The position numbers and the translations under genes are program-made. This document shows, piece after piece, positions 1 to 57,208 of a stretch of DNA of 57,208 nucleotides (the stretch's first letter is position 1; every line of letters begins with the position of its first letter). A model generated the notes under the pieces. The model did not search any database, had not been told where the DNA came from, and saw only the letters and a program-made list of their open reading frames with translations. The stretch is from a virus. Location: positions 1-57,208 of IMG/VR virus record IMGVR_UViG_3300013093_000054; one strand, written 5' to 3'.

Positions 1-2250
1 TGCAATGCTGCTCCGACTATTATTAATCCTGTTGTTTTAAACACTCTTACTGTTGGCGCGCAAAGTTCTTCTCAAGGTTCAATTGTTCTGGCCAATACTG
101 CGTCTGGACCAGAGTCTTTGACGCTTCAGTCGTCAAACTCTATGACCGCCGCCTGGACATTGACATTCCCGGTAACGCCTGGAACGCTAAACCAAGCGCT
201 TCTTACTGACGGAACAGGCGTTACATCATGGGGTGAGCCGCCTGTTACGACACTTCAGGGCGGCATTGCTTCTCAGATTCCATATCAGAGCGCACCAAAT
301 ACTACGTCATTTATTCCTAATGGCACAGCTGGCCAGTTTCTTAAATCAAATGGAACGGCTGCCCCCGCGTGGAGCACGGTTAATCTTGCAAGCTCTGCGT
401 CTGTTACGGGTATATTGCCAATCGCCAATGGCGGCACAGATCTTTCTACTGTTGGCACAAACGGCCAAGCGCTGATTTCTAATGGCACCGCTCTTCTTTA
501 TGGTAATCCGGCGATTGCTACGAATATAGCTGGCGGCGTTGCTAACAATGTTCCTTACCAGACGGCGGCAAGCACAACTGCTTTTGTGACAAATGGCGTT
601 GCTGGTAATTCGCTTATTACGGCAGTTGGTGGCGCTCCAACATGGGGCTCGGTTAATCTTGCCGACAATACAAATGCCGTGACAGGAACGCTTCCTATTG
701 CTAACGGCGGAACGGGATTGGCGACCGTTGGTGCATCTGGCACTGTTCCTATTTCTAACGGAACGTCGCTGGCTTATGGCGTTCCAAATGCCAATCTTGC
801 CAACGCAATTAAGGGCGGCGCTGCTTCTCAGATCCTATATCAATCTGCGGTTGATACGACGTCATTTATTCCAAATGGAACGCCTGGCCAGTATCTGACA
901 TCAAATGGAACGATTGCTCCTAGCTGGCAGACTCCAGCGCTGTCCAGCTATCACATTTCAGTAAATTCTGGCGGCACAATTGCCGCTGCTATTCTTGCTG
1001 CCGGCATTACAGATGCTGCTGGTAACTTTTATACCTTCGTCAATTCATCTACGAGCAACGTCGTTCTTACGGCGTCCATCGTCGATCAGAGCGCTGCGTA
1101 TCCTACGTCTGTGACGGGAACAAGCGTAACGCTAGCTGCCGGTGGAACGATTGGCGTTAATACGATTACGGCTGGATCTGAATATTCAATTGACGTTGTT
1201 AGCCCGATTAGCGGCTTGACGACGATTAACGTTACAGGAAATGTAACGCTTACGGCGTCTACTTCGGTTGATCGCTACGGCGTTATTCAGCTTTCGCCAA
1301 CTGGTTCTGGTTATACCGTAAACATTCCGGCTCCAACAAATACGTTAGCTGGACGACAGATCTTAGTCTGCAACAATCAACCGTATAGTTTGACGGTTTC
1401 TCCGCTTAATGGTTCTGCATTTACATTAACGCCTGCGACATCAGTTACGCTCATCTGGAATGGCGGTTCTTGGTATGGCACGACGCCTATTAATTCTGGT
1501 TCTTATGCAAGAGCGTATTCTTTTTCATCAAGCGCAAACATTAACTTCTTATCAATGATAGGCGCTGTCCAAGATAAGGACGGCAATGTTTACACGCTTC
1601 AAAATACAAATGCTACTTCCGGTATTACAATTACTTTCCCAGCAACATCGAATCCGACATTTCTTAACCAGTCATCTATGTCGTCTGCTACGCATACAAG
1701 CAATAATACAATTTATCTAAGACCATTTGAGTCTATTACGCTTCAGTGTTTTGTGGCGGCTAATTCGACTTACTATTATATTACAACGACGCAGCCGCAA
1801 GATTTCACCTGTAGGGCCACAATGGGCTCAATGGGTGCGCCGCCTCAAAATACGGATACAACTCTTAACTTTGTGACGAATGGATCAGCGCCGGGCCATG
1901 ATCCGATGGGCGCGTTCAACAGCACGACGCATACTTGGACATGCCCTCGAGCTGGTCAGTGGATTGTATCGTTGTCTCTAAATATTACTAGCACTAATAG
2001 TCCACCCACTTTGTATAATGTTCAGATACGAGTTAATAATGATAATTCAAAGGGAATTTATGCATATGGATATGCTCCTGGCACATCCACATTTGGCGGC
2101 GGTCAATCTTCTGGAAGTTGGCAAACTCTAATTACTGCAAATGTTGGCGATACGGTAATTGCTACCATTTACCCATATGCCGGATCTTCTGTTCTAACGC
2201 CTGCTAATAATAGCTCTACATGCCAACTTAATTTCTCGCTCGTCGGTTAA
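1..2250 (+). CDS. Tail fibre protein, 5'-truncated by the window edge
   Basis: The frame is open from base 1 with no convincing start, so the N-terminus lies outside the window; 749 residues are present. It contains repeated modules of about 92 residues built around LPIANGGT-x-L-x-TVG (near 415 and 691), the Gly/Thr/Asn-rich pattern common in phage fibres. The last 150 residues (from about 1800) look like a compact beta-sandwich, C1q/TNF-like, ending CQLNFSLVG. Such domains usually form trimeric receptor-binding tips. Third-codon composition matches the neighbouring fibre genes. Family-level function is an inference from repeat style and position among other fibre genes. Confidence 0.75.
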   Translation, partial: CNAAPTIINPVVLNTLTVGAQSSSQGSIVLANTASGPESLTLQSSNSMTAAWTLTFPVTPGTLNQALLTDGTGVTSWGEPPVTTLQGGIASQIPYQSAPNTTSFIPNGTAGQFLKSNGTAAPAWSTVNLASSASVTGILPIANGGTDLSTVGTNGQALISNGTALLYGNPAIATNIAGGVANNVPYQTAASTTAFVTNGVAGNSLITAVGGAPTWGSVNLADNTNAVTGTLPIANGGTGLATVGASGTVPISNGTSLAYGVPNANLANAIKGGAASQILYQSAVDTTSFIPNGTPGQYLTSNGTIAPSWQTPALSSYHISVNSGGTIAAAILAAGITDAAGNFYTFVNSSTSNVVLTASIVDQSAAYPTSVTGTSVTLAAGGTIGVNTITAGSEYSIDVVSPISGLTTINVTGNVTLTASTSVDRYGVIQLSPTGSGYTVNIPAPTNTLAGRQILVCNNQPYSLTVSPLNGSAFTLTPATSVTLIWNGGSWYGTTPINSGSYARAYSFSSSANINFLSMIGAVQDKDGNVYTLQNTNATSGITITFPATSNPTFLNQSSMSSATHTSNNTIYLRPFESITLQCFVAANSTYYYITTTQPQDFTCRATMGSMGAPPQNTDTTLNFVTNGSAPGHDPMGAFNSTTHTWTCPRAGQWIVSLSLNITSTNSPPTLYNVQIRVNNDNSKGIYAYGYAPGTSTFGGGQSSGSWQTLITANVGDTVIATIYPYAGSSVLTPANNSSTCQLNFSLVG

Positions 2251-2259
2251 GGAACGTAA

Positions 2260-2961
2260 ATGAGCACCGATATGGTCTTCTACGTTTACGAGCATTGGCG
2301 ATTAGATCGCGATGAATGCTTTTACGTAGGTAAGGGCCATGGTAAGCGCGCTTATTCTATTAAAAACAGAAATCAGCATTGGAACAATATTGTTTTAAAG
2401 CTGGAGCGCATCGGATCGGGATACGAAATTAGGTTAGTTGCTACAGGGCTTTCCGAACAAGACGCCTTTTCGCTTGAAAAGGAAAGAATTTCTTTTTGGC
2501 GAGATCTTGTAGATTTAGCTAATATCTGCGATGGCGGAGAAGGCGTATCTGGATTAAAGCATTCTGAAGAAACTAAAAAACTTTGGAGTGAAAAAAGAAA
2601 AGGGTGTCCTGTTTCTATTGAGGGGCGAATTAAACGTAGCAAAACTATGAAGGGTGTTCCAAAATCTAAGGAACATGCGGCCAAAGCTGGAGCGGCCGGT
2701 GGTTTTGCCCGAAAAGGTATGAAACATAGCGAAGAACACAAAAAAGCAATTGGTTCTTCTTTGTTAAACAGTGAAAAATTTAAATCAGCCAATAAAGCTA
2801 GAAGAAAAACAATTATATGTTTAAATTCAGGACAGATATTTAGTGGGTTAGATGAAGCAGCAATAGCAAATAATGTTTCAAGATATGCCGTCCATGATTG
2901 TTGCTCTGGAAGAACAAAGCATACAAAAGATGGCTTAGTCTTTAAATACGAGGACGCATAA
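2260..2961 (+). CDS. GIY-YIG homing endonuclease with NUMOD3 motifs
   Basis: 233 residues. The N-terminus carries a GIY-YIG-type signature (FYVYEHW at about 7-13, then FYVGKGHGKRAY at about 22-33), followed by a Glu-rich helix expected to supply the catalytic Glu. Two GxKHSEE-x-KK segments (near 98 and 153) are NUMOD3 DNA-binding motifs, and the C-terminus (ICLNSGQIFSGLDEAA) resembles NUMOD1/helix-turn-helix elements of modular homing enzymes. It is a free-standing insertion between two virion genes, and its stop overlaps the next start (TAATG). The likely role is homing DNA cleavage rather than virion assembly. Confidence 0.85.
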   Translation: MSTDMVFYVYEHWRLDRDECFYVGKGHGKRAYSIKNRNQHWNNIVLKLERIGSGYEIRLVATGLSEQDAFSLEKERISFWRDLVDLANICDGGEGVSGLKHSEETKKLWSEKRKGCPVSIEGRIKRSKTMKGVPKSKEHAAKAGAAGGFARKGMKHSEEHKKAIGSSLLNSEKFKSANKARRKTIICLNSGQIFSGLDEAAIANNVSRYAVHDCCSGRTKHTKDGLVFKYEDA

Positions 2962-3647
2962 TGGCAACCTCAAACACTTACTCTTTCAACCCTGATCTTG
3001 GCAGCATTACCTTATATGCTTTTAATTTAGTAGGCATCCGAAATACTGCTTTATTGCAAGAACATCTCGACTCTGCTCGCATGGCGACAAACATGATTTT
3101 GTCGCGCTGGAGCTCTGAAGGCGTTAACACATGGGCTGTTGATCTTGTGACTGTGCCTCTTGTTCAAGGGCAGTCAACCTACCCTGTAGATAGCAATACG
3201 ATCGTGATGCTGGATACTTATATCACCGTCGTCAATGGCGGCGTGTCGACTGATCGTATCATCCTTCCGATCTCAAGGACGGAATATGCGTCATATCCAA
3301 ATAAGCAGCAGCAAGGCTTCCCGACGACGTTCTGGATGGACCGCTTGCTTAATCCGACGGTTACAATCTGGCCTGTCCCAGATGGTAATGAAGCTTATCT
3401 GAAGTATTACCGCCTGATACAATTGCAGGACGCCAATCTTGCCGGTAATCAGCAATTAGATATTCCGTATTACTTTTTGGACGCTATGGCCTATGCTTTG
3501 GCGCTCCGTTTGGCTCAGATATGGGCCCCTGATAAGGTGGCGATGCTGAAGCCATTTGCTGACGAAAGCTACCAGATTGCTGTTGCGCAGAATATCGAAA
3601 CTTCTGCTTTCTATGTGTCGCCTACGATCTCTAGCTATTTCAGATAA
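2961..3647 (+). CDS. Head-tail/tail accessory adaptor (P22 gp4-like)
   Basis: 228 residues, alpha-helical at both ends with a beta middle. The pattern of an N-terminal helix pair (LQEHLDSARMATNMILSRWSSEG), a strand region with YPVDSNTIVMLDTYI, a WMDR..PTVTIWPVPDG turn and C-terminal helices is that of small ring-forming adaptors below podovirus portals. It starts on the ATG overlapping the stop of the upstream endonuclease. A role in closing the portal channel is inferred from family resemblance. A second adaptor-like gene lies at 18525. Confidence 0.6.
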   Translation: MATSNTYSFNPDLGSITLYAFNLVGIRNTALLQEHLDSARMATNMILSRWSSEGVNTWAVDLVTVPLVQGQSTYPVDSNTIVMLDTYITVVNGGVSTDRIILPISRTEYASYPNKQQQGFPTTFWMDRLLNPTVTIWPVPDGNEAYLKYYRLIQLQDANLAGNQQLDIPYYFLDAMAYALALRLAQIWAPDKVAMLKPFADESYQIAVAQNIETSAFYVSPTISSYFR

Positions 3648-3657
3648 GGAGGCGTAA

Positions 3658-4287
3658 GTGGGATACGCTTCTAAATCGGGACGGGCGAGGACATCTGCCA
3701 GTAACCCGCAGGCGTTTGGCGTTTGCGATCGCTGCGGCATTTGGACAAACCATAATAGATTATCCTGGCAATATGACTGGCGTGGCGCTAGTCTGATGAA
3801 TATTCGCGTTCTTGTCTGTGACCGATGCCTTGATACGCCACAGCAACAGCTTCGAGCAATTATCGTCCCAGCCGATCCTACAGCTATTGAGCAGCCAAGA
3901 ACTGAGCCATTTGTCTACGACGAGACCAATAACCGTTACACAAGCGGCCAGAATACGATAGACCCCAATACGGGTATTCCTATTATTGGCGGCGATAATC
4001 GTATTACGCAAGACAGCCAAGATCGCGTTACTCAACAGACTGGCGAAGCTCCAGGCGGATTAAATCAGCTACCTGGCACCGATTGGGCTGTTCCTGCTGT
4101 TATCTATAATAATACTGAGATAGGTTTGCCCTATAATACAGGCGTTGTCCCGTTTACTGGCCCTCTTTCTCCGCCGTATAATTTTGTCGATCAGTGGAAC
4201 AACCAATGGCAATTTGGTATGAGAACTGGATCATACTGGTCTAATACCACAAGTGCTTTTGTGACATGGACGTCGAACATTCTGTAA
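3658..4287 (+). CDS. Virion-associated protein with a Cys4 zinc-ribbon motif
   Basis: 209 residues, GTG start preceded by a strong AAGGAGG five bases upstream. Near the N-terminus CDRCGIW and, about 30 residues later, CDRCLDTPQQ give two CxxC knuckles, a probable structural zinc site. The rest is Pro/Asn/Thr-rich with few helices and ends in an aromatic segment (WNNQWQFGMRTGSYW). I do not recognise a named family. Its position between the adaptor and fibre genes suggests a minor virion or tail component. Confidence 0.55.
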   Translation: MGYASKSGRARTSASNPQAFGVCDRCGIWTNHNRLSWQYDWRGASLMNIRVLVCDRCLDTPQQQLRAIIVPADPTAIEQPRTEPFVYDETNNRYTSGQNTIDPNTGIPIIGGDNRITQDSQDRVTQQTGEAPGGLNQLPGTDWAVPAVIYNNTEIGLPYNTGVVPFTGPLSPPYNFVDQWNNQWQFGMRTGSYWSNTTSAFVTWTSNIL

Positions 4288-4347
4288 CCTATGAATAGTC
4301 GAAGAAATAGGGTAAAATTACACTCAAATATGTGGTAAGAGGAATAT

Positions 4348-5217
4348 ATGGCAACCGTCCCCTATACATTCGCAAATACCCCAGGCGGCGCGTCAATTCC
4401 ACTTGCTGAGTTGGATGCCAACTTTGCGGCCATTGGCGTTCAAACAGGACCCACAGGGCCTACAGGACCAGTTGGGCCGCAAGGTGCTCCTTCTAATGTT
4501 ACGGGGCCTACGGGATACACTGGGGCTATAGGGGCTACAGGCGCAACTGGACCAACTGGCCCAAATGGCACATCTAGTGTTTTATTTAATTATAATTCAA
4601 ATACATCAAACACAAATGTAAGTATTTATCCTGGTGACGGTAATATTTGTTGGAATAATTCTGCCCAAATATCTTCGACGGCATTAACCATCTCTAGCAG
4701 AGATACCAATGGTGCCGATATTGACTTATTTTTATCAAGTTTAGCTTCAGGTCAACAAATTGTAATCCAACAACAAACCAGCAGTTCAAATTATCAAACA
4801 TTTCAAATTACATCTGCGCCAACAGAGGTAAACCCAGGAACATTAACATCGTATTGGGCATTTCCTGTTTCTCTGGTTAATAGTGGTGGAACAGGGACGT
4901 CTAATTTTGCTAATGCTTTACCAATATTTATCGCTATTACCACGTTGCAACCCGGCCCAACCGGGCCAACCGGGCCCGCCGGGGCTGCTGGGTTAAGCTC
5001 TTACATGGAGCAATTAAATATATCGACTACAAATATATTGCCGCCATTAACTAATTCATATGTGACGGGGTCGTTTATTATGTTTGTAAATGGCCAAGGG
5101 TTTGTTCCCACAGGAGCAACTCCCCCGTTTTCTGTATCTGGAACGGCGATTACTTGGCTTTCGACGGTATGGAGTGTTAATCCTGGCGACTTAGTCGTCG
5201 TTATCTATACATATTAG
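4348..5217 (+). CDS. Short collagen-like tail fibre protein
   Basis: 289 residues. Residues about 30-75 are Gly-x-y triplets ([15 protein letters not shown] and similar), then a beta-rich domain at about 77-203, a second short triplet run ([13 protein letters not shown]) and a C-terminal domain of about 65 residues. The central domain has the same landmarks (WNN-S/T-AQIS, DLFL/VYLSLL, SNFANA) as residues about 575-688 of the giant fibre at 6883, so a module is shared. The SD is AAGAGG. The likely role is an auxiliary fibre or adhesin. Confidence 0.7.
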
Positions 5218-5228
5218 TAAGGTGGGCT

Positions 5229-6836
5229 ATGCGGATAATTGTTTTTTTTAGTTCTCTGTTACTTTCTCTTCCTGCTTTAGCTCAAAGCTACAGCACGATG
5301 GCTTGGGGAATTGATAAATCTGTCAGTCCGTATGGGTTTGGATATAACATCAATGGAACTTGGTATAATTTGGGGACTATATCTTCTACCGGAACGTGGG
5401 TCATTCCTGTTGGAAATATAACCAACGGAGGACTTCCTATTTTATCTTCTGCTAATATATGGGCTGGCGCGCAAACTTTTTCTGTGGCTCCAAAATTCTC
5501 ATCTATGACGGGTTACATGTATTGTAACGGGGCTGCTCCATGCACGGCTTCCACAAGCGTCCCTGCGGCTAATGTGTCGTTTACTCAGTCTGGCACTGGA
5601 GCTGTGAGCACCAATATTAATGCCTTATTGCAAGCTGGCGCTCTTACGGGAGAGCAATTTGGTGTTGTTTGCGATGGCGTAACTAATAATACCACCTCAT
5701 TGAATAATTTAATTAGCGCTGCGCGAGCTGCTGGAAAACCCGCGATTATTCCTCCTGGCATATGTAAAACAGATATGATTGATTTGGGTCTTTCCGCAGG
5801 TCAGCAAGTATCTATTTACGGATATGGCACAAATGCGGCAGGGACGACTTTAGATAAAATTACTTCGGATGGAAATCCAATTATTAAAGCTAACACATCT
5901 ACTACAACGACGTTTTTCCCTTATTTAACAATATCTGGAATTAAGCTTGATGGTATTTCCGGAAACACGCCTGATGCTTTGCAATTGTATAATGTTGTTT
6001 TTGGTAACTTTCAAAATATAACTGTTGTGAACTCCATTCATGGCGTAGGCGTGTATGGAGGTAATACAAATTCATTTAATAATCTTACAGCAACCAGTAA
6101 CACAATAGGATTTTATGCCACACAATATGTTAGTCCGGCACCTTTTACTTACCCTCCTAATTTAATAACCCTTAATAATCCAATATTATCTAATAACTCA
6201 TACAGAGGATGTTATTATGAGTTGGGGTCTGGGTTTTTCATAAATAACGCTGATATAGAAGGAAACGGAAATGCTGGAAATGCTAATACAGGCGGATGTT
6301 ATATAAATGGTGTAGCTTCAACTATTGGGGGGCTTGGAGGTATTGGTGCTATTATTAAAGGTTCTTGGTTTGAAACTAACGCAGGGGGCAATTCTGTGTG
6401 GTTGAATGGTGGGCACAATGAAATAGACGGAACTCTTTTTATCGCTAATGGCTCATCTACAGATGACATTAAAATTAGTCTAGGAACTTACACTATTTCA
6501 AATTCAAACTTTGTTGGGATCAAAAGTGGTTACAGCATTAATGAGACGGTAGCTGCCAGTTATGGTAATTTCATTTATAATACCTCTTATGTTTCTGCTA
6601 CTTATGATCCAAAGAAAACATCGTTCTTTTCTGGGTCAAAATCAACCATATCAGCATTTCAGTTGACTCCTTATACTGTCGGCGCATTGCCAACGTGTAA
6701 CGTAGGAACAACGAACTCCCTATATGCTGTCTCAGATTCAGCCATTGTTCCGACATATAACGGAGCTTTGGGGGCTGGCGGCGGAACAAATGTTAGCCCT
6801 GTTTTTTGCGATGGAACGGGATGGAAATTCCATTAA
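5229..6836 (+). CDS. Right-handed beta-helix tailspike/depolymerase-like protein with an apparent signal peptide
   Basis: 535 residues. Residues 1-19 (MRIIVFFSSLLLSLPALAQ) read as a Sec signal peptide with an A-x-A-type site, odd for a virion protein assembled in the cytoplasm. Around 145-180 the GVVCDGVTNNTTSLNNLI...PAIIPPGICKT stretch is the pectate-lyase-3 entry motif (DGxxxNTxxL then PxG). It is followed by about 280 residues of Asn/Gly-rich repeating strands typical of a beta-helix (NNPILSNNSYRG, ADIEGNGNAGNA). Such proteins usually bind or cut surface polysaccharide. No catalytic residues can be assigned from sequence alone. Confidence 0.7.
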   Translation: MRIIVFFSSLLLSLPALAQSYSTMAWGIDKSVSPYGFGYNINGTWYNLGTISSTGTWVIPVGNITNGGLPILSSANIWAGAQTFSVAPKFSSMTGYMYCNGAAPCTASTSVPAANVSFTQSGTGAVSTNINALLQAGALTGEQFGVVCDGVTNNTTSLNNLISAARAAGKPAIIPPGICKTDMIDLGLSAGQQVSIYGYGTNAAGTTLDKITSDGNPIIKANTSTTTTFFPYLTISGIKLDGISGNTPDALQLYNVVFGNFQNITVVNSIHGVGVYGGNTNSFNNLTATSNTIGFYATQYVSPAPFTYPPNLITLNNPILSNNSYRGCYYELGSGFFINNADIEGNGNAGNANTGGCYINGVASTIGGLGGIGAIIKGSWFETNAGGNSVWLNGGHNEIDGTLFIANGSSTDDIKISLGTYTISNSNFVGIKSGYSINETVAASYGNFIYNTSYVSATYDPKKTSFFSGSKSTISAFQLTPYTVGALPTCNVGTTNSLYAVSDSAIVPTYNGALGAGGGTNVSPVFCDGTGWKFH

Positions 6837-6882
6837 GTAAAATATAGTGATATGGTAAAAAAACTTTAATAGGAAAGATTGT

Positions 6883-9800
6883 ATGTCTAACGTCCAGATC
6901 CCAAATCTTCCTGTTGCTATTTCTCTTAATGGCACAGAAGAACTTGAAGCAGTTCAGGCTGGGACGTCTGTTCGCGTTACTTCTTTGCAAATTGCTGGGT
7001 TGGCACCAGGCCCAACTGGCGCTCCTGGTCCATTTGGACCAACCGGACCTACTGGATATACGGGGTATACAGGGCCAGGAATAACAGGTCCTCAAGGCCC
7101 AACAGGCCGAACTGGTCCAACAGGATATACAGGTTATACGGGCTATACCGGTGATACAGGTGCGCCATCTTTTGTAACTGGCCCGACTGGGTATACCGGT
7201 TATACTGGTCCCACAGGATATACTGGTTCACCTGGAACTAGCATAATTTATCAAGGCACAGTTGCAAACTCGACATTATTGCCACCTCAACCGCAGCCTG
7301 TTGGTTACGCTTATGTTGCGCAAGATACGGGTCATCTTTGGATATCTACTGGTAGTGTATGGTCTGATGCTGGCCCTGTTGTAACCAACTATACCGGTGC
7401 CACTGGCTATACAGGTTATACGGGATATACTGGACCCACTGGGTATACCGGCTATACAGGAAGCATTGGCGCAACTGGCTATACTGGTCCAACAGGTTAT
7501 ACAGGCCCAACTGGCTATACAGGTCCCACCGGATTTACTGGTTATACAGGATTTACCGGTCCAACTGGGTATACTGGAGATACAGGTCCTACTGGTTACA
7601 CAGGTTATACAGGCGCAGCTTCGACTGTAACAGGTCCAACTGGTTATACTGGATATACTGGATATACAGGATACACTGGTGATACTGGGCCAACTGGATA
7701 TACCGGATATACGGGATATACAGGATATACTGGTGATACCGGTCCGACTGGTTATACTGGGTATACGGGTGAAACTGGTCCAACAGGTTATACTGGGTAT
7801 ACAGGAGAAACCGGTCCCGCTTCTGACGTTACGGGCCCAACAGGTTATACGGGTTACACTGGTTATACTGGCTACACAGGCGCTGCTTCTGATGTAACTG
7901 GTCCGACTGGTTACACAGGATATACTGGATACACCGGAGACTTCGGTCCCACTGGTTATACTGGTTATACTGGGGAAACCGGCCCAACGGGTTATACTGG
8001 ATATACAGGTGAAACTGGCCCTACTGGTTACACAGGATATACGGGATACACTGGGGACACAGGCGCTCCGTCTGATGTCACAGGACCAACTGGTTATACT
8101 GGTTATACTGGCCCAACAGGCTACACAGGCGATACAGGCGCTCCTTCTGATGTTACAGGGCCAACTGGCTATACTGGCTATACAGGTATGGCTGGTAGTG
8201 GGATTCAATATCTTGGCACTGTTAATGGATTCACAAACTTACCTGGATATCCTAGTTCATATCTAGGGGCTCAAGGCGATGCTTATGTAGATACTGTTAC
8301 TCAAGATCTTTGGGTTTGGAACGGACTTACTTGGGTAAATAACGGTCCTTTTGCTTCAATTACAGGACCCACTGGCCAAACTGGCCCAACAGGGTATACG
8401 GGCGATATCGGACCTACTGGCTATACTGGATACACTGGAGATATCGGACCAACTGGTTATACCGGTTATACGGGTGACACAGGTCCAACAGGATATACTG
8501 GATATACAGGCGATATTGGTCCAACAGGTTATACTGGTTATACCGGGGCAACCGGCCCAACTGGATATACAGGATCAATTGGACCAGCCGGTTCTTCTGC
8601 TACATCTTTTGGCTATATTGCTAATACGACTATCCAGTCTGGAGATCCTGGGACTGGTGACGTTCTATGGAACAACACAGCTCAGATTTCTGCTACATCT
8701 ATTAATGTAAGCACAACTGATGGGGCGAGCGCGGATATTAGCGTTTATCTGTCTCTCTTGCAGCAAGGGCAGACGCTTGTCCTTCAAGATTCAGCCGTTG
8801 CAACATCTTGGCAAGCATTTACTGTTTCTGCTGCTACGACGGATAATACGACATATTGGACGATTCCGGTTACTTATGTAAGTAGCAGCGGGGCCGCAAC
8901 AACTAACTTTGCCAATGCTACATCTTTAATTTTTGCTGTCGCTAGTGGCGCAATTGGCCCTCAAGGACCGCAGGGTGTAACTGGTGCAACCGGAGATACT
9001 GGCCCAACTGGCTATACTGGTTATACAGGTATTCAAGGCATTCAGGGTAATGTTGGCCCAACTGGTTATACGGGATATACGGGCCCGCAAGGAAATGCTG
9101 GCACTGTTGGAGATACCGGACCTACTGGATATACAGGTTATACTGGGTATACTGGAGATACAGGTCCTACTGGTTACACAGGTTATACAGGCGCAGCTTC
9201 TACTGTAACTGGCCCAACTGGCTATACAGGCTATACAGGTGCGCAAGGTGCAACTGGCTATACAGGCTACACAGGCGTAGGCGACACTGGTCCAACTGGT
9301 TACACTGGCCCACAAGGAGCCACTGGCTATACCGGGTATACTGGCGATCAAGGCGCTACTGGTTATACAGGCTACACTGGTCCAACTGGGTATACTGGCT
9401 ATACGGGTTATACGGGCGATACAGGACCGCAAGGTGCTACAGGTTATACTGGTTATACGGGAGCTGCGTCTAACGTAACCGGCCCAACAGGCTACACGGG
9501 CTACACTGGCCCTCAAGGTGGCGGCATTGTTTATAAAGGCACTGTAACTGATTCCACTCAGTTAACAGTTGTTGACCCAACGCCTTCTGTTGGCGATGCT
9601 TATATCACGCTTGATAACCAGCATCTTTGGGTATGGAATGGCGTTAGCTGGGTAGATAACGGCGCAATTACAACAACTGGCCCAACTGGCGCTACTGGTT
9701 ATACGGGGCCAACTGGTTATACGGGATATACAGGTTATACGGGCTACACAGGATACACTGGTGCTGCTTCTACTGTAACAGGCCCAACAGGCTACACTGG

Positions 9801-12651
9801 TTATACAGGGCCAATTGGTGCAACAGGTTATACCGGTTATACGGGCGATACAGGTTATACGGGCCCTCAAGGGGCCACTGGCTATACTGGTTACACGGGA
9901 CCTCAAGGGGCGACTGGTTATACTGGTTACACAGGCCCGGTTGGCCCAACAGGATACACAGGCTATACTGGGTATACAGGTTACACAGGCACAACTGGTT
10001 ATACAGGTTATACGGGCTATACCGGTTACACAGGTATCCAAGGACCAACTGGACCAGGTGGCGCTGTCGCTTATTGGGGTTCGTTCTGGGATACAACAAC
10101 CCAGACAATCGCTAGCACGACAACTGCTTATCCGATTACGTTCAATTCTTTTGATCCTAACAGTAACCAAGTTACTATTGTATCAGGAAGCCAAATCACA
10201 TTTGCGCAGGCTGGAACATATAATATTCAATTTTCGATACAGTTTGCCAATACTGATAGCGCTCAGATTTGGAATGCCAATACATGGCTGCGCAAAAACG
10301 GCGTAAATATTCCAGATTCAAACAGCTACTGGACGATAACGAGCAAGCATGGCGGCACAAATGGTCAGATAGTTGGCGCTGCTAACTTCATTGTTGAGGT
10401 CACAGCTGGTCAATATATTGAACTTTACTGGCAGGCAGAAAGCACATCTGTCATCTTGGAAACTGTCCCTGCTGGAACGACCCCAACAACGCCAGTAAGC
10501 CCTAGCGTTATTTTGACAGCTACGCCAATCGTTTCAACGATTATTGGGCCAACTGGTTATACGGGCTATACGGGATACACTGGCTATACAGGCGCAGCAT
10601 CTACTGTAACCGGTCCAACTGGTTATACAGGGTTCACCGGCCCTCAAGGCCCAACTGGATACACTGGTTATACAGGACCTCAAGGCGCTACTGGTTACAC
10701 TGGTTACACAGGTCCTCAAGGAGCTACTGGTTATACGGGTTATACTGGGGCCATAGGCCCAACAGGATATACTGGGTATACAGGCCCACAGGGCCCAACT
10801 GGTTACACTGGGTATACGGGGCCAATTGGTGCGACAGGCTATACAGGCTACACAGGCTACACAGGCCCAACTGGCTATACGGGCTATACAGGCGATATTG
10901 GTCCGACTGGATACACAGGATATACTGGGCCCGGTATTACAGGTCCAACTGGCTATACTGGCTACACAGGTCCAGGCATTACTGGACCGACTGGTTATAC
11001 TGGCTACACTGGTTATACGGGACCAGGTGTAACGGGCCCAACTGGTTATACTGGTTATACTGGCTACACTGGGCCTCAAGGCGCTACTGGCTATACTGGA
11101 TATACCGGCGCTACTGGCCCAACTGGCTACACTGGTTATACGGGACCAGGTGTAACTGGACCAACTGGTTATACTGGTTACACCGGGTATACTGGTTACA
11201 CAGGCCCGGGCGTAACGGGACCAACCGGATATACTGGCTATACTGGTTACACAGGATACACTGGTTACACAGGCCCACAGTTAATAACGATTAATTCAAC
11301 GCCAATTGGAAGTGGCACGTCTGGTCGTATTCTTTATGACAATGCTGGCACTGTAGGCGAGCTTGTTATACCGCTTTCTATCTCAAATGGCGGAACAAAT
11401 AACTCATCTGCTTATACTGCTGGATCTGTTATATTTTCTAATGGCACTTCATTAACCCAGGATAATGCAACTTTCTTTTGGGATGACACGAATACGCAAT
11501 TGTCAGTTGGAACTAATGTAACAGCTACTACGCCAGCGAATATTCAGCTGCAAATATTTAAAGACGCATTAATTAATGGCATGACTGTCGGTCTTGGAAC
11601 TGCGCAGCTAACGACAAATACCGCAGTTGGCTATCAAACACTTTTAGGTGTGACAACAGGAGCTTCCAACACAGCTGTTGGTTATCAGGTTCTTAAAGTA
11701 AATACTATTGGAACTCAGAATACGGGTGTTGGAAACCTTGTTCTATCTGCCAATACGACAGGAAACTACAACGCTGCTGTCGGTCAGGCTTGTCTGTTTA
11801 AGAATACGACCGGATCTCAAAATTCAGCATTAGGTCAAGGTTGTCTTTTCAATAATACCACAGGTGCCAGTAATTCTGCGATTGGTGGGTCTGCGTTATT
11901 CAACAATTCTACAGGCTCTAACAACACAGCCCTTGGCCAAGCGGCTATGAACACTAATACCACGGGGGCCACAAATACAGCTGTTGGCACGTCGTCTCTC
12001 TATTCTAATACAATTGGAACAAACAACTGCGCCGTTGGTTATCAGGCTCTTTATTTTAACACTACCGGAACACCCAACACAGGCGTTGGAACGTTAGCCC
12101 TTAGAGCAAACCAGACTGGAACAAATAACGTCGCTGTTGGTGATAGTGCATTAACAGCATGCACTGGAAATCAAAATACATCTCTTGGTTCCAGCGCTGG
12201 TTCTTCGGTTACGAGTGGTTCAAATTTAACAATAATTGGCTATAATGCCCAAGCAACATCTGCGACTGCTACTAACGAAATCACTCTTGGAAATTCGTCA
12301 GTTGCAACTCTACGTTGTCAAACTACAACTATTACATCTCTTTCTGACGCAAGGGATAAAACTGAAATAAGAGTTTTACTGGCTGGAATTAATTTTATAA
12401 AAACACTTAAGCCTGTGTCGTTTATATGGTCAATGCGCGATGGAGGTAAGGTTGGTATAGAAGATTCTGGTTTTATTGCTCAAGATTTACTTGAGTCCCA
12501 AAATATTACTGGAATTAAAATTCCTGGTCTTGTTTACGATGTAAATCCAGATAGACTCGAGGCTTCTTACGGCAAGCTTATACCTGTATTAGTAAAGGCA
12601 GTTAAAGAGCTGATCGAAGAAATTGATGCCTTAAAAGGGAAAGTTGGCTGA
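6883..12651 (+). CDS. Giant collagen-like tail fibre with C-terminal S74 intramolecular chaperone
   Basis: 1922 residues. The N-terminal about 45 residues ([35 protein letters not shown]) are probably the virion anchor. Six blocks of collagen triplets dominated by [10 protein letters not shown] follow, separated by folded inserts: three related Trp-rich inserts (about 118-167, 438-488, 879-928), a beta module (575-688) and a C1q-like domain (1062-1218). After the last block come a fibre module, YadA-head-like NTAVGYxxL repeats (about 1580-1775) and an S74 domain whose SDARDK (Ser1821, Lys1826) matches the self-cleavage Ser-x4-Lys pair. The chaperone would trimerise the fibre and release itself. 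Confidence 0.85.
7021..11281 (+). repeat. Collagen-triplet repeat blocks ([10 protein letters not shown])
   Basis: Six blocks at about 7021-7239, 7396-8190, 8362-8598, 8950-9522, 9678-10062 and 10545-11281 encode Gly-x-y triplets, mostly GPT and GYT, with recurring caps GAAST/DV and GPQGAT. Every glycine is kept, while wobble bases vary (ggt/ggc/gga, act/aca/acc), so the DNA is much less repetitive than the protein. Minus-strand open frames over these blocks are by-products of the repeat. Confidence 0.9.
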
Positions 12652-12652
12652 T

Positions 12653-12946
12653 ATGTCTATTAAAAAAACAATAAAAGCAGCGCGCCCGACCGTCAACTCT
12701 GTTTCCGGATATGTTTTAAGTTGGGATGTTGATATTACTTTAAGAGAAGGTAGCTTTGAATATAATTACAACTATTCAAAAGATGTTGCTAATTTAAATA
12801 AAATACCATCTGATTTCTCTGAACCAGAAGTTTTAGGATATATGCCAGAAGGTCTGGAAGATGTATTTAAACACCACAAAGAATTTTTGGGTGGAAATAA
12901 TTCTTCTGAAACAATTATTGTCGATGATTTTACGTTTAGCAATTAA
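12653..12946 (+). CDS. Small unknown protein following the giant fibre
   Basis: 97 residues from the ATG two bases after the fibre stop. The N-terminus (MSIKKTIKAARP) is basic and the middle has amphipathic strands rich in Tyr/Asn. No family is recognised. Tight coupling to the fibre gene and its place before the glycosyltransferase island suggest an assembly factor or a partner of fibre modification, which is inference only. Confidence 0.5.
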   Translation: MSIKKTIKAARPTVNSVSGYVLSWDVDITLREGSFEYNYNYSKDVANLNKIPSDFSEPEVLGYMPEGLEDVFKHHKEFLGGNNSSETIIVDDFTFSN

Positions 12947-12955
12947 TAGGAGTAA

Positions 12956-13627
12956 ATTGAAATTCGCACCGTTCTTCTTTCAGCGCCATCTTATGACGGC
13001 AAAGTAAACGTATGGCACTGCACGTCTTTAACTGAAACGGTAAAAATAGGTATATCAAAAAATATTAACATTGTGGCTGTTTATATGTCTTACGATGCCT
13101 TAGTTCAAAGGGCTCGTAACGATATATTTAAACTAGCATATGATAATGATGTTGATGATCTGGTTTTTATCGATTGCGATCAAGATTGGCAACCGGAAGA
13201 TTTTTTTAAGCTTCTTTCACATGATGTCCCAATTGTTGCCGCACCAGTCATAAAAAAATCTGACGACCCTCAATATAATGTAAAATTATTAGGAAATTAT
13301 ATTATAAATGAAAAAGGGTTGGTTGAGGTAGACGGAGTTGGCACTGGATTTATGAGAATAAGAAAAGATGCTATTAAAAAAATGTGGTCTGCCTCAAGTG
13401 AATATCGTGAAAGACATAAGGAAGATTCGTCTCGTATGGTATTTGAAGTAAAAGTTATGAATGGGGAAATCTGGGCAGAAGACATTGTTTTTTGTGATAA
13501 ATGGATTAAATTGGGCGGTAAGGTATATATTGACCCATCCATTAATTGCGGCCATTCAGGTGAAAAAAGATGGGTAGGGAATTTTTCGTCTTGGATCAAG
13601 ACCTTAAACTTAAAAGGAGGGGTGTAA
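12956..13627 (+). CDS. GT-A glycosyltransferase-like protein, probable non-canonical ATT start
   Basis: From 12956 the frame encodes 223 residues. The first in-frame GTG is not until 13073, which would delete the first beta-alpha unit (IRTVLLSAPSYDGKVNVWH). A TAA at 12953-12955 bounds the frame, and AGGAG sits at 12948-12952, so the ATT at 12956 is the earliest possible start, at short spacing. The core contains a nucleotide-sugar DxD motif in LVFIDCDQDW and an acceptor-side region GVGTGFMRIRKDAI followed by EDIVFCDKW. It resembles small family-2/Anp1-type GT-A enzymes. First of four glycosyltransferase-like genes here. Confidence 0.7.
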   Translation: MEIRTVLLSAPSYDGKVNVWHCTSLTETVKIGISKNINIVAVYMSYDALVQRARNDIFKLAYDNDVDDLVFIDCDQDWQPEDFFKLLSHDVPIVAAPVIKKSDDPQYNVKLLGNYIINEKGLVEVDGVGTGFMRIRKDAIKKMWSASSEYRERHKEDSSRMVFEVKVMNGEIWAEDIVFCDKWIKLGGKVYIDPSINCGHSGEKRWVGNFSSWIKTLNLKGGV

Positions 13628-13628
13628 A

Positions 13629-13817
13629 ATGGAAAACGAAATTATCAAGCTGGAGTTAACACTAGGTCAGGTTAACCACATTTTGGCTGTGTTAGGTGAG
13701 GCATCTTTTGTAAAAGCCGCAGACCCCGTAAACTGGATACGCGAGCAGGCGATTCCGCAGCATGCGGAAATAGCTAAGAAATATCCTGCTGAAGAAATAG
13801 CGCAAGCAGCAGAATAA
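13629..13817 (+). CDS. Small conserved-type phage protein, unknown
   Basis: 62 residues, AAGGAGGGG just upstream. Sequence shows an N-terminal amphipathic helix/strand (IIKLELTLGQVNHILAVLGEASF) and an Ala/Glu-rich tail. The 'L.L.QVN.IL..L' pattern is seen in many small phage proteins of unknown role. Sits inside the glycan island, one base after the preceding stop. Confidence 0.6.
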   Translation: MENEIIKLELTLGQVNHILAVLGEASFVKAADPVNWIREQAIPQHAEIAKKYPAEEIAQAAE

Positions 13818-13851
13818 ATATAAATTCGCATAAGAGAGGAAGGGTCTCGTT

Positions 13852-14487
13852 ATGCATACATCGGCGTATAATCATGCGCAGCGTTTTTACGACTGCTATA
13901 ACGGGGCTTTCCCTGATGGGTTTAAGGTAATTGAAATTGGTTCTCAAGACGTCAATGGCTCTTTGCGGCCTATTTTTGAAAGAGACTGCGACTATACGGG
14001 CGTAGACTTTGTGGCTGGTAAGGGCGTAGATCTTGTCTTAACCGACCCATACAAACTGCCTCTTCCAGACAAATGCGCAGATATCGTTGTTTCAAGCTCA
14101 TGTTTTGAACATTCAGAAATGTTTTGGCTGACGTTCCTAGAGATCATGCGCATATTAAAGCCGCATGGTTTGTTTTATCTAAATGTTCCATCCAACGGTA
14201 TTTATCATACTTACCCCGTTGACTGCTGGCGGTTCTTTCCAGACAGCGGAAAGGCGCTCGTAACATGGGCCAAGCGCAATGGAATAAACGCAGCTCTTCT
14301 TGAATCCTATATTGGCTTCAAAGAAGGTGAAATGATTTGGAACGATTTTACGGCTATTTTTCTTAAAGACGAAAAGAATATAGAAAAACATAAAAAGCGC
14401 ATTCTTAGCGTCCTGAAAGATTTCCATAACGGATATGTTTATGAAAATCCTGAGATTATGAACCGCGTTTATTGGCACGATAAATGA
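13852..14487 (+). CDS. SAM-dependent methyltransferase (class I, Methyltransf_11-like)
   Basis: 211 residues. Motif I is VIEIGSQDVNGS (about 24-35), then YTGVDFVAGKGVDLV supplies the acidic residue after strand 2, LPLPDKCADIVVSSSCFEH is motif IV and ILKPHGLFYLNVPS is the post-V strand. It lacks nucleic-acid-target motifs such as DPPW or a PC dipeptide, so a small-molecule or sugar methylase is more likely. The strong GAGAGGAAGGG SD and ATGA overlap with the next glycosyltransferase place it in the glycan operon. Confidence 0.8.
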   Translation: MHTSAYNHAQRFYDCYNGAFPDGFKVIEIGSQDVNGSLRPIFERDCDYTGVDFVAGKGVDLVLTDPYKLPLPDKCADIVVSSSCFEHSEMFWLTFLEIMRILKPHGLFYLNVPSNGIYHTYPVDCWRFFPDSGKALVTWAKRNGINAALLESYIGFKEGEMIWNDFTAIFLKDEKNIEKHKKRILSVLKDFHNGYVYENPEIMNRVYWHDK

Positions 14488-15092
14488 CTCCGATACTCGT
14501 ATGCACGGTTACGGGGCGTAGCCTTCCAGTTCTTGAAGCGAGCGTTAAAGCTTATTGCTCGGACGTTTCGTTGATCGCGCATCACGTTGATCGGTCAACT
14601 TTTGGTCAATCGTATAACACCGCATTAGATGAGGCCTTTAAACAATACGATGAAGTTATTATCGCAAATGACGATGTTGTTTTGACGCCATCTACATATA
14701 CGACTTTACTTGAAGATGTGGCCGCGTTAAAATCAGAGCATGGCGATAAGGTAGGTATAGTTGGCGCTAGGTCTGATTGCGTTCGAGAAGCGCAAAATAT
14801 TAAAGAGAATCTGCCAGAAGAAGTTTTCTCAACGCTGTATGTATCCCCATTATTCGCTTGGATTCCAAAGATCGTTTTTGATATTACGCGCTTCCCGCAT
14901 ACAAACTGGTTTAGCGACGATATGATTTGTATGGATTTGAATTATGCTGGCTTTACCAATTGGGTGTCTCGGGCGTATGTCCATCATGCCGGATCTCAGA
15001 CGGTCGGCAATAATACATGGGAAATGTATTTACAGGCCATAGACTGGATAGAAAAGAATAGACCAGAACGTCTACATAGGTTTAAACGATGA
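14484..15092 (+). CDS. Family-2-like glycosyltransferase
   Basis: 202 residues. The N-terminal PILVCTVTGRSLPVLEASV resembles the first Rossmann strand of GT-A folds, followed by HHVDRSTFGQSYNTALDEAF, a glycosyltransferase helix pattern. IIANDDVVLTPSTY provides the metal/nucleotide acidic cluster near residue 65. The C-terminus is rich in aromatic residues. Start overlaps the methyltransferase stop (ATGA) and its own stop overlaps the next start, so the three genes are translationally coupled. Donor and acceptor cannot be deduced. Confidence 0.65.
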   Translation: MTPILVCTVTGRSLPVLEASVKAYCSDVSLIAHHVDRSTFGQSYNTALDEAFKQYDEVIIANDDVVLTPSTYTTLLEDVAALKSEHGDKVGIVGARSDCVREAQNIKENLPEEVFSTLYVSPLFAWIPKIVFDITRFPHTNWFSDDMICMDLNYAGFTNWVSRAYVHHAGSQTVGNNTWEMYLQAIDWIEKNRPERLHRFKR

Positions 15093-15943
15093 AAATTATA
15101 GATGCTTTTACGTTTTATAATAATGTAGACATATTAAAAATGAGGCTCCAGCTTCATTTTGATCATGTGGACGAATTTTATATTTGCGAATCTGACCATA
15201 CATATTCCGGCAGACCAAAAGAATTTATTTTAGAGCAGCATTTGCATGAGATAAATCCCTGGATAGATAAGGTTCGATATATAAAATATCATGCCGACCC
15301 AAGTGGATTAGATTTTTCTCAGGAATTTAAAGACGAAATTCTCAATCTTAGCAATCCCGGCTGGATTATGGAGTTCAGGCAACGCAACCAACTAAAAGAA
15401 CATATCCAAGATTTTGGCGATAATGATGTTATTGCAATTTGCGATATTGATGAATTTATTAGCCATGATGTTTTTAACTATATTAGGCAAAATGGTCTCG
15501 GGCCAGATGAGTTACGTTTAAATCTCGTCATGCATCACTATTACATGAATTGCATACAACCTGGAAGGATATGGACACAACCATTTATGTGCAAGGGGTC
15601 CAGATTTCGGCAGATAGATGACGTATCCTTTCACCGGCACTGCGTAGGTATGTATCATTGGTGGCCTAATGCTGGCTGGCATTTTTCCAACCTTGGCGGC
15701 TATGAAGCCATAATGGATAAGATGCTTGCCACTTGTCATACAGAGTTTATTACCAATGGCGTAAATGACCCTGAATATATAAAAAATTGTATGAAATATG
15801 GGATCTTACCTAACATAAAAAAACCAACGCCATCTCTGGCTACATGTGAATTGGCTTTTGTGAAATTAGACGCATATCCCCCCTATTTGCGTAAAATTAT
15901 GCTAGATAATCCAAAATATATTGTTACCGATTTGACGGTTTAA
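15089..15943 (+). CDS. Family GT17-like N-acetylglucosaminyltransferase domain protein
   Basis: 284 residues. The opening MKIIDAFTFYNNVDILKMRL, then VDEFYICESDHTYSGRPKE and FGDNDVIAICDIDEFIS are the ordered landmarks of the GT17 family (beta-1,4-GlcNAc transferase type), with the DIDE cluster as likely metal site. The C-terminal half contains His/Trp-rich segments (HHYYMNC, YHWWPNAGWHFS) as in that family. Sugar donor and substrate are not established for phage versions. Confidence 0.8.
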   Translation: MKIIDAFTFYNNVDILKMRLQLHFDHVDEFYICESDHTYSGRPKEFILEQHLHEINPWIDKVRYIKYHADPSGLDFSQEFKDEILNLSNPGWIMEFRQRNQLKEHIQDFGDNDVIAICDIDEFISHDVFNYIRQNGLGPDELRLNLVMHHYYMNCIQPGRIWTQPFMCKGSRFRQIDDVSFHRHCVGMYHWWPNAGWHFSNLGGYEAIMDKMLATCHTEFITNGVNDPEYIKNCMKYGILPNIKKPTPSLATCELAFVKLDAYPPYLRKIMLDNPKYIVTDLTV

Positions 15944-15956
15944 GGAAGGGAAAACA

Positions 15957-17066
15957 ATGGAAACTATAGAATTAACGGCGACGGAAATTATCCCGGAAAA
16001 GAAAAAGCTGAAGATATGCGTCTACGGTATCTCAAAAAACGAAGAAATGTTTATTCAGCGATGGGCTGATTCTGCTAGGCAGGCAGACCTTATTCTCCTT
16101 GCTGATACAGGCAGCGACGACGATACCGTCAAGCTGGCAAAGGAAAGCGGCGTCCAAGTCCATCATATCCACATCAAGCCGTGGCGCTTTGACCATGCCA
16201 GAAACGCCGCTCTTTGCCTGATCCCAGGCGACTTTGATGTCTGCGTCAGCCTAGACATTGACGAAATCTTGGAGCCCGGTTGGCGCGAAGAAATTGAGCG
16301 CCTATGGGAACCAGATACGACCCGTATGCGCTATATCTTTGACTGGGGGATGGGTAAGAAATTTTACCATGTCAAAATTCATAGCCGCCATAGCCACTTC
16401 TGGAAACATGCCTGCCACGAAGTTCCTGTCACAGACATGCGGACTCCAGAAAAGTTCTGTTTTACCGAGAAGCAGATGGTGACGCATTACCCAGATCATA
16501 CCAAAAGCCGGGCGCAATATTTTGGCATCCTAAAGGTTGCTGTGGACGAAGACCCAAGCTGCCCCCGCAACGCTTTTTACTGGGCCCGTGAGCTTTCCTA
16601 CTACAGCAAATGGGAAGAGGCGCTAGTAGCGCTTAAAAAATACCTTGATATGCCTAGCGCAACATGGAACTGCGAGCGATGCTACGCTTACATAACCATG
16701 GCAAAATGTTATGGAGCGCTTGGAAATCCTGTTGAAGAAGAAAAATCGCTCCTCAAGGCGGCTATGGAAGCAGGCGAAACGCGGGAACCGTGGGTGGCAA
16801 TGGCGGACTTAATGTATCGACAAAACCGCTGGGCTGAATGCTTTGCTTACGCCATGCGGGCGGTAAATATTACCTACCGGGCCAACAATTATACGGAAGA
16901 TCCAAATTGCTGGGGATGGCGTCCGCATGACTTTGCCGCTATCGCAGCTTTCCGGTTGGGATTGAAGGAAATAAGTATCCAACAGGGGCAGATTGCGGTA
17001 GAATTGGAGCCGGAAGATCAACGCCTAAAAGATAATCTTTTGTGGTATATTGGTGAAAAGTCATGA
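15957..17066 (+). CDS. Family-2 glycosyltransferase with C-terminal TPR-like helices
   Basis: 369 residues. The glycosyltransferase part begins with KICVYGISKNEEMFIQRW and includes LLADTGSDDDTVKLA and VCVSLDIDEILEPGW (DxD-type DID). After about residue 220 come helical pairs (YWARELSYYSKWEEALVALKKYL, CYAYITMAKCYGALGNPVEEE, WVAMADLMYRQNRWAECFAYA) that read as tetratricopeptide repeats. GT2-TPR fusions often modify proteins or exported glycans, and TPRs could dock an acceptor protein. SD AAGGAAGGG. Last gene of the glycan island. Confidence 0.8.
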   Translation: METIELTATEIIPEKKKLKICVYGISKNEEMFIQRWADSARQADLILLADTGSDDDTVKLAKESGVQVHHIHIKPWRFDHARNAALCLIPGDFDVCVSLDIDEILEPGWREEIERLWEPDTTRMRYIFDWGMGKKFYHVKIHSRHSHFWKHACHEVPVTDMRTPEKFCFTEKQMVTHYPDHTKSRAQYFGILKVAVDEDPSCPRNAFYWARELSYYSKWEEALVALKKYLDMPSATWNCERCYAYITMAKCYGALGNPVEEEKSLLKAAMEAGETREPWVAMADLMYRQNRWAECFAYAMRAVNITYRANNYTEDPNCWGWRPHDFAAIAAFRLGLKEISIQQGQIAVELEPEDQRLKDNLLWYIGEKS

Positions 17067-17077
17067 TGGAGACAGGG

Positions 17078-17326
17078 ATGGAGCCGCAAACAGTTATTAA
17101 TATTGTGGCAGGCACCGTCCTGATGGTAGCCGGGTGGCTTTTTAGGGAGCTTTGGCAAGCTGTCAAAGCTCTCCAAGCCGACCTTCGTAAGATAGAAGTA
17201 GACTTGCCATCGAATTATATCCGAAAAGACGAATTTGGCGAGGGGATGCGTGAAATAAAAGAAATGCTCGCTAAGATATTCGACAAATTAGACGGTAAAG
17301 TAGACAAACATTGGGGCGATAAATGA
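17078..17326 (+). CDS. Small membrane-anchored protein at the head of the lysis cassette
   Basis: 82 residues from the ATG at 17078, chosen because GGAG lies six bases upstream; an in-frame ATG at 17063 overlaps the previous stop and is the alternative. One hydrophobic segment (VINIVAGTVLMVAGWLF) is followed by an amphipathic, charged helix ending in DKLDGKVDKHW. It could be a holin-type or spanin-like accessory, but the sequence alone does not decide. Overlaps the endolysin start (ATGA). Confidence 0.6.
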   Translation: MEPQTVINIVAGTVLMVAGWLFRELWQAVKALQADLRKIEVDLPSNYIRKDEFGEGMREIKEMLAKIFDKLDGKVDKHWGDK

Positions 17327-17793
17327 CCTGGCCCCTTCAGTCCGAATGTTTAAAAATGTTTGGCAACCCCTATGCGCCCGGCTGGGGGAATACGCACATT
17401 GTCCATATTAATTGCCCGTGGCAGCTCTATATGGGGCCGCTGCATATTCCGTATATTAAAATAAATAAGATTGCCGCCGAGTCTTTAACTCGTGTCTTAA
17501 ACCATGTCTGGGATGAATGCGGAAAGGACCCAGACAAAATACACGCCATCCATGCCGACCAGTTCTCAGGGGACTGGGTCATCCGTCAGGCGCGCGGCCT
17601 GAAGATGATATCAATGCATAGCTATGGCCTAGCAATAGATTGGGACGCTCCCCACAACCAGCTAGGTTCAAGAACGCATTTTTTTACGGCTGATAACCCA
17701 CTCATTAAGGCTTTTCTTGATGAGGGATGGATTTGGGGAGGCCAATGGAGCAGACCGGACGCAATGCACGTTCAAGCGGCGAGGGTTGGTTAA
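17323..17793 (+). CDS. M15-family peptidoglycan endopeptidase (endolysin)
   Basis: 156 residues. The zinc site of M15 D-Ala-D-Ala/L-Ala-D-Glu peptidases is visible: HSYGLAIDWD (His and Asp, about 105-114) and PDAMHVQ (His near 150), with an upstream IHADQFSGDW strand. It would cut peptide cross-links or stems in peptidoglycan during lysis. There is no signal peptide, so release would depend on the neighbouring holin. The last 49 bases overlap a lipoprotein gene in another frame. Confidence 0.85.
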   Translation: MTWPLQSECLKMFGNPYAPGWGNTHIVHINCPWQLYMGPLHIPYIKINKIAAESLTRVLNHVWDECGKDPDKIHAIHADQFSGDWVIRQARGLKMISMHSYGLAIDWDAPHNQLGSRTHFFTADNPLIKAFLDEGWIWGGQWSRPDAMHVQAARVG

Positions 17794-17978
17794 ATAGGCA
17801 AACGGTAGGGGCGCTTGTGGCGGCCATATCATACAGTATCGTATTAATAAGTTTGGCAGCCCTTGCAGGCTGCACTCAGATAGAAGGTGATGGATTTTCT
17901 AACAATGGCCATGAGTATGGTCCTGTTAGATGCGTTAAGGCGAAAGATAACGTTCTTCGTTGTTATACGATTAAATAG
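17745..17978 (+). CDS. Small lipoprotein overlapping the endolysin
   Basis: 77 residues from the ATG at 17745 (GGAGG just upstream, short spacing). A hydrophobic stretch (VGALVAAISYSIVLISLAALAGC) ends in a lipobox-like LAGC, with the mature part short and carrying two more Cys. It resembles outer-membrane lipoproteins found in lysis cassettes, but a second, better spanin pair follows, so its role is uncertain. Confidence 0.6.
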   Translation: MEQTGRNARSSGEGWLNRQTVGALVAAISYSIVLISLAALAGCTQIEGDGFSNNGHEYGPVRCVKAKDNVLRCYTIK

Positions 17979-17987
17979 GAGACAGAC

Positions 17988-18161
17988 ATGGGTTCAATTG
18001 GTTCTTTTGTAGTTGCCAAACTGCGTGAAGGCTCAACCTGGGCCGGTATCGCTACGCTGATTGCTGGCGCAAGCTTTATTCCTCATGCTCAAGAGATCGG
18101 TGCTTTGGTTCCAACTGTTGGCACGCTGGTAGCTGGCGTTTTGGCGATCTGGTTTAAATAA
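17988..18161 (+). CDS. Putative holin
   Basis: 57 residues, preceded by AGGAGACAGAC. Two hydrophobic segments (about 18-33, WAGIATLIAGASFIPHA; about 38-56, IGALVPTVGTLVAGVLAIWF) are joined by a short loop with His and Glu, and there is a charged N-terminus. Size and topology fit small class II-type holins, and the gene lies between the endolysin and the spanin pair. TAATG overlap with the next gene. Confidence 0.65.
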   Translation: MGSIGSFVVAKLREGSTWAGIATLIAGASFIPHAQEIGALVPTVGTLVAGVLAIWFK

Positions 18162-18400
18162 TGGTCGCTACAATCTTATCTCTTATCGGCGCGCTATTTA
18201 CGCTTGCCGGTAAGATATTTGATTGGTTAAACGCACAACAATTAATTGATGTCGGCAAGACGGCGCAGCAGGTTCAGGATTTAAAGGGGCAAGTAGATGC
18301 TGCACATGAGGCGCTTCAAGCCCGTCTGGATATTGAGCGCGATAGCATTGACAAGCCTGACAGCGTGTCAGTCGACGACGGGTTCAAGCGCCCTGACTGA
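18161..18400 (+). CDS. Inner-membrane spanin subunit (Rz-like)
   Basis: 79 residues: an N-terminal membrane segment (ILSLIGALFTLAGKIFDWL) followed by a coiled-coil helix (QQVQDLKGQVDAAHEALQARLDIERDSI) and a short acidic tail. This is the i-spanin layout. A lipoprotein gene starts within its last third in the +1 frame, the classic overlapped Rz/Rz1 architecture. It would span the periplasm and help fuse the membranes in the last lysis step. Confidence 0.7.
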   Translation: MVATILSLIGALFTLAGKIFDWLNAQQLIDVGKTAQQVQDLKGQVDAAHEALQARLDIERDSIDKPDSVSVDDGFKRPD

Positions 18401-18521
18401 TAGGCTGGCTTTTTGTGATGGGGCAAAACCTATTTATTGGTCAAAAAAAGATACGGACAAAACAATTTGGCAGGTGAAGGCGCATAACAATGTAGGCAAG
18501 GAAGCCTGCAACTGGAGATAG
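18297..18521 (+). CDS. Outer-membrane spanin lipoprotein (Rz1-like)
   Basis: 74 residues from 18297 (AGGGG seven bases upstream); the in-frame ATG at 18306 (MRRFKPVW) is an equally good protein start. The signal MRRFKPVWILSAIALTSLTAC has a basic n-region and a lipobox ending LTAC. The gene overlaps the i-spanin frame by about 100 bases. The mature part is short and has two more Cys. Partner of the protein at 18161. Confidence 0.7.
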   Translation: MLHMRRFKPVWILSAIALTSLTACQSTTGSSALTDRLAFCDGAKPIYWSKKDTDKTIWQVKAHNNVGKEACNWR

Positions 18522-18524
18522 GTA

Positions 18525-19265
18525 ATGACTACTGGCCTTAGTTATGATGGATCTGTAGCAGGGACGACTTCGTATGTCGCTCAGATATCAACTATGGCCG
18601 TCGTTGATCCGACAGATCCAGCGTTTTTGACCATTTTACCACAAATGATAACTTATGCTGAAAATAGAATATATCGTGAAGTCGACTTTTTATTTACATC
18701 AATTTCTACAACTTCTTATGGATTAACTGTTGGTAGTCGTATTATTTCTGTTCCAGCAGGAACGCTAGTAGTCCCAGAGCAAATAAACGTCCTAACGCCA
18801 GCAGGGACAACTAATCCCGATGCGGCAACAAGAAACCCATTGCTGCCAACAACCAAAGAATATCTGGATGCGGTGTGGGGCAATTACGCCAATACTGGTT
18901 TGCCCGTCTATTGGTGCCCCTTTGACGACTATACCTTCTTGGTAGGGCCCTATCCAGATCAAAATTATACAGTAGAAATAGTAGGAACATATCGCCCTAA
19001 TAGCTTGTCGGCTTCTAATTTAACAACATTTATTAGCCTATATCTCCCCGATCTATTTATTATGGCATCAATGATATACGTCTCAGCATACCAAAGAAAT
19101 TTTTCAAGCGCTGCTGGCAACGATCCGCAAATGCCTGTTACTTATGAAACGCAATATCAGACGCTTCTCAAATCTGCCCTTAGCGAAGAGAATCGCAAAA
19201 AATTTGAGGCAGCAGCGTGGTCGTCTCAAGGTGTTTCTACTTCAGCTACGCCGACTAGAGGTTAA
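18525..19265 (+). CDS. Tail adaptor protein (T7 gp11/gatekeeper-like)
   Basis: 246 residues, SD GGAGATAGG. Helical N-terminus (LPQMITYAENRIYREVDFLF), then a strand-rich part with SVPAGTLVVPEQINVLTP and YWCPFDDYTFLVGPYPDQNYTVEIVGTYRP, then C-terminal helices. This order matches podovirus adaptor/tail tubular A proteins that sit under the portal. It directly precedes the large hub-like gene at 19271, as tail A/B genes do. The assignment is from pattern and gene order. Confidence 0.65.
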   Translation: MTTGLSYDGSVAGTTSYVAQISTMAVVDPTDPAFLTILPQMITYAENRIYREVDFLFTSISTTSYGLTVGSRIISVPAGTLVVPEQINVLTPAGTTNPDAATRNPLLPTTKEYLDAVWGNYANTGLPVYWCPFDDYTFLVGPYPDQNYTVEIVGTYRPNSLSASNLTTFISLYLPDLFIMASMIYVSAYQRNFSSAAGNDPQMPVTYETQYQTLLKSALSEENRKKFEAAAWSSQGVSTSATPTRG

Positions 19266-19270
19266 GTATA

Positions 19271-21886
19271 ATGCCGCACGCCACATTAAAGCTAACAGGC
19301 GGCGTCGACCAAAACCGCACACCCGCCTTAAACGAGGCGGCAATTTCTGCTACAAATCTTGTTCGGTTCGTTCCAGATAAGCAGGGTTTGACGCTTGTTC
19401 AAAAGCTTGGCGGCTGGACAAAATATCCTAATGCAGCAGACGCAAAATTTCCTAGTGTTATACGCGCACTTTGGGCATGGGAAGATCTTAACGCTAAATC
19501 TTATCTTGCTGTTGGGTGCGCAACAGATCCGTTAAGTTTAGAAAGTCTTTACGTTATACCGATTGGTTCTAGCGCTGCAACAATACCTATTACACCTAAA
19601 ACAAGCACATTAAATGTTCCTTTTGCGTCTACTTGGACATACTCAATAACGACTGCGACGACTACCGGCACAACTGCAAGCGTCAATTTTACAGGTTATC
19701 ATTATTTTTCTGCAACTGAATCAATTTATATATCTGGCAATACAGTCTCAGGATATGATGGTTTTCAGCCGCAAGTTGCTTTAGATACCCTCGTTTCTCC
19801 AACATATGCCCAAGTTCAGTTCCAAATAACAGCAGGAACAGGCGCAGGCACAGGCGGAACAATTGCACCCCCTAATGGCTGCATAACAAACGCTGGCGAC
19901 CCTACTGTTACAATTAACGTATATGGATCTAATGTTAATAGTTATGATGCTGTAGACATAAGGACTCAAATTAGCGTCGGCGGTCTTATATTATTTGGAA
20001 CATATCCTTGTATTTTTTATGATATTAATGGCTTCCAAATTATAGCAAGAGACGCTTTAGGCGCTCCCCTTTCAGCTACAACTACAATCCCGGGCCCAAT
20101 AGGCGGCGGCGTATTACCTACGTTTGATATGACAGTTAATCAGGCAACGATTACTGTCACTCTTCCAGATCATGGATATGCAGTAGGAGACACGTTCCCA
20201 GTTCTTATACCTATTAATTCTGGAACAGTAATTATATATGGTAATTATGTTATTCAAAACGTTTTATCATCAAGCCAGTTTACAATAAGCAACAACACCA
20301 GCGCCACCGCTGTCACACCTCTGTCCTTTAGTGGTGACGGAACATACGCAACAGTTGAATACCCATTAAGTTATACCTTTAATATTGGCGATCAGATAGA
20401 TATTACAAATTCCGGATCAGGATATGATACAACAGCGGCAATAATTGTTAAAGTAACTACTGGCGTAAATTCAAGTTTTGCGACATATGCCAATACAACA
20501 ACAGGATCAATTGTTGTCCCAGCAAACTGCACGCTATTCAATACTTTAACATTATTAAACGGTGGAAAGGCGCAATTTGTTATTTACAGAACCCCCGCTC
20601 CGCTTCCTACCGGCGTAGGATATGGAATTGGGGGATATGGCGATGGTGGTTATGGGACAGGCGTTATTCCGCCTTATGGCGGTGGTGGAACTCAGATAAC
20701 CGTAACAGATTGGACGTTGGATAACTGGGGTGAGATATTAATTTCTTGCCCTGTTAATGGGGCAACTGGCGGACCTATTTATCAGTGGGGGCCAAATATT
20801 GGCTCAACGATCGCATCTGTCATCCCACAAGCTCCGCCCATAAATGATGGCGTGTTTGTCGCAATGCCACAGCGTCAGCTTGTTGCATGGGGTAGCACTT
20901 TTACCGGTATTCAAGATCCGCTGCTTATTCTTTGGAGCGATGTTGCAGATTTTAATTCTTGGATTCCGACGCTTACAAATCAAGCTGGTTCTTACAGAAT
21001 CCCGCGCGGCTCTCGTATTGTCTCTGCTGGTCAGGGCCCACAACAGGGTATTGTATGGACTGACATTGGCGTATGGGCCATGCAATATTCTGGTCCTCCT
21101 TACGTCTATCAATTTAACGAGATAGGAACAGGTTGCGGATTAATTTCTCGCAAAGCCGCATGTTCAATGAATGGTGTAATCTATTGGATGGGGCAGTCTC
21201 AGTTCTTTCAGATGGGTGGAACATCAATTCAACCTATTACCTGTCCGGTTTGGGACGTTATATTCCAGGATCTAGATACAACTCATTTAGATAAAATCCG
21301 CACAGCCCCAAACTCAAATTTTGGTGAGATTGCTTGGTATTATCCGTCTAAGAATAATGGCGGAGAAGTAAATAAGTATGTCAAATACAATATACTTCTA
21401 AATCAATGGGACTTTGGCACGTTGTCACGCACAGCGTGGATTAATCAGTCCGTTCTAGGACCTCCTGTTGGCGCAGGTATTACAAGCGATAATAGCTATT
21501 ACGTTTATCAGCATGAAACATCTCCCGATGCTGATGGCACTGTTATGGATTCATGGTTCCAGACTGGATACTTCATTATATCTGAAGCGGAATATAAGGT
21601 TTTTGTGGACCAGGTATGGCCAGATATGAAGTGGGGACTCTACGATGGTATTCAGAACGCGCATGTAAATATGACGTTCTATTATACAGACTATCCTGCG
21701 CCATTTAATGATCCCAAAGTTAGACAAACACAACCTTATAATATTTCTTTAAGCACGGATTACGTTACACCTCGTTTTAGAGGTAGGTTAATGTCTATCC
21801 GTCTTGAGAGTGATCCAAATGAAATTGGAACTTTCTGGCGTCTAGGTGCGATGCGCTATCGCTGGGAACAGGATGGTAAGTTCTAA
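19271..21886 (+). CDS. Large tail hub/nozzle protein (tail tubular B or P22 gp10-like)
   Basis: 871 residues, beta-rich. The opening LTGGVDQNRTPALNEAAISATNLVRFVPDKQGLTLVQKLGGW and the later blade-like segments (QRQLVAWGSTFTG, ILWSDVADFNSW, GIVWTDIGVWAM, INGVIYWMGQSQFF-type) resemble the propeller-forming nozzle proteins of podoviruses. The N-terminal half holds Thr/Gly-rich insertions with several Ig-like repeats. The likely role is the tail tube exit. The stop overlaps the next ATG. Confidence 0.7.
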   Translation: MPHATLKLTGGVDQNRTPALNEAAISATNLVRFVPDKQGLTLVQKLGGWTKYPNAADAKFPSVIRALWAWEDLNAKSYLAVGCATDPLSLESLYVIPIGSSAATIPITPKTSTLNVPFASTWTYSITTATTTGTTASVNFTGYHYFSATESIYISGNTVSGYDGFQPQVALDTLVSPTYAQVQFQITAGTGAGTGGTIAPPNGCITNAGDPTVTINVYGSNVNSYDAVDIRTQISVGGLILFGTYPCIFYDINGFQIIARDALGAPLSATTTIPGPIGGGVLPTFDMTVNQATITVTLPDHGYAVGDTFPVLIPINSGTVIIYGNYVIQNVLSSSQFTISNNTSATAVTPLSFSGDGTYATVEYPLSYTFNIGDQIDITNSGSGYDTTAAIIVKVTTGVNSSFATYANTTTGSIVVPANCTLFNTLTLLNGGKAQFVIYRTPAPLPTGVGYGIGGYGDGGYGTGVIPPYGGGGTQITVTDWTLDNWGEILISCPVNGATGGPIYQWGPNIGSTIASVIPQAPPINDGVFVAMPQRQLVAWGSTFTGIQDPLLILWSDVADFNSWIPTLTNQAGSYRIPRGSRIVSAGQGPQQGIVWTDIGVWAMQYSGPPYVYQFNEIGTGCGLISRKAACSMNGVIYWMGQSQFFQMGGTSIQPITCPVWDVIFQDLDTTHLDKIRTAPNSNFGEIAWYYPSKNNGGEVNKYVKYNILLNQWDFGTLSRTAWINQSVLGPPVGAGITSDNSYYVYQHETSPDADGTVMDSWFQTGYFIISEAEYKVFVDQVWPDMKWGLYDGIQNAHVNMTFYYTDYPAPFNDPKVRQTQPYNISLSTDYVTPRFRGRLMSIRLESDPNEIGTFWRLGAMRYRWEQDGKF

Positions 21887-22461
21887 TGGCTACTCTTGAC
21901 GATATCCTCACATGCCAAAAGAACGGCGTTGTTGCGATCAATAACTTATCTCAATCGCTTACGTCCTTTTACAATTCGTATACGTATTTATCTGGCAAGA
22001 CGACATCACCAACTGTTGCTGTTCCTACAATACTTACTCAAGGCGCTGGCAGGCTAGTCAGCTATAATACAATCGTTGCCGGTTCAGCGGGAACAATTGT
22101 CGATACTGTTGCCTATAATATCAAAAGCGCCTCGTTTGCAGCAGGCGTAGCAACAATTACCTATGCAGGTCTGAAAGCCTATGCTTTAGGTGACACCATA
22201 ACAATTGCGGGTTGTGGCGGATATGATGGAACGTTTGTTGTGACATCTCAAACGCCTCCAGCGACTATCACATATGCTATAGCTGGTCCCCTTTCGACCA
22301 TTACAAACCAGGGCGTAATATATGTTAAAAGCGCCTCTCAGGTTCTAACAGGTCTTTCTACGACAGTAGATACACATTTGGTCGGGTGCAATTTTACAAA
22401 TGGACTATTGGCGCTTCCTGGAGCTGGCCAGTCAGTCAACGTCACTTATAGCTTGAGTTAA
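21886..22461 (+). CDS. Virion protein with an Ig-like beta domain
   Basis: 191 residues. An N-terminal helix (DDILTCQKNGVVAINNLSQSLTSFYNSY) is followed by two Gly/Thr/Ala-rich sections resembling the inserted domains in the upstream hub protein (ATITYAGLKAYALGDTITIAGCGGYDGTFVV). No named family. Coupled to the hub gene by a one-base overlap, so probably tail-associated. Confidence 0.55.
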   Translation: MATLDDILTCQKNGVVAINNLSQSLTSFYNSYTYLSGKTTSPTVAVPTILTQGAGRLVSYNTIVAGSAGTIVDTVAYNIKSASFAAGVATITYAGLKAYALGDTITIAGCGGYDGTFVVTSQTPPATITYAIAGPLSTITNQGVIYVKSASQVLTGLSTTVDTHLVGCNFTNGLLALPGAGQSVNVTYSLS

Positions 22462-22469
22462 GGTGCGAT

Positions 22470-22847
22470 ATGGATGATCAAGCAAAGATGTTTGTGGGGC
22501 CCATCCATAGTGATGTGGCGGGACGGACAGACCATTTACCCTGCAATGTGCCCTCCGGTTCTTACGTCATTCCTGCGGATATAATTTCCGGTATGGGCGA
22601 GGGGAATACGATGAATGGCTTTAAAATAGCCAATCGTCTATGGGGTAAACAGAAACTTTATGGAGATGAAACGCCTACGGAAGTTGTCGTTGCTGGTGGT
22701 GAATATGTGATTTGCCCACATTCTGTTAGAGATATCGGTGGCGGAGATATAAACGAAGGCCATAATCAGCTAGATAGATTTGTTAAGTTGGCTAGGGAAG
22801 ATTTAATTAAAACTCTGAAAAATCTTCCAGGGCCGCGTCGGGACTAA
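22470..22847 (+). CDS. Conserved-type virion accessory protein
   Basis: 125 residues. Key segments are PCNVPSGSYVIPADIISGMGEGNT and GGEYVICPHSVRDIGGGDINEGHNQLD. This arrangement is familiar from hypothetical proteins next to internal virion genes in alphaproteobacterial phages, but no function is established. Lies in the run tail hub, this gene, acetyltransferase-like gene, ejection proteins. Confidence 0.55.
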   Translation: MDDQAKMFVGPIHSDVAGRTDHLPCNVPSGSYVIPADIISGMGEGNTMNGFKIANRLWGKQKLYGDETPTEVVVAGGEYVICPHSVRDIGGGDINEGHNQLDRFVKLAREDLIKTLKNLPGPRRD

Positions 22848-22857
22848 GGGGAAGAAC

Positions 22858-23355
22858 ATGAGTGAGGAAGTTCATGTTAGGGTAGGGACGCCACAAGATA
22901 TGGATGCTCTTATGGTGCTTTCTGATGAGGTTGCTAAAGAAAATGGCATATCTCAACCTGATTTTAATAGAGTAGCGGCTGAAATGTGGGCCGCTCTAAA
23001 TCACGATCATGGTATTGTTGGGGTTGTTGGAGAAGTTGGTAAGCCATTGGAAGCCTTCGTGCTTCTAAGAATTGGCCAAACGTGGTATTCTGAGGGAAAT
23101 ATCATTGAAGAGCGGACGGTATTTGTCAGCAAAAAGTATCGTAGCGCCAAGGGCGGCAGGGCTAGAAAATTATGTGAGTTTTCCAAAAAAGTGGCCGAGG
23201 AATTAGGGATGCCGCTTTTGATCGGAGTTTTAAGCCATCAGCAAACAGAAGCCAAAATGAGATTATACAGAAGATTATTTGGCGAACCTTCTGGGGCTTT
23301 TTGGTTATGGGGCGCTGAAACTGGTGAGTGGAGTAATCGGCTGGCTGCCGAATAA
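22858..23355 (+). CDS. GNAT-type acetyltransferase-like protein
   Basis: 165 residues, SD AAGGGGAAG. It has the GNAT order: an N-terminal VRVGTPQDMDALMVLSDEV, a central strand EERTVFVSKKYRSAKGGRARKL with a degenerate pyrophosphate-binding loop (RSAKGGRARKL), and EELGMPLLIGVLSH at strand 5. Such genes recur beside internal virion genes of these phages. Acceptor unknown; it could be structural rather than catalytic. Confidence 0.65.
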   Translation: MSEEVHVRVGTPQDMDALMVLSDEVAKENGISQPDFNRVAAEMWAALNHDHGIVGVVGEVGKPLEAFVLLRIGQTWYSEGNIIEERTVFVSKKYRSAKGGRARKLCEFSKKVAEELGMPLLIGVLSHQQTEAKMRLYRRLFGEPSGAFWLWGAETGEWSNRLAAE

Positions 23356-23380
23356 TCCTTAAGGTTTTTGGAGAAGCAAT

Positions 23381-26300
23381 ATGTGTGGTGGCGGCGGCAA
23401 AGGAACTGGTGGATATAACCCAATGGGTGGCCAGTGGGGCAATTTAACGCCTCAACAGCAGCAAACCACCACAGCATCTCCGCAGGCTATTGGTTGGTAT
23501 CAAGATGCTATGGCCAAGGCTCAACAGGCCGCTGCTACTCCTTGGCAAAATTATAGCACCGATCCTGCTGCGTTTGTTGCTCAACTAAATTCGCAGCAGC
23601 AAGCTGCACAGCAAGGAATAGCCGGTCAAGCTGCCGCTACTGCCCCGTTTGCACAAATGGGTGCAGGTATGCAGGCCGCAGCTGGTTTGGGCAATGCCGC
23701 TCAGATGGCTGGCTCTTATATGAGCCCTTTTATGCAGCAGGTTGTTTCACCTGTGCAGCAGGCTCTTCAACAACAGCAGGGACAACAACTAGCTCAACAG
23801 CAAGCAGACGCTATTAGCGGCGGAGCATTTGGCGGCGAGCGCGCTGGTTTGCAACGTGCAACCCTTCAGGGCCAGCAGGAGCTGGCTATGGGTCAGGCGT
23901 TAAGCCCTCTATATCAAACTGGCTATGGTCAAGCTCTAGGCGCGGCTCAAACAGACCTGGAGCGTCAATTACAAGCTGGTCAAGGATTATCTCAAGCTGG
24001 CCTTGCGGCACAACAAGCATCGTTAGGGGCTGGCACGCTTGGGCAGCAGACTCAGCAAGCTGGCCTATCCGCTTTATATAATCAGTGGCAGCAAGCACGT
24101 ATGTATCCGTATCAGCAAGCTCAATTCCTTGCTGGTATCGCTGGCGGTCTTGGTCCTCTTATGGGCCAGCAGTCATATCAGTCTCAGGCAACAAATCCTT
24201 TCGGCATGTTCCTAGCTGATGGCGGAGCTGTTGACGAAAACCGCATGGGCGGCGCTGTTACCAATGGCGGAGACTTTGCGCGTGGTGGGTATGCAACCAG
24301 AGGCGGCGTAGATGAAGATCCTCTGGCCATCCAAGAACAAATGTATAAAGATATTGAGAAACCGGTAGAAACTTCTCTTCCTACTGGCCAGGTTCAAGCT
24401 GCTCAAGGATTAAAGCCAGCAGATTTTGCTCCTACTCCAAAACAGGAATCTGCTCTTGATAAAGCCAGCAAAGTCGCTGGTTTGGCTAAAGAAGGCATTG
24501 GCGGCCTAAAAAATGCTTATGATTGGCTTACAGGTCCTACTAAAGTTACTGGAGCGGCAGGTAGCTTGGCTGTCCCAACATACGGCGGTGGCATTCTCGG
24601 AGGACTTGGGAGCACTCTTTCAGAAATAGGCAGTGGTATTGCGTCTTTTCTTCCGTTTGCTTTGAATGAAGGCGGTGTTGTTCCACGCGATGGTTATGCC
24701 GATCGTGGCGCTGTTGAACCAGATGACAGATCCGCCGATTATATGGCGCGCACCATGCTCAAAGAAGCAGGTGGAGAAGGTCCAGAAGGAATGGAGGCTG
24801 TAGGCCATGTGATCAGCAATAGGCTTGAAGCAGGGCGTTACGGCAAAGACATACCTTCGGTTGTAACAGCTCCTAAACAATTTTCTCCTTGGAATACTGA
24901 GGCGCGTGGCACTTCAGCAGATCCTCGTTTAGTTGATACTTCAAGTAAATCATATCAAAATGCACTTGGTCTTGCTCGCAAAGTGTTGGCAGGTGAAACT
25001 GAAGACCCAACGGGCGGAGCGACTCATTTTTATAATCCTAAACTTGCCAGTCCAAAATGGGGCGCAGGTATGGAAAACGCAATTCAACTTGGTCAACATA
25101 GGTTTGGTCGTGCTGATGCTGGTGCAGATCAAGCAGGTGTAGCTGCGGCTTTAAAGAGAGCTACTCCAGAGCAGCGCAAGATGATGGCGCTTGATACGTC
25201 TGATCGTAGCGGTGTAGCCGCAGCAGCGCCAGAAAATGATAGCATATTTAAAGAGGAAAACGTTCTTCCCGCTATTTCCGGTCTTGGCGCAGCGCTTGAA
25301 GGAATGGTTACGTCTCCAACTGTTGGTCTTGGGGGAGCTCTTCTTAGAGGCGCTGGCGCTGGCATGAAAGAAGGTGTGCGGTCTGCTCTTGAGGTTCCAA
25401 AAGTTAGAGCTGAAACTCTTGAGCGTCAACATCTGGCTCAAAAGGCCCTCGAAGAGGCCAGATACAGGGCGGCTGAAATACCTAAAGTTGGCGCTGAAAT
25501 TGGCGAGATTGGTGCAAGAACAGATCAAATCAAAGGCGCAACTGAAAAACTTGCTTCTGAAACGGTTGATAGCTCGATTCAGGTTAAGGATGGCAGAACG
25601 TTTATTCGTTACGTTGATCCTAATACTGGAACATATAACTGGATGCCATTCCAGGATTATTATGCGCTTGATCCTAGCAAACGGCCAATTGTCGATCCAC
25701 GAGCCGTTCAAAAAATTATTGTATCCGATCCGTCAAGTATTGTTACAAAGCCATCTCCCACAACAGCTGAAGGGAAACCTCAAACAGAAATATCTTCTGG
25801 GGCGGCTGGTTCTGGAGTAGGTTCTGGAGCAAAGCCTCAAACTTCAATTTCTACCAATCCAGAACAAGCAACTACAGCTTTTGAAATAACCAAAAACAAG
25901 GCTGGCTGGCCTTCTGAGCGTAGAAATTCTGAACCTGACTATTTCACGCCACAAGATGAAATAGCAAAAGGCATTCAGAACCAGAAACAATTAATTGTCC
26001 CATTGGCGGGAGCTTTGGCTGCTTTGCCACAGGATAAAAGTATTCTTGCTTCCGGTAAGGCACAGGAAATATTGAGTCCGGTTGCTGGTATTTTAAATAA
26101 CATAGCTGCTGTTGCTGGCTATCCTGGTCTTATCGTTGACCCTAAATCTCTTACAAGCCAAGAAGAGGTTAACAAGCTTGTTAATCAACTTCAGCAAGCC
26201 GCTACTACAGCTTCTCAGCAACATGCTTTTGCGGCTTTTAAAGAAATGGCTCAAGGAATACCAGGAATTACCAATTCTCCTGGTGGCCAAGCAAAGCTTA

Positions 26301-26656
26301 TTGCGCAGATTCTGACAAACAATCAAAGAGAGATCGATAAAAATCATTTCTTTGCTGATTGGGCAGATAAGGCGTCTGGACCAAATAAACGATTTAGTGA
26401 ATTTGCACGTCTTTCAAGCCGTGAGGCTAATAGAGCTTTTGATGATAAATATACAAATGCCTATTACGCTGGCGATAGAGCTGAATTAGAAAAAATGTTT
26501 AATAAGAAAATACGATATAAAGAAGATGGTAAGACTGAAGAGATGAGCTACCTAACCGCCCTTGCTCAACATCCATCAATGTTCAAGCCAGAACAGCTTG
26601 ATAGAATTGAAAAAGAGCATCCAGGCGTTCTTCGTTATTTTGGCATTAACCGTTGA
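23381..26656 (+). CDS. Ejection (internal virion) protein with SleB-type cell-wall hydrolase domain
   Basis: 1091 residues. It opens with MCGGGGKG and a Gln/Ala-rich helical region to about residue 280. Gly-rich GGAVDE / RGGYATRGG linkers follow. At about 452-560, YMARTMLKEAGGEGPEGMEAVGHVISNR through THFYNPKLASPKWG matches Hydrolase_2/SleB lytic domains, with the first Glu of KEAGGEG the likely acid. The rest is helical and charged. It would be injected to open a path through peptidoglycan during DNA entry. Confidence 0.75.
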   Translation: MCGGGGKGTGGYNPMGGQWGNLTPQQQQTTTASPQAIGWYQDAMAKAQQAAATPWQNYSTDPAAFVAQLNSQQQAAQQGIAGQAAATAPFAQMGAGMQAAAGLGNAAQMAGSYMSPFMQQVVSPVQQALQQQQGQQLAQQQADAISGGAFGGERAGLQRATLQGQQELAMGQALSPLYQTGYGQALGAAQTDLERQLQAGQGLSQAGLAAQQASLGAGTLGQQTQQAGLSALYNQWQQARMYPYQQAQFLAGIAGGLGPLMGQQSYQSQATNPFGMFLADGGAVDENRMGGAVTNGGDFARGGYATRGGVDEDPLAIQEQMYKDIEKPVETSLPTGQVQAAQGLKPADFAPTPKQESALDKASKVAGLAKEGIGGLKNAYDWLTGPTKVTGAAGSLAVPTYGGGILGGLGSTLSEIGSGIASFLPFALNEGGVVPRDGYADRGAVEPDDRSADYMARTMLKEAGGEGPEGMEAVGHVISNRLEAGRYGKDIPSVVTAPKQFSPWNTEARGTSADPRLVDTSSKSYQNALGLARKVLAGETEDPTGGATHFYNPKLASPKWGAGMENAIQLGQHRFGRADAGADQAGVAAALKRATPEQRKMMALDTSDRSGVAAAAPENDSIFKEENVLPAISGLGAALEGMVTSPTVGLGGALLRGAGAGMKEGVRSALEVPKVRAETLERQHLAQKALEEARYRAAEIPKVGAEIGEIGARTDQIKGATEKLASETVDSSIQVKDGRTFIRYVDPNTGTYNWMPFQDYYALDPSKRPIVDPRAVQKIIVSDPSSIVTKPSPTTAEGKPQTEISSGAAGSGVGSGAKPQTSISTNPEQATTAFEITKNKAGWPSERRNSEPDYFTPQDEIAKGIQNQKQLIVPLAGALAALPQDKSILASGKAQEILSPVAGILNNIAAVAGYPGLIVDPKSLTSQEEVNKLVNQLQQAATTASQQHAFAAFKEMAQGIPGITNSPGGQAKLIAQILTNNQREIDKNHFFADWADKASGPNKRFSEFARLSSREANRAFDDKYTNAYYAGDRAELEKMFNKKIRYKEDGKTEEMSYLTALAQHPSMFKPEQLDRIEKEHPGVLRYFGINR

Positions 26657-26665
26657 GACTAAACA

Positions 26666-29053
26666 ATGGCTGGTGAATTTGAGTTTGTTGAAGAACAACC
26701 AGCAGCCGCTCCAAGCGGAGGCGGTGCTTTTGAATTTATTGAAGAGCCAGCACGCGTTCAAAGGCTTCCTGGCATAGATGTTGGGAAGACGCCTGAACAA
26801 ATTCGTATGATGCGAGGTAGAACGCCTGAACAGCAACGCGCTGTTGATGAGGCTCAGGCTAAAGAAACATACGAAAAGATGTTATTAAGCGGTAGGTCTC
26901 CAGCAGAAAAAGGCGCTTTATCTTTCCTTGGCTCTTATGGTCAAGCATTTGCACCAGGTGTATTTGAATGGGCTCCAGCCGCTGGCGCTAAATTGCTTGG
27001 TAAGGTTGGCGTTCCTGGATATGAAAGCTATGCAGAGCAGCCTGTAGAAGACATTAGGCAGAAAGCTAAAGGGATAATAGGCGGCGCTCAGGCAGAATAT
27101 CCAAAGACTTCTGCCGCTGGAACGGTCACAGGCCTGGGGGCTGGCGTAGCAGCTTTACCAGCCGTAACCAAATTGCCCGTAGTAGGAGAACTTGGAACTG
27201 TTGGTTCTGGAGCTGCTACTGGCGCTCTTTATGATGGCCTATCTGAAGGAGCCGAAAAAGGCGACTTAGGTAGTGCGCTTAGGGCGTCTATAATGGGCGG
27301 CGGATTGGGTGCAACATTAGCCCCAGTTGCCGAAAAAGCTATTTCTGGTTTGACCACTTTAGTTAAAGGCGGTCGTCCTGTCGTTGACGCTCAAGGAAAC
27401 TTGACGCAAGAAGCAATAGACATTGCGCAAAAAGCTGGCCTAACTCCAGAGCAAATAAATTATTTTGCACCTTCATTAGTTCAAACATTTGAGAAGCGCG
27501 GGTTAACTGAAGCTGCGGCGAGAGAAGCTCCATTTGCAGAATTTGGTATTGAGCCAAAACGCGGAATGGTTAGCCTTGAGCCTAAACAATTGGCGAGAGA
27601 AGAAAAATTTGGTGAATATGAACCAATCGCGGCTCAAGCAACAGCAGAGGCTGAAAGGGCGTTTGGAGCACCTGTTCCGTTAAGAGACGCCGTAGAGCAA
27701 GCTGTGGCCAAGGGGCAATCTGAGGCGGCTAAGTTAAAGTCTGATTATGAGCAGGCTTATAAAACGGCTGCAAGTGTTCCTGGTAAATTTAGCCGGGAGA
27801 CACTAACGAGCGTTGGCGATAAGCTTTTAGGTAATTTGGCAAAAGATGAAAAAGCTCTTGCTTTCCGTAATAGCGATGTCGTCCAAAGCGCCGCTAAAAA
27901 GCTTAACGAAACTCTTGGCCAAGCCTTACCGACTGGCCCAGAAGTTGGCGCTCCACGTATTGTTCATCAAACTTTTGGCGCTGTTGAAGAAGCTAGAAAG
28001 ACACTTAACCAAGCTTTTGGCGCGGCTAAAGATAAAACAGATCGTGCTGGTGTCCGTCGATTGATCAACGATTTTGACCAATATGTTGAAGACTCCATTA
28101 GCAACGGCGCTTTTTCTGGCGATAAAAATGTTGTCCAACAATGGCGTGATGCTCGTAAATTGTTTTCTAAGTATCAAGACAAATACGGCGTAAAGAAAAC
28201 AGGCGAAGAGTCTGGTATGCTTTTAAAGCAAATTATGGACGGAACAAAAAGCCCTGAAGACGTCGGCAATATGATGTTTAACTTTGCCAGCACAGGTGAG
28301 GCAAAAGCAAAAGCATCTGCTCTTAAAACATATTTTCAACTGCAAAGAGCGCTTGGACCTAATGCTCCAGAATTGCAACAGGTCACAAGATCTTTTTTAC
28401 AGCAGCTTGTAACGCCAACTATTAAGGCTGGAGAGGCAGTATCTCCAAAAACATTTACTGCTACAGCTAATCAAATAGATAATTTTCTTAGCGGCAATCA
28501 AGCCAGCTTTGCCAGAAGACTTTTAGCCCCAGATGATATTAAATATTTAAAAGAATACGCCAATGTGATGAGGGCAGCTGGAACTAAGGCTCCTAAAGAT
28601 GTTCAGCCAACATTAGGTGCTTTTGGCCAAGCGGCAGCGGCTTCAGCTCCGTTGGTTTTAGAAGCTACTGCTGCCGCTTTAGGCCATATACATCCAGGTT
28701 GGGCCGCATTAATTGCTGCTCCCACTGCTCTTTCATCAAGGTTTAGCGCCGTTAAAGGTAGCGAATGGCTGGCCCGAAGAGCTGCAAATCTTGCTCCTGA
28801 ATCAGTTGGCAGACCTTATGAGACACCTGGTATCAGAACTGGAATACCTCTTTTGGAACAGGCGGCGTTAAGAGATCAAGAGAGACAACCAAGGGCCACA
28901 GGCGGCAAAACCGGTCGCGTCTACACCGCAGAGCAAATGCTTTCAAGATCAAAGGTTGCTAGAAAAGCGATTGGCGATCAGACTAAATCAATCTTAGAAC
29001 AGCCAGATGAGCGCGTTGTTAGTGCTCTTAAAGCTGTAAGTGATCACATATAA
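26666..29053 (+). CDS. Second large ejection/internal virion protein
   Basis: 795 residues, following the SleB-domain protein by nine bases. It begins with a tandem FEFVEEQ/FEFIEEP motif and has hydrophobic Gly/Ala segments at about 150-205 (GLGAGVAALPAVTKLPVVGELG, then SGAATGALYDGL) and near 660 (ASAPLVLEATAAALG), suggesting membrane insertion or pore formation. Long charged helices lie between. RATGGKTGRVYTAEQM near the C-terminus shares a [KR]ATGG tag with other virion proteins. Confidence 0.65.
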   Translation: MAGEFEFVEEQPAAAPSGGGAFEFIEEPARVQRLPGIDVGKTPEQIRMMRGRTPEQQRAVDEAQAKETYEKMLLSGRSPAEKGALSFLGSYGQAFAPGVFEWAPAAGAKLLGKVGVPGYESYAEQPVEDIRQKAKGIIGGAQAEYPKTSAAGTVTGLGAGVAALPAVTKLPVVGELGTVGSGAATGALYDGLSEGAEKGDLGSALRASIMGGGLGATLAPVAEKAISGLTTLVKGGRPVVDAQGNLTQEAIDIAQKAGLTPEQINYFAPSLVQTFEKRGLTEAAAREAPFAEFGIEPKRGMVSLEPKQLAREEKFGEYEPIAAQATAEAERAFGAPVPLRDAVEQAVAKGQSEAAKLKSDYEQAYKTAASVPGKFSRETLTSVGDKLLGNLAKDEKALAFRNSDVVQSAAKKLNETLGQALPTGPEVGAPRIVHQTFGAVEEARKTLNQAFGAAKDKTDRAGVRRLINDFDQYVEDSISNGAFSGDKNVVQQWRDARKLFSKYQDKYGVKKTGEESGMLLKQIMDGTKSPEDVGNMMFNFASTGEAKAKASALKTYFQLQRALGPNAPELQQVTRSFLQQLVTPTIKAGEAVSPKTFTATANQIDNFLSGNQASFARRLLAPDDIKYLKEYANVMRAAGTKAPKDVQPTLGAFGQAAAASAPLVLEATAAALGHIHPGWAALIAAPTALSSRFSAVKGSEWLARRAANLAPESVGRPYETPGIRTGIPLLEQAALRDQERQPRATGGKTGRVYTAEQMLSRSKVARKAIGDQTKSILEQPDERVVSALKAVSDHI

Positions 29054-29065
29054 GAGGACGTTTTA

Positions 29066-29887
29066 ATGGCTAACAATCCATCACCAAATAAGCTTCTTGA
29101 TCGTCCAGACAAAGGTGATTTGGATTGGTCAACGCCGCTTAATTATAACTTTACGGATCTTGATAGCATCCTTGGCGCGACAGTCCAGCCAGTTAACGTC
29201 GCCAATGTTTATACGTTGAGTAGCACGGACATACAAAACTCACGCATTAACGTAACTGGCACAATTACGGCTGATGCTAATGTTACAATTCCAGCTACAT
29301 TTGGCGGTTATTGGATTGTTTCAAATAACACGACTGGCGCTTTTAATGTTCGCGTTAAAGTATTGACTGGCGCAAATCTCGTTACGGTTCCTCAAGGATT
29401 TTCAACGATCGTCTTTAGCAACGGCACAGAGGCATACGACGCTTTAAGTAGCAAGCTAAATGTCACGGGTGGAACGGTATCGGGCAATCTTTCTCTTGGC
29501 GGCGTCCTGAATGTTGGAACAGGTAAGTTGGTATTTGATCCTACATCAACTTCTCCTGTTTTAAACGTTTCTGGTAATATCGTAGCTTCTGGAAATGTTA
29601 CAGCTTTTGGAACAATCCCTTCCGACGAAAGATTAAAAGAAGACGTCAGAACGCTTGAAGATTCTCTGGATATTATTAAGCGATTGCGTGGGGTTAGCTT
29701 TATCTTAAAAAATACCAAGAAGCCATCTCTTGGTCTTATCGCGCAAGAAGTTCAAGAAGTTTTGCCATCTCTTGTATATCAGGGCCCAGATGAGATGTTG
29801 AGTGTTGCATACGCCAACATGGTCGGTGTTCTCATTGAAGCTGTTAAAGAGTTGTCCGATCGTGTCGAACAATTAGAGAAGAAATAA
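29066..29887 (+). CDS. Short tail fibre with S74 intramolecular chaperone
   Basis: 273 residues. The N-terminus (LLDRPDKGDLDWSTPLNYNFTDLDSIL) is an attachment-type segment, the middle is a beta-rich shaft, and the C-terminus from Ser186 is a Peptidase_S74 domain (SDERLK with Ser186 and Lys191, then FGLIAQEVQEVLP-like and a terminal coiled coil). Auto-cleavage before the Ser would release the chaperone after trimer assembly. SD AGAGGACG; stop overlaps the next ATG. Confidence 0.8.
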   Translation: MANNPSPNKLLDRPDKGDLDWSTPLNYNFTDLDSILGATVQPVNVANVYTLSSTDIQNSRINVTGTITADANVTIPATFGGYWIVSNNTTGAFNVRVKVLTGANLVTVPQGFSTIVFSNGTEAYDALSSKLNVTGGTVSGNLSLGGVLNVGTGKLVFDPTSTSPVLNVSGNIVASGNVTAFGTIPSDERLKEDVRTLEDSLDIIKRLRGVSFILKNTKKPSLGLIAQEVQEVLPSLVYQGPDEMLSVAYANMVGVLIEAVKELSDRVEQLEKK

Positions 29888-30570
29888 TGACTCTTCCTGC
29901 AAGCGGTCCTCTTGTTCTTGGGTTGGCTAGTGGAGGCAACTCCATCAATAGCGAATTTGGCTACGGGAATGATTTAGGGTCGTATCGTGGCGTTTATTAT
30001 GGTTTAGGAGGTCAAGAATTTAGATTTCCTGTTTCTCCTAATTCTATTGCAATGAATTTATTTTATAGCACATATAAAATTGTTGGCGGGTCTCGGACTT
30101 TTAATAGCACACAATCTTTTGTTATTCCTGTTTATAATACAATTACGATTACTGTCCAAGGAGGACAGGGAGGCGCATCTGGCGCTCCTGGATATATTAG
30201 TTCTCCTTGTACGGGAGCCGGCAAATTCACTTCAGGTTCTTCCGGAGGATACGGTTCCGGATCTTCTTTTGGCGGCTATTTATCTGCGGCAGGCGGAGCT
30301 GGTGGAGCAGGTTCTGCTTCATCAAGCAATCCAGGACAGTCTGGTCAGGTTATTTCAACAACTTATACTAATCCAGTTCAAGGAGGATCAGGCCCTCCAT
30401 CTGGAACAACCGTTACTGTTTCAATTGGCGGGGGCGGTTCTGGTGGCGGTGGTGGCTGTCTTGTTTATCAACTTATAGTTGGAACAACTAATTTTGGTTG
30501 CGCATGTTGGAACAATGCCGCTTCTGGCAGTGGAGGCGCAGCAGGCGTTGTCACTGTAACGTGGGCATAA
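29887..30570 (+). CDS. Glycine-rich tail tip/adhesin
   Basis: 227 residues. The N-terminal GLASGGNSINSEFGYGNDLGSYRG motif is common in fibre-tip proteins, and GGSRTFNSTQSFVIPVYNTITITVQGGQGG leads into a Gly/Ser-rich second half with GGAGGAGSAS and SIGGGGSGGGGG loops, a polyglycine-sandwich style tip as in T-even adhesins. Coupled to the S74 fibre by an overlapping start, so the pair probably forms one fibre. Confidence 0.65.
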   Translation: MTLPASGPLVLGLASGGNSINSEFGYGNDLGSYRGVYYGLGGQEFRFPVSPNSIAMNLFYSTYKIVGGSRTFNSTQSFVIPVYNTITITVQGGQGGASGAPGYISSPCTGAGKFTSGSSGGYGSGSSFGGYLSAAGGAGGAGSASSSNPGQSGQVISTTYTNPVQGGSGPPSGTTVTVSIGGGGSGGGGGCLVYQLIVGTTNFGCACWNNAASGSGGAAGVVTVTWA

Positions 30571-30595
30571 ATATTTGCATCCCGACCACGAACAA

Positions 30596-30700
30596 ATGTT
30601 AATGGCGATTATAAAAGCAGCTTTGCTTATCTTAATCGCCATTTATAGTTTTAAGTTAGGTCGCGTGTTTTATGACTTTATGCAATTAACGCTTGAGTAG
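30596..30700 (+). CDS. Very small membrane protein
   Basis: 34 residues (ATG at 30596, or 30602). One hydrophobic helix (AIIKAALLILIAIYSFKLG) and a short polar tail. It ends two bases before the stop of the converging GcrA-like gene, filling the gap exactly, which supports a real gene, but no clear SD is visible. Function unknown. Confidence 0.4.
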   Translation: MLMAIIKAALLILIAIYSFKLGRVFYDFMQLTLE

Positions 30701-30702
30701 AT

Positions 30703-31182
30703 TTACATATTTTTGCGAAGCATTTTTTCCAAATTACCGCGTGCAGGGTAGTAGCATATCGAGTAATGCTCGGCGCAATAAGAACCACGCGTCTGCATCT
30801 CACCACAGTATTTAACAGGCGTTTCGTCACCTGAAATAATAAATCTACATGAGTTCAGTTTAAGATCCAGTAATTCTATGCCACCTGAACGCGTTGGCAG
30901 TGAAGGAACATTTTCTATTTGTAAATCTTTAGGTATTATATTTATTGCTTTTGGGTTATGTCTTTTGGCGTAATCTTCTTCTCTAACTTTTCTTGCTTCA
31001 ACAACTCTTTTCTTATGCTGTTCTTTTTCATCACGCGCAAAAACGTGACCCTTGCGTCTTAGTCTATTAACCATGCCAATAACGGCATTGCGCGTCATAT
31101 TAAGCTTCTCGCCAATTTGGCTGCCGCTTAACCCCTCTTCCCAATATTTAATAAGTTGGTCTCTTTGCTTTGAACTGATCAT
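30703..31182 (-). CDS. GcrA-like transcriptional regulator
   Basis: 159 residues from the ATG at 31182 (AAGGA seven bases upstream); the longer frame adds residues with no support. The N-terminal helix-turn-helix WEEGLSGSQIGEKLNMTRNAVIGMVNRLRR matches GcrA, the alphaproteobacterial factor that acts with sigma70 at methylated GANTC sites. The C-terminal CRFII..DE...KYCGEMQTRGSYCAEH is the GcrA Cys-rich module. It converges on the late block and diverges from the metallophosphoesterase. Likely controls phage or host promoters. Confidence 0.85.
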   Translation of the reverse strand: MISSKQRDQLIKYWEEGLSGSQIGEKLNMTRNAVIGMVNRLRRKGHVFARDEKEQHKKRVVEARKVREEDYAKRHNPKAINIIPKDLQIENVPSLPTRSGGIELLDLKLNSCRFIISGDETPVKYCGEMQTRGSYCAEHYSICYYPARGNLEKMLRKNM

Positions 31183-31295
31183 GTCGATTTCCTTGCTATA
31201 TTTCGATATTAAATGTAAAATACATAACCCATTGACATAAAACGACAATAATTAACGTCTATAGGGTTAGTGCCCCGATATTACAGGGAACGCCA

Positions 31296-32588
31296 ATGAT
31301 TGCAAGAGAAGAAGCTGAAGAACTAATCAGCTTAATTGAACAGGCGCTCCGTAACGGGGATTATCCAGACGGACATAAATGCGTTAACCATCAAAGGCTG
31401 GCAACAGCAACTATCGCAAAAAAATTAGGTGTTCACAGATCGGTTATTGCCAGAAAGCTGGGAGAGTCAAAGAGAGAACATGGGTTAGAACCAAATTGGA
31501 AAATATTTACTGGTATCAAAGAAGAAAACGCCGACCACATCATTGTCCGACGCCTTAAAGATAAATTGGCAATAGCAGAGACAAGAGCGGCCAAGGCTGA
31601 ACGCACCAACATTAGCTCAGAGGCGATTAGGGAAGGCATTTTAGGTCTTGCCGCCACGCCACTAGAGCCGCAGCCCTGGAAGCCATCTAAAGGCGATAAG
31701 AAGGGACAGAAAGAGGCGCTGGTTCTTATGGTATCGGACGTCCATATGGGCGAGACGATCGACAAGAATCAGATGGGCGGCAGGAATACATTTGATAAAA
31801 AGATTTGCGGTAAACGTCTTGAGCGTCTATTCCAAGGCGTCGTCAAAATGGGGACTGTCCACTGGTCTGGTCCTCCGCCTGGCGTGATATATGTTATACT
31901 TGGCGGCGATCTTATCAGCGGTGAAATCCACGAAGAATTAGCGAAGTCTAATGATCTACTTGCTATCCCCGCTGTCAGAGAACTTGCAACGCATATCATA
32001 TCTGGGCTTGAACTCCTTCTCGAATCCTTTGACTGCGAAATTCGAGTCGTCTCCGTTCCGGGCAACCATGGACGGACAACCCGTAAGCCAGAATCAAAGG
32101 GATTTGTCCTCAACTCCTACGACACCCTCGTCGCCTGGCTCGTCGAAAGCTGGTTCATGGCAAAAGGGACCAAGCGGATATCATTTGCAGCCCCGGCGTC
32201 GGGTGATGCGTTAATCAATATCTGCGGCTGGAATTTCCTTTTCACTCATGGCGATAGGATAGGGTCGCGGGGTGGCATGGGTATGGTTGGTCCGGTTGCA
32301 ACAATTGCTCGTGGTATGCAACGCGTTATTCAGGACTATGCGGCAGAGCAAATCGTGGTAGACTATGTGGTTGTTGGCCATTTCCACACCAGCGTCGAGC
32401 TGGAGCAAGGATTTTGTAATGGCTCAGTCTCAGGTCCCAGTGAGTATAGCCGCTCTGGTCGTATGCGTAGCAGCCCTTGCAGCCAGTGGCTCCTTAGTGT
32501 TCATCCTAATCACGGCGTTGCTAGACGCTGGAAACTCATACTCGGCGCGCCCGATGAAGGCAGTATATATAAGGGAAGGGCGGCGTAA
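31296..32588 (+). CDS. Metallophosphoesterase with N-terminal helix-turn-helix
   Basis: 430 residues. Residues about 25-60 (LATATIAKKLGVHRSVIARKL) form a helix-turn-helix. The calcineurin-like core shows DVHMGE (about 148), GGDLISG, PGNHGR, FTHGDRIG and GHFHT, all five metal motifs in order. The fold would hydrolyse phosphodiesters. An HTH-nuclease arrangement of this kind is frequent in alphaproteobacterial phages, but the substrate is not known. The C-terminus overlaps a membrane-protein frame at 32419. Confidence 0.85.
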   Translation: MIAREEAEELISLIEQALRNGDYPDGHKCVNHQRLATATIAKKLGVHRSVIARKLGESKREHGLEPNWKIFTGIKEENADHIIVRRLKDKLAIAETRAAKAERTNISSEAIREGILGLAATPLEPQPWKPSKGDKKGQKEALVLMVSDVHMGETIDKNQMGGRNTFDKKICGKRLERLFQGVVKMGTVHWSGPPPGVIYVILGGDLISGEIHEELAKSNDLLAIPAVRELATHIISGLELLLESFDCEIRVVSVPGNHGRTTRKPESKGFVLNSYDTLVAWLVESWFMAKGTKRISFAAPASGDALINICGWNFLFTHGDRIGSRGGMGMVGPVATIARGMQRVIQDYAAEQIVVDYVVVGHFHTSVELEQGFCNGSVSGPSEYSRSGRMRSSPCSQWLLSVHPNHGVARRWKLILGAPDEGSIYKGRAA

Positions 32589-32601
32589 GCGTCCGTTCTG
32601 A
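32419..32601 (+). CDS. Possible overlapping small membrane protein
   Basis: 60 residues in the +1 frame over the end of the metallophosphoesterase. AGGA lies seven bases before the ATG. A single long hydrophobic segment (VSIAALVVCVAALAASGSLVFILITALL) is followed by a basic C-terminus (MKAVYIREGRRKRPF) that ends 11 bases before the next gene. RBS, topology and spacing favour a gene; the overlap of about 170 bases keeps confidence low. Confidence 0.4.
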   Translation: MAQSQVPVSIAALVVCVAALAASGSLVFILITALLDAGNSYSARPMKAVYIREGRRKRPF

Positions 32602-32612
32602 GGGAGACTGAT

Positions 32613-32840
32613 ATGATTGACGACGAAGACGACATCGTTGAAATCGATACGTCTGATGGAGACGAGTTTCCGTTAGATAGCGTGGCAGCTAGGGTCGTGG
32701 CATTTACGAAGTTAATTGCTCTTGTCGATCATTTGAAGAACGAGGACGCAAAGAAAGAAGCCATTATGATGCTTGGAGCTGTCAGGCGTTCGTTTAAGAC
32801 GATTCCAACGGCTGAAGGGGTTACGCCGATAAAGTCATAG
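32613..32840 (+). CDS. Small acidic unknown protein
   Basis: 75 residues, SD GAGGGAGACTG. Acidic N-terminus (IDDEDDIVEIDTSDGDE) and a helical C-terminal part (FTKLIALVDHLKNEDAKKEAIMMLGAVRRSF). No family recognised. Last rightward gene before the convergent junction. Confidence 0.55.
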   Translation: MIDDEDDIVEIDTSDGDEFPLDSVAARVVAFTKLIALVDHLKNEDAKKEAIMMLGAVRRSFKTIPTAEGVTPIKS

Positions 32841-32948
32841 TCTGACTATGTATTTTTGATGCTTTGTAAACTTCGTGCGTCATATTTGGATCATATGAAG
32901 GCTTTGTGAGCCATATATGGATTACGGCATTATACCGTATCTGAAATA

Positions 32949-33013
32949 TTTACTGTTCAGTAAAATTTTTACCTTTTTTTATTTGAGAACTATTATATTT
33001 ACCGTTCGGTAAA
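32949..33013. promoter_or_regulatory. Twin TTTACYG-TT-CRGTAAA inverted repeats
   Basis: Two 16-base inverted repeats at 32949-32964 (TTTACTG tt CAGTAAA) and 32998-33013 (TTTACCG tt CGGTAAA), 49 bases apart start to start. The arms co-vary at one position (T-A versus C-G), keeping pairing. The first is followed on the plus strand by a T-rich stretch and could end rightward transcription; the second lies in the 3' end of the leftward gene at 32950. They also look like dyad operators. Neither role is proven. Confidence 0.5.
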
Positions 33014-33153
33014 ATCTGCCAAAAGTGTTCACACGGGCCTTTGTAATCATCAGGCCAAATGAAATACGATTGCCAATATTCACTGGCCTTTGTGCCGCTA
33101 TCTTTGTGTCGGTAACACTCGTTCGACTTTGGGCAAATGGTTACGGCGCACAT
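32950..33153 (-). CDS. Small Cys-containing unknown protein
   Basis: 67 residues from the ATG at 33153; an in-frame GTG at 33168 with GGAG upstream is an alternative. MCAVTICPKSNECYRH places three Cys and a His near the N-terminus and GPCEHFW adds a Cys-His pair, so metal binding is possible. Aromatic-rich middle (YWQSYFIWPDDYKG). Its 3' end carries one of the twin dyads. Last gene of the leftward operon. Confidence 0.55.
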   Translation of the reverse strand: MCAVTICPKSNECYRHKDSGTKASEYWQSYFIWPDDYKGPCEHFWQILPNGKYNSSQIKKGKNFTEQ

Positions 33154-33160
33154 GCTGATG

Positions 33161-33397
33161 TCAGGCACTGTCCTTCTCTCCCAAAATAGCATGTTCTATT
33201 TCAGTATCTATTTCCTCATGCGACATATAAGGAAAACAACGCAGCATATTGACACGAAATGCCGCTTTTAGCAGCATATTCTCAGTGCAGAGGTGTTCAA
33301 TAGCGTCAGCTGCTGTTTTAGCTGCTGGGTTTATTTGCCAAGGATCAGTCCCGTGTTCGCCACGCAAACGCTCTAAGAGGGATGTATAGTCAGTCAT
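33161..33397 (-). CDS. Small unknown phage protein
   Basis: 78 residues. MTDYTSLLERLRGEHGTD...AKTAADAIEHLCTENMLLKAA is a common phage pattern for small helical proteins with an 'AADAIE.L..EN..LK' helix. The ATG overlaps the upstream stop (ATGA). No function known. Confidence 0.6.
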   Translation of the reverse strand: MTDYTSLLERLRGEHGTDPWQINPAAKTAADAIEHLCTENMLLKAAFRVNMLRCFPYMSHEEIDTEIEHAILGEKDSA

Positions 33398-33765
33398 TCT
33401 GCCTTCTCCAAATCTGATCTTTCCTCAAGATGATGCAAAATATCCTCGCCCTCTCGTATCAAAGAGTCAGGTATTTCTGTCGTCATTGTCAGCTCATTGC
33501 GTCTTGCTTCCGGCAAACTGCCGTATTTAAACAACTTTTCCATCCAATATTCTAAAAGCGCAATACGTCTCGACATTCGTTTACGGTGCCAAAGATAGGT
33601 GTCACACTCGAATTTCAGTCGATGTTCTAGTTCAGCGGTGCGCTTATCTTTTCTATCTAAATCATACAGCGACTTCACGCATATCTTGGCGTCATCATAT
33701 CTGCTTTCAAATTGCAGCTTTGATATAAGCTCAACAAGCTCAGGGTATGACTTTTTGTCGGTCAT
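33394..33765 (-). CDS. Unknown helical protein
   Basis: 123 residues, almost entirely helical and charged; WHRKRMSRRIALLEYWMEKLFKYG is amphipathic. Overlaps its neighbours by four bases on both sides, as in a polycistronic leftward operon. No family recognised. Confidence 0.55.
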   Translation of the reverse strand: MTDKKSYPELVELISKLQFESRYDDAKICVKSLYDLDRKDKRTAELEHRLKFECDTYLWHRKRMSRRIALLEYWMEKLFKYGSLPEARRNELTMTTEIPDSLIREGEDILHHLEERSDLEKAE

Positions 33766-33896
33766 TTTGATGCCCTCACCGAACGTCTCAATTTCTTAAA
33801 CTTCTTCTTTAATTTCTTTAACTCCTTGGCAAGACCGCTAATAGGATCTTTCTTCTCTTCTTCAGAATACGGAACTTTTGAATCATCTTTTTTCAT
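33762..33896 (-). CDS. Tiny Lys-rich protein
   Basis: 44 residues from the ATG at 33896, which overlaps the upstream stop (ATGA). The C-terminal half is strongly basic (KELKKLKKKFKKLRRSVRASK), suggesting nucleic-acid contact. A longer frame starting at 34031 is less likely because it would lie on top of the 33893 gene. Confidence 0.5.
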   Translation of the reverse strand: MKKDDSKVPYSEEEKKDPISGLAKELKKLKKKFKKLRRSVRASK

Positions 33897-34081
33897 GGTT
33901 TCCCCGACCGTATTTCTTCTTGAATGCTTTTCACGACTTTTAGTAAAACCAGCAAGGAATGAGCGTCTATATCGCCATAATGCGTTGCTATGTAACTCGA
34001 CCTTTGCCATTCTTCCGTAATTGCAATGCATCTTGCACGTTCGTTTTTGATCCCATCTGCGTATGTTGGATCGTCATTCAT
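33893..34081 (-). CDS. Small unknown protein
   Basis: 62 residues. N-terminus has a YADGIKNERARCIAITEEWQ helix of the type seen in many small phage proteins ('G...ER.RC..I'), then SLLVLLKVVKSIQEEI. Overlaps both neighbours by four to eight bases. Function unknown. Confidence 0.55.
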   Translation of the reverse strand: MNDDPTYADGIKNERARCIAITEEWQRSSYIATHYGDIDAHSLLVLLKVVKSIQEEIRSGKP

Positions 34082-34274
34082 CTGTCTTTTCCTTTTTAAC
34101 TGGGTAAACCGTTATCTCTATTTCTGGATCTACAGGTTCACCTTCTCCCCGCCAAACATACAGGCTGGCGTAGCAGGCGTGTGGAAGCGGTAGATAAGAC
34201 TCAAACTCCCATCCTAATCTCTCAAAGTCTTTTTCCTTCGAGAAAGGCACATACCTGTAAAACTTCTCTGTCAT
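34074..34274 (-). CDS. Small unknown protein
   Basis: 66 residues, aromatic-rich beta-type (FYRYVPFSKEKDFERLGWEFESY, HACYASLYVWRGEG). Reads like a small 'F.R.GW.' phage protein. Shares one base with the DnaA-domain gene stop upstream. No function known. Confidence 0.55.
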   Translation of the reverse strand: MTEKFYRYVPFSKEKDFERLGWEFESYLPLPHACYASLYVWRGEGEPVDPEIEITVYPVKKEKTDE

Positions 34275-34630
34275 TACGCCACCTTGTAAATCGGCTGTAT
34301 TGGGAAGATCGTTTTCGGTGGCATCATATCATCATTTTTATCGTAATTTGGAATTTTCATTTTAACTTTAGGAGGGTCCCAACGGCGCTCTTCGATAGGC
34401 ATGGACTCAATGCGCTTAACGCCATGCAATACGCTGGTATGATCTCTGTTCCCAAAATATCTGCCTATGGCGGGGTAAGAAAAACCCGTCTCAATCTTTG
34501 CTCGCCACATACAGTAATGACGCAAGTGGCATAATTCATGTGTTCTTTTTTCACCAGTAATGTCTGACGCAGGAACGCCGGTTCTTTCAGACTCTTGGCG
34601 GATTATGTCCATAACTTTTACTTTTCGCAT
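34274..34630 (-). CDS. DnaA domain IV-like DNA-binding protein
   Basis: 118 residues from the ATG at 34630 (GAGG five bases upstream). Residues about 1-85 match the DnaA C-terminal DNA-binding domain: a helix start VMDIIRQESERTGVPASDITGEKR, then HLRHYCMWRAK and YPAIGRYFGNRDHTSVLHGVKRI with the DHTSVLH signature that contacts the DnaA box. There is no AAA+ domain, so it may bind origin-like sites or compete with host DnaA. Preceded by a terminator-like palindrome. Confidence 0.75.
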   Translation of the reverse strand: MRKVKVMDIIRQESERTGVPASDITGEKRTHELCHLRHYCMWRAKIETGFSYPAIGRYFGNRDHTSVLHGVKRIESMPIEERRWDPPKVKMKIPNYDKNDDMMPPKTIFPIQPIYKVA

Positions 34631-34639
34631 CTCAACCTC

Positions 34640-34667
34640 AATAAAATAAGGGGGAGATATCTCCCCC
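34640..34667 (-). terminator. Perfect 18-bp palindrome with downstream T-rich tract
   Basis: GGGGGAGATATCTCCCCC at 34650-34667 is a perfect dyad. Read leftward it is followed by TTATTTTATT, so it fits an intrinsic terminator for the DUF6378 gene. The DnaA-like gene starts within 20 bases, so it could act as an attenuator between two operon genes. Confidence 0.65.
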
Positions 34668-34675
34668 ATAAAGTA

Positions 34676-35101
34676 TTAAACCGGCGTCACAATCTCGTCT
34701 TCAAGAGCATCAAGATTGATCGCAATCTTAGGAGGCATTTTTGTTTTTAGCGTCGTAATGTTTGCAGGCTTACGATCGGCTTTGCGCTGATAGCCAAGCT
34801 CAACTTCTGGCGTCTCACTGCGCTGCTTAACATAATCAGGCGCAAATACTGCTGCAAAAGCCTCGTAGTTGATGCTATCCAGATGGCTGTCCATGTGATC
34901 AGGCGTCGCAAATGAACGTGCGTTTTTAACGCAAGCCATAATGACTGCAATCTCATATGGGTGGAAATCGCGGCCAAGACGTAATGAAGACAGATCGGCA
35001 ATAAGCTGGAAGTTGTCTTCAATCTGGCCGTAGTTCTGGCCTCTCTGACCTATAATTTCACTTGCTTGCTGTAATAAAGTATGTGGATCTTGCTTAGTCA
35101 T
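34676..35101 (-). CDS. DUF6378-like phage protein
   Basis: 141 residues. The pattern ASEIIGQRGQNYGQIEDNFQLIADLSSLRLG, then YEIAVIMACVKNARSF and HMDSHLDSINYEAFAAVF is the DUF6378 signature common in phages, of unknown biochemical role. The C-terminal tail is Pro/Lys-rich. Sits in the leftward operon upstream of the terminator at 34650. Confidence 0.75.
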   Translation of the reverse strand: MTKQDPHTLLQQASEIIGQRGQNYGQIEDNFQLIADLSSLRLGRDFHPYEIAVIMACVKNARSFATPDHMDSHLDSINYEAFAAVFAPDYVKQRSETPEVELGYQRKADRKPANITTLKTKMPPKIAINLDALEDEIVTPV

Positions 35102-35102
35102 T

Positions 35103-35360
35103 TTATTCCTTTCTGAAGCTGGCGGGATCGTTGTTCATAACCTTAACTTTCCCAACATATCGATAGTTAATTGCCATATGCCCTCTACTATAATCCTCCT
35201 TCGTATTTTGATCTCGATAAAATTCTTGCACTATAACGAAATCATTTTCCGTTAATGCATCTACAAATTCTTCCAAACTATTAACTGGATACTCAGCTTG
35301 GATCTGGTGAACTAGATTGCCGCTATAGGACGGCATAGACATGGTAATTAAAAACCTCAT
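35103..35360 (-). CDS. Small unknown protein
   Basis: 85 residues. Strand-helix pattern (VNSLEEFVDALTENDFVIVQEFYRD) and a C-terminal MAINYRYVGKVKV strand. No family recognised. The ATG is adjacent to the stop of the HNH gene, so it is translated from the same message. Confidence 0.55.
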   Translation of the reverse strand: MRFLITMSMPSYSGNLVHQIQAEYPVNSLEEFVDALTENDFVIVQEFYRDQNTKEDYSRGHMAINYRYVGKVKVMNNDPASFRKE

Positions 35361-35843
35361 TTACGCCGCCTCTTGTGTAAGATGTGACCATCTTTTGTTG
35401 TTTCTAATTAAAGAAACCAGCGCAATGCTAATGTTAAACATTTTAGCTATTTCTTCATGAGTTATAACACCGCATAATTCTTTAATTTTATAAATATCTT
35501 CGTCAGATAATTTATGTTTAGAATGTTTTTCGCCTCTATTATGAGTTCCATGACGCAATTTATCTGCCATATTACCTTTTCTTATGTCCCATCTTAAATG
35601 ATTAGGATTAACGCATAATCTATTTCCACAATCGTGTGCAGCCTCGTGCTTATCTGTAGGCTTTGGCCCATGCAACATTTCGCATGAAATCCAAAAAGCC
35701 AAAACTCTTGACCCATTTAAAGTCATGCGGCCATATCCATGGCCATTGGTCCCAAATGGCCAGTTTATACAATCTTCTTTTGCAGAAGAGATATTTTCAT
35801 AAAACCATTCAAGCATTTGCTTATTTTTTGCTTGATTACTCAT
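35361..35843 (-). CDS. HNH endonuclease (HNH_3-type)
   Basis: 160 residues from the ATG at 35843 with AAGGA six bases upstream. The HNH core is HEAAHDCGNRLCVNPNHLRWDIRKGN (about 70-95), with the His pair and the Asn of the fold visible. A C-terminal helix-turn-helix (THEEIAKMFNISIALVSLIRNNKRW) would add DNA binding. Likely a free-standing homing or nicking enzyme inserted in the early operon; codon use is noticeably AT-richer than the ssDNA-binding gene next to it. Confidence 0.8.
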   Translation of the reverse strand: MSNQAKNKQMLEWFYENISSAKEDCINWPFGTNGHGYGRMTLNGSRVLAFWISCEMLHGPKPTDKHEAAHDCGNRLCVNPNHLRWDIRKGNMADKLRHGTHNRGEKHSKHKLSDEDIYKIKELCGVITHEEIAKMFNISIALVSLIRNNKRWSHLTQEAA

Positions 35844-35935
35844 ATCTGTTCCTTGTGTAAGAGGGTGTGACGCGGCTTTGCAAAGTAACGCCACACCCAA
35901 TATCAGACGAAGTTAGGGCTCCGTCTAATGGTCAA

Positions 35936-36592
35936 TTAACCGAAATCATCCTCATCTTCCGAAACAGGGGCTGACACTTTTGTCGAACCAGTTGACGGAG
36001 GAGCTGATGGCGCAGAAGAAGCTGCCGACGAATTACGCGGCTTATATGTAAGATCAGAAGGACGAGCAACCCATCCAGTAATCTCCCATACAGGAACGTA
36101 ATTCGTCGACTTTCTGGCCCCTTCACCAGAGGTTTTTGCCACTGCGTCCTTAAGGACAACAACTGGCAATTTATCAGGGTTAGACTTAACACCTTCGTTA
36201 TAGGCGTCAGCTAATTTCTTAGCGCCATCAAGGAACGCAGCTGCATTGCTGGCGAACTCTCTGACGTCACCACCACATTCCTTGGATAACTTGATAACGA
36301 AGCGGACTCCGCGCTTGTAACCATCACCAGGATTATCGACAGAAACACCGTCGGAGAGACGAACCATACGAAAGTCTGGAGCGCCGCCGGTAGCGAAATT
36401 GATGAAACCAACTTCCACGTTCGGGAAGTCGATGATCGCTTTAAAGTTCTTCGTGATATCAACTTCTGTTGTCTCCCCGTTATTTCGATCACGGCGCGAA
36501 ATACGTCCGCTACGCGAGTCAAATTTAACGATAGGCAAAAAGTCTGCACCACCTGTGCCGACACCATCAAAAAAACCACCAAATGCTGACAT
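35936..36592 (-). CDS. Probable single-stranded DNA-binding protein
   Basis: 218 residues, SD GGAGAAAG. A beta-rich core (PIVKFDSRSGRISRRD, FKAIIDFPNVEVGFINF, YKRGVRFVIKLSKE, WEITGWVARP) is followed by a Ser/Ala/Pro linker and an acidic tip (SEDEDDFG). This is the architecture of phage OB-fold ssDNA-binding proteins. It would protect replication intermediates with the nuclease and resolvase nearby. Its 5' leader holds two hairpins. Confidence 0.65.
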   Translation of the reverse strand: MSAFGGFFDGVGTGGADFLPIVKFDSRSGRISRRDRNNGETTEVDITKNFKAIIDFPNVEVGFINFATGGAPDFRMVRLSDGVSVDNPGDGYKRGVRFVIKLSKECGGDVREFASNAAAFLDGAKKLADAYNEGVKSNPDKLPVVVLKDAVAKTSGEGARKSTNYVPVWEITGWVARPSDLTYKPRNSSAASSAPSAPPSTGSTKVSAPVSEDEDDFG

Positions 36593-36608
36593 AGTCTTTC
36601 TCCTTTGC

Positions 36609-36650
36609 GCGACAGTCTGGCCTGTCGCAAGCCTCTTCCCGTTTCGGGAA
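36609..36650 (-). promoter_or_regulatory. Two leader hairpins before the ssDNA-binding gene
   Basis: GCGACAG-n6-CTGTCGC at 36609-36628 (7-bp stem) and TTCCCG-ttt-CGGGAA at 36636-36650 (6-bp stem) lie between the 36658 gene and the SD at about 36600. Neither is followed by a T-run leftward, so they are not obvious terminators. Possible translational or RNA-stability control. Confidence 0.45.
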
Positions 36651-36657
36651 ATTCCGT

Positions 36658-36903
36658 TTAACGCATGTGAGGATGTATTGACTCTAGTTGATCAAGGATC
36701 TGTTCAAGCGTTTCTTTAACGTAGAAATCAACTTCGTCGGCTATCCTAATGATAGTGAAACTATATTCATTATCATCTTCGTCTGTAGATACGCGATTAT
36801 GAATTCCAGCGATCTTATCAGCCTTAACTAAAATCCGACCTTCATCATCAGCATCCGTTAAAGCCAAATATCCAAATTGCTGTGCTGGTGTTGTATGCGC
36901 CAT
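36658..36903 (-). CDS. Small unknown protein
   Basis: 81 residues from the ATG at 36903, overlapping the nuclease stop (TAATG). Beta-type (FGYLALTDADDEGRILVKADKI, NEYSFTIIRI) with a C-terminal helix (DFYVKETLEQILDQLESI). Resembles small sensor-like phage proteins carrying a 'flagellar FlbD-like' strand order, but I cannot assign a family. Confidence 0.55.
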   Translation of the reverse strand: MAHTTPAQQFGYLALTDADDEGRILVKADKIAGIHNRVSTDEDDNEYSFTIIRIADEVDFYVKETLEQILDQLESIHPHMR

Positions 36904-37658
36904 TATACGCCCCAAATCTCAAACGCGGCTTGTCTTGCCTCGTCATCGTTAAAGTAAAAAGAGCTCGTGTCTGGAACAACGTAAGACGCAAGCTCCTGCG
37001 GATCTGTCGATAAAGACAGGAATCTTTGAATCGTCATTCCAATGCGCTTCAAAGCTTTTAAATGTTCATCAACTGAATCAACCGCATATGTCGCAGACTT
37101 CTTTGGCGTAACATATGTCACGCGGCCTTCAGTTGCACCTTCTACGGCAGCAACATACAGACTTACTTGGCGTGCATGTTTCGCGCTGATTTTGCTTGGT
37201 AACGCGTGCGTAGTTTTGAGGTCGACAACAATTTTGTCTTTGAACAGGAAATCATAAAACCCGGTGAACGGCACTGCAATTTCATCAAAGGTGTATTGTA
37301 TTTGGATCTGGGTCGACGATGGTTTACCGTATGGTAATAGTTCGGCCAAACCCACCTTAACAAAGTCTGAAATAGACCCTTCTTCTTTGTCACGACGTGG
37401 ATCGGACGATAAAGCATTGAGGCTCCAGAACTCTTTCTGCGCCACATCAATGCAGTCTTTAACCGACGCACCAGTGAGAAGGCCATGCTCAATTCCTTTC
37501 TCGACAGCTGTTCCGCGATAAGCTGCGGCACCAACCTTACCCCCACGCTTTAATACTTTATTAAGCACAAAAGCAGCAGGGCTGGCCTCAAACAAATTAC
37601 AGGTTGAAGGGGAAAGATGCTCAATGCCATGCGCGGCGAATGGGTCGTTGGATGTCAA
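36903..37658 (-). CDS. PD-(D/E)XK nuclease (RecB/Cas4-like)
   Basis: 251 residues if translation starts at the second TTG (37658, AGGA seven bases upstream); the first TTG at 37664 has poor spacing. The fold's landmarks are in order: LSPSTCNLFEASPAAFVLN, a GTAVEKGIEHGLL helix, PFTGFYDFLFKDKIVVDLKTT (Asp and the DxK catalytic pair) and ARQVSLYVAAV (QxxxY). Such phage proteins act as exonucleases in recombination or DNA processing. First gene of the leftward operon. Confidence 0.8.
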   Translation of the reverse strand: MTSNDPFAAHGIEHLSPSTCNLFEASPAAFVLNKVLKRGGKVGAAAYRGTAVEKGIEHGLLTGASVKDCIDVAQKEFWSLNALSSDPRRDKEEGSISDFVKVGLAELLPYGKPSSTQIQIQYTFDEIAVPFTGFYDFLFKDKIVVDLKTTHALPSKISAKHARQVSLYVAAVEGATEGRVTYVTPKKSATYAVDSVDEHLKALKRIGMTIQRFLSLSTDPQELASYVVPDTSSFYFNDDEARQAAFEIWGV

Positions 37659-37692
37659 TGTCAATTCCTATGTCAACTCAAATCAAGACCAC

Positions 37693-37720
37693 AACATATA
37701 GTCTTGGCGGTGGGTGTCAA
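37693..37720 (-). promoter_or_regulatory. Leftward sigma70-like promoter
   Basis: On the minus strand TTGACA (37720-37715), a 16-base spacer and TATGTT (37698-37693), about 35 bases before the nuclease start. Divergent from the rightward promoter at 37739, so both early units may be co-regulated. Confidence 0.55.
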
Positions 37721-37738
37721 GCACTTTTAAAATGATCG

Positions 37739-37766
37739 TTGACAAAATTTAATGTAAGGATATAGG
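37739..37766 (+). promoter_or_regulatory. Rightward sigma70-like promoter
   Basis: TTGACA (37739-37744), a 16-base spacer and TATAGG (37761-37766), 25 bases before the gene at 37792. Consensus -35, fair -10. Likely drives the replication block. Confidence 0.6.
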
Positions 37767-37791
37767 GTCTGTTATCGGTATGGAGATTGAT

Positions 37792-38064
37792 ATGTCTATG
37801 TTCAGCAGGCCACCACGGCAAGAATATATATTTTTCGTCCAATGTGAAAACTACGTCAAAATAGCGCGATCGATAAGCCCTGATTATTTTCTAAAGGACA
37901 TGTCTTATCACAATCCTTTTGAGCTAAAAATGCTCAAGAAATTATGTGGCAATATAAAAAATGAGCAAAGCTTGAAAAGAAAGTTTTCAGGCTATCGCCA
38001 CAATGGCGCGTGGTATCGGTATGAAGGTAAATTGAAAGAATTTATAGAAGGAACATTAGTTTGA
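37792..38064 (+). CDS. T5orf172/MUG113-type GIY-YIG-like protein
   Basis: 90 residues from the ATG at 37792, with GGAG six bases upstream; the ATG at 37780 is part of that leader. The pattern YIFFVQCENYVKIARSIS, FELKMLKKLCGN, LKRKFSGYRHNGAWYRYEGKL corresponds to the compact GIY-YIG-related T5orf172 domain, with IAR in place of the usual IGR. Catalytic competence is uncertain. First gene of the rightward replication block. Confidence 0.7.
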   Translation: MSMFSRPPRQEYIFFVQCENYVKIARSISPDYFLKDMSYHNPFELKMLKKLCGNIKNEQSLKRKFSGYRHNGAWYRYEGKLKEFIEGTLV

Positions 38065-38534
38065 CTTATAACTGCATCCTTGGCGTAGACCCAGGACTAA
38101 CAGGCGCTTGTGCTTTTTACTTCCCATCACATCCTATGTTGGTGGGAATACACGATATGCCAATAGACGGGAAATCAGTAGATGGTTACGAACTTTCTAA
38201 AATCATTCGCCAATATAATCCAGACGTTGCTTTCATTGAAGCCGTGCACTCTTTCAGTGGACAAGGAGTTGCATCATCATTCAACTTCGGATGTTCATAT
38301 GGCGTGGTTAGAGGCGTGGTCGCAGCGTGTAACATACCGGCTATATTGGTAAGCCCACAAAAGTGGAAACGCGCATTAGAATTAAGCAAAGATAAAAATC
38401 AATCATTAGAAATGGCGCGCATGATGTGGCCTGACAGTGATAAGTTTAAACGTCGCAAAGATGATGGAAGAGCAGAGTCGGCATTGATAGCAATGTATGG
38501 ATATAAGTCTCAGTTTGATGTGAAGGAAAAATAA
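38061..38534 (+). CDS. RuvC-like Holliday junction resolvase
   Basis: 157 residues, TTG start overlapping the upstream stop (TTGA). An RNase H-fold resolvase: LGVDPGLTGACAF gives the first Asp, VAFIEAVHSFSGQGVASSFNFG the Glu and following helix, and DDGRAESALIAMYG the C-terminal Asp pair. Phage members resolve branched replication and recombination intermediates before packaging. All expected acidic residues are present. Confidence 0.85.
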   Translation: MTYNCILGVDPGLTGACAFYFPSHPMLVGIHDMPIDGKSVDGYELSKIIRQYNPDVAFIEAVHSFSGQGVASSFNFGCSYGVVRGVVAACNIPAILVSPQKWKRALELSKDKNQSLEMARMMWPDSDKFKRRKDDGRAESALIAMYGYKSQFDVKEK

Positions 38535-38536
38535 TC

Positions 38537-38713
38537 ATGAAATCTAAAGACTATGAAAAAGGCTGGAACGACGCGTTTGATGCAATATCAAAATATATTG
38601 AGGAAGAGCTTTGCCTTATCACAGGATCAATGATCAGACGTATGAAATATGATTGGTGGAGATTTGAAGAAGAAGAGAAAAAGGAAGAAACAAATGTCGG
38701 AACTGATACCTGA
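38537..38713 (+). CDS. Tiny acidic unknown protein
   Basis: 58 residues, in the gap after the resolvase. KDYEKGWNDAFDAISKYIEEE is a common small-phage-protein helix ('Y..GWNDA...'). The end is very Glu/Lys-rich. SD AAGGAAAA. Overlaps the next start by 20 bases. Confidence 0.55.
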   Translation: MKSKDYEKGWNDAFDAISKYIEEELCLITGSMIRRMKYDWWRFEEEEKKEETNVGTDT

Positions 38714-38873
38714 ATTAAAGATGCTAATTTCATATCTGCGCACTAAAGGTCAACCTCGTGGTTGCGCAGAATGTCAATCACCAGAATGGGCGGCTGCAAC
38801 AGTTATTGAACACTTGCATGCAGAAAACGAAGAATTGAAATTGAAAATCAAACAGCTGGAGTCGAAAAAATGA
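38694..38873 (+). CDS. Small helical unknown protein
   Basis: 59 residues from the ATG at 38694 (GGAAG upstream). Two Cys (CAEC) in a loop and a C-terminal amphipathic helix (IEHLHAENEELKLKIKQLESKK) of a type repeated in small phage proteins. The longer upstream frame is not supported. Function unknown. Confidence 0.55.
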   Translation: MSELIPELKMLISYLRTKGQPRGCAECQSPEWAAATVIEHLHAENEELKLKIKQLESKK

Positions 38874-38956
38874 TACCTGTTCAAGTAGTCATAACCGCTA
38901 TGTTTGCATGTGTAGGTGGATCAATACTCGTTGTCGTAACTGAGTATTTTATCTAA
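38870..38956 (+). CDS. Very small membrane protein
   Basis: 28 residues, ATG overlapping the upstream stop (ATGA), GGAG nine bases upstream. The whole peptide is one membrane helix (VVITAMFACVGGSILVVVTEY). The coupling argues that it is translated. Function unknown. Confidence 0.5.
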   Translation: MIPVQVVITAMFACVGGSILVVVTEYFI

Positions 38957-38977
38957 TCATCTTGATTTGTGGTGAAT

Positions 38978-39029
38978 TTTGGGTGTATGCCCAAATTGTC
39001 CGACCAAGAGACCGGACTTAATGTCTCTT
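38978..39029 (+). promoter_or_regulatory. Leader with mutually exclusive hairpins
   Basis: TTTGGG/CCCAAA (38978-38995) is followed by GTCCG/CGGAC (38998-39017) and AAGAGAC/GTCTCTT (39006-39029). The second and third stems share bases, so only one can form at a time. They sit just before the SD of the ParB-like gene at 39047. Attenuator- or sensor-like, no ligand known. Confidence 0.45.
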
Positions 39030-39046
39030 AAAGTAGGAAGTATAAA

Positions 39047-40105
39047 ATGTTAAACAATGATCAGATCGCCCAGGTCAAGGGCTTACTTAAGTTCGGCCAT
39101 AAACAGCATGACATCGCTGCATACTTTGGCGTTAACGGCGGCAGAATTGCTGAAGTTAGCACAGGTAAAGTTGGAGCAGGTATAGCTCCTGCAAAAGCTG
39201 AGAACCTCCCAAACATAAATCATCAAAAAGTTAGATATTTCACAACAAAACAATCAGTTAAGGAGCAAGAAGAAATTCTTGCAGACTTGATTGAACGCCC
39301 TAGCGAGGCAGCTCGCGTATATACAATTTCACCCGAGCTGGCTGAAATCATACTTGAAAAAAGAAATGGCGGTAATCGCCAGCCAAGTTCAAAGAAGATT
39401 GCTGAATACATTGAGGCAATGAACGAAAATCGTTGGCCAATCACCGGGGCAACGATTGTGTTTTCTAAATCAGGTTTCCTTCTTGACGGTCAACACCGTT
39501 TGCTTGCCTGCGTGAGATCTCAAATACCATTAAAAACATTTGTGGTATTTGGAATTGATGATGGAGCTTTTACGCTTATTGATATTGGTCGTAAAAGAAC
39601 AAACGTTGATGCTTTTGCCATTGCTAAGGTTCAAAACTCAAGAGTTGCGGCCAAGGTAACAAGATGGCTTGTTATTTTTGATAATGATCCTAATGATCGC
39701 GGAATTACATTATCAAATGACGAAGCTCTACGTTGGTATAATGACCATGTAGATAAGAAATTGTTTGAAGAATGTGTTCGACTTTCTATTCAAATAGAAA
39801 AAGAAACAAAGGCGCGAAGGACGGCACTTCCTTGCGGGTCAATGGGTGCTATGCTGTATCTATTTGCAAAAAAATCAAAGAAAGATATGCAAGAATTTGC
39901 AAGTCTTTTTATTGCGCATAAAGGTGCAGCAAGAACATGCTCTATTGTTCTTAAAGAAGCTATGCATAAAAGTGGTGGTCGTATACACGAAGTGTATCGT
40001 AACGCTGTTATTGTATTAGCTTGGAATGCTTTCCGAGAAGGAAAAAGAACTTCGTCAGCTACATTAGAATGGACTGGCGAAAAAGATTTTCCAGTAATCA
40101 AGTAA
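39047..40105 (+). CDS. ParB-like/DGQHR-motif DNA-binding protein
   Basis: 352 residues. N-terminal helix-turn-helix (QVKGLLKFGHKQHDIAAYFGVNGGRIAEV). The middle contains SKSGFLLDGQHRLLACVRSQIPLKTFVVFG, a ParB/sulfiredoxin-like 'DGQHRL' core, and IDIGRKRTNVDAFAIAKV. The C-terminal half is helical. Such genes recur in alphaproteobacterial phages beside replication genes, with unknown function. A strong terminator follows. Confidence 0.65.
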   Translation: MLNNDQIAQVKGLLKFGHKQHDIAAYFGVNGGRIAEVSTGKVGAGIAPAKAENLPNINHQKVRYFTTKQSVKEQEEILADLIERPSEAARVYTISPELAEIILEKRNGGNRQPSSKKIAEYIEAMNENRWPITGATIVFSKSGFLLDGQHRLLACVRSQIPLKTFVVFGIDDGAFTLIDIGRKRTNVDAFAIAKVQNSRVAAKVTRWLVIFDNDPNDRGITLSNDEALRWYNDHVDKKLFEECVRLSIQIEKETKARRTALPCGSMGAMLYLFAKKSKKDMQEFASLFIAHKGAARTCSIVLKEAMHKSGGRIHEVYRNAVIVLAWNAFREGKRTSSATLEWTGEKDFPVIK

Positions 40106-40114
40106 AACAAACTA

Positions 40115-40139
40115 GGCGGGGGAAACCCCGCCATTTTTC
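40115..40139 (+). terminator. Intrinsic terminator
   Basis: GGCGGGG-gaaa-CCCCGCC (40115-40132), a 7-bp GC-rich stem with a tetraloop, followed by ATTTTTCT. Ends the ParB-like gene transcript. Confidence 0.9.
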
Positions 40140-40157
40140 TCACTTTATGAGGATGCT

Positions 40158-41291
40158 ATGCGCGAATACGATATTCACTCACTATCTTTGATATTTCCTC
40201 CAATGAGTAAAGGTGATTTTGATCAACTTGCTTCTGATATATCTTCAAACGGTTTGCTTGAACCGATTACTCTTTATGAGGATCAAATACTTGATGGCCG
40301 TAATAGATATAGAGCTTGTGTTAATACGGGTGTTTCTCCAAAGTTTGTAGATTACGAAGGTGATGATCCTCTTACATTTGTCATTTCAAAAAATTTATCC
40401 CGCCGCCATTTAGATGAATCTCAACGTGCGATGGTTGCCGCTCGTTTAGCAAACATGAAACAGCATTCTAATCAATATAATAATGGTCAGGCAAATTTGC
40501 CGGACCACATTTCTCAAAAGAATGCAGCTGAAAAATTAAATGTCGGAGATAGATCCGTTCGCAGTGCTAGAAAAGTTATCGAAAGCGGCGACAAGAATTT
40601 AATTCAGGCAGTAGAAAATGGATCAATAGCTGTATCAGTTGCTGAAAAGATTGCTCGCCTTGATCCAGAAGAAAGAGAGCAAGTTATATCTGCATCTCGT
40701 CCAGAACAGGCGATTAAAAAAGCTACGCGTCAAAAGAAAGAAGTTGAGTTGGCGCAACGTCAAACTGCTTTACCGCAAAAAAAATACGGCGTTATTTATG
40801 CAGATCCTGAATGGAAGTTTGAAACATTTTCTGAAAATGGCATGGACCGTTCAGCCGATAATCATTACCCAACAAGCGTAACTGATGATATTTGCCAACG
40901 TCCTGTTTGGGAAATAGCCGCAGAAGATAGCGTTCTATTTCTTTGGGCAACAGTGCCAATGATTAAGGATGCCTTTAAAGTAATGGACGCATGGGGATTC
41001 ACTTATAAGTCTCAAGCCATATGGGTAAAGGACCGTATAGGAACAGGTTATTGGTTCCGTAATAAACATGAAATACTTCTTGTTGGCACTAAAGGTAAAA
41101 TACCCGCGCCAGCAATGGGTGATCAATTTAATTCAATAATTGAAGCACCTCTTGGCGCACATAGTGAAAAGCCAAAAGTTTTTCATGAAATGATTGAAGC
41201 ATATTTCCCAACACTTCCAAAAATAGAATTAAACGCGAGAGATGCGCGTGAAGGTTGGGATATTTGGGGCTATGAAGCTCCAATAAAATAA
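40158..41291 (+). CDS. ParB domain fused to MT-A70-family DNA adenine methyltransferase
   Basis: 377 residues. The N-terminal about 200 residues are a ParB/Noc-like domain (LLEPITLYEDQILDGRNRYRAC, LSRRHLDESQRAMVAARLA, VRSARKVIESGD). The C-terminal part is MT-A70: VIYADPEWKFETFSENGMDRSADNHYPTS with DPEW at the catalytic motif instead of the common DPPW, then WATVPMIKDAFKVMDAWGFTYKSQAIWVK and ELNARDAREGWDIWG. Likely an N6-adenine methyltransferase whose site choice may come from the ParB part. Confidence 0.8.
   Translation: MREYDIHSLSLIFPPMSKGDFDQLASDISSNGLLEPITLYEDQILDGRNRYRACVNTGVSPKFVDYEGDDPLTFVISKNLSRRHLDESQRAMVAARLANMKQHSNQYNNGQANLPDHISQKNAAEKLNVGDRSVRSARKVIESGDKNLIQAVENGSIAVSVAEKIARLDPEEREQVISASRPEQAIKKATRQKKEVELAQRQTALPQKKYGVIYADPEWKFETFSENGMDRSADNHYPTSVTDDICQRPVWEIAAEDSVLFLWATVPMIKDAFKVMDAWGFTYKSQAIWVKDRIGTGYWFRNKHEILLVGTKGKIPAPAMGDQFNSIIEAPLGAHSEKPKVFHEMIEAYFPTLPKIELNARDAREGWDIWGYEAPIK
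40489..40512 (+). repeat. 24-bp direct repeat, copy 1 (inside the methyltransferase gene)
   Basis: Identical over 24 bases to 43924-43947 and containing the 12-bp perfect palindrome GGCAAATTTGCC. Here it encodes QANLPDH within the ParB-domain linker. Confidence 0.8.
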
Positions 41292-41320
41292 AAAAAACGA
41301 CGCCTTGTGGGGGCGTCGTT
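41290..41320. terminator. 9-bp hairpin with A-tract (leftward terminator geometry)
   Basis: AACGACGCC-n7-GGCGTCGTT (41296-41320). The T-run lies on the minus-strand exit, so it would stop leftward transcription; rightward it lacks a T-run. A second imperfect hairpin (41340-41363) follows in the leader of the primase gene. Confidence 0.55.
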
Positions 41321-41387
41321 AAGGTGCTTAGAAACCAAGCTTCAAAGTTCTGGAACTTCGAAGAAGTGAACAGCGAAGGAAGTCGCT

Positions 41388-43652
41388 ATGACTGAAGAAT
41401 TTAATGAATTACCTTTAGAATGTCAATCATTTGATGATGAGTTTGCATCACTCATTGACTATGCAAAAATGTATAGAAGTCTGGGACTGCAAGTTGTGCC
41501 GGCCATATCGCCATCAAGCGGCAAGAACTGGAAAAGACCTGCCCTTCCCACCTGGAAAGAGTTTACACATCAGCTTGCAAGCGATGAACAGTTTGAACAG
41601 TTCTTTGCAGGTCATGCTAATTTAACTAATATTGGCCTACTTACCGGCCCATGTTCTAATAACCTATTCATTGTTGATTTAGACATACACAAGAACCCTA
41701 ATGCAATGGTCTGGTGGGAAGGTATTCACGCCGACCACAATGCCGGAATTATGTCTGAGGCCCCTACCCAAAGAACGGGCGGCGGCGGCTTGCAGATGCT
41801 TTTCTTTGCTCCAAAGGGCTGGAACCCTCCAACAATCAAAACATCTATTGGCGTCGATATTAGAGGCGTTGGCGGCTTTGCGGTTGTCGCCCCTTCCCGT
41901 CATGAAGCGCAAGGAAGCGAATATGCGTGGATTGAAGGCCAAGAGCCATACACCATCCCCATTCCTGTAGCAGATACGTGGCTATGCCAGGAAGTCGACG
42001 CGCTGGCAGCTAAGTATGGCGGACACGTTACGAATGAAGCTGGCGAGAGGGTTAGGACTGAGACGCCTCAACATCAAACTGACGAATGGGGAAAGATCAT
42101 TGATGGTCGTGAAGACCGAATGTATCGCATGATCTGGAGGACAATGCTTGACCTCTACCGCGACTCTCCAATTATCCCAAGCGAAAGTGACCAAGTAAAA
42201 TTAAAAAAGGATCTATTTGATTCTTATGTTGAGTCAGTCGAGAGCCGCTTGCGTGAACCTGGAACGCCTAAGCATATGCTTCTTGAAAAAGAAGATCGCG
42301 GCATATCGATGTTTAATCTTAAATGGCGCGCTGCGGTTAAACAGTGGGATACAAAGGTAAGGGAACAGGCGGCAGAACCTTGGATCTACGACGAACATAA
42401 GCAGAACTACAATTTTAAAGAAAAAGTAGACTTCACCACCGATAACTCAGATGCCGTGAACGGAGAGGGAACACCAATCCGCCCCCCAGACCTTTTTAGA
42501 GTTTGGGACATAGATGATTTGGATAAACAACCGCCAGCTGTTTTTATATGGGATGGCATAGTTGTTGAGGGTGGATCACATTACTTTGCTGCTGCTCCAG
42601 GCATAGGGAAGACGTTTATCGGTCTTGGCCTAGCAGGAGCCATTGCGACAGGCATGGATAGCTTTCTTGGTAAGAAGGTCAATAGGCACGGGCTGGTGAT
42701 CTACATCACTACAGAGGGCTTATATGACCATAGGAAGCGTCTCAGGGCGTTTGAGAAGACGTATGGCGTGAAGGTGCCAAAAGAGAACTATCTTCTTATC
42801 CCAGATTCCATGAACCTTATGAATGAACGTGACCGCTCAAGGCTGATGCGGACATTGGCATGGGAAACAAAGATAAGAAACAAAATGCCCGTAATGGTCG
42901 TATTCGATACGGTCTCAAAAGTGACGCCTGGTGCTGACGAGAATACCCAGAAGGACACGACCCTTTTTATCAAGGCAAAGGCCGATATAAAGCAGGAGTT
43001 TAATTGCGCCGATCTTTGTATGCACCACCGTTCAAGAAATGGCGATGGGGCTATGCGTGGCTCAACAACCTATGAGGGCGAAGCAGACGGCATATACGTG
43101 TTTGAACGCGAGAAAGGATCAGAAGAACTTACCTTCACCGCTGCCAAGATTAAGGCCGCGCCAGACGGTTGGGACATGAAGGTGTTATTAAAGACCGTTG
43201 ATCTGGACAACTTAGATACGAGCCTTGTTGCCGTTCTCCCAGATGCTCCGGGTGTTAGAGAGAAACATGATTTTGGCGGCCAACAAGAGACCGGGTATAT
43301 CTTTGCAGCTGGCGTTAAGATGAGTGTGGCAGAACGAGATGAAATCCTAAGATCTGCCAAAGAAGCATGGGATGGTGGAGACCCATGGTCTATCGCTTCT
43401 CAAACAAAATATACCATGAGATATGCTCCAATATGGATTGAGAAGGTTCTTAAAAAAAGAATCAAAAACGATACACATGCTCTTTTGGTCGCCAGCGCGT
43501 TTGTCCAAATGGGCCTTTGGAGCAACGAATTAAGAAACTCAGATACAAAAATTAGAGGATTAAAGGTGTCTAATATGTATCAAAATGGCACAGAAAATAC
43601 ACGGAAGTCCTCAGATAGCAATAACAACGACTTCCGTGAGAATGAGGAATAA
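41388..43652 (+). CDS. Primase-polymerase/helicase (PrimPol plus AAA_25 ATPase)
   Basis: 754 residues, SD AAGGAAG. The N-terminal about 210 residues resemble bifunctional primase/polymerase: NLFIVDLDIHKN (metal Asp pair), a TGGGGLQMLF motif where the family usually has a His at the Gln position, and VDIRGVGGFAVVAPSRH. From about 395 comes a RecA-like ATPase: AAAPGIGKT (Walker A), VVFDTVSKVTPGADEN (Walker B) and DLCMHHRSRNGDGAMRGST. It would prime and unwind phage DNA. The gene's 3' end starts the octamer-repeat region. Confidence 0.8.
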   Translation: MTEEFNELPLECQSFDDEFASLIDYAKMYRSLGLQVVPAISPSSGKNWKRPALPTWKEFTHQLASDEQFEQFFAGHANLTNIGLLTGPCSNNLFIVDLDIHKNPNAMVWWEGIHADHNAGIMSEAPTQRTGGGGLQMLFFAPKGWNPPTIKTSIGVDIRGVGGFAVVAPSRHEAQGSEYAWIEGQEPYTIPIPVADTWLCQEVDALAAKYGGHVTNEAGERVRTETPQHQTDEWGKIIDGREDRMYRMIWRTMLDLYRDSPIIPSESDQVKLKKDLFDSYVESVESRLREPGTPKHMLLEKEDRGISMFNLKWRAAVKQWDTKVREQAAEPWIYDEHKQNYNFKEKVDFTTDNSDAVNGEGTPIRPPDLFRVWDIDDLDKQPPAVFIWDGIVVEGGSHYFAAAPGIGKTFIGLGLAGAIATGMDSFLGKKVNRHGLVIYITTEGLYDHRKRLRAFEKTYGVKVPKENYLLIPDSMNLMNERDRSRLMRTLAWETKIRNKMPVMVVFDTVSKVTPGADENTQKDTTLFIKAKADIKQEFNCADLCMHHRSRNGDGAMRGSTTYEGEADGIYVFEREKGSEELTFTAAKIKAAPDGWDMKVLLKTVDLDNLDTSLVAVLPDAPGVREKHDFGGQQETGYIFAAGVKMSVAERDEILRSAKEAWDGGDPWSIASQTKYTMRYAPIWIEKVLKKRIKNDTHALLVASAFVQMGLWSNELRNSDTKIRGLKVSNMYQNGTENTRKSSDSNNNDFRENEE

Positions 43653-43851
43653 TATCAATGCTTTACTATATTACGAAAGTCTCTAACTTCCGTAGTGGTT
43701 TGTTCCGTATCTACAGTATCAAAAACGTTATTGAAAATAAAGGGTTTTTATACGGAAGTAAGACACGGAAGTTACCCCCCTGTTCCCTACGGGAACTACC
43801 CCCCGCTCGCGCTGCGCGCCTTGAGGGCGCTCGCGCTCGCCAAATTGAAAT
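43601..43851. other. Iteron-like and GC-rich hairpin region, possible replication origin
   Basis: The octamer ACGGAAGT occurs at 43601, 43752 and 43765, and inverted at 43630 and 43686. A perfect GTTCCC-tac-GGGAAC hairpin is at 43782-43796, followed by a GC-rich tract with direct repeats of CGCTCGCGCT at 43804 and 43828. The 308 bases after the primase gene contain only overlapping frames of poor quality; a frame at 43658-43906 has an SD but a composition forced by the repeats. Strong base skew against the AT-rich flanks suggests a non-coding element. Confidence 0.5.
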
Positions 43852-43923
43852 GGCTCTTGACGGCAAAACGAAATGGCGATACGGATATCGGCATTCGTAT
43901 GATTGATATTAGTATTTTTGGTT

Positions 43924-43947
43924 AGGCAAATTTGCCGGACCACATTT
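43924..43947 (+). repeat. 24-bp direct repeat, copy 2 (upstream of the 43961 gene)
   Basis: Identical to 40489-40512, including the GGCAAATTTGCC palindrome. It ends 13 bases before the ATG of the next gene, overlapping the space where an operator would lie. Confidence 0.8.
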
Positions 43948-43960
43948 AGGATTGATATAC

Positions 43961-44644
43961 ATGGCATCCAAACCTAAAATCAAAAAGTCAAACGTCGACC
44001 GTGGCGTAGTCGTATCGGAATATACGTCGGTCCCATGGATGGTCACTCCTGGAGCTTACTTGGCTGGCAGAGCGGCGCTTGATGAGGCCGACGCGCTTGA
44101 AGTTGAGTTTGAGTTGAAGTGGGGCAGGGATCGGCTTCGGCTTCTTGTCGATACGGCTCTCAGAGAGAAGTTTGACCGGCAGCGCTACCTCACCAGCCAA
44201 GCACGGTGGACAGGCACGCTGGAGGACGTCCAACGCGAAGGTAAGCGTATGGCAGCGGCGTGGAAGGCGTTAGACAAGGCGGCGACAGCGGCAGGCGCTA
44301 AAGTCCTCGACCCTTCCATTTGGGAGGTGACGCTTGAGGATGGCACAGTCGCCACACTTGTCCGCGAACCACAACTAGCCAACCGCGTTCTGGCAGACGG
44401 CAGAAGAATTAACGTCTACACGCTGGAAGAAATAGCCAATATGATTTCGGCCTTTCCAGAAGTCGTGAAGGCAAAAAGAGAGTTTGCAGGGGCAACTGTA
44501 ACGCGGACAAAGTCTAGCGTAATTGACCCTCTTGATATGCCTACAGGCGGAAAAAACTCAGAAGGAATATTTGATGCTACTGCTCCTATAGATGGACCAC
44601 CTGAAGGCTTTGACTGGGAAAAGGGTGATGATATACCGTTTTGA
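43961..44644 (+). CDS. Unknown DNA-metabolism protein with an SSB-type C-terminal tip
   Basis: 227 residues from the ATG at 43961 (AGGA upstream). The core is helical (AGRAALDEADALEVEFELKW, DVQREGKRMAAAWKALDKA) with no recognised fold. The last residues, FDWEKGDDIPF, match the DDDIPF tip through which bacterial SSB recruits repair and replication proteins. Codon use is more GC-rich than flanking genes, a possible sign of transfer. It follows the primase and repeat region, so replication or repair is the likely context. Confidence 0.55.
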   Translation: MASKPKIKKSNVDRGVVVSEYTSVPWMVTPGAYLAGRAALDEADALEVEFELKWGRDRLRLLVDTALREKFDRQRYLTSQARWTGTLEDVQREGKRMAAAWKALDKAATAAGAKVLDPSIWEVTLEDGTVATLVREPQLANRVLADGRRINVYTLEEIANMISAFPEVVKAKREFAGATVTRTKSSVIDPLDMPTGGKNSEGIFDATAPIDGPPEGFDWEKGDDIPF

Positions 44645-44667
44645 TATACAAACTGATGGAGATCGAT

Positions 44668-44853
44668 ATGAAAGTGAAAGACTCTTACCTCTACGTAGCC
44701 GTTTCAATAGATAAGATCCTAAAGAAGAAAATGGCGGAATTGTATGACGCAGAGTTTGAAGGTGACGCCAAAAAGGTTGAAGATTTAAACGAGGAAATAA
44801 AAAAGTATAAGACCATGTGGTCTGTTGGCGAACGATATGAAACGAACTTTTAA
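44668..44853 (+). CDS. Small charged helical protein
   Basis: 61 residues from the ATG at 44668 (GGAG six bases upstream in the recurring GGAGATYGAYATG leader). DSYLYVAVSIDKILKKKMAEL is followed by a charged helix (DAKKVEDLNEEIKKYKTMW). No family recognised. Confidence 0.55.
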   Translation: MKVKDSYLYVAVSIDKILKKKMAELYDAEFEGDAKKVEDLNEEIKKYKTMWSVGERYETNF

Positions 44854-44863
44854 GGAGTGAAAC

Positions 44864-45040
44864 ATGGCAGAGGAAGAGATTATACCGCAGGTCGAAAAGA
44901 TTTACGACTTTTTACCTAATCAAGATATTGGCGTTGCTGACATAGCGGCAATTTGGACAGCGGCTCAACTGGCGGTCGGTGAAGCCATTTATGAAAAACT
45001 GCCAGACAAAACAAAAGTTCACTTCTCAGAGCGCAAATAA
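44864..45040 (+). CDS. Small unknown protein
   Basis: 58 residues, SD AAGGAG. Acidic start (AEEEIIPQVEKIYDFLP) and a helix (DIAAIWTAAQLAVGEAIYEKLP). No family recognised. Ends just before a bidirectional terminator. Confidence 0.55.
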   Translation: MAEEEIIPQVEKIYDFLPNQDIGVADIAAIWTAAQLAVGEAIYEKLPDKTKVHFSERK

Positions 45041-45044
45041 AAAT

Positions 45045-45068
45045 AAGGGGGCACTTAGCCCCCTTTTT
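45045..45068. terminator. Bidirectional intrinsic terminator
   Basis: AAGGGGGC-n5-GCCCCCTT (45045-45065) with TTTTT on the plus side and a T-rich run leftward. Serves the convergent genes at 44864 and 45067. Confidence 0.85.
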
Positions 45069-45294
45069 AGTCTATCAGTTCACGTAATTCGTTTTCTACT
45101 TTTGGCAACAGCCACCCTTGATCAATTACTCCTTCGTCCATGCCAATCATAAAAATGGATACAAGGCGAGGGATAGGGTAAGCGCCAGTAAGCCAGCTTC
45201 TAACCTGGCGATCCGTCACGCCCACAATCGTTGCTAAGTCCGAGTTGCTGAGATTTTGATTGACCATAATGCTTTTCAAATACTTGGGCGTCAT
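45067..45294 (-). CDS. Small helix-turn-helix regulator (XRE type)
   Basis: 75 residues. YLKSIMVNQNLSNSDLATIVGVTDRQVRSWLTGAYPIP is a Cro/CI-type HTH of the lambda-repressor fold. GAGGA seven bases upstream supports the ATG at 45294. The upstream gene overlaps it by 95 bases in another frame. Operator unknown. Confidence 0.7.
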   Translation of the reverse strand: MTPKYLKSIMVNQNLSNSDLATIVGVTDRQVRSWLTGAYPIPRLVSIFMIGMDEGVIDQGWLLPKVENELRELID

Positions 45295-45451
45295 AGCCTA
45301 ATCCTCGTGAGATAAGATATTGAACAACGTCTTGCTCGGTCCAATTGTAATTTGGAACGTCGTAAGGTCGGTTGGTTAAAACACAGAACACGCGCCACAA
45401 TGTAGGGTTGTGCTCATAGCAAGGTTCAAGCGTGGCAAGTATGTATGTCAT
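45200..45451 (-). CDS. Small unknown protein overlapping the HTH gene
   Basis: 83 residues from the ATG at 45451, preceded by GGAGGATTGAT. MTYILATLEPCYEHNPTLWRVFCVLTNRPYDVPNY looks like a folded N-terminal half; the last about 30 residues lie in the HTH gene's first third in another frame. No family recognised. Confidence 0.5.
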   Translation of the reverse strand: MTYILATLEPCYEHNPTLWRVFCVLTNRPYDVPNYNWTEQDVVQYLISRGLGYDAQVFEKHYGQSKSQQLGLSNDCGRDGSPG

Positions 45452-45452
45452 A

Positions 45453-45785
45453 TCAATCCTCCAGATAATCAGGTGCGTTATACTCTTCGCCAATTTTAGT
45501 TAAGATGTGGTCTTCGTAGTCTTTTATTAAACGTTCCTCAATGAGATCCCAAAGAGGGTTAGCGCCATCAAGATTAAGCTTCGACCCTTTTGGCGTCTCA
45601 TGGTCAATCAGAATGGCCTTGATGCTATATGAGAAGCCGTCTTGGTATCCTGAGTAGGCGTCACCACCGTCATAATACCAATCTATCTCGGCTTCGCCAT
45701 GAACGAACAGGCAGTATTCTGGATAAGGTTGCAGCTCTTCAAAAGAATACATGATGCTGCCGCTATCTGATCTACGTCTACGCAT
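45453..45785 (-). CDS. Small acidic unknown protein
   Basis: 110 residues from the ATG at 45785 (GGAG six bases upstream). Tyr-rich middle (WYYDGGDAYSGYQDGFSYS). Acidic overall. No recognised family. The preceding membrane-protein stop lies 12 bases upstream. Confidence 0.5.
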   Translation of the reverse strand: MRRRRSDSGSIMYSFEELQPYPEYCLFVHGEAEIDWYYDGGDAYSGYQDGFSYSIKAILIDHETPKGSKLNLDGANPLWDLIEERLIKDYEDHILTKIGEEYNAPDYLED

Positions 45786-45796
45786 GTCAATCTCCA

Positions 45797-45928
45797 TTAG
45801 AAGGGGAATAAAACGAAAGTTATTGCAGCAAAAATCAAAGCTCCAATCAAAGGTGGACGGTCATCAGAGTCAGATCCGAAGTAGCTGGCCATAATGATAA
45901 GAGCTGCGGAAAGCCCAAGAATGTGCAT
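45797..45928 (-). CDS. Very small two-helix membrane protein
   Basis: 43 residues from the ATG at 45928 with AGGAGATCGAT upstream. Two hydrophobic segments (LGLSAALIIMASYFG and LIGALIFAAITFVLFPF) joined by an acidic turn (SDSDDRPP). Operon with the genes around it. Function unknown. Confidence 0.5.
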   Translation of the reverse strand: MHILGLSAALIIMASYFGSDSDDRPPLIGALIFAAITFVLFPF

Positions 45929-45941
45929 ATCGATCTCCTGT

Positions 45942-46046
45942 TTATTTAATGTTAAATTGCATGACGAACCAAACGACGAATATACCAAACCATAACGGCC
46001 AGAGATAAACTGCGGCGCAAATGAATAAGGCGAGAGCTGTTTCCAT
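45942..46046 (-). CDS. Very small membrane protein
   Basis: 34 residues (ATG 46046, or 46052/46055 upstream). Almost entirely hydrophobic (ALALFICAAVYLWPLWFGIFVVWFVM). Fits precisely between its neighbours. No strong SD, so low confidence. Confidence 0.4.
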   Translation of the reverse strand: METALALFICAAVYLWPLWFGIFVVWFVMQFNIK

Positions 46047-46087
46047 GATCATCATCCAATGTGAGAGAAGTGAGGGGAAGTATCCCC

Positions 46088-46375
46088 TCAAGCTGCTACA
46101 GCTGTTTTAGAAGAAAGTTTAACGCGGATGGTCGTAACCAAAGACGTTGAGCTGCAAGCTGTGATCTGAGCTGGCGTCAGGAGCTCCTTGACCTTTTTGT
46201 TGTCAAGAGTTGAGCGCTCTGACAAGCCGATGGTGACGGTGAAGTTTGTGCCAACGATCTCTTCTACGCCTGTGGCTTTGATCTCAGCTTTTACTTCGTC
46301 AAGCTTCTTGGCCCATGCGTCAGCTTCTGCTTTGATCTGGGCGTAACGGTCAGCGAGGTTGTTGAAGTTAGACAT
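46088..46375 (-). CDS. Small unknown helical phage protein
   Basis: 95 residues from the ATG at 46375, GGAG upstream. A coiled-coil N-terminus (YAQIKAEADAWAKKLDEVKAEIKATG) precedes a strand-rich GTNFTVTIGLSERSTLDNKKVKELL and ITACSSTSLVTTIRVK. This order recurs in small phage proteins of unknown role. First gene of the short leftward operon, driven by the promoter at 46413-46441. Confidence 0.6.
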   Translation of the reverse strand: MSNFNNLADRYAQIKAEADAWAKKLDEVKAEIKATGVEEIVGTNFTVTIGLSERSTLDNKKVKELLTPAQITACSSTSLVTTIRVKLSSKTAVAA

Positions 46376-46412
46376 TGTGAATCTCCGTTTCAATCTCAAT
46401 TCGATGAGTGGA

Positions 46413-46441
46413 AGATACTTCCACGAATAGAGGTTGTCAAG
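46413..46441 (-). promoter_or_regulatory. Leftward sigma70-like promoter
   Basis: On the minus strand TTGACA (46441-46436), 17-base spacer, TATCTT (46418-46413), 38 bases before the ATG at 46375. Near-consensus, the best promoter seen in the window. Confidence 0.7.
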
Positions 46442-46498
46442 CACAAAAAGGAAAAAATTTCCAAAATAATTTAAAATAATTTGTTTACAGATAAGATG

Positions 46499-46528
46499 TT
46501 GACAACAGCCAATGGTTTATAAGATATT
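46499..46528 (+). promoter_or_regulatory. Rightward sigma70-like promoter
   Basis: TTGACA (46499-46504), 18-base spacer, GATATT (46523-46528). About 55 bases before the DUF2312 gene. Divergent from the 46413 promoter, with an AT-rich stretch between. Confidence 0.5.
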
Positions 46529-46581
46529 GCGTCGTTGCCGTTGGCAGCTTAAATATCGATATTGAAATGGAAGGATCAGAT

Positions 46582-46911
46582 ATGACGAACAACCAGTTGC
46601 AAGCCATTGTCAGTCGCATAGAAAGCCTTGAAGAAGAAAAGGCCAATATTGCGGAAGACATCAAAAGCATCTACGCAGAGGCTAAAGGAAATGGCTTTGA
46701 CACCAAGATCATTAAAAAGATTATCTCGCTACGCAAGCAAGATGCGACTAAGCGCGCTGAAGAACAGGCTCTCATTGCCACTTATATGGACGCTCTGGGG
46801 ATGCTGGCAGACCTACCCTTGGGGAAGGCGGCGTTGGCTTCTGCGAAAGCTCCGAGAGCAGCGGCTGCGTCATCTTACGAAAACTTAGACGACGATTCCG
46901 ATTTTATCTGA
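46582..46911 (+). CDS. DUF2312 (GapR-like) nucleoid-associated protein
   Basis: 109 residues from the ATG at 46582 (GAAGGA six bases upstream). LQAIVSRIESLEEEKANIAEDIKSIYAEAKGNGFDTKIIKKIISLRKQD is the DUF2312/UPF0335 signature, the family of GapR, which in alphaproteobacteria binds overtwisted DNA ahead of replication forks. The phage form is longer than the roughly 90-residue host GapR and ends in an Ala linker with an acidic tip, ENLDDDSDFI. Possible role at phage replication forks. Confidence 0.85.
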   Translation: MTNNQLQAIVSRIESLEEEKANIAEDIKSIYAEAKGNGFDTKIIKKIISLRKQDATKRAEEQALIATYMDALGMLADLPLGKAALASAKAPRAAAASSYENLDDDSDFI

Positions 46912-46923
46912 TTTAACTAAAAG

Positions 46924-46953
46924 ACTGGGATGTGTTATCATGTCCCAGTTTTC
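46924..46953 (+). terminator. Intrinsic terminator
   Basis: ACTGGGA (46924-46930), 12-base loop, TCCCAGT (46943-46949), then TTTTC. Separates the DUF2312 gene from the terminase operon. Confidence 0.7.
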
Positions 46954-46968
46954 ACAGTGTGGTTTGAT

Positions 46969-47430
46969 ATGAGCGAAGAGGTCAAACAAAAACGCCCAGT
47001 TGGAAGGCCGAGCAAATATGATCCGGCCTTTTGTGATGCCGTTTTGGAAATGGCCGCTGACGGAAAAGGTTGGGCTCATTACGCTTCAAAGTTCGGAATT
47101 GATCGTCCTACGCTTTACGATTGGGCCGCAAAACACGAAGAATTTTCGACAGCTTTAACGCGTGCGAAGGTTTTGGAGCAGGAATGGTGGGAAGAACAAG
47201 CCCGTTCCAACCTGAAATCAAAAGAGTTTAACGCTAATCTTTGGATCAAATCTGCGTCTGCTCGTTTCCGCGATGACTACACAGAACGCAAGGAAACGCA
47301 GCTTACTGGCGCTAATGGCGGCGCGATCCAGGTTGAGACGACAAAAAAGCTTAACATAAATGAGTTAGACCCAGAGCAGCGTGATGTGTTGAAGCAAGCG
47401 TTACTGGCTGCGAAGGGTGCAAAAAAATGA
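46969..47430 (+). CDS. terS: Terminase small subunit-like protein
   Basis: 153 residues from the ATG at 46969. N-terminal HTH (GRPSKYDPAFCDAVLEMAADGKGWAHYASKFGIDRPTLYDWAA), then EEFSTALTRAKVLEQEWWEEQARSNL and NANLWIKSASARFRDDYTE. That is the DNA-recognition and oligomerisation layout of small terminases. It is followed by two small genes and then the large subunit, as usual. It should bind the packaging site and present DNA to the motor. Confidence 0.75.
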   Translation: MSEEVKQKRPVGRPSKYDPAFCDAVLEMAADGKGWAHYASKFGIDRPTLYDWAAKHEEFSTALTRAKVLEQEWWEEQARSNLKSKEFNANLWIKSASARFRDDYTERKETQLTGANGGAIQVETTKKLNINELDPEQRDVLKQALLAAKGAKK

Positions 47431-47705
47431 GTGATGAAGGTGAGTCTGTCGAACTAACGTCTGAACAACTTCAGTCGATAGTTCAACTGACGAACCAAAT
47501 CATTTATCTCATTAGCGATGCCCAGGATGGCGTTATCGTTTTGAGGTCATTGTCTTCAGCGCTTACGTTTGTAATTTGCAACGGGCCTGAAACGCATGAG
47601 GAGGCGGAGAACGCTTTCGACTTTTTCGTTGCGTCAGTTGACGAAGCAATGGGTCAGGCCGACTTATATGGAATGGCGCGATGGTCACGGGGAACGGCAC
47701 ATTAA
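47427..47705 (+). CDS. Small unknown protein between terminase genes
   Basis: 92 residues, ATGA overlap with the upstream stop. Acidic helical N-terminus (ELTSEQLQSIVQLTNQIIYLISD) and Glu-rich C-terminus. No family recognised. Function unknown. Confidence 0.55.
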   Translation: MSDEGESVELTSEQLQSIVQLTNQIIYLISDAQDGVIVLRSLSSALTFVICNGPETHEEAENAFDFFVASVDEAMGQADLYGMARWSRGTAH

Positions 47706-47884
47706 ATCTTGATTACGTCATTGAAACCGTTCGCAGAGAAGAGCGTGAACGTGCGGCTGATATCATAAGAGGTTGGGAAATCTATTCGCCTTATATCGTT
47801 GGCAAAATGAAAATCGACGATAGGAAGCGTGCAATCATTGCCGCGATCAGAGGTGAAGAAGAGGACTATTATTCAGGTGCGTAA
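47681..47884 (+). CDS. Small unknown protein, upstream of terL
   Basis: 67 residues. VIETVRREERERAADIIRGWEIY and RKRAIIAAIRGEEE are helical and charged, typical of small phage proteins containing an 'R.EER.RAA.II' helix. The gene overlaps the upstream gene by 25 bases and the terL start by one base. Confidence 0.55.
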   Translation: MVTGNGTLNLDYVIETVRREERERAADIIRGWEIYSPYIVGKMKIDDRKRAIIAAIRGEEEDYYSGA

Positions 47885-49521
47885 TGGGCGAAGTTATTTA
47901 TATTGATGGCGATCTTTATGACGTAGATGAAGAGCTCCTGGACATATCAAGATTAGAATGCAAAGAAAGCCTCAGTGAGTTTGTCCGCCAAGCGTGGCAT
48001 GTTATTGAGCCTGGATCAGAATATATCCACAACTGGCACATCGATTTTATCGCAGAGCACCTTCAAGCCATAACAGATGAAGTCGAGCTTGATGATGGCT
48101 CGCCTTACAATCGTTTAGCTATCGCCATTGTGCCAGGCGCGATGAAATCGCTTATGGTCAATGTGTTCTGGCCCAGTTGGGAACTTGGACCAATGGGCAT
48201 GTCTCACATGAGATACATTTGCGTATCGCATAGCCAAGAGCTGGCGATCCGCGACGGTCTCAAGATGCGCCGCCTCATCGAATCTGATTGGTATCAGGAG
48301 CGTTGGGGCAAAACCGTTAAGATCGCCAAAGATCAAAACCAGAAACAGAAATTCGAATTTGAAGGCGGAGGCTTTCGCCAATGCTGCGCTGCCGGTTCAA
48401 TAACAGGCGCAAGAGCTGATCGCGTCATCGTCGACGATATGCTGTCAGTTCAAGATGCAACATCTAAGCAGATCATGGAAAGCACGACGCAACAATTCTT
48501 TGAAGCTATCCCAACGCGTCTCGTTAATCCTAAGAAGTCTGCCATCGTCGTGATCCAGCAAAGGCTCGCAGAGAACGATATCATTGGCTCAATCAAAGAA
48601 CGCGGTCTGCCTTACGATCACATCATGCTTCCTATGCGTTATGAGTCTGCTAGGGCAGAAGCCACGATGCTTGGCATGGAAGACCCACGCAGCGAGGAAG
48701 GCGAGCTCTTATTCCCTGATCGCTTTCCAATTGACGTTGTTGAGCGCGACGAAGCAATCATGGGAAGATGGGCGACAGCTGCTCAGTTCCAGCAGAATCC
48801 AATTCCACGCGGCGGCGGTGTCATTCAAGCCGAATGGTGGCGTGAGTTTGAAGGATCAAGCTATCCGCCATTTTCATACGTCATTGCAGCCGTCGACGGT
48901 GCGTTCACTGTCAAGCAGGAGAACGATCCCAGCGCCATGACCGTCTGGGGCGTATGGGATGGCGGCGATCAGATGGCGCTGCCTACCAGATCGATAAACA
49001 CAAAAGGCGAGATCATCTACGACAAGGAGCGCGTCTACCAAGTTGGCAAGAACAGCGTCATGCTCATCTACGCCTGGGCGGAGCGCTTGGAGTTCCATGA
49101 GCTCGTTGAGCGTGTCAGAGATACGATGCTGACTTACAGCGTCGACAAACTGCTGGTCGAGAACAAAGCCAATGGCTACTCCATAGCGCAAGAGATGCGA
49201 CGTCTATACGGCCATGAAGACTTTGGCGTTCAGCTGATCGACCCGAAAGGTCTTGACAAGCTTGCGCGCCTTTACGCCGTCCAGCATCTGTTCACTGACG
49301 GTCTGATCTACGCGCCAGATACGCAATTTGCGCGAATGGTCATTAACGAAGTTTCTACATTTCCAAAAGGTCGCCATGATGATTTGACCGATACGACGTC
49401 TATGGCCTTGACCTATTTGCGTCAGGCTGGCTTATTGACAAGACAGGCTGAACACGTTGCACAGATGGACCGCGAGATGGAGCACTCTGGCCATCCCGCA
49501 GATCCTCTTTATCCAGTTTAA
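47884..49521 (+). CDS. terL: Terminase large subunit
   Basis: 545 residues. ATPase: Walker A-like VPGAMKS (about 85-91), Walker B VIVDDML (about 178-184) and QFQQNP near 300. Nuclease: AAVDGAF (first Asp, about 338), LLVENKANG and KGRHDDLTDTTSMAL carry the metal acidic residues of the RNase H-like domain. It cuts and translocates genomic DNA into the prohead. Length and motif order fit the family. Confidence 0.95.
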   Translation: MGEVIYIDGDLYDVDEELLDISRLECKESLSEFVRQAWHVIEPGSEYIHNWHIDFIAEHLQAITDEVELDDGSPYNRLAIAIVPGAMKSLMVNVFWPSWELGPMGMSHMRYICVSHSQELAIRDGLKMRRLIESDWYQERWGKTVKIAKDQNQKQKFEFEGGGFRQCCAAGSITGARADRVIVDDMLSVQDATSKQIMESTTQQFFEAIPTRLVNPKKSAIVVIQQRLAENDIIGSIKERGLPYDHIMLPMRYESARAEATMLGMEDPRSEEGELLFPDRFPIDVVERDEAIMGRWATAAQFQQNPIPRGGGVIQAEWWREFEGSSYPPFSYVIAAVDGAFTVKQENDPSAMTVWGVWDGGDQMALPTRSINTKGEIIYDKERVYQVGKNSVMLIYAWAERLEFHELVERVRDTMLTYSVDKLLVENKANGYSIAQEMRRLYGHEDFGVQLIDPKGLDKLARLYAVQHLFTDGLIYAPDTQFARMVINEVSTFPKGRHDDLTDTTSMALTYLRQAGLLTRQAEHVAQMDREMEHSGHPADPLYPV

Positions 49522-49536
49522 TCAAGGAACAGTAAG

Positions 49537-49755
49537 ATGATTTACGCTAACGCCGTCGTTGACGTTATTGATAAACCGCCAGCGCATGGTCAGGGGCTTG
49601 GCAAGTTCCGCGTGGAGGTCTGGGGGCGCGCCCCACACGACTTCGTTCGCATATATGATATTCGCGCAAAATCTGATAATGTGGCTGCTCGGGAAGGGCT
49701 CGACCGTTTCGTTGAAGAAATTGGAAAGCTCGTCGGAGATGTTCAAGGAATTTAA
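49537..49755 (+). CDS. Small unknown protein between terL and portal
   Basis: 72 residues, AAGGAACAG upstream. Beta-type (ANAVVDVIDKPPAHGQGLGKFRVEVWGRAPHDFVRIYDIRAKS) with a C-terminal helix (REGLDRFVEEIGKLV). A small protein at this position recurs in podovirus-like phages; role unknown. Confidence 0.6.
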   Translation: MIYANAVVDVIDKPPAHGQGLGKFRVEVWGRAPHDFVRIYDIRAKSDNVAAREGLDRFVEEIGKLVGDVQGI

Positions 49756-49757
49756 TT

Positions 49758-52160
49758 ATGCCAATTACGCCAGGGCTCAATCCAAACATTCGTCAGGAAC
49801 AGGAAGAGCCCCAAGGGCTTGGCGCTGTCAGTGACCTTCTCGTCGAGATCGTAGAGGATGGCGATAAGCCAGAGACAGATGACAAAGGAAACATTCTTCG
49901 CCTGGATCATGGCGACGGTAGCGTTACTGTTTCACTTGATGGACGTCCTGTTGAGGGTGCCGAGGCCGAGTATAACAAAGAGTTCTTTTCTAATCTCGTT
50001 GACGATATTGATAGCTTTGAGCTTTCTCGTATTTCTGAAGAGCTGCTCAGAGGAGTTCGGGACGACCTCGACAGCCGTAACGACTGGATTGAAGATAGAG
50101 CACAAGGCATCAAGCTCCTTGGCTTAAAGGTTGAGATCCCAGGTCTTCAAGGCGCGTCTGACGGAGCGCCAGTTGATGGCATGAGCCGCGTCCGCCATCC
50201 GCTATTGCTTGAGGCCGTTCTTCGGTTCCAAGCCAATGCTCGTTCCGAGATGCTTCCGACGGATGGTCCTGTCAAAGTCAGGAACGACGATTACCTTGCG
50301 ACAGTGCAAGAGGACGGACTGGCCGATGCGCTCGAAAAAGATCTCAACCACTATCTCACGGCCATTGCGAAAGAATACTATCCTGATACTGACCGAATGC
50401 TGTTTATGCTGGGCTTCGGCGGGACCGCATTCAAGAAAGTATACTTTTGTCCACTCAGAGGCAGGCCGGTCTCTGAAACAGTTGATGCGGACGACCTCAT
50501 CGTCAACAACGCAGCAACGACGTTAACAGACGCAAAGCGTATCACGCATCGCGTTTACATGCGTCCGTCAACTGTAAGAAGGTTGCAGATTCTTGGCGTT
50601 TACCGAGACATTGATCTCATGACGCCAAGCATGGAGAACCCTGACGCGGTTCAGCGTGAGAAGGCCAGCCAGCAAGGTATATCAGTTGATTCAAAAGATC
50701 CTGAAGATCGTGACCGCGAGATTTATGAGATCTATTGCGAGTTAGATATTCGCGGCTTTGAACATAAATATAAAGGAAAAGAAACAGGATTAGAGATTCC
50801 CTATCGCGTCACAATTGATGTATCATCGCGTGAGATACTGTCCATTGTTCGTAACTATAACGAACCCACGGGCGAAGAGGGCGATGAACTTCCTGAAGCA
50901 CGCATTAACATCGTCAAGTATTCTTTTGTCCCTGGCATGGGCTTTTACGACATTGGTCTGCTGCATATTCTTGGCAACACTACAAATGCGGTGACAGCTG
51001 CATGGCGCGAAATGCTGGACGCGGGAATGTATGCAAACTTCCCCGGCTTCCTAATGGCAGACACAGGCGCTCGCCAAAACACGAACATATTTCGCGTGCC
51101 ACCTGGTGGGGGCGCGTTGGTGAAAACGGGTGGAATGCCAATCAACCAAGCGATCATGCCTTTGCCCTACAAGGAGCCTGGGCAGGCGATGATGAACTTG
51201 GTTCAGAACATGGTGGAGACGGGCCAGAGAGTTGGGTCGACAAGCGAGTTGCAGGTTGGCGAGGGCCGATCTGACGCGCCAGTTGGCACAACGCTAGCAA
51301 TGATTGATCAAGCCACAAAAATCATCAACAGCGTTCACAAAAGACTTCATGCGTCACAGGCGGAAGAGTTTCAGCTATTGGCGCAATGCTTCCGCGAACA
51401 TCCTGAAAGCTTCTTTAAAAAGCGCAAAGGGCCGTCGCTGCAATGGAACGCGCAGCTATTCCTGCAAGCCTTGGATAATCATGAGATTGTCCCGCAGGCA
51501 GACCCAAACACCGCAAGCCATACGCAGCGCTTGATGAAAGTCATGGCGCTGAAGCAGTTGCAGGCGACAAATCCTGCTATGTTTGACGCGACAAAGATTG
51601 ACATGGAGGCTATGCGCGCAATTGGTTGGTCTAACCCAGAACAGTTCATGGCGACCAACCAAGGTCCGCCGCCACCTCCGCCAGAAGTTATGGCAAAGAT
51701 GGAAGAGCTGAAGATCAAGAAGCAAGACGCCGACACAAAGACAATGCTGGCTCAAGCTCAGATCCAGAAAGATATGCAGGGCCAGCAGGGCGTTCCGCTT
51801 GACCAGAATAAGTTGATTGACTTGCAGCTTAAGCAGCAAGACATGAAGCAAAAGCAGCTGGACGCGCAGATTAAGCAAATGGACATTGCGGCTAAGATGC
51901 GTGAGTCCATGATGCAGATGCAGACTGAACGTGCAGATACGCAAGTTCGTTTGCATGAGGCAGAGTTGAAGAATCAAGACGATCGGTTTGAAGCCGCCAA
52001 CCGTCAGCGTGATCGTGAAAGCGCTGAGAGGATTGCAGCGGTGAAGCTGGCGCAGGACGTCATGCGCACACCTGGCGCGGATAAGGTTGTAGAGAAGTTG
52101 TTGCCGCAAGATATGCTTAAGCGCCTTCAGTCTGACGAGCCGCCGATTGAGGATCAATAA
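49758..52160 (+). CDS. Portal protein
   Basis: 800 residues, directly after terL. The core (SRVRHPLLLEAVLRFQANARSEMLP, DRMLFMLGFGGTAFKKVYF, RITHRVYMRPSTVRRL, KYSFVPGMGFYDIGLLHILG, NTNIFRVPPGGGALVKTG) has the portal clip/stem/crown order, and the last about 150 residues are Gln-rich coiled coil (KQQDMKQKQLDAQIKQMD). It forms the dodecameric channel for DNA entry and exit. No large insertion is apparent. Confidence 0.85.
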   Translation: MPITPGLNPNIRQEQEEPQGLGAVSDLLVEIVEDGDKPETDDKGNILRLDHGDGSVTVSLDGRPVEGAEAEYNKEFFSNLVDDIDSFELSRISEELLRGVRDDLDSRNDWIEDRAQGIKLLGLKVEIPGLQGASDGAPVDGMSRVRHPLLLEAVLRFQANARSEMLPTDGPVKVRNDDYLATVQEDGLADALEKDLNHYLTAIAKEYYPDTDRMLFMLGFGGTAFKKVYFCPLRGRPVSETVDADDLIVNNAATTLTDAKRITHRVYMRPSTVRRLQILGVYRDIDLMTPSMENPDAVQREKASQQGISVDSKDPEDRDREIYEIYCELDIRGFEHKYKGKETGLEIPYRVTIDVSSREILSIVRNYNEPTGEEGDELPEARINIVKYSFVPGMGFYDIGLLHILGNTTNAVTAAWREMLDAGMYANFPGFLMADTGARQNTNIFRVPPGGGALVKTGGMPINQAIMPLPYKEPGQAMMNLVQNMVETGQRVGSTSELQVGEGRSDAPVGTTLAMIDQATKIINSVHKRLHASQAEEFQLLAQCFREHPESFFKKRKGPSLQWNAQLFLQALDNHEIVPQADPNTASHTQRLMKVMALKQLQATNPAMFDATKIDMEAMRAIGWSNPEQFMATNQGPPPPPPEVMAKMEELKIKKQDADTKTMLAQAQIQKDMQGQQGVPLDQNKLIDLQLKQQDMKQKQLDAQIKQMDIAAKMRESMMQMQTERADTQVRLHEAELKNQDDRFEAANRQRDRESAERIAAVKLAQDVMRTPGADKVVEKLLPQDMLKRLQSDEPPIEDQ

Positions 52161-53923
52161 TGGCTAAGATCAAAGTCGATTATCCTCTCAAAAAGTCAAA
52201 GTCGTTAGACAAAGCTTTGGAGCCTGGCAACAAGACCGGCTTTGTTACGGTGATGAGCCCGACGGATTTTCTGAAGCACGCTAAGAGGCTAAAAGAAACA
52301 AAAGAAGACAAACTCCTTATTTCCTCATTTAAGGAGGGGATGAAGGATGGCAAAAAGTTCAAAGCTCTTAAACTTCTTGATCATAACCTCGCTGATGGTC
52401 GCCACCGTGCTACTGCTGCTGAAGAGCTTGGGATCAAGAAGATACCGGTAATTGATTATCGTGAGAGCGACCTAGCCAAAGAACCAGATGGGATTCATGC
52501 CGTGAGCAAGAAGTCAAACAGAGTTGGCAAAGCAACAGGCGGCGCAATGAATTTACCATTAGGCAGCGACGACCCAAATGATGCTTTCCGTCGACTGATT
52601 ACCTGGAGCTTTGCAACTGCGCCTCTGTTTCACAGGGCTGCGGGCGGAGGTGTTCAAGGCGATGTTCAGTTTGCGCCTGAAGATGAAACGTCACGCCTTC
52701 CGACGTTTACGCAACCAGAAGCACAGGCTGTGTCACGGGCTCTTGATGTGGCTAATGCCGTTCCTAAAAAAGAATACAAGCCATTTGGCGTATTGCCATT
52801 TCGTGAAGATGAATCAGGTATTCACTTTGACCCACATGCCGGTGTGCTGGGAAAGATCATAGGCGGCGTAACCGCGCCAGGAGATGTAGTTACTGGCAAA
52901 CTTGATCCTATGTCTGACGAGGGAATTAATAGAATTGTTGATTTAGCAGGAGTGGCTGGCGGAGGTGGCACCGCGTTTAATGAAGCACCTGCTGGTTCTA
53001 TTGGTATGTTTATTGGCAGAAACGCAAAAACAGCAGATTTGGATGCCCTTAGAGAAGCTCAAAAAATGGCTCTGAGCCGAGAAGGGCGTGACGCCATTTG
53101 GGATAAAACAGGTTGGTATGAAGGAAGGGACAAGAATTGGCGCAGTGAAATATCAGATCATCGTTCTGATTTTCATCCTGAAGTTTTTGACAAACTAATG
53201 GATAAGGGAATTGTTTATGGGAAGATGGGGGATATTTATAATCACCCGGATTTATATAAAGCCTATCCCCATCTTGCCGATCTTGGCGTAGTTGTCGAGC
53301 ATGGAGCATGGCATAACCCAAGCGGTTTATATGAACAATACAAACAAATACCGGGAATTGAGGTAAAGAGTAACCAAATTGAAGGTCCTAATGGATTGCG
53401 TTCTATATTATTGCATGAATTGCAACATGCAGTTCAGCATCACGAAGCACATGCCCCCGGCGGAAGCCCTGCGCATTTTACTCAGCAAAAGGAAGCTGAA
53501 GCAGCTCATAGTGCATTAACTTTAAGAAAAGAAATGGATCAGGTAGCAAAAGAAAATCCTGATTTAGCAGGAAAGCACCAAGAATTATTGTCACGTGTAT
53601 TTGATGACTATGCCAATATGGGTGCGGCTGATTGGTTCCCTAATTCAATGGCTCAAAAAATGTCCATTGATTATGAAAATAATCCAACTAAAATTTTGGA
53701 AGATTTAACTAAAATATATGGCACAAACAGACAAACATCTGCTTTCACTCCAATGGAAATGTATAAAAAGATTTTAGGCGAAGTTGAATCCAGAAATACT
53801 CAAAAACGTATGGACATGCTTGATTTAGCTAGGCAAATTCATCGTCCTTGGAAAACTCAGAGTGTTCCTGATGAGGAGCAATTGGTTCTTTCTCCAAGCG
53901 GGAGAGAGGTAATTGTTGATTAA
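52160..53923 (+). CDS. Polyvalent protein with ParB-like domain and HExxH metalloprotease (LPD23-like)
   Basis: 587 residues. Near 55-80, LLDHNLADGRHRATAAEELGIKKIPVIDY is a ParB/sulfiredoxin-like DGRHR motif. The middle is low-complexity. From about 315, REGRDAIWDKTGWYEGRDKNWRSEISD and HELQHAVQHHE (zinc HExxH) resemble the large polyvalent protein domains carried by some phage head-associated proteins. The C-terminus reads LARQIHRPWKTQSVPDEEQ. It might be injected or processed with the head. Confidence 0.7.
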   Translation: MAKIKVDYPLKKSKSLDKALEPGNKTGFVTVMSPTDFLKHAKRLKETKEDKLLISSFKEGMKDGKKFKALKLLDHNLADGRHRATAAEELGIKKIPVIDYRESDLAKEPDGIHAVSKKSNRVGKATGGAMNLPLGSDDPNDAFRRLITWSFATAPLFHRAAGGGVQGDVQFAPEDETSRLPTFTQPEAQAVSRALDVANAVPKKEYKPFGVLPFREDESGIHFDPHAGVLGKIIGGVTAPGDVVTGKLDPMSDEGINRIVDLAGVAGGGGTAFNEAPAGSIGMFIGRNAKTADLDALREAQKMALSREGRDAIWDKTGWYEGRDKNWRSEISDHRSDFHPEVFDKLMDKGIVYGKMGDIYNHPDLYKAYPHLADLGVVVEHGAWHNPSGLYEQYKQIPGIEVKSNQIEGPNGLRSILLHELQHAVQHHEAHAPGGSPAHFTQQKEAEAAHSALTLRKEMDQVAKENPDLAGKHQELLSRVFDDYANMGAADWFPNSMAQKMSIDYENNPTKILEDLTKIYGTNRQTSAFTPMEMYKKILGEVESRNTQKRMDMLDLARQIHRPWKTQSVPDEEQLVLSPSGREVIVD

Positions 53924-53996
53924 ACAGCTCTGAAAAATCAACGTCTTGGTCTATTGCCACATTGTCTGGTAGGTTTAATTTTATCTTTGTAGCCAT
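53829..53996 (-). CDS. Possible antisense small protein
   Basis: 55 residues starting in the intergenic space on the opposite strand and running into the end of the polyvalent gene. GGGGA five bases before the ATG gives a good SD. Begins MATKIKLNLPDNVAIDQDVDF, which looks folded. A chance frame is still possible. If real it would be antisense to the tail of the metalloprotease-like gene. Confidence 0.35.
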   Translation of the reverse strand: MATKIKLNLPDNVAIDQDVDFSELFNQQLPLSRLEKEPIAPHQEHSEFSKDDEFA

Positions 53997-54067
53997 TTCG
54001 ATCCCCATATCGACACTATTAATAATCCCGACGTTAGTATATTATCTGATCTTCCGCAAGGACGGAG

Positions 54068-54087
54068 ACCGGGACGCCGGTTATTTC
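54068..54087 (+). terminator. Short hairpin after the polyvalent gene
   Basis: ACCGG-gacg-CCGGT (54068-54081) followed by TATTTC. Weak intrinsic-terminator or leader structure in the 180-base gap. A possible -10 (TATTAT) lies upstream, with no clear -35. Confidence 0.4.
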
Positions 54088-54105
54088 TAGCTAGGAATAG
54101 ATAAA

Positions 54106-55539
54106 ATGTCTGAATACTCTTCAAAAACATTACGGGGTAAGATGAAGGATAAGGCAAAGCGCCTTGCCTCCCCAGGTAATTATTCCAAGGATCAGGAAGT
54201 ATCAAGCGCCGATTGGTCGCCTGCTGCTCCTATCAATGCAGACGTAAAGACGGGTCTGCGTCCTGTTTCCCCACGAAATTATAAGCGTGGCGGTGCCGTT
54301 AAAAGAGCCGAAGGCGGCGCTACTAAAGGCAGCAAATGGACAGACGAATTTATTAACCGCAACGTCAAATCAGCTAACGCAGAGCGCCCAGGCGGCAAAG
54401 ATCACGTTGGCGCTTTGAAAAAAGGCGGCAAGGTTAAGCGCGCAAGTGGCGGCTTGGCTGAAGAATTATCAAAACCTGTTTCTGATTTAAGAACCCGTCT
54501 TTCACGGGAAGATCGCCGCAGAAAAGAGATGGAGCCTGACAGCAAAGGCAGCGGTATGTTAAGCGGGTTGCTGGGTAAAAGGCATGGCGGCAAAATTAAG
54601 CGCGCTACTGGTGGCAATGTCCCGTCGGACAAAGAAACGCAAACGGACAAAGCCCGTATCGGCACAGAAAAGATCAAGCCAGTTCGCGCCAAGGCTGAAC
54701 ACTACAAGAAGGGCGGGAAGATTAAACGCGCTTGTGGTGGTTACGATGATGGCGGTCGCCTTCCTTCTCCCGAAGAGGCAATTGGCTCAGAGGTTCGCAT
54801 GAAGGGCCTTAAGGTTATGCCTTCTCAGTCCGCCAGCAAAGCCGCTATGGTTCCTCCTTCAACGCTGCGTCGTGAAGAGGGCTATGCCGCTGCCGACATG
54901 AAAGCCAAGCGTCCAGGACGTAAAGACGGTGGCGCTAAGTGGATTCAGTCAGCAATTAAAAAGCCCGGTGCTCTTCACAAGCAGCTTGGCGTTCCTGCTG
55001 GCGAGAAGATCCCCGCGAAGAAACTTGCTAAAGCCGCCGATAAGCCAGGTAAGCTTGGCCAACGTGCGCGCCTAGCAGAGACGCTGAAGGGTCTACGCAA
55101 AGGCCGCGCTACAGGTGGCGCAGCTGATGCAAGCCCACTTAGCACAGCTGCTAAGTCTGTTCGTGATGGCCGTGCAACGGGTGGACGCAAGTCTGGTAAG
55201 ACAGACATTAAAATTAACATTTTAGCTGGCGGTGCAAAGCCACCTATGCCTGGCGCAATGATGCCGCCTCCAGTTGTGCCAATGTTGCCGCCTACAGGCG
55301 GACCTGGCGCTGGTCCTGCTCCTATGCCACCTGCGGCTGTTCCTGCTGCTGGTCTTCCAACACAGGGTATTCCGATGGGTCGCAAAGCAGGTGGACGTAT
55401 TACCAAAGTAGCCAAGTCATATAAAGACATGCAGGCTGGTTCAGCTAGTGGAGAAGGTCGTCTTCAGAAGACGGATATCGCCAAGCTTCATAAAGATGCG
55501 CCTTCACGCAAGTCTGGTGGTAAAGTTCGCGGGAAGTAG
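54106..55539 (+). CDS. Highly basic repeat protein, virion-associated
   Basis: 477 residues, strongly Lys/Arg/Gly-rich with six or more variants of K-x-GGK-x-KRA-x-GG (RGGAVKRAEGG, KKGGKVKRASGG, RHGGKIKRATGG, KKGGKIKRACGG) and RATGG repeats, plus a Pro-rich segment near 385. Basic, disordered proteins of this type may bind phage DNA or act as scaffold cofactors. The [KR]ATGG tag recurs in ejection and polyvalent proteins. The SD is distant (TAGGAATAGATAAA). Confidence 0.6.
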   Translation: MSEYSSKTLRGKMKDKAKRLASPGNYSKDQEVSSADWSPAAPINADVKTGLRPVSPRNYKRGGAVKRAEGGATKGSKWTDEFINRNVKSANAERPGGKDHVGALKKGGKVKRASGGLAEELSKPVSDLRTRLSREDRRRKEMEPDSKGSGMLSGLLGKRHGGKIKRATGGNVPSDKETQTDKARIGTEKIKPVRAKAEHYKKGGKIKRACGGYDDGGRLPSPEEAIGSEVRMKGLKVMPSQSASKAAMVPPSTLRREEGYAAADMKAKRPGRKDGGAKWIQSAIKKPGALHKQLGVPAGEKIPAKKLAKAADKPGKLGQRARLAETLKGLRKGRATGGAADASPLSTAAKSVRDGRATGGRKSGKTDIKINILAGGAKPPMPGAMMPPPVVPMLPPTGGPGAGPAPMPPAAVPAAGLPTQGIPMGRKAGGRITKVAKSYKDMQAGSASGEGRLQKTDIAKLHKDAPSRKSGGKVRGK

Positions 55540-55618
55540 TTCTCGTGCCGGGGGCGGCTCTTCCCCTTCCTCAGAGTCGCCCCTACTTATAAGAGGAAGG
55601 CCAGAGTGGAAGCTGGTC

Positions 55619-55828
55619 ATGGGAACGTTAACGCAAGTAAGTGTCTATATACGCGAACTCGAGCATCTTATTAATATTGAGATTGAGAGGTTAGTTGAGC
55701 AGATGGCTCTTGGTAGGCTTGAACGCATAGAAGAATACAAACATTTAGCTGGCAGGATTGCAGGTCTTGCGCAGGCAAAAGAATATCTTGGCGAGGCCGA
55801 CAAGATATGCGCCGAGAAGTATCGTTAA
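55619..55828 (+). CDS. Small helical protein before the GroES-like gene
   Basis: 69 residues from the ATG at 55619 (GGAAG six bases upstream). YIRELEHLINIEIERLVEQMALGRLERIEEYKHLAGRIAGL is a typical short phage helix bundle protein ('Y..L.GRI.GL'). A longer frame from 55448 overlaps the basic protein and is not supported. Unknown function. Confidence 0.6.
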   Translation: MGTLTQVSVYIRELEHLINIEIERLVEQMALGRLERIEEYKHLAGRIAGLAQAKEYLGEADKICAEKYR

Positions 55829-55842
55829 CGAGGAAGGGTAAT

Positions 55843-56235
55843 ATGAAACAACTAGAAATGAGCCATGACGTAGATCCAAAGCAAAAGCTGATAGAAGATT
55901 TGGGTGACATCTCAAACATTGAGATATTTAACAATCAGCTTCTTGTTGCGGTTTATATTCGCCCTGAGAAAACCAAGAGCGGTTTGTATCTGAGCGATAA
56001 GTATCGTGACGAAGATCGTTTTCAGTCTAAGATTGGATTGATTGTTGGCATGGGTCCAACTGCTTTCCAAGACGATACGGGTGTTTGGTTTAACAATTCC
56101 AGCTTTGCGGTAGGAGACTGGGTTGTGTTTAGGCCATCAGACGGCTGGAGCGTCACGGTTAATGGCTCTTTATGCCGAATGTTGTCGGATACGCAGGTAA
56201 AAGCTCGCGTCCCGAACCCAGATATCATGTGGTAA
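55843..56235 (+). CDS. GroES-like co-chaperonin
   Basis: 130 residues from the ATG at 55843 (AGGAAGGG upstream). NQLLVAVYIRPEKTKSGLYLSDKYRDED is the GroES mobile-loop region and strand order, with KIGLIVGMGPTAF, FAVGDWVVFRPSDGW and LCRMLSD as the remaining beta-barrel landmarks. Phage versions, such as T4 gp31, direct host GroEL to fold capsid protein. It sits directly before the scaffold-like gene, where a capsid gene is expected next. Confidence 0.8.
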   Translation: MKQLEMSHDVDPKQKLIEDLGDISNIEIFNNQLLVAVYIRPEKTKSGLYLSDKYRDEDRFQSKIGLIVGMGPTAFQDDTGVWFNNSSFAVGDWVVFRPSDGWSVTVNGSLCRMLSDTQVKARVPNPDIMW

Positions 56236-56245
56236 GGAGATTTAT

Positions 56246-57208
56246 ATGTCTGATGAACCAGAGAACCAGGAAGACAGCATTGAGATTGTGTTAGAAACAG
56301 TTGAAAAGGCTGAATCTAACGAGCCAAAAGTAGAAATTGAGGACGATAAGCCAGAAGTTGAGGCTAAAAAGCAAGAAATTACCGAAGTTTCTCCTGATCA
56401 GGGTATTCAAGAGCTAAAGAAACGCCTTGAAGACGAGAAGCAAGCCCGTCGTGAAGCTGAAAGGCTTGCGCGAGAGGCTCATGAACGTGCCGCAAAAGCC
56501 AATACAGACAAATCTGAGTCTCAATACCAGCTTGTTGTGAACGCAATTGAGACAGTTAAGGAGCGTGCCAAGGCTCTTGAGACGGCTTATGCAGAAGCTT
56601 TAAGCGTTGGCGATACCACAAAGGCCGCAGAGATCGTTTCTGCTATTTCCGTCAACAACGGACAACTGGAACGCTTGAAAGACGGCAAGAAGGCCATGAA
56701 GCGCCAGATGAAGGAGGCGGAAGAGCAGGCTAAACAGCCTATTCAGCCTCTTCAACCGCGTGGCAGCATCGTTGATCAGATGATCGAAAATGTCGGACAG
56801 ACGTCAAGAGCTTCTGCTGAATGGCTTGATCGCAACAGAGACAACATCCGCAACGAGCGTGACGTCAGAAAAATGATACGTGCTCATGAGGATGCGGTTG
56901 ATGATGGTATCCGAGTGGATACACCTGAATACTTTTCATTTATTGAGGGGCGTTTAGGTATCAGTAATAAAGTCAACGAGACGGTTTCAGAAGAAAGCGC
57001 AGAAAATCCAATGTCTTCTGCTTCGGCTCCTGCTCAAAAGCGCTCAACTCAGCCACCTCCAGCTCCAGTTTCTCGCGCAACGTCTCGTCCTAATACAATG
57101 AGGCTTTCACGCGATGAGGCCGACACTGCTAGAGCTTTAGGTTTCACGCCTGAAGAGTATGCCAAGAACAAAGCTTTATTAATCAAAGAAGGCCGCTACG
57201 GCCATTAA
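56246..57208 (+). CDS. Scaffold-like protein
   Basis: 320 residues, SD AAGGAG. Acidic N-terminus (EDSIEIVLETVEKAE), a long coiled coil with ELKKRLEDEKQARREAERLAREAHERAA at about 55-85, further charged helices to about 160, and a Ser/Pro/Ala-rich linker near 255-285 before DEADTARALGFTPEEYAKNKAL. Charge and coiled-coil layout and position after portal fit a scaffolding protein. The stop is the last base of the window, so the capsid gene is presumably next. Confidence 0.7.
   Translation: MSDEPENQEDSIEIVLETVEKAESNEPKVEIEDDKPEVEAKKQEITEVSPDQGIQELKKRLEDEKQARREAERLAREAHERAAKANTDKSESQYQLVVNAIETVKERAKALETAYAEALSVGDTTKAAEIVSAISVNNGQLERLKDGKKAMKRQMKEAEEQAKQPIQPLQPRGSIVDQMIENVGQTSRASAEWLDRNRDNIRNERDVRKMIRAHEDAVDDGIRVDTPEYFSFIEGRLGISNKVNETVSEESAENPMSSASAPAQKRSTQPPPAPVSRATSRPNTMRLSRDEADTARALGFTPEEYAKNKALLIKEGRYGH

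Follow-up and report, generated by a model that had tools for sequence, protein, structure and literature searches.

The repeat cluster, the IHF-consensus site and the hairpins that follow the primase-helicase gene in the virus record IMGVR_UViG_3300013093_000054 most likely constitute the start site of genome replication. Within the window, by which we mean the whole 57,208-base stretch analyzed (positions 1 to 57,208 of that record), sequence comparisons make it probable that 43601-43840 is an iteron origin read by the C-terminal domain of a one-polypeptide primase-helicase initiator, with the participation of host IHF. The original prediction had flagged a candidate origin here, and comparison supports it through the position of the region, the arrays of its relatives, the covariation of the repeats with the C-terminal domain, the IHF-consensus sites and a moderate excess of hairpins.

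The proposed initiator is encoded on the plus strand at 41388-43652 (stop codon 43650-43652) and combines a Prim-Pol domain (residues 29-189), an AAA_25 RepA-type helicase domain (369-552) and a C-terminal winged-helix-like domain (about 647-727); its Pfam matches are PF09250 (E 4.8e-17) and PF13481 (E 4.2e-26). The C-terminal domain (43326-43568, plus strand) is proposed as the iteron reader from an AF2 model and partial Mantel tests (see below). The model of the last 125 aa has a mean pLDDT of 75 and the order helix-helix-helix-strand-strand; because it matches other folds only weakly (Foldseek E 0.42 at best, Z no higher than 6.9), the winged-helix label is based on topology. Sequence searches of the PDB gave no match, whether the query was the profile of the C-terminal domain (up to E 1) or the complete helicase (up to E 0.01). 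Directly upstream of this gene, 40158-41291 codes for a protein that joins a ParB-like N-terminal part to an MT-A70 methyltransferase domain. Downstream lies gene X (226 aa; 43964-44644, plus strand), the product of which ends in DDIPF. Of the 56 representative loci, 35 have a homolog of gene X past the helicase, and 21 of the 26 homologs that were aligned terminate in [ILMV]PF, in most cases preceded by acidic residues, an ending that resembles the acidic tip of bacterial SSB. The window copy has neither a Pfam nor a PHROG match; its best fold match in the PDB has an E of 0.45, and the viral fold library yielded 13 matches at E <= 0.001, uncharacterized or unnamed except for one called terminase small subunit.

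The octamer ACGGAAGT occurs six times in the window against 1.29 copies expected window-wide, a count reached by 0 of 100 shuffles. The sole copy outside the cluster in the 57 kb is at 22677; the other five lie at 43601-43772, in both orientations and within about 170 bases, just as the original prediction had described them. These iterons, numbered 1 to 5, are located at 43601-43608 (plus), 43630-43637 (minus), 43686-43693 (minus), 43752-43759 (plus) and 43765-43772 (plus), and a degenerate copy with one mismatch, ACGAAAGT at 43673-43680 (plus), makes a sixth in the cluster. That prediction placed the region directly after the primase-helicase gene, but iterons 1 and 2 fall within the last 52 nt of the gene itself. 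Directly after the stop codon there is a strict match to the IHF consensus, TATCAATGCTTTA (WATCAANNNNTTR), at 43653-43665 (plus); it is one of three such matches in the window and had not been mentioned in the original prediction. Both this site and iteron 3 are inside an AT-rich stretch (43650-43751, 29% GC) that is the candidate unwinding region. Iterons 4 and 5 come 3' of this stretch, then a perfect hairpin with a C-tract on either side, and finally a block with a GC-rich hairpin. The region thereby displays two marks of iteron-type origins, short repeats clustered beside an initiator gene and AT-rich DNA in or next to the repeats, as well as the IHF consensus (43653-43665) of IHF-assisted origins.

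The perfect hairpin GTTCCC-TAC-GGGAAC (43782-43796), which had been correctly noticed behind the octamers, sits with its two C-tracts at 43775-43804 (plus) and has a z of -3.4 against shuffles for its 28-nt stretch; it is missing in one relative (L044). The GC-rich second hairpin (43805-43840, plus) is by itself no better than shuffles (z -0.8); in an alignment of five sequences, namely the window and four relatives, two of its pairs are changed on both sides, and some other pairs are broken. The two predicted hairpins are 15 and 36 nt long, and neither is followed by a T-run. The GC content is 74% over 43773-43841 versus 29% for 43650-43751 and 39% for 43842-43950, so that the GC-rich tract is indeed as distinct from its AT-rich flanks as had been claimed.

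An 82-aa ORF across the region (43658-43906) was rejected as a gene: against four relatives, the substitutions in its first 102 nt are spread across all codon positions (4/1/6, 11/13/12, 11/14/12 and 12/11/17 per codon position), and the frame is not kept in the relatives. The region has no Rfam match at the gathering threshold, and no tRNA genes were found in the window. We also set aside the 15-mer ACGGAAGTTACCCCC, which is present in 13 stretches with the octamer cluster in L006 and L008 only, and tandem ACGGAAGTT arrays, which were found in three stretches among viral contigs, the copy in L031 falling in a 416-aa ORF. Such tandem arrays are known from prophages.

For a survey of homologous helicases, an alignment of eight helicases was used as the query, and the best 80 of 189 viral loci were combined with 11 genome loci and two named phages to give 93 loci. 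Dropping nine with less than 250 nt of downstream sequence left 84 usable loci, which were reduced to 56 representatives at 90% identity, with the near-identical contig L042 standing in for the window. The 520 nt around the helicase stop contain the densest 7-mer cluster of the locus in 23 of the 56, against 1.0 expected. Among these representatives, drawn from the best 80 of 189 viral loci, the strongest cluster with at least six copies lies downstream of the PrimPol/AAA_25 gene in all 32 loci that have one (sign test p 8e-11, with 192 kb of sequence on offer upstream and 179 kb downstream), and in 30 of 30 without L107 and L118 (p 3e-10). The repeats in these clusters share a CGGA core in 27 of the 32 and otherwise differ between phages. 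At a threshold of at least five copies, 44 loci have a cluster, of which 42 are downstream, one upstream and one inside the gene; cluster centers range from the helicase stop to about 2.4 kb past it. Three of the 42 are doubtful, namely L107 (a coding repeat, in ORFs), L118 (TGTGGATAA-like) and L129. No downstream cluster of at least five copies was found in 14 of the 56 representatives, which include the sisters L068, L072 and L087, as well as L046, counted here with four copies.

Several of these loci show other arrangements. Downstream of the homologous helicase, L118 has a cluster of TGTGGATAA (3655-3935), instead of or beside CGGA-type repeats; we take TGTGGATAA to be a DnaA-box sequence. 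L068 and L072 are on the contigs of L038 and L039, and L087 is the same stretch as L040; downstream of these sister helicases there are C-tracts or GC-rich hairpins, and a CGGA array was not found. L038 and L039 share CGTTGATAAGTCGTTG in the downstream region in place of the CGGA array.

Arrays at the same place are also seen in Rhizobium phage RHph_N65 (GGCGGAGAT) and EBPR siphovirus 5 (GGCGGAAGTA), the helicases of which are 26% and 24% identical, respectively, and C-tracts then follow. The AAA_25 match is clear in both, and the PrimPol match is under the Pfam cut-off (E 3e-4 in RHph_N65, 4e-3 in EBPR siphovirus 5). Among the distant RepA-type homologs, six of which were chosen by hand from 40 listed of 635 records, an array was found in one, CRP-811; CRP-821 and CRP-831 were added afterwards. 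The layout of the window, with an array after a PrimPol/AAA_25 gene, is a local copy of a widespread architecture.

We then compared iteron distances with protein distances across 40 loci, excluding L107, L118 and L129, placing L058 by hand and adding L046 with its four copies. The correlation is highest for the C-terminal domain (r 0.56; 0.43-0.47 for the other three domains). In partial Mantel tests, the C-terminal domain retains a correlation of 0.37 given PrimPol (p 0.003) and 0.40 given AAA (p 0.001), whereas conversely PrimPol given the C-terminal domain falls to 0.17 (p 0.08) and AAA to 0.07 (p 0.25). Against gene X, over 27 loci, the values are 0.56 for the C-terminal domain given X (p 0.001) and 0.13 for X given the C-terminal domain (p 0.16), so that gene X is unsupported as the iteron reader. 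Iteron sequence thus follows the helicase C-terminal domain better than the other domains or gene X, and a further factor linked to it may contribute.

A concerted change of repeats is seen in two relatives, L046 (GCGGAAG/GCGGAGG) and L050 (CGGAAGC), in both of which the C-tract/GC-rich block then follows. The Roseobacter phages CRP-811 and CRP-831 provide a closer pair, with helicases that are 86.8% identical; both have an AAA_25 match and no PrimPol model at E 0.01. CRP-811 has ten copies of TTTGTAGT and none of TTTATAC, whereas CRP-831 has ten of TTTATAC and none of TTTGTAGT; the hairpin AAACCCTTTAGGGTTT is unchanged between them despite the swap of all ten repeats. The helicases are 97-100% identical over residues 376-600 and 76% over the last 145 residues; because blocks in residues 76-225 are only 77-79% identical, the tail is not the sole diverged part. 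On the origin reading, divergence of the C-terminal domain would be accompanied by a concerted change of the iterons, so that each phage lineage would have its own iteron.

The site at 43653-43665 and those in the arrays were scored with an IHF consensus that differs from the longer one printed in PMC11447400. Across 39 loci (without L107, L118 and L129), there are 11 strict sites in 17.6 kb of array windows (in 9 of the 39 loci) versus 8 in 340 kb elsewhere, that is, 0.63/kb versus 0.02/kb, a 27-fold difference. Relaxed sites number 36 in the array windows (25 of 39 loci) versus 19 elsewhere and are 37-fold denser in the former; two scrambled controls gave 1 versus 1 and 1 versus 2. Between iteron blocks an 18-mer, TAAGTCATTGAAATCATT, is found repeatedly, in many cases as two copies and in exact or near-exact form, and its most constant positions correspond to the IHF consensus read in reverse. 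This module is present in at least 120 viral stretches, as against one for the reversed control. A search with DNA only for pairs of modules recovered 25 loci (redundancy not removed). In 14 of them a helicase of this kind is encoded upstream on the same strand, within 900 nt in 13 and 6.2 kb off in one; among the 11 without it, four have less than 130 nt of upstream sequence. Of the at least 120 loci with single modules (L133-L252), 32 have the helicase, and in 29 of these the module follows it on the same strand; 87 have neither a recognized helicase nor a tRNA nearby. The repeats beside the module vary widely, for instance GTGTCGGGTT in L180, with a helicase, and CTAGTCCAA in L188, where no helicase was found. 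In one locus from the module-pair search (L266), the 18-mer is accompanied by TGAACCA repeats and a RepB_primase/DUF3987 protein. In some bacterial and viral contigs, the 18-mer or a near copy also directly abuts tRNA 3' ends (L254 Lys, L255 Met, L263 Lys, L187 Glu and L217 Cys); these copies are perhaps att flanks of integrated elements.

In the 60 nt past the last iteron, 18 of 42 loci have a hairpin of at least 6 bp, compared with 6 of 42 ahead of the first iteron (p 0.007, Fisher test); post-array hairpins beat shuffles at 0.05 in just 11 of the 42. The excess past the last iteron is moderate.

A switch in GC skew is a common, non-defining sign of an origin. Plotted cumulatively, GC skew reaches no minimum at the arrays of the window, RHph_N65 or CRP-811, and the check proposed in the original prediction therefore gave it no support; gene orientation may dominate the skew. 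The DnaA link suggested there likewise found no support: the window has no exact TTATNCACA, and 42.5-45.5 kb contains a lone one-mismatch box, at 42518, so that the DnaA boxes of a DnaA-dependent origin are lacking. A small protein with a match to the DnaA C-terminal domain (domain IV) is nevertheless encoded at 34274-34669 (minus strand).

Could the same features serve another function? Octamers that bind a phage repressor or activator, with hairpins that affect transcription and a position that reflects operon structure, would make the region an operator. The two orientations of the iterons and the mostly non-coding stretch would suit this, and IHF also serves promoters. We nonetheless regard it as unlikely, given that the iterons track the helicase C-terminal domain and not gene X, that neither hairpin leads into a T-run, and that the array keeps its position behind the helicase gene, whereas gene X is found in only 35 of the 56 loci. 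The product of 40158-41291 matches ParB-like PHROGs and might read the repeats as a parS-like partition site; yet RHph_N65 has the array with an annotated endonuclease I gene upstream of its helicase, and iteron sequence follows the helicase tail, which leaves partition a decidedly improbable function.

An attachment site (attP) combining integrase arm sites and IHF sites would account for the 18-mers, exact or nearly so, that abut tRNA 3' ends in the bacterial contigs L254, L255 and L263, and for the two among the at least 120 module loci in which it abuts a tRNA 3' end. In 118 of those loci, however, there is no tRNA within 300 nt, and in RHph_N65 the integrase gene (12621-13739) and the array (34.9-35.2 kb) are 21 kb apart, with no module copy near the integrase gene at up to four mismatches; we accordingly give attP very little credence. 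Even less probable is the insertion of a mobile element behind the helicase gene, be it palindromic, which is the alternative that the original prediction itself had offered, or REP-like. The GC-rich hairpin block is sharply unlike its flanks, as such an insertion would be, but it lies at the same place in relatives with 42-60% helicase identity, its second hairpin has two pairs changed on both sides, and blastn against phage and plasmid collections returned only short, weak matches.

The origin reading is in keeping with a known plan. In the available sections of PMC7581432, SaPI Rep and SCCmec Cch2 have a repeat-bearing origin directly after the helicase gene, the C-terminal domain of Cch2 itself is shown to bind the origin, and the SCCmec region has inverted repeats able to form hairpins. 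In the window, too, the array comes straight after the helicase gene, and the C-terminal domain, winged-helix-like in topology, is the proposed reader; however, the primase and helicase of those elements are mostly separate, 'occasionally fused' in the same sections, whereas the protein of the window unites a PrimPol with an AAA_25 RepA-type helicase. IHF is not mentioned for the SaPI Rep/Cch2 origins in those sections of PMC7581432, whereas its consensus is present here. As described in the accessible portions of PMC4234260, pRN1 ORF904 and phage BIP-1 unite PrimPol, helicase and a C-terminal winged helix in one protein, and the pRN1 origin, directly downstream of the gene, has a 100-nt stem-loop and no iterons, with an SF3 helicase. 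The one-protein plan and the downstream origin with a stem-loop are shared; the iterons, the hairpins of 15 and 36 nt and the AAA_25 RepA-type helicase set the window apart from the pRN1 type. The same portions of PMC4234260 describe phage P4 alpha as a single polypeptide that carries a Toprim-type primase, a helicase and, for binding the repeats of the origin, a winged helix. Here, too, primase and helicase share a polypeptide with a winged-helix-like domain as the proposed repeat reader, but the primase is a PrimPol in place of the Toprim type. The P4 alpha helicase also belongs to a different family. Finally, RSF1010/IncQ oriV involves a RepA helicase, iterons and short stem-loops recognized by the primase, with RepC, RepA and RepB' as separate polypeptides (PMC4234260, in part). 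The window resembles it in its RepA-type helicase, iterons and short hairpins, and differs in the fusion of helicase and primase and in a C-terminal domain as the proposed iteron reader. Literature searches by sequence string and keyword did not find a description of such an origin, and a term search of the main text of the roseophage paper PMC11288001 found neither 'iteron' nor 'repeat'. As the searches did not find the combination of a fused PrimPol/AAA_25 protein with IHF sites in phages, we rate it as apparently new within the plan known from SaPI Rep/Cch2, P4 alpha, pRN1 and RSF1010.

On the origin reading, the C-terminal domain of the 41388-43652 product would bind the ACGGAAGT iterons, as the covariation suggests, and host IHF, to which the consensus points, would bend the DNA at 43653-43665 between the iteron blocks. 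The AT-rich stretch at 43650-43751 would then melt, the helicase ring would load and, in what is the least secure step, the PrimPol domain may prime near the C-tract/hairpin. We lean somewhat toward a broader proposal, in which the window exemplifies a large, undescribed class of phage origins: a single PrimPol/RepA-type-helicase/winged-helix polypeptide would read its own iterons, which could be swapped wholesale between close relatives by a change of its winged-helix tail, and would share an IHF partner through the module TAAGTCATTGAAATCATT, which would also serve phages with other iterons.

If true, the position of the origin would be predictable, and its iteron readable, in phages with PrimPol/AAA_25 or related RepA-type helicases. 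These include many metagenomic phages and several cultured ones, namely Rhizobium phage RHph_N65 and the Roseobacter phages CRP-811, CRP-821 and CRP-831. Together, CRP-811 and CRP-831 would amount to a natural swap experiment on how the initiator tail reads the origin, and the three jobs of the RSF1010 system, namely iteron binding, helicase and primase, would be combined in one protein.
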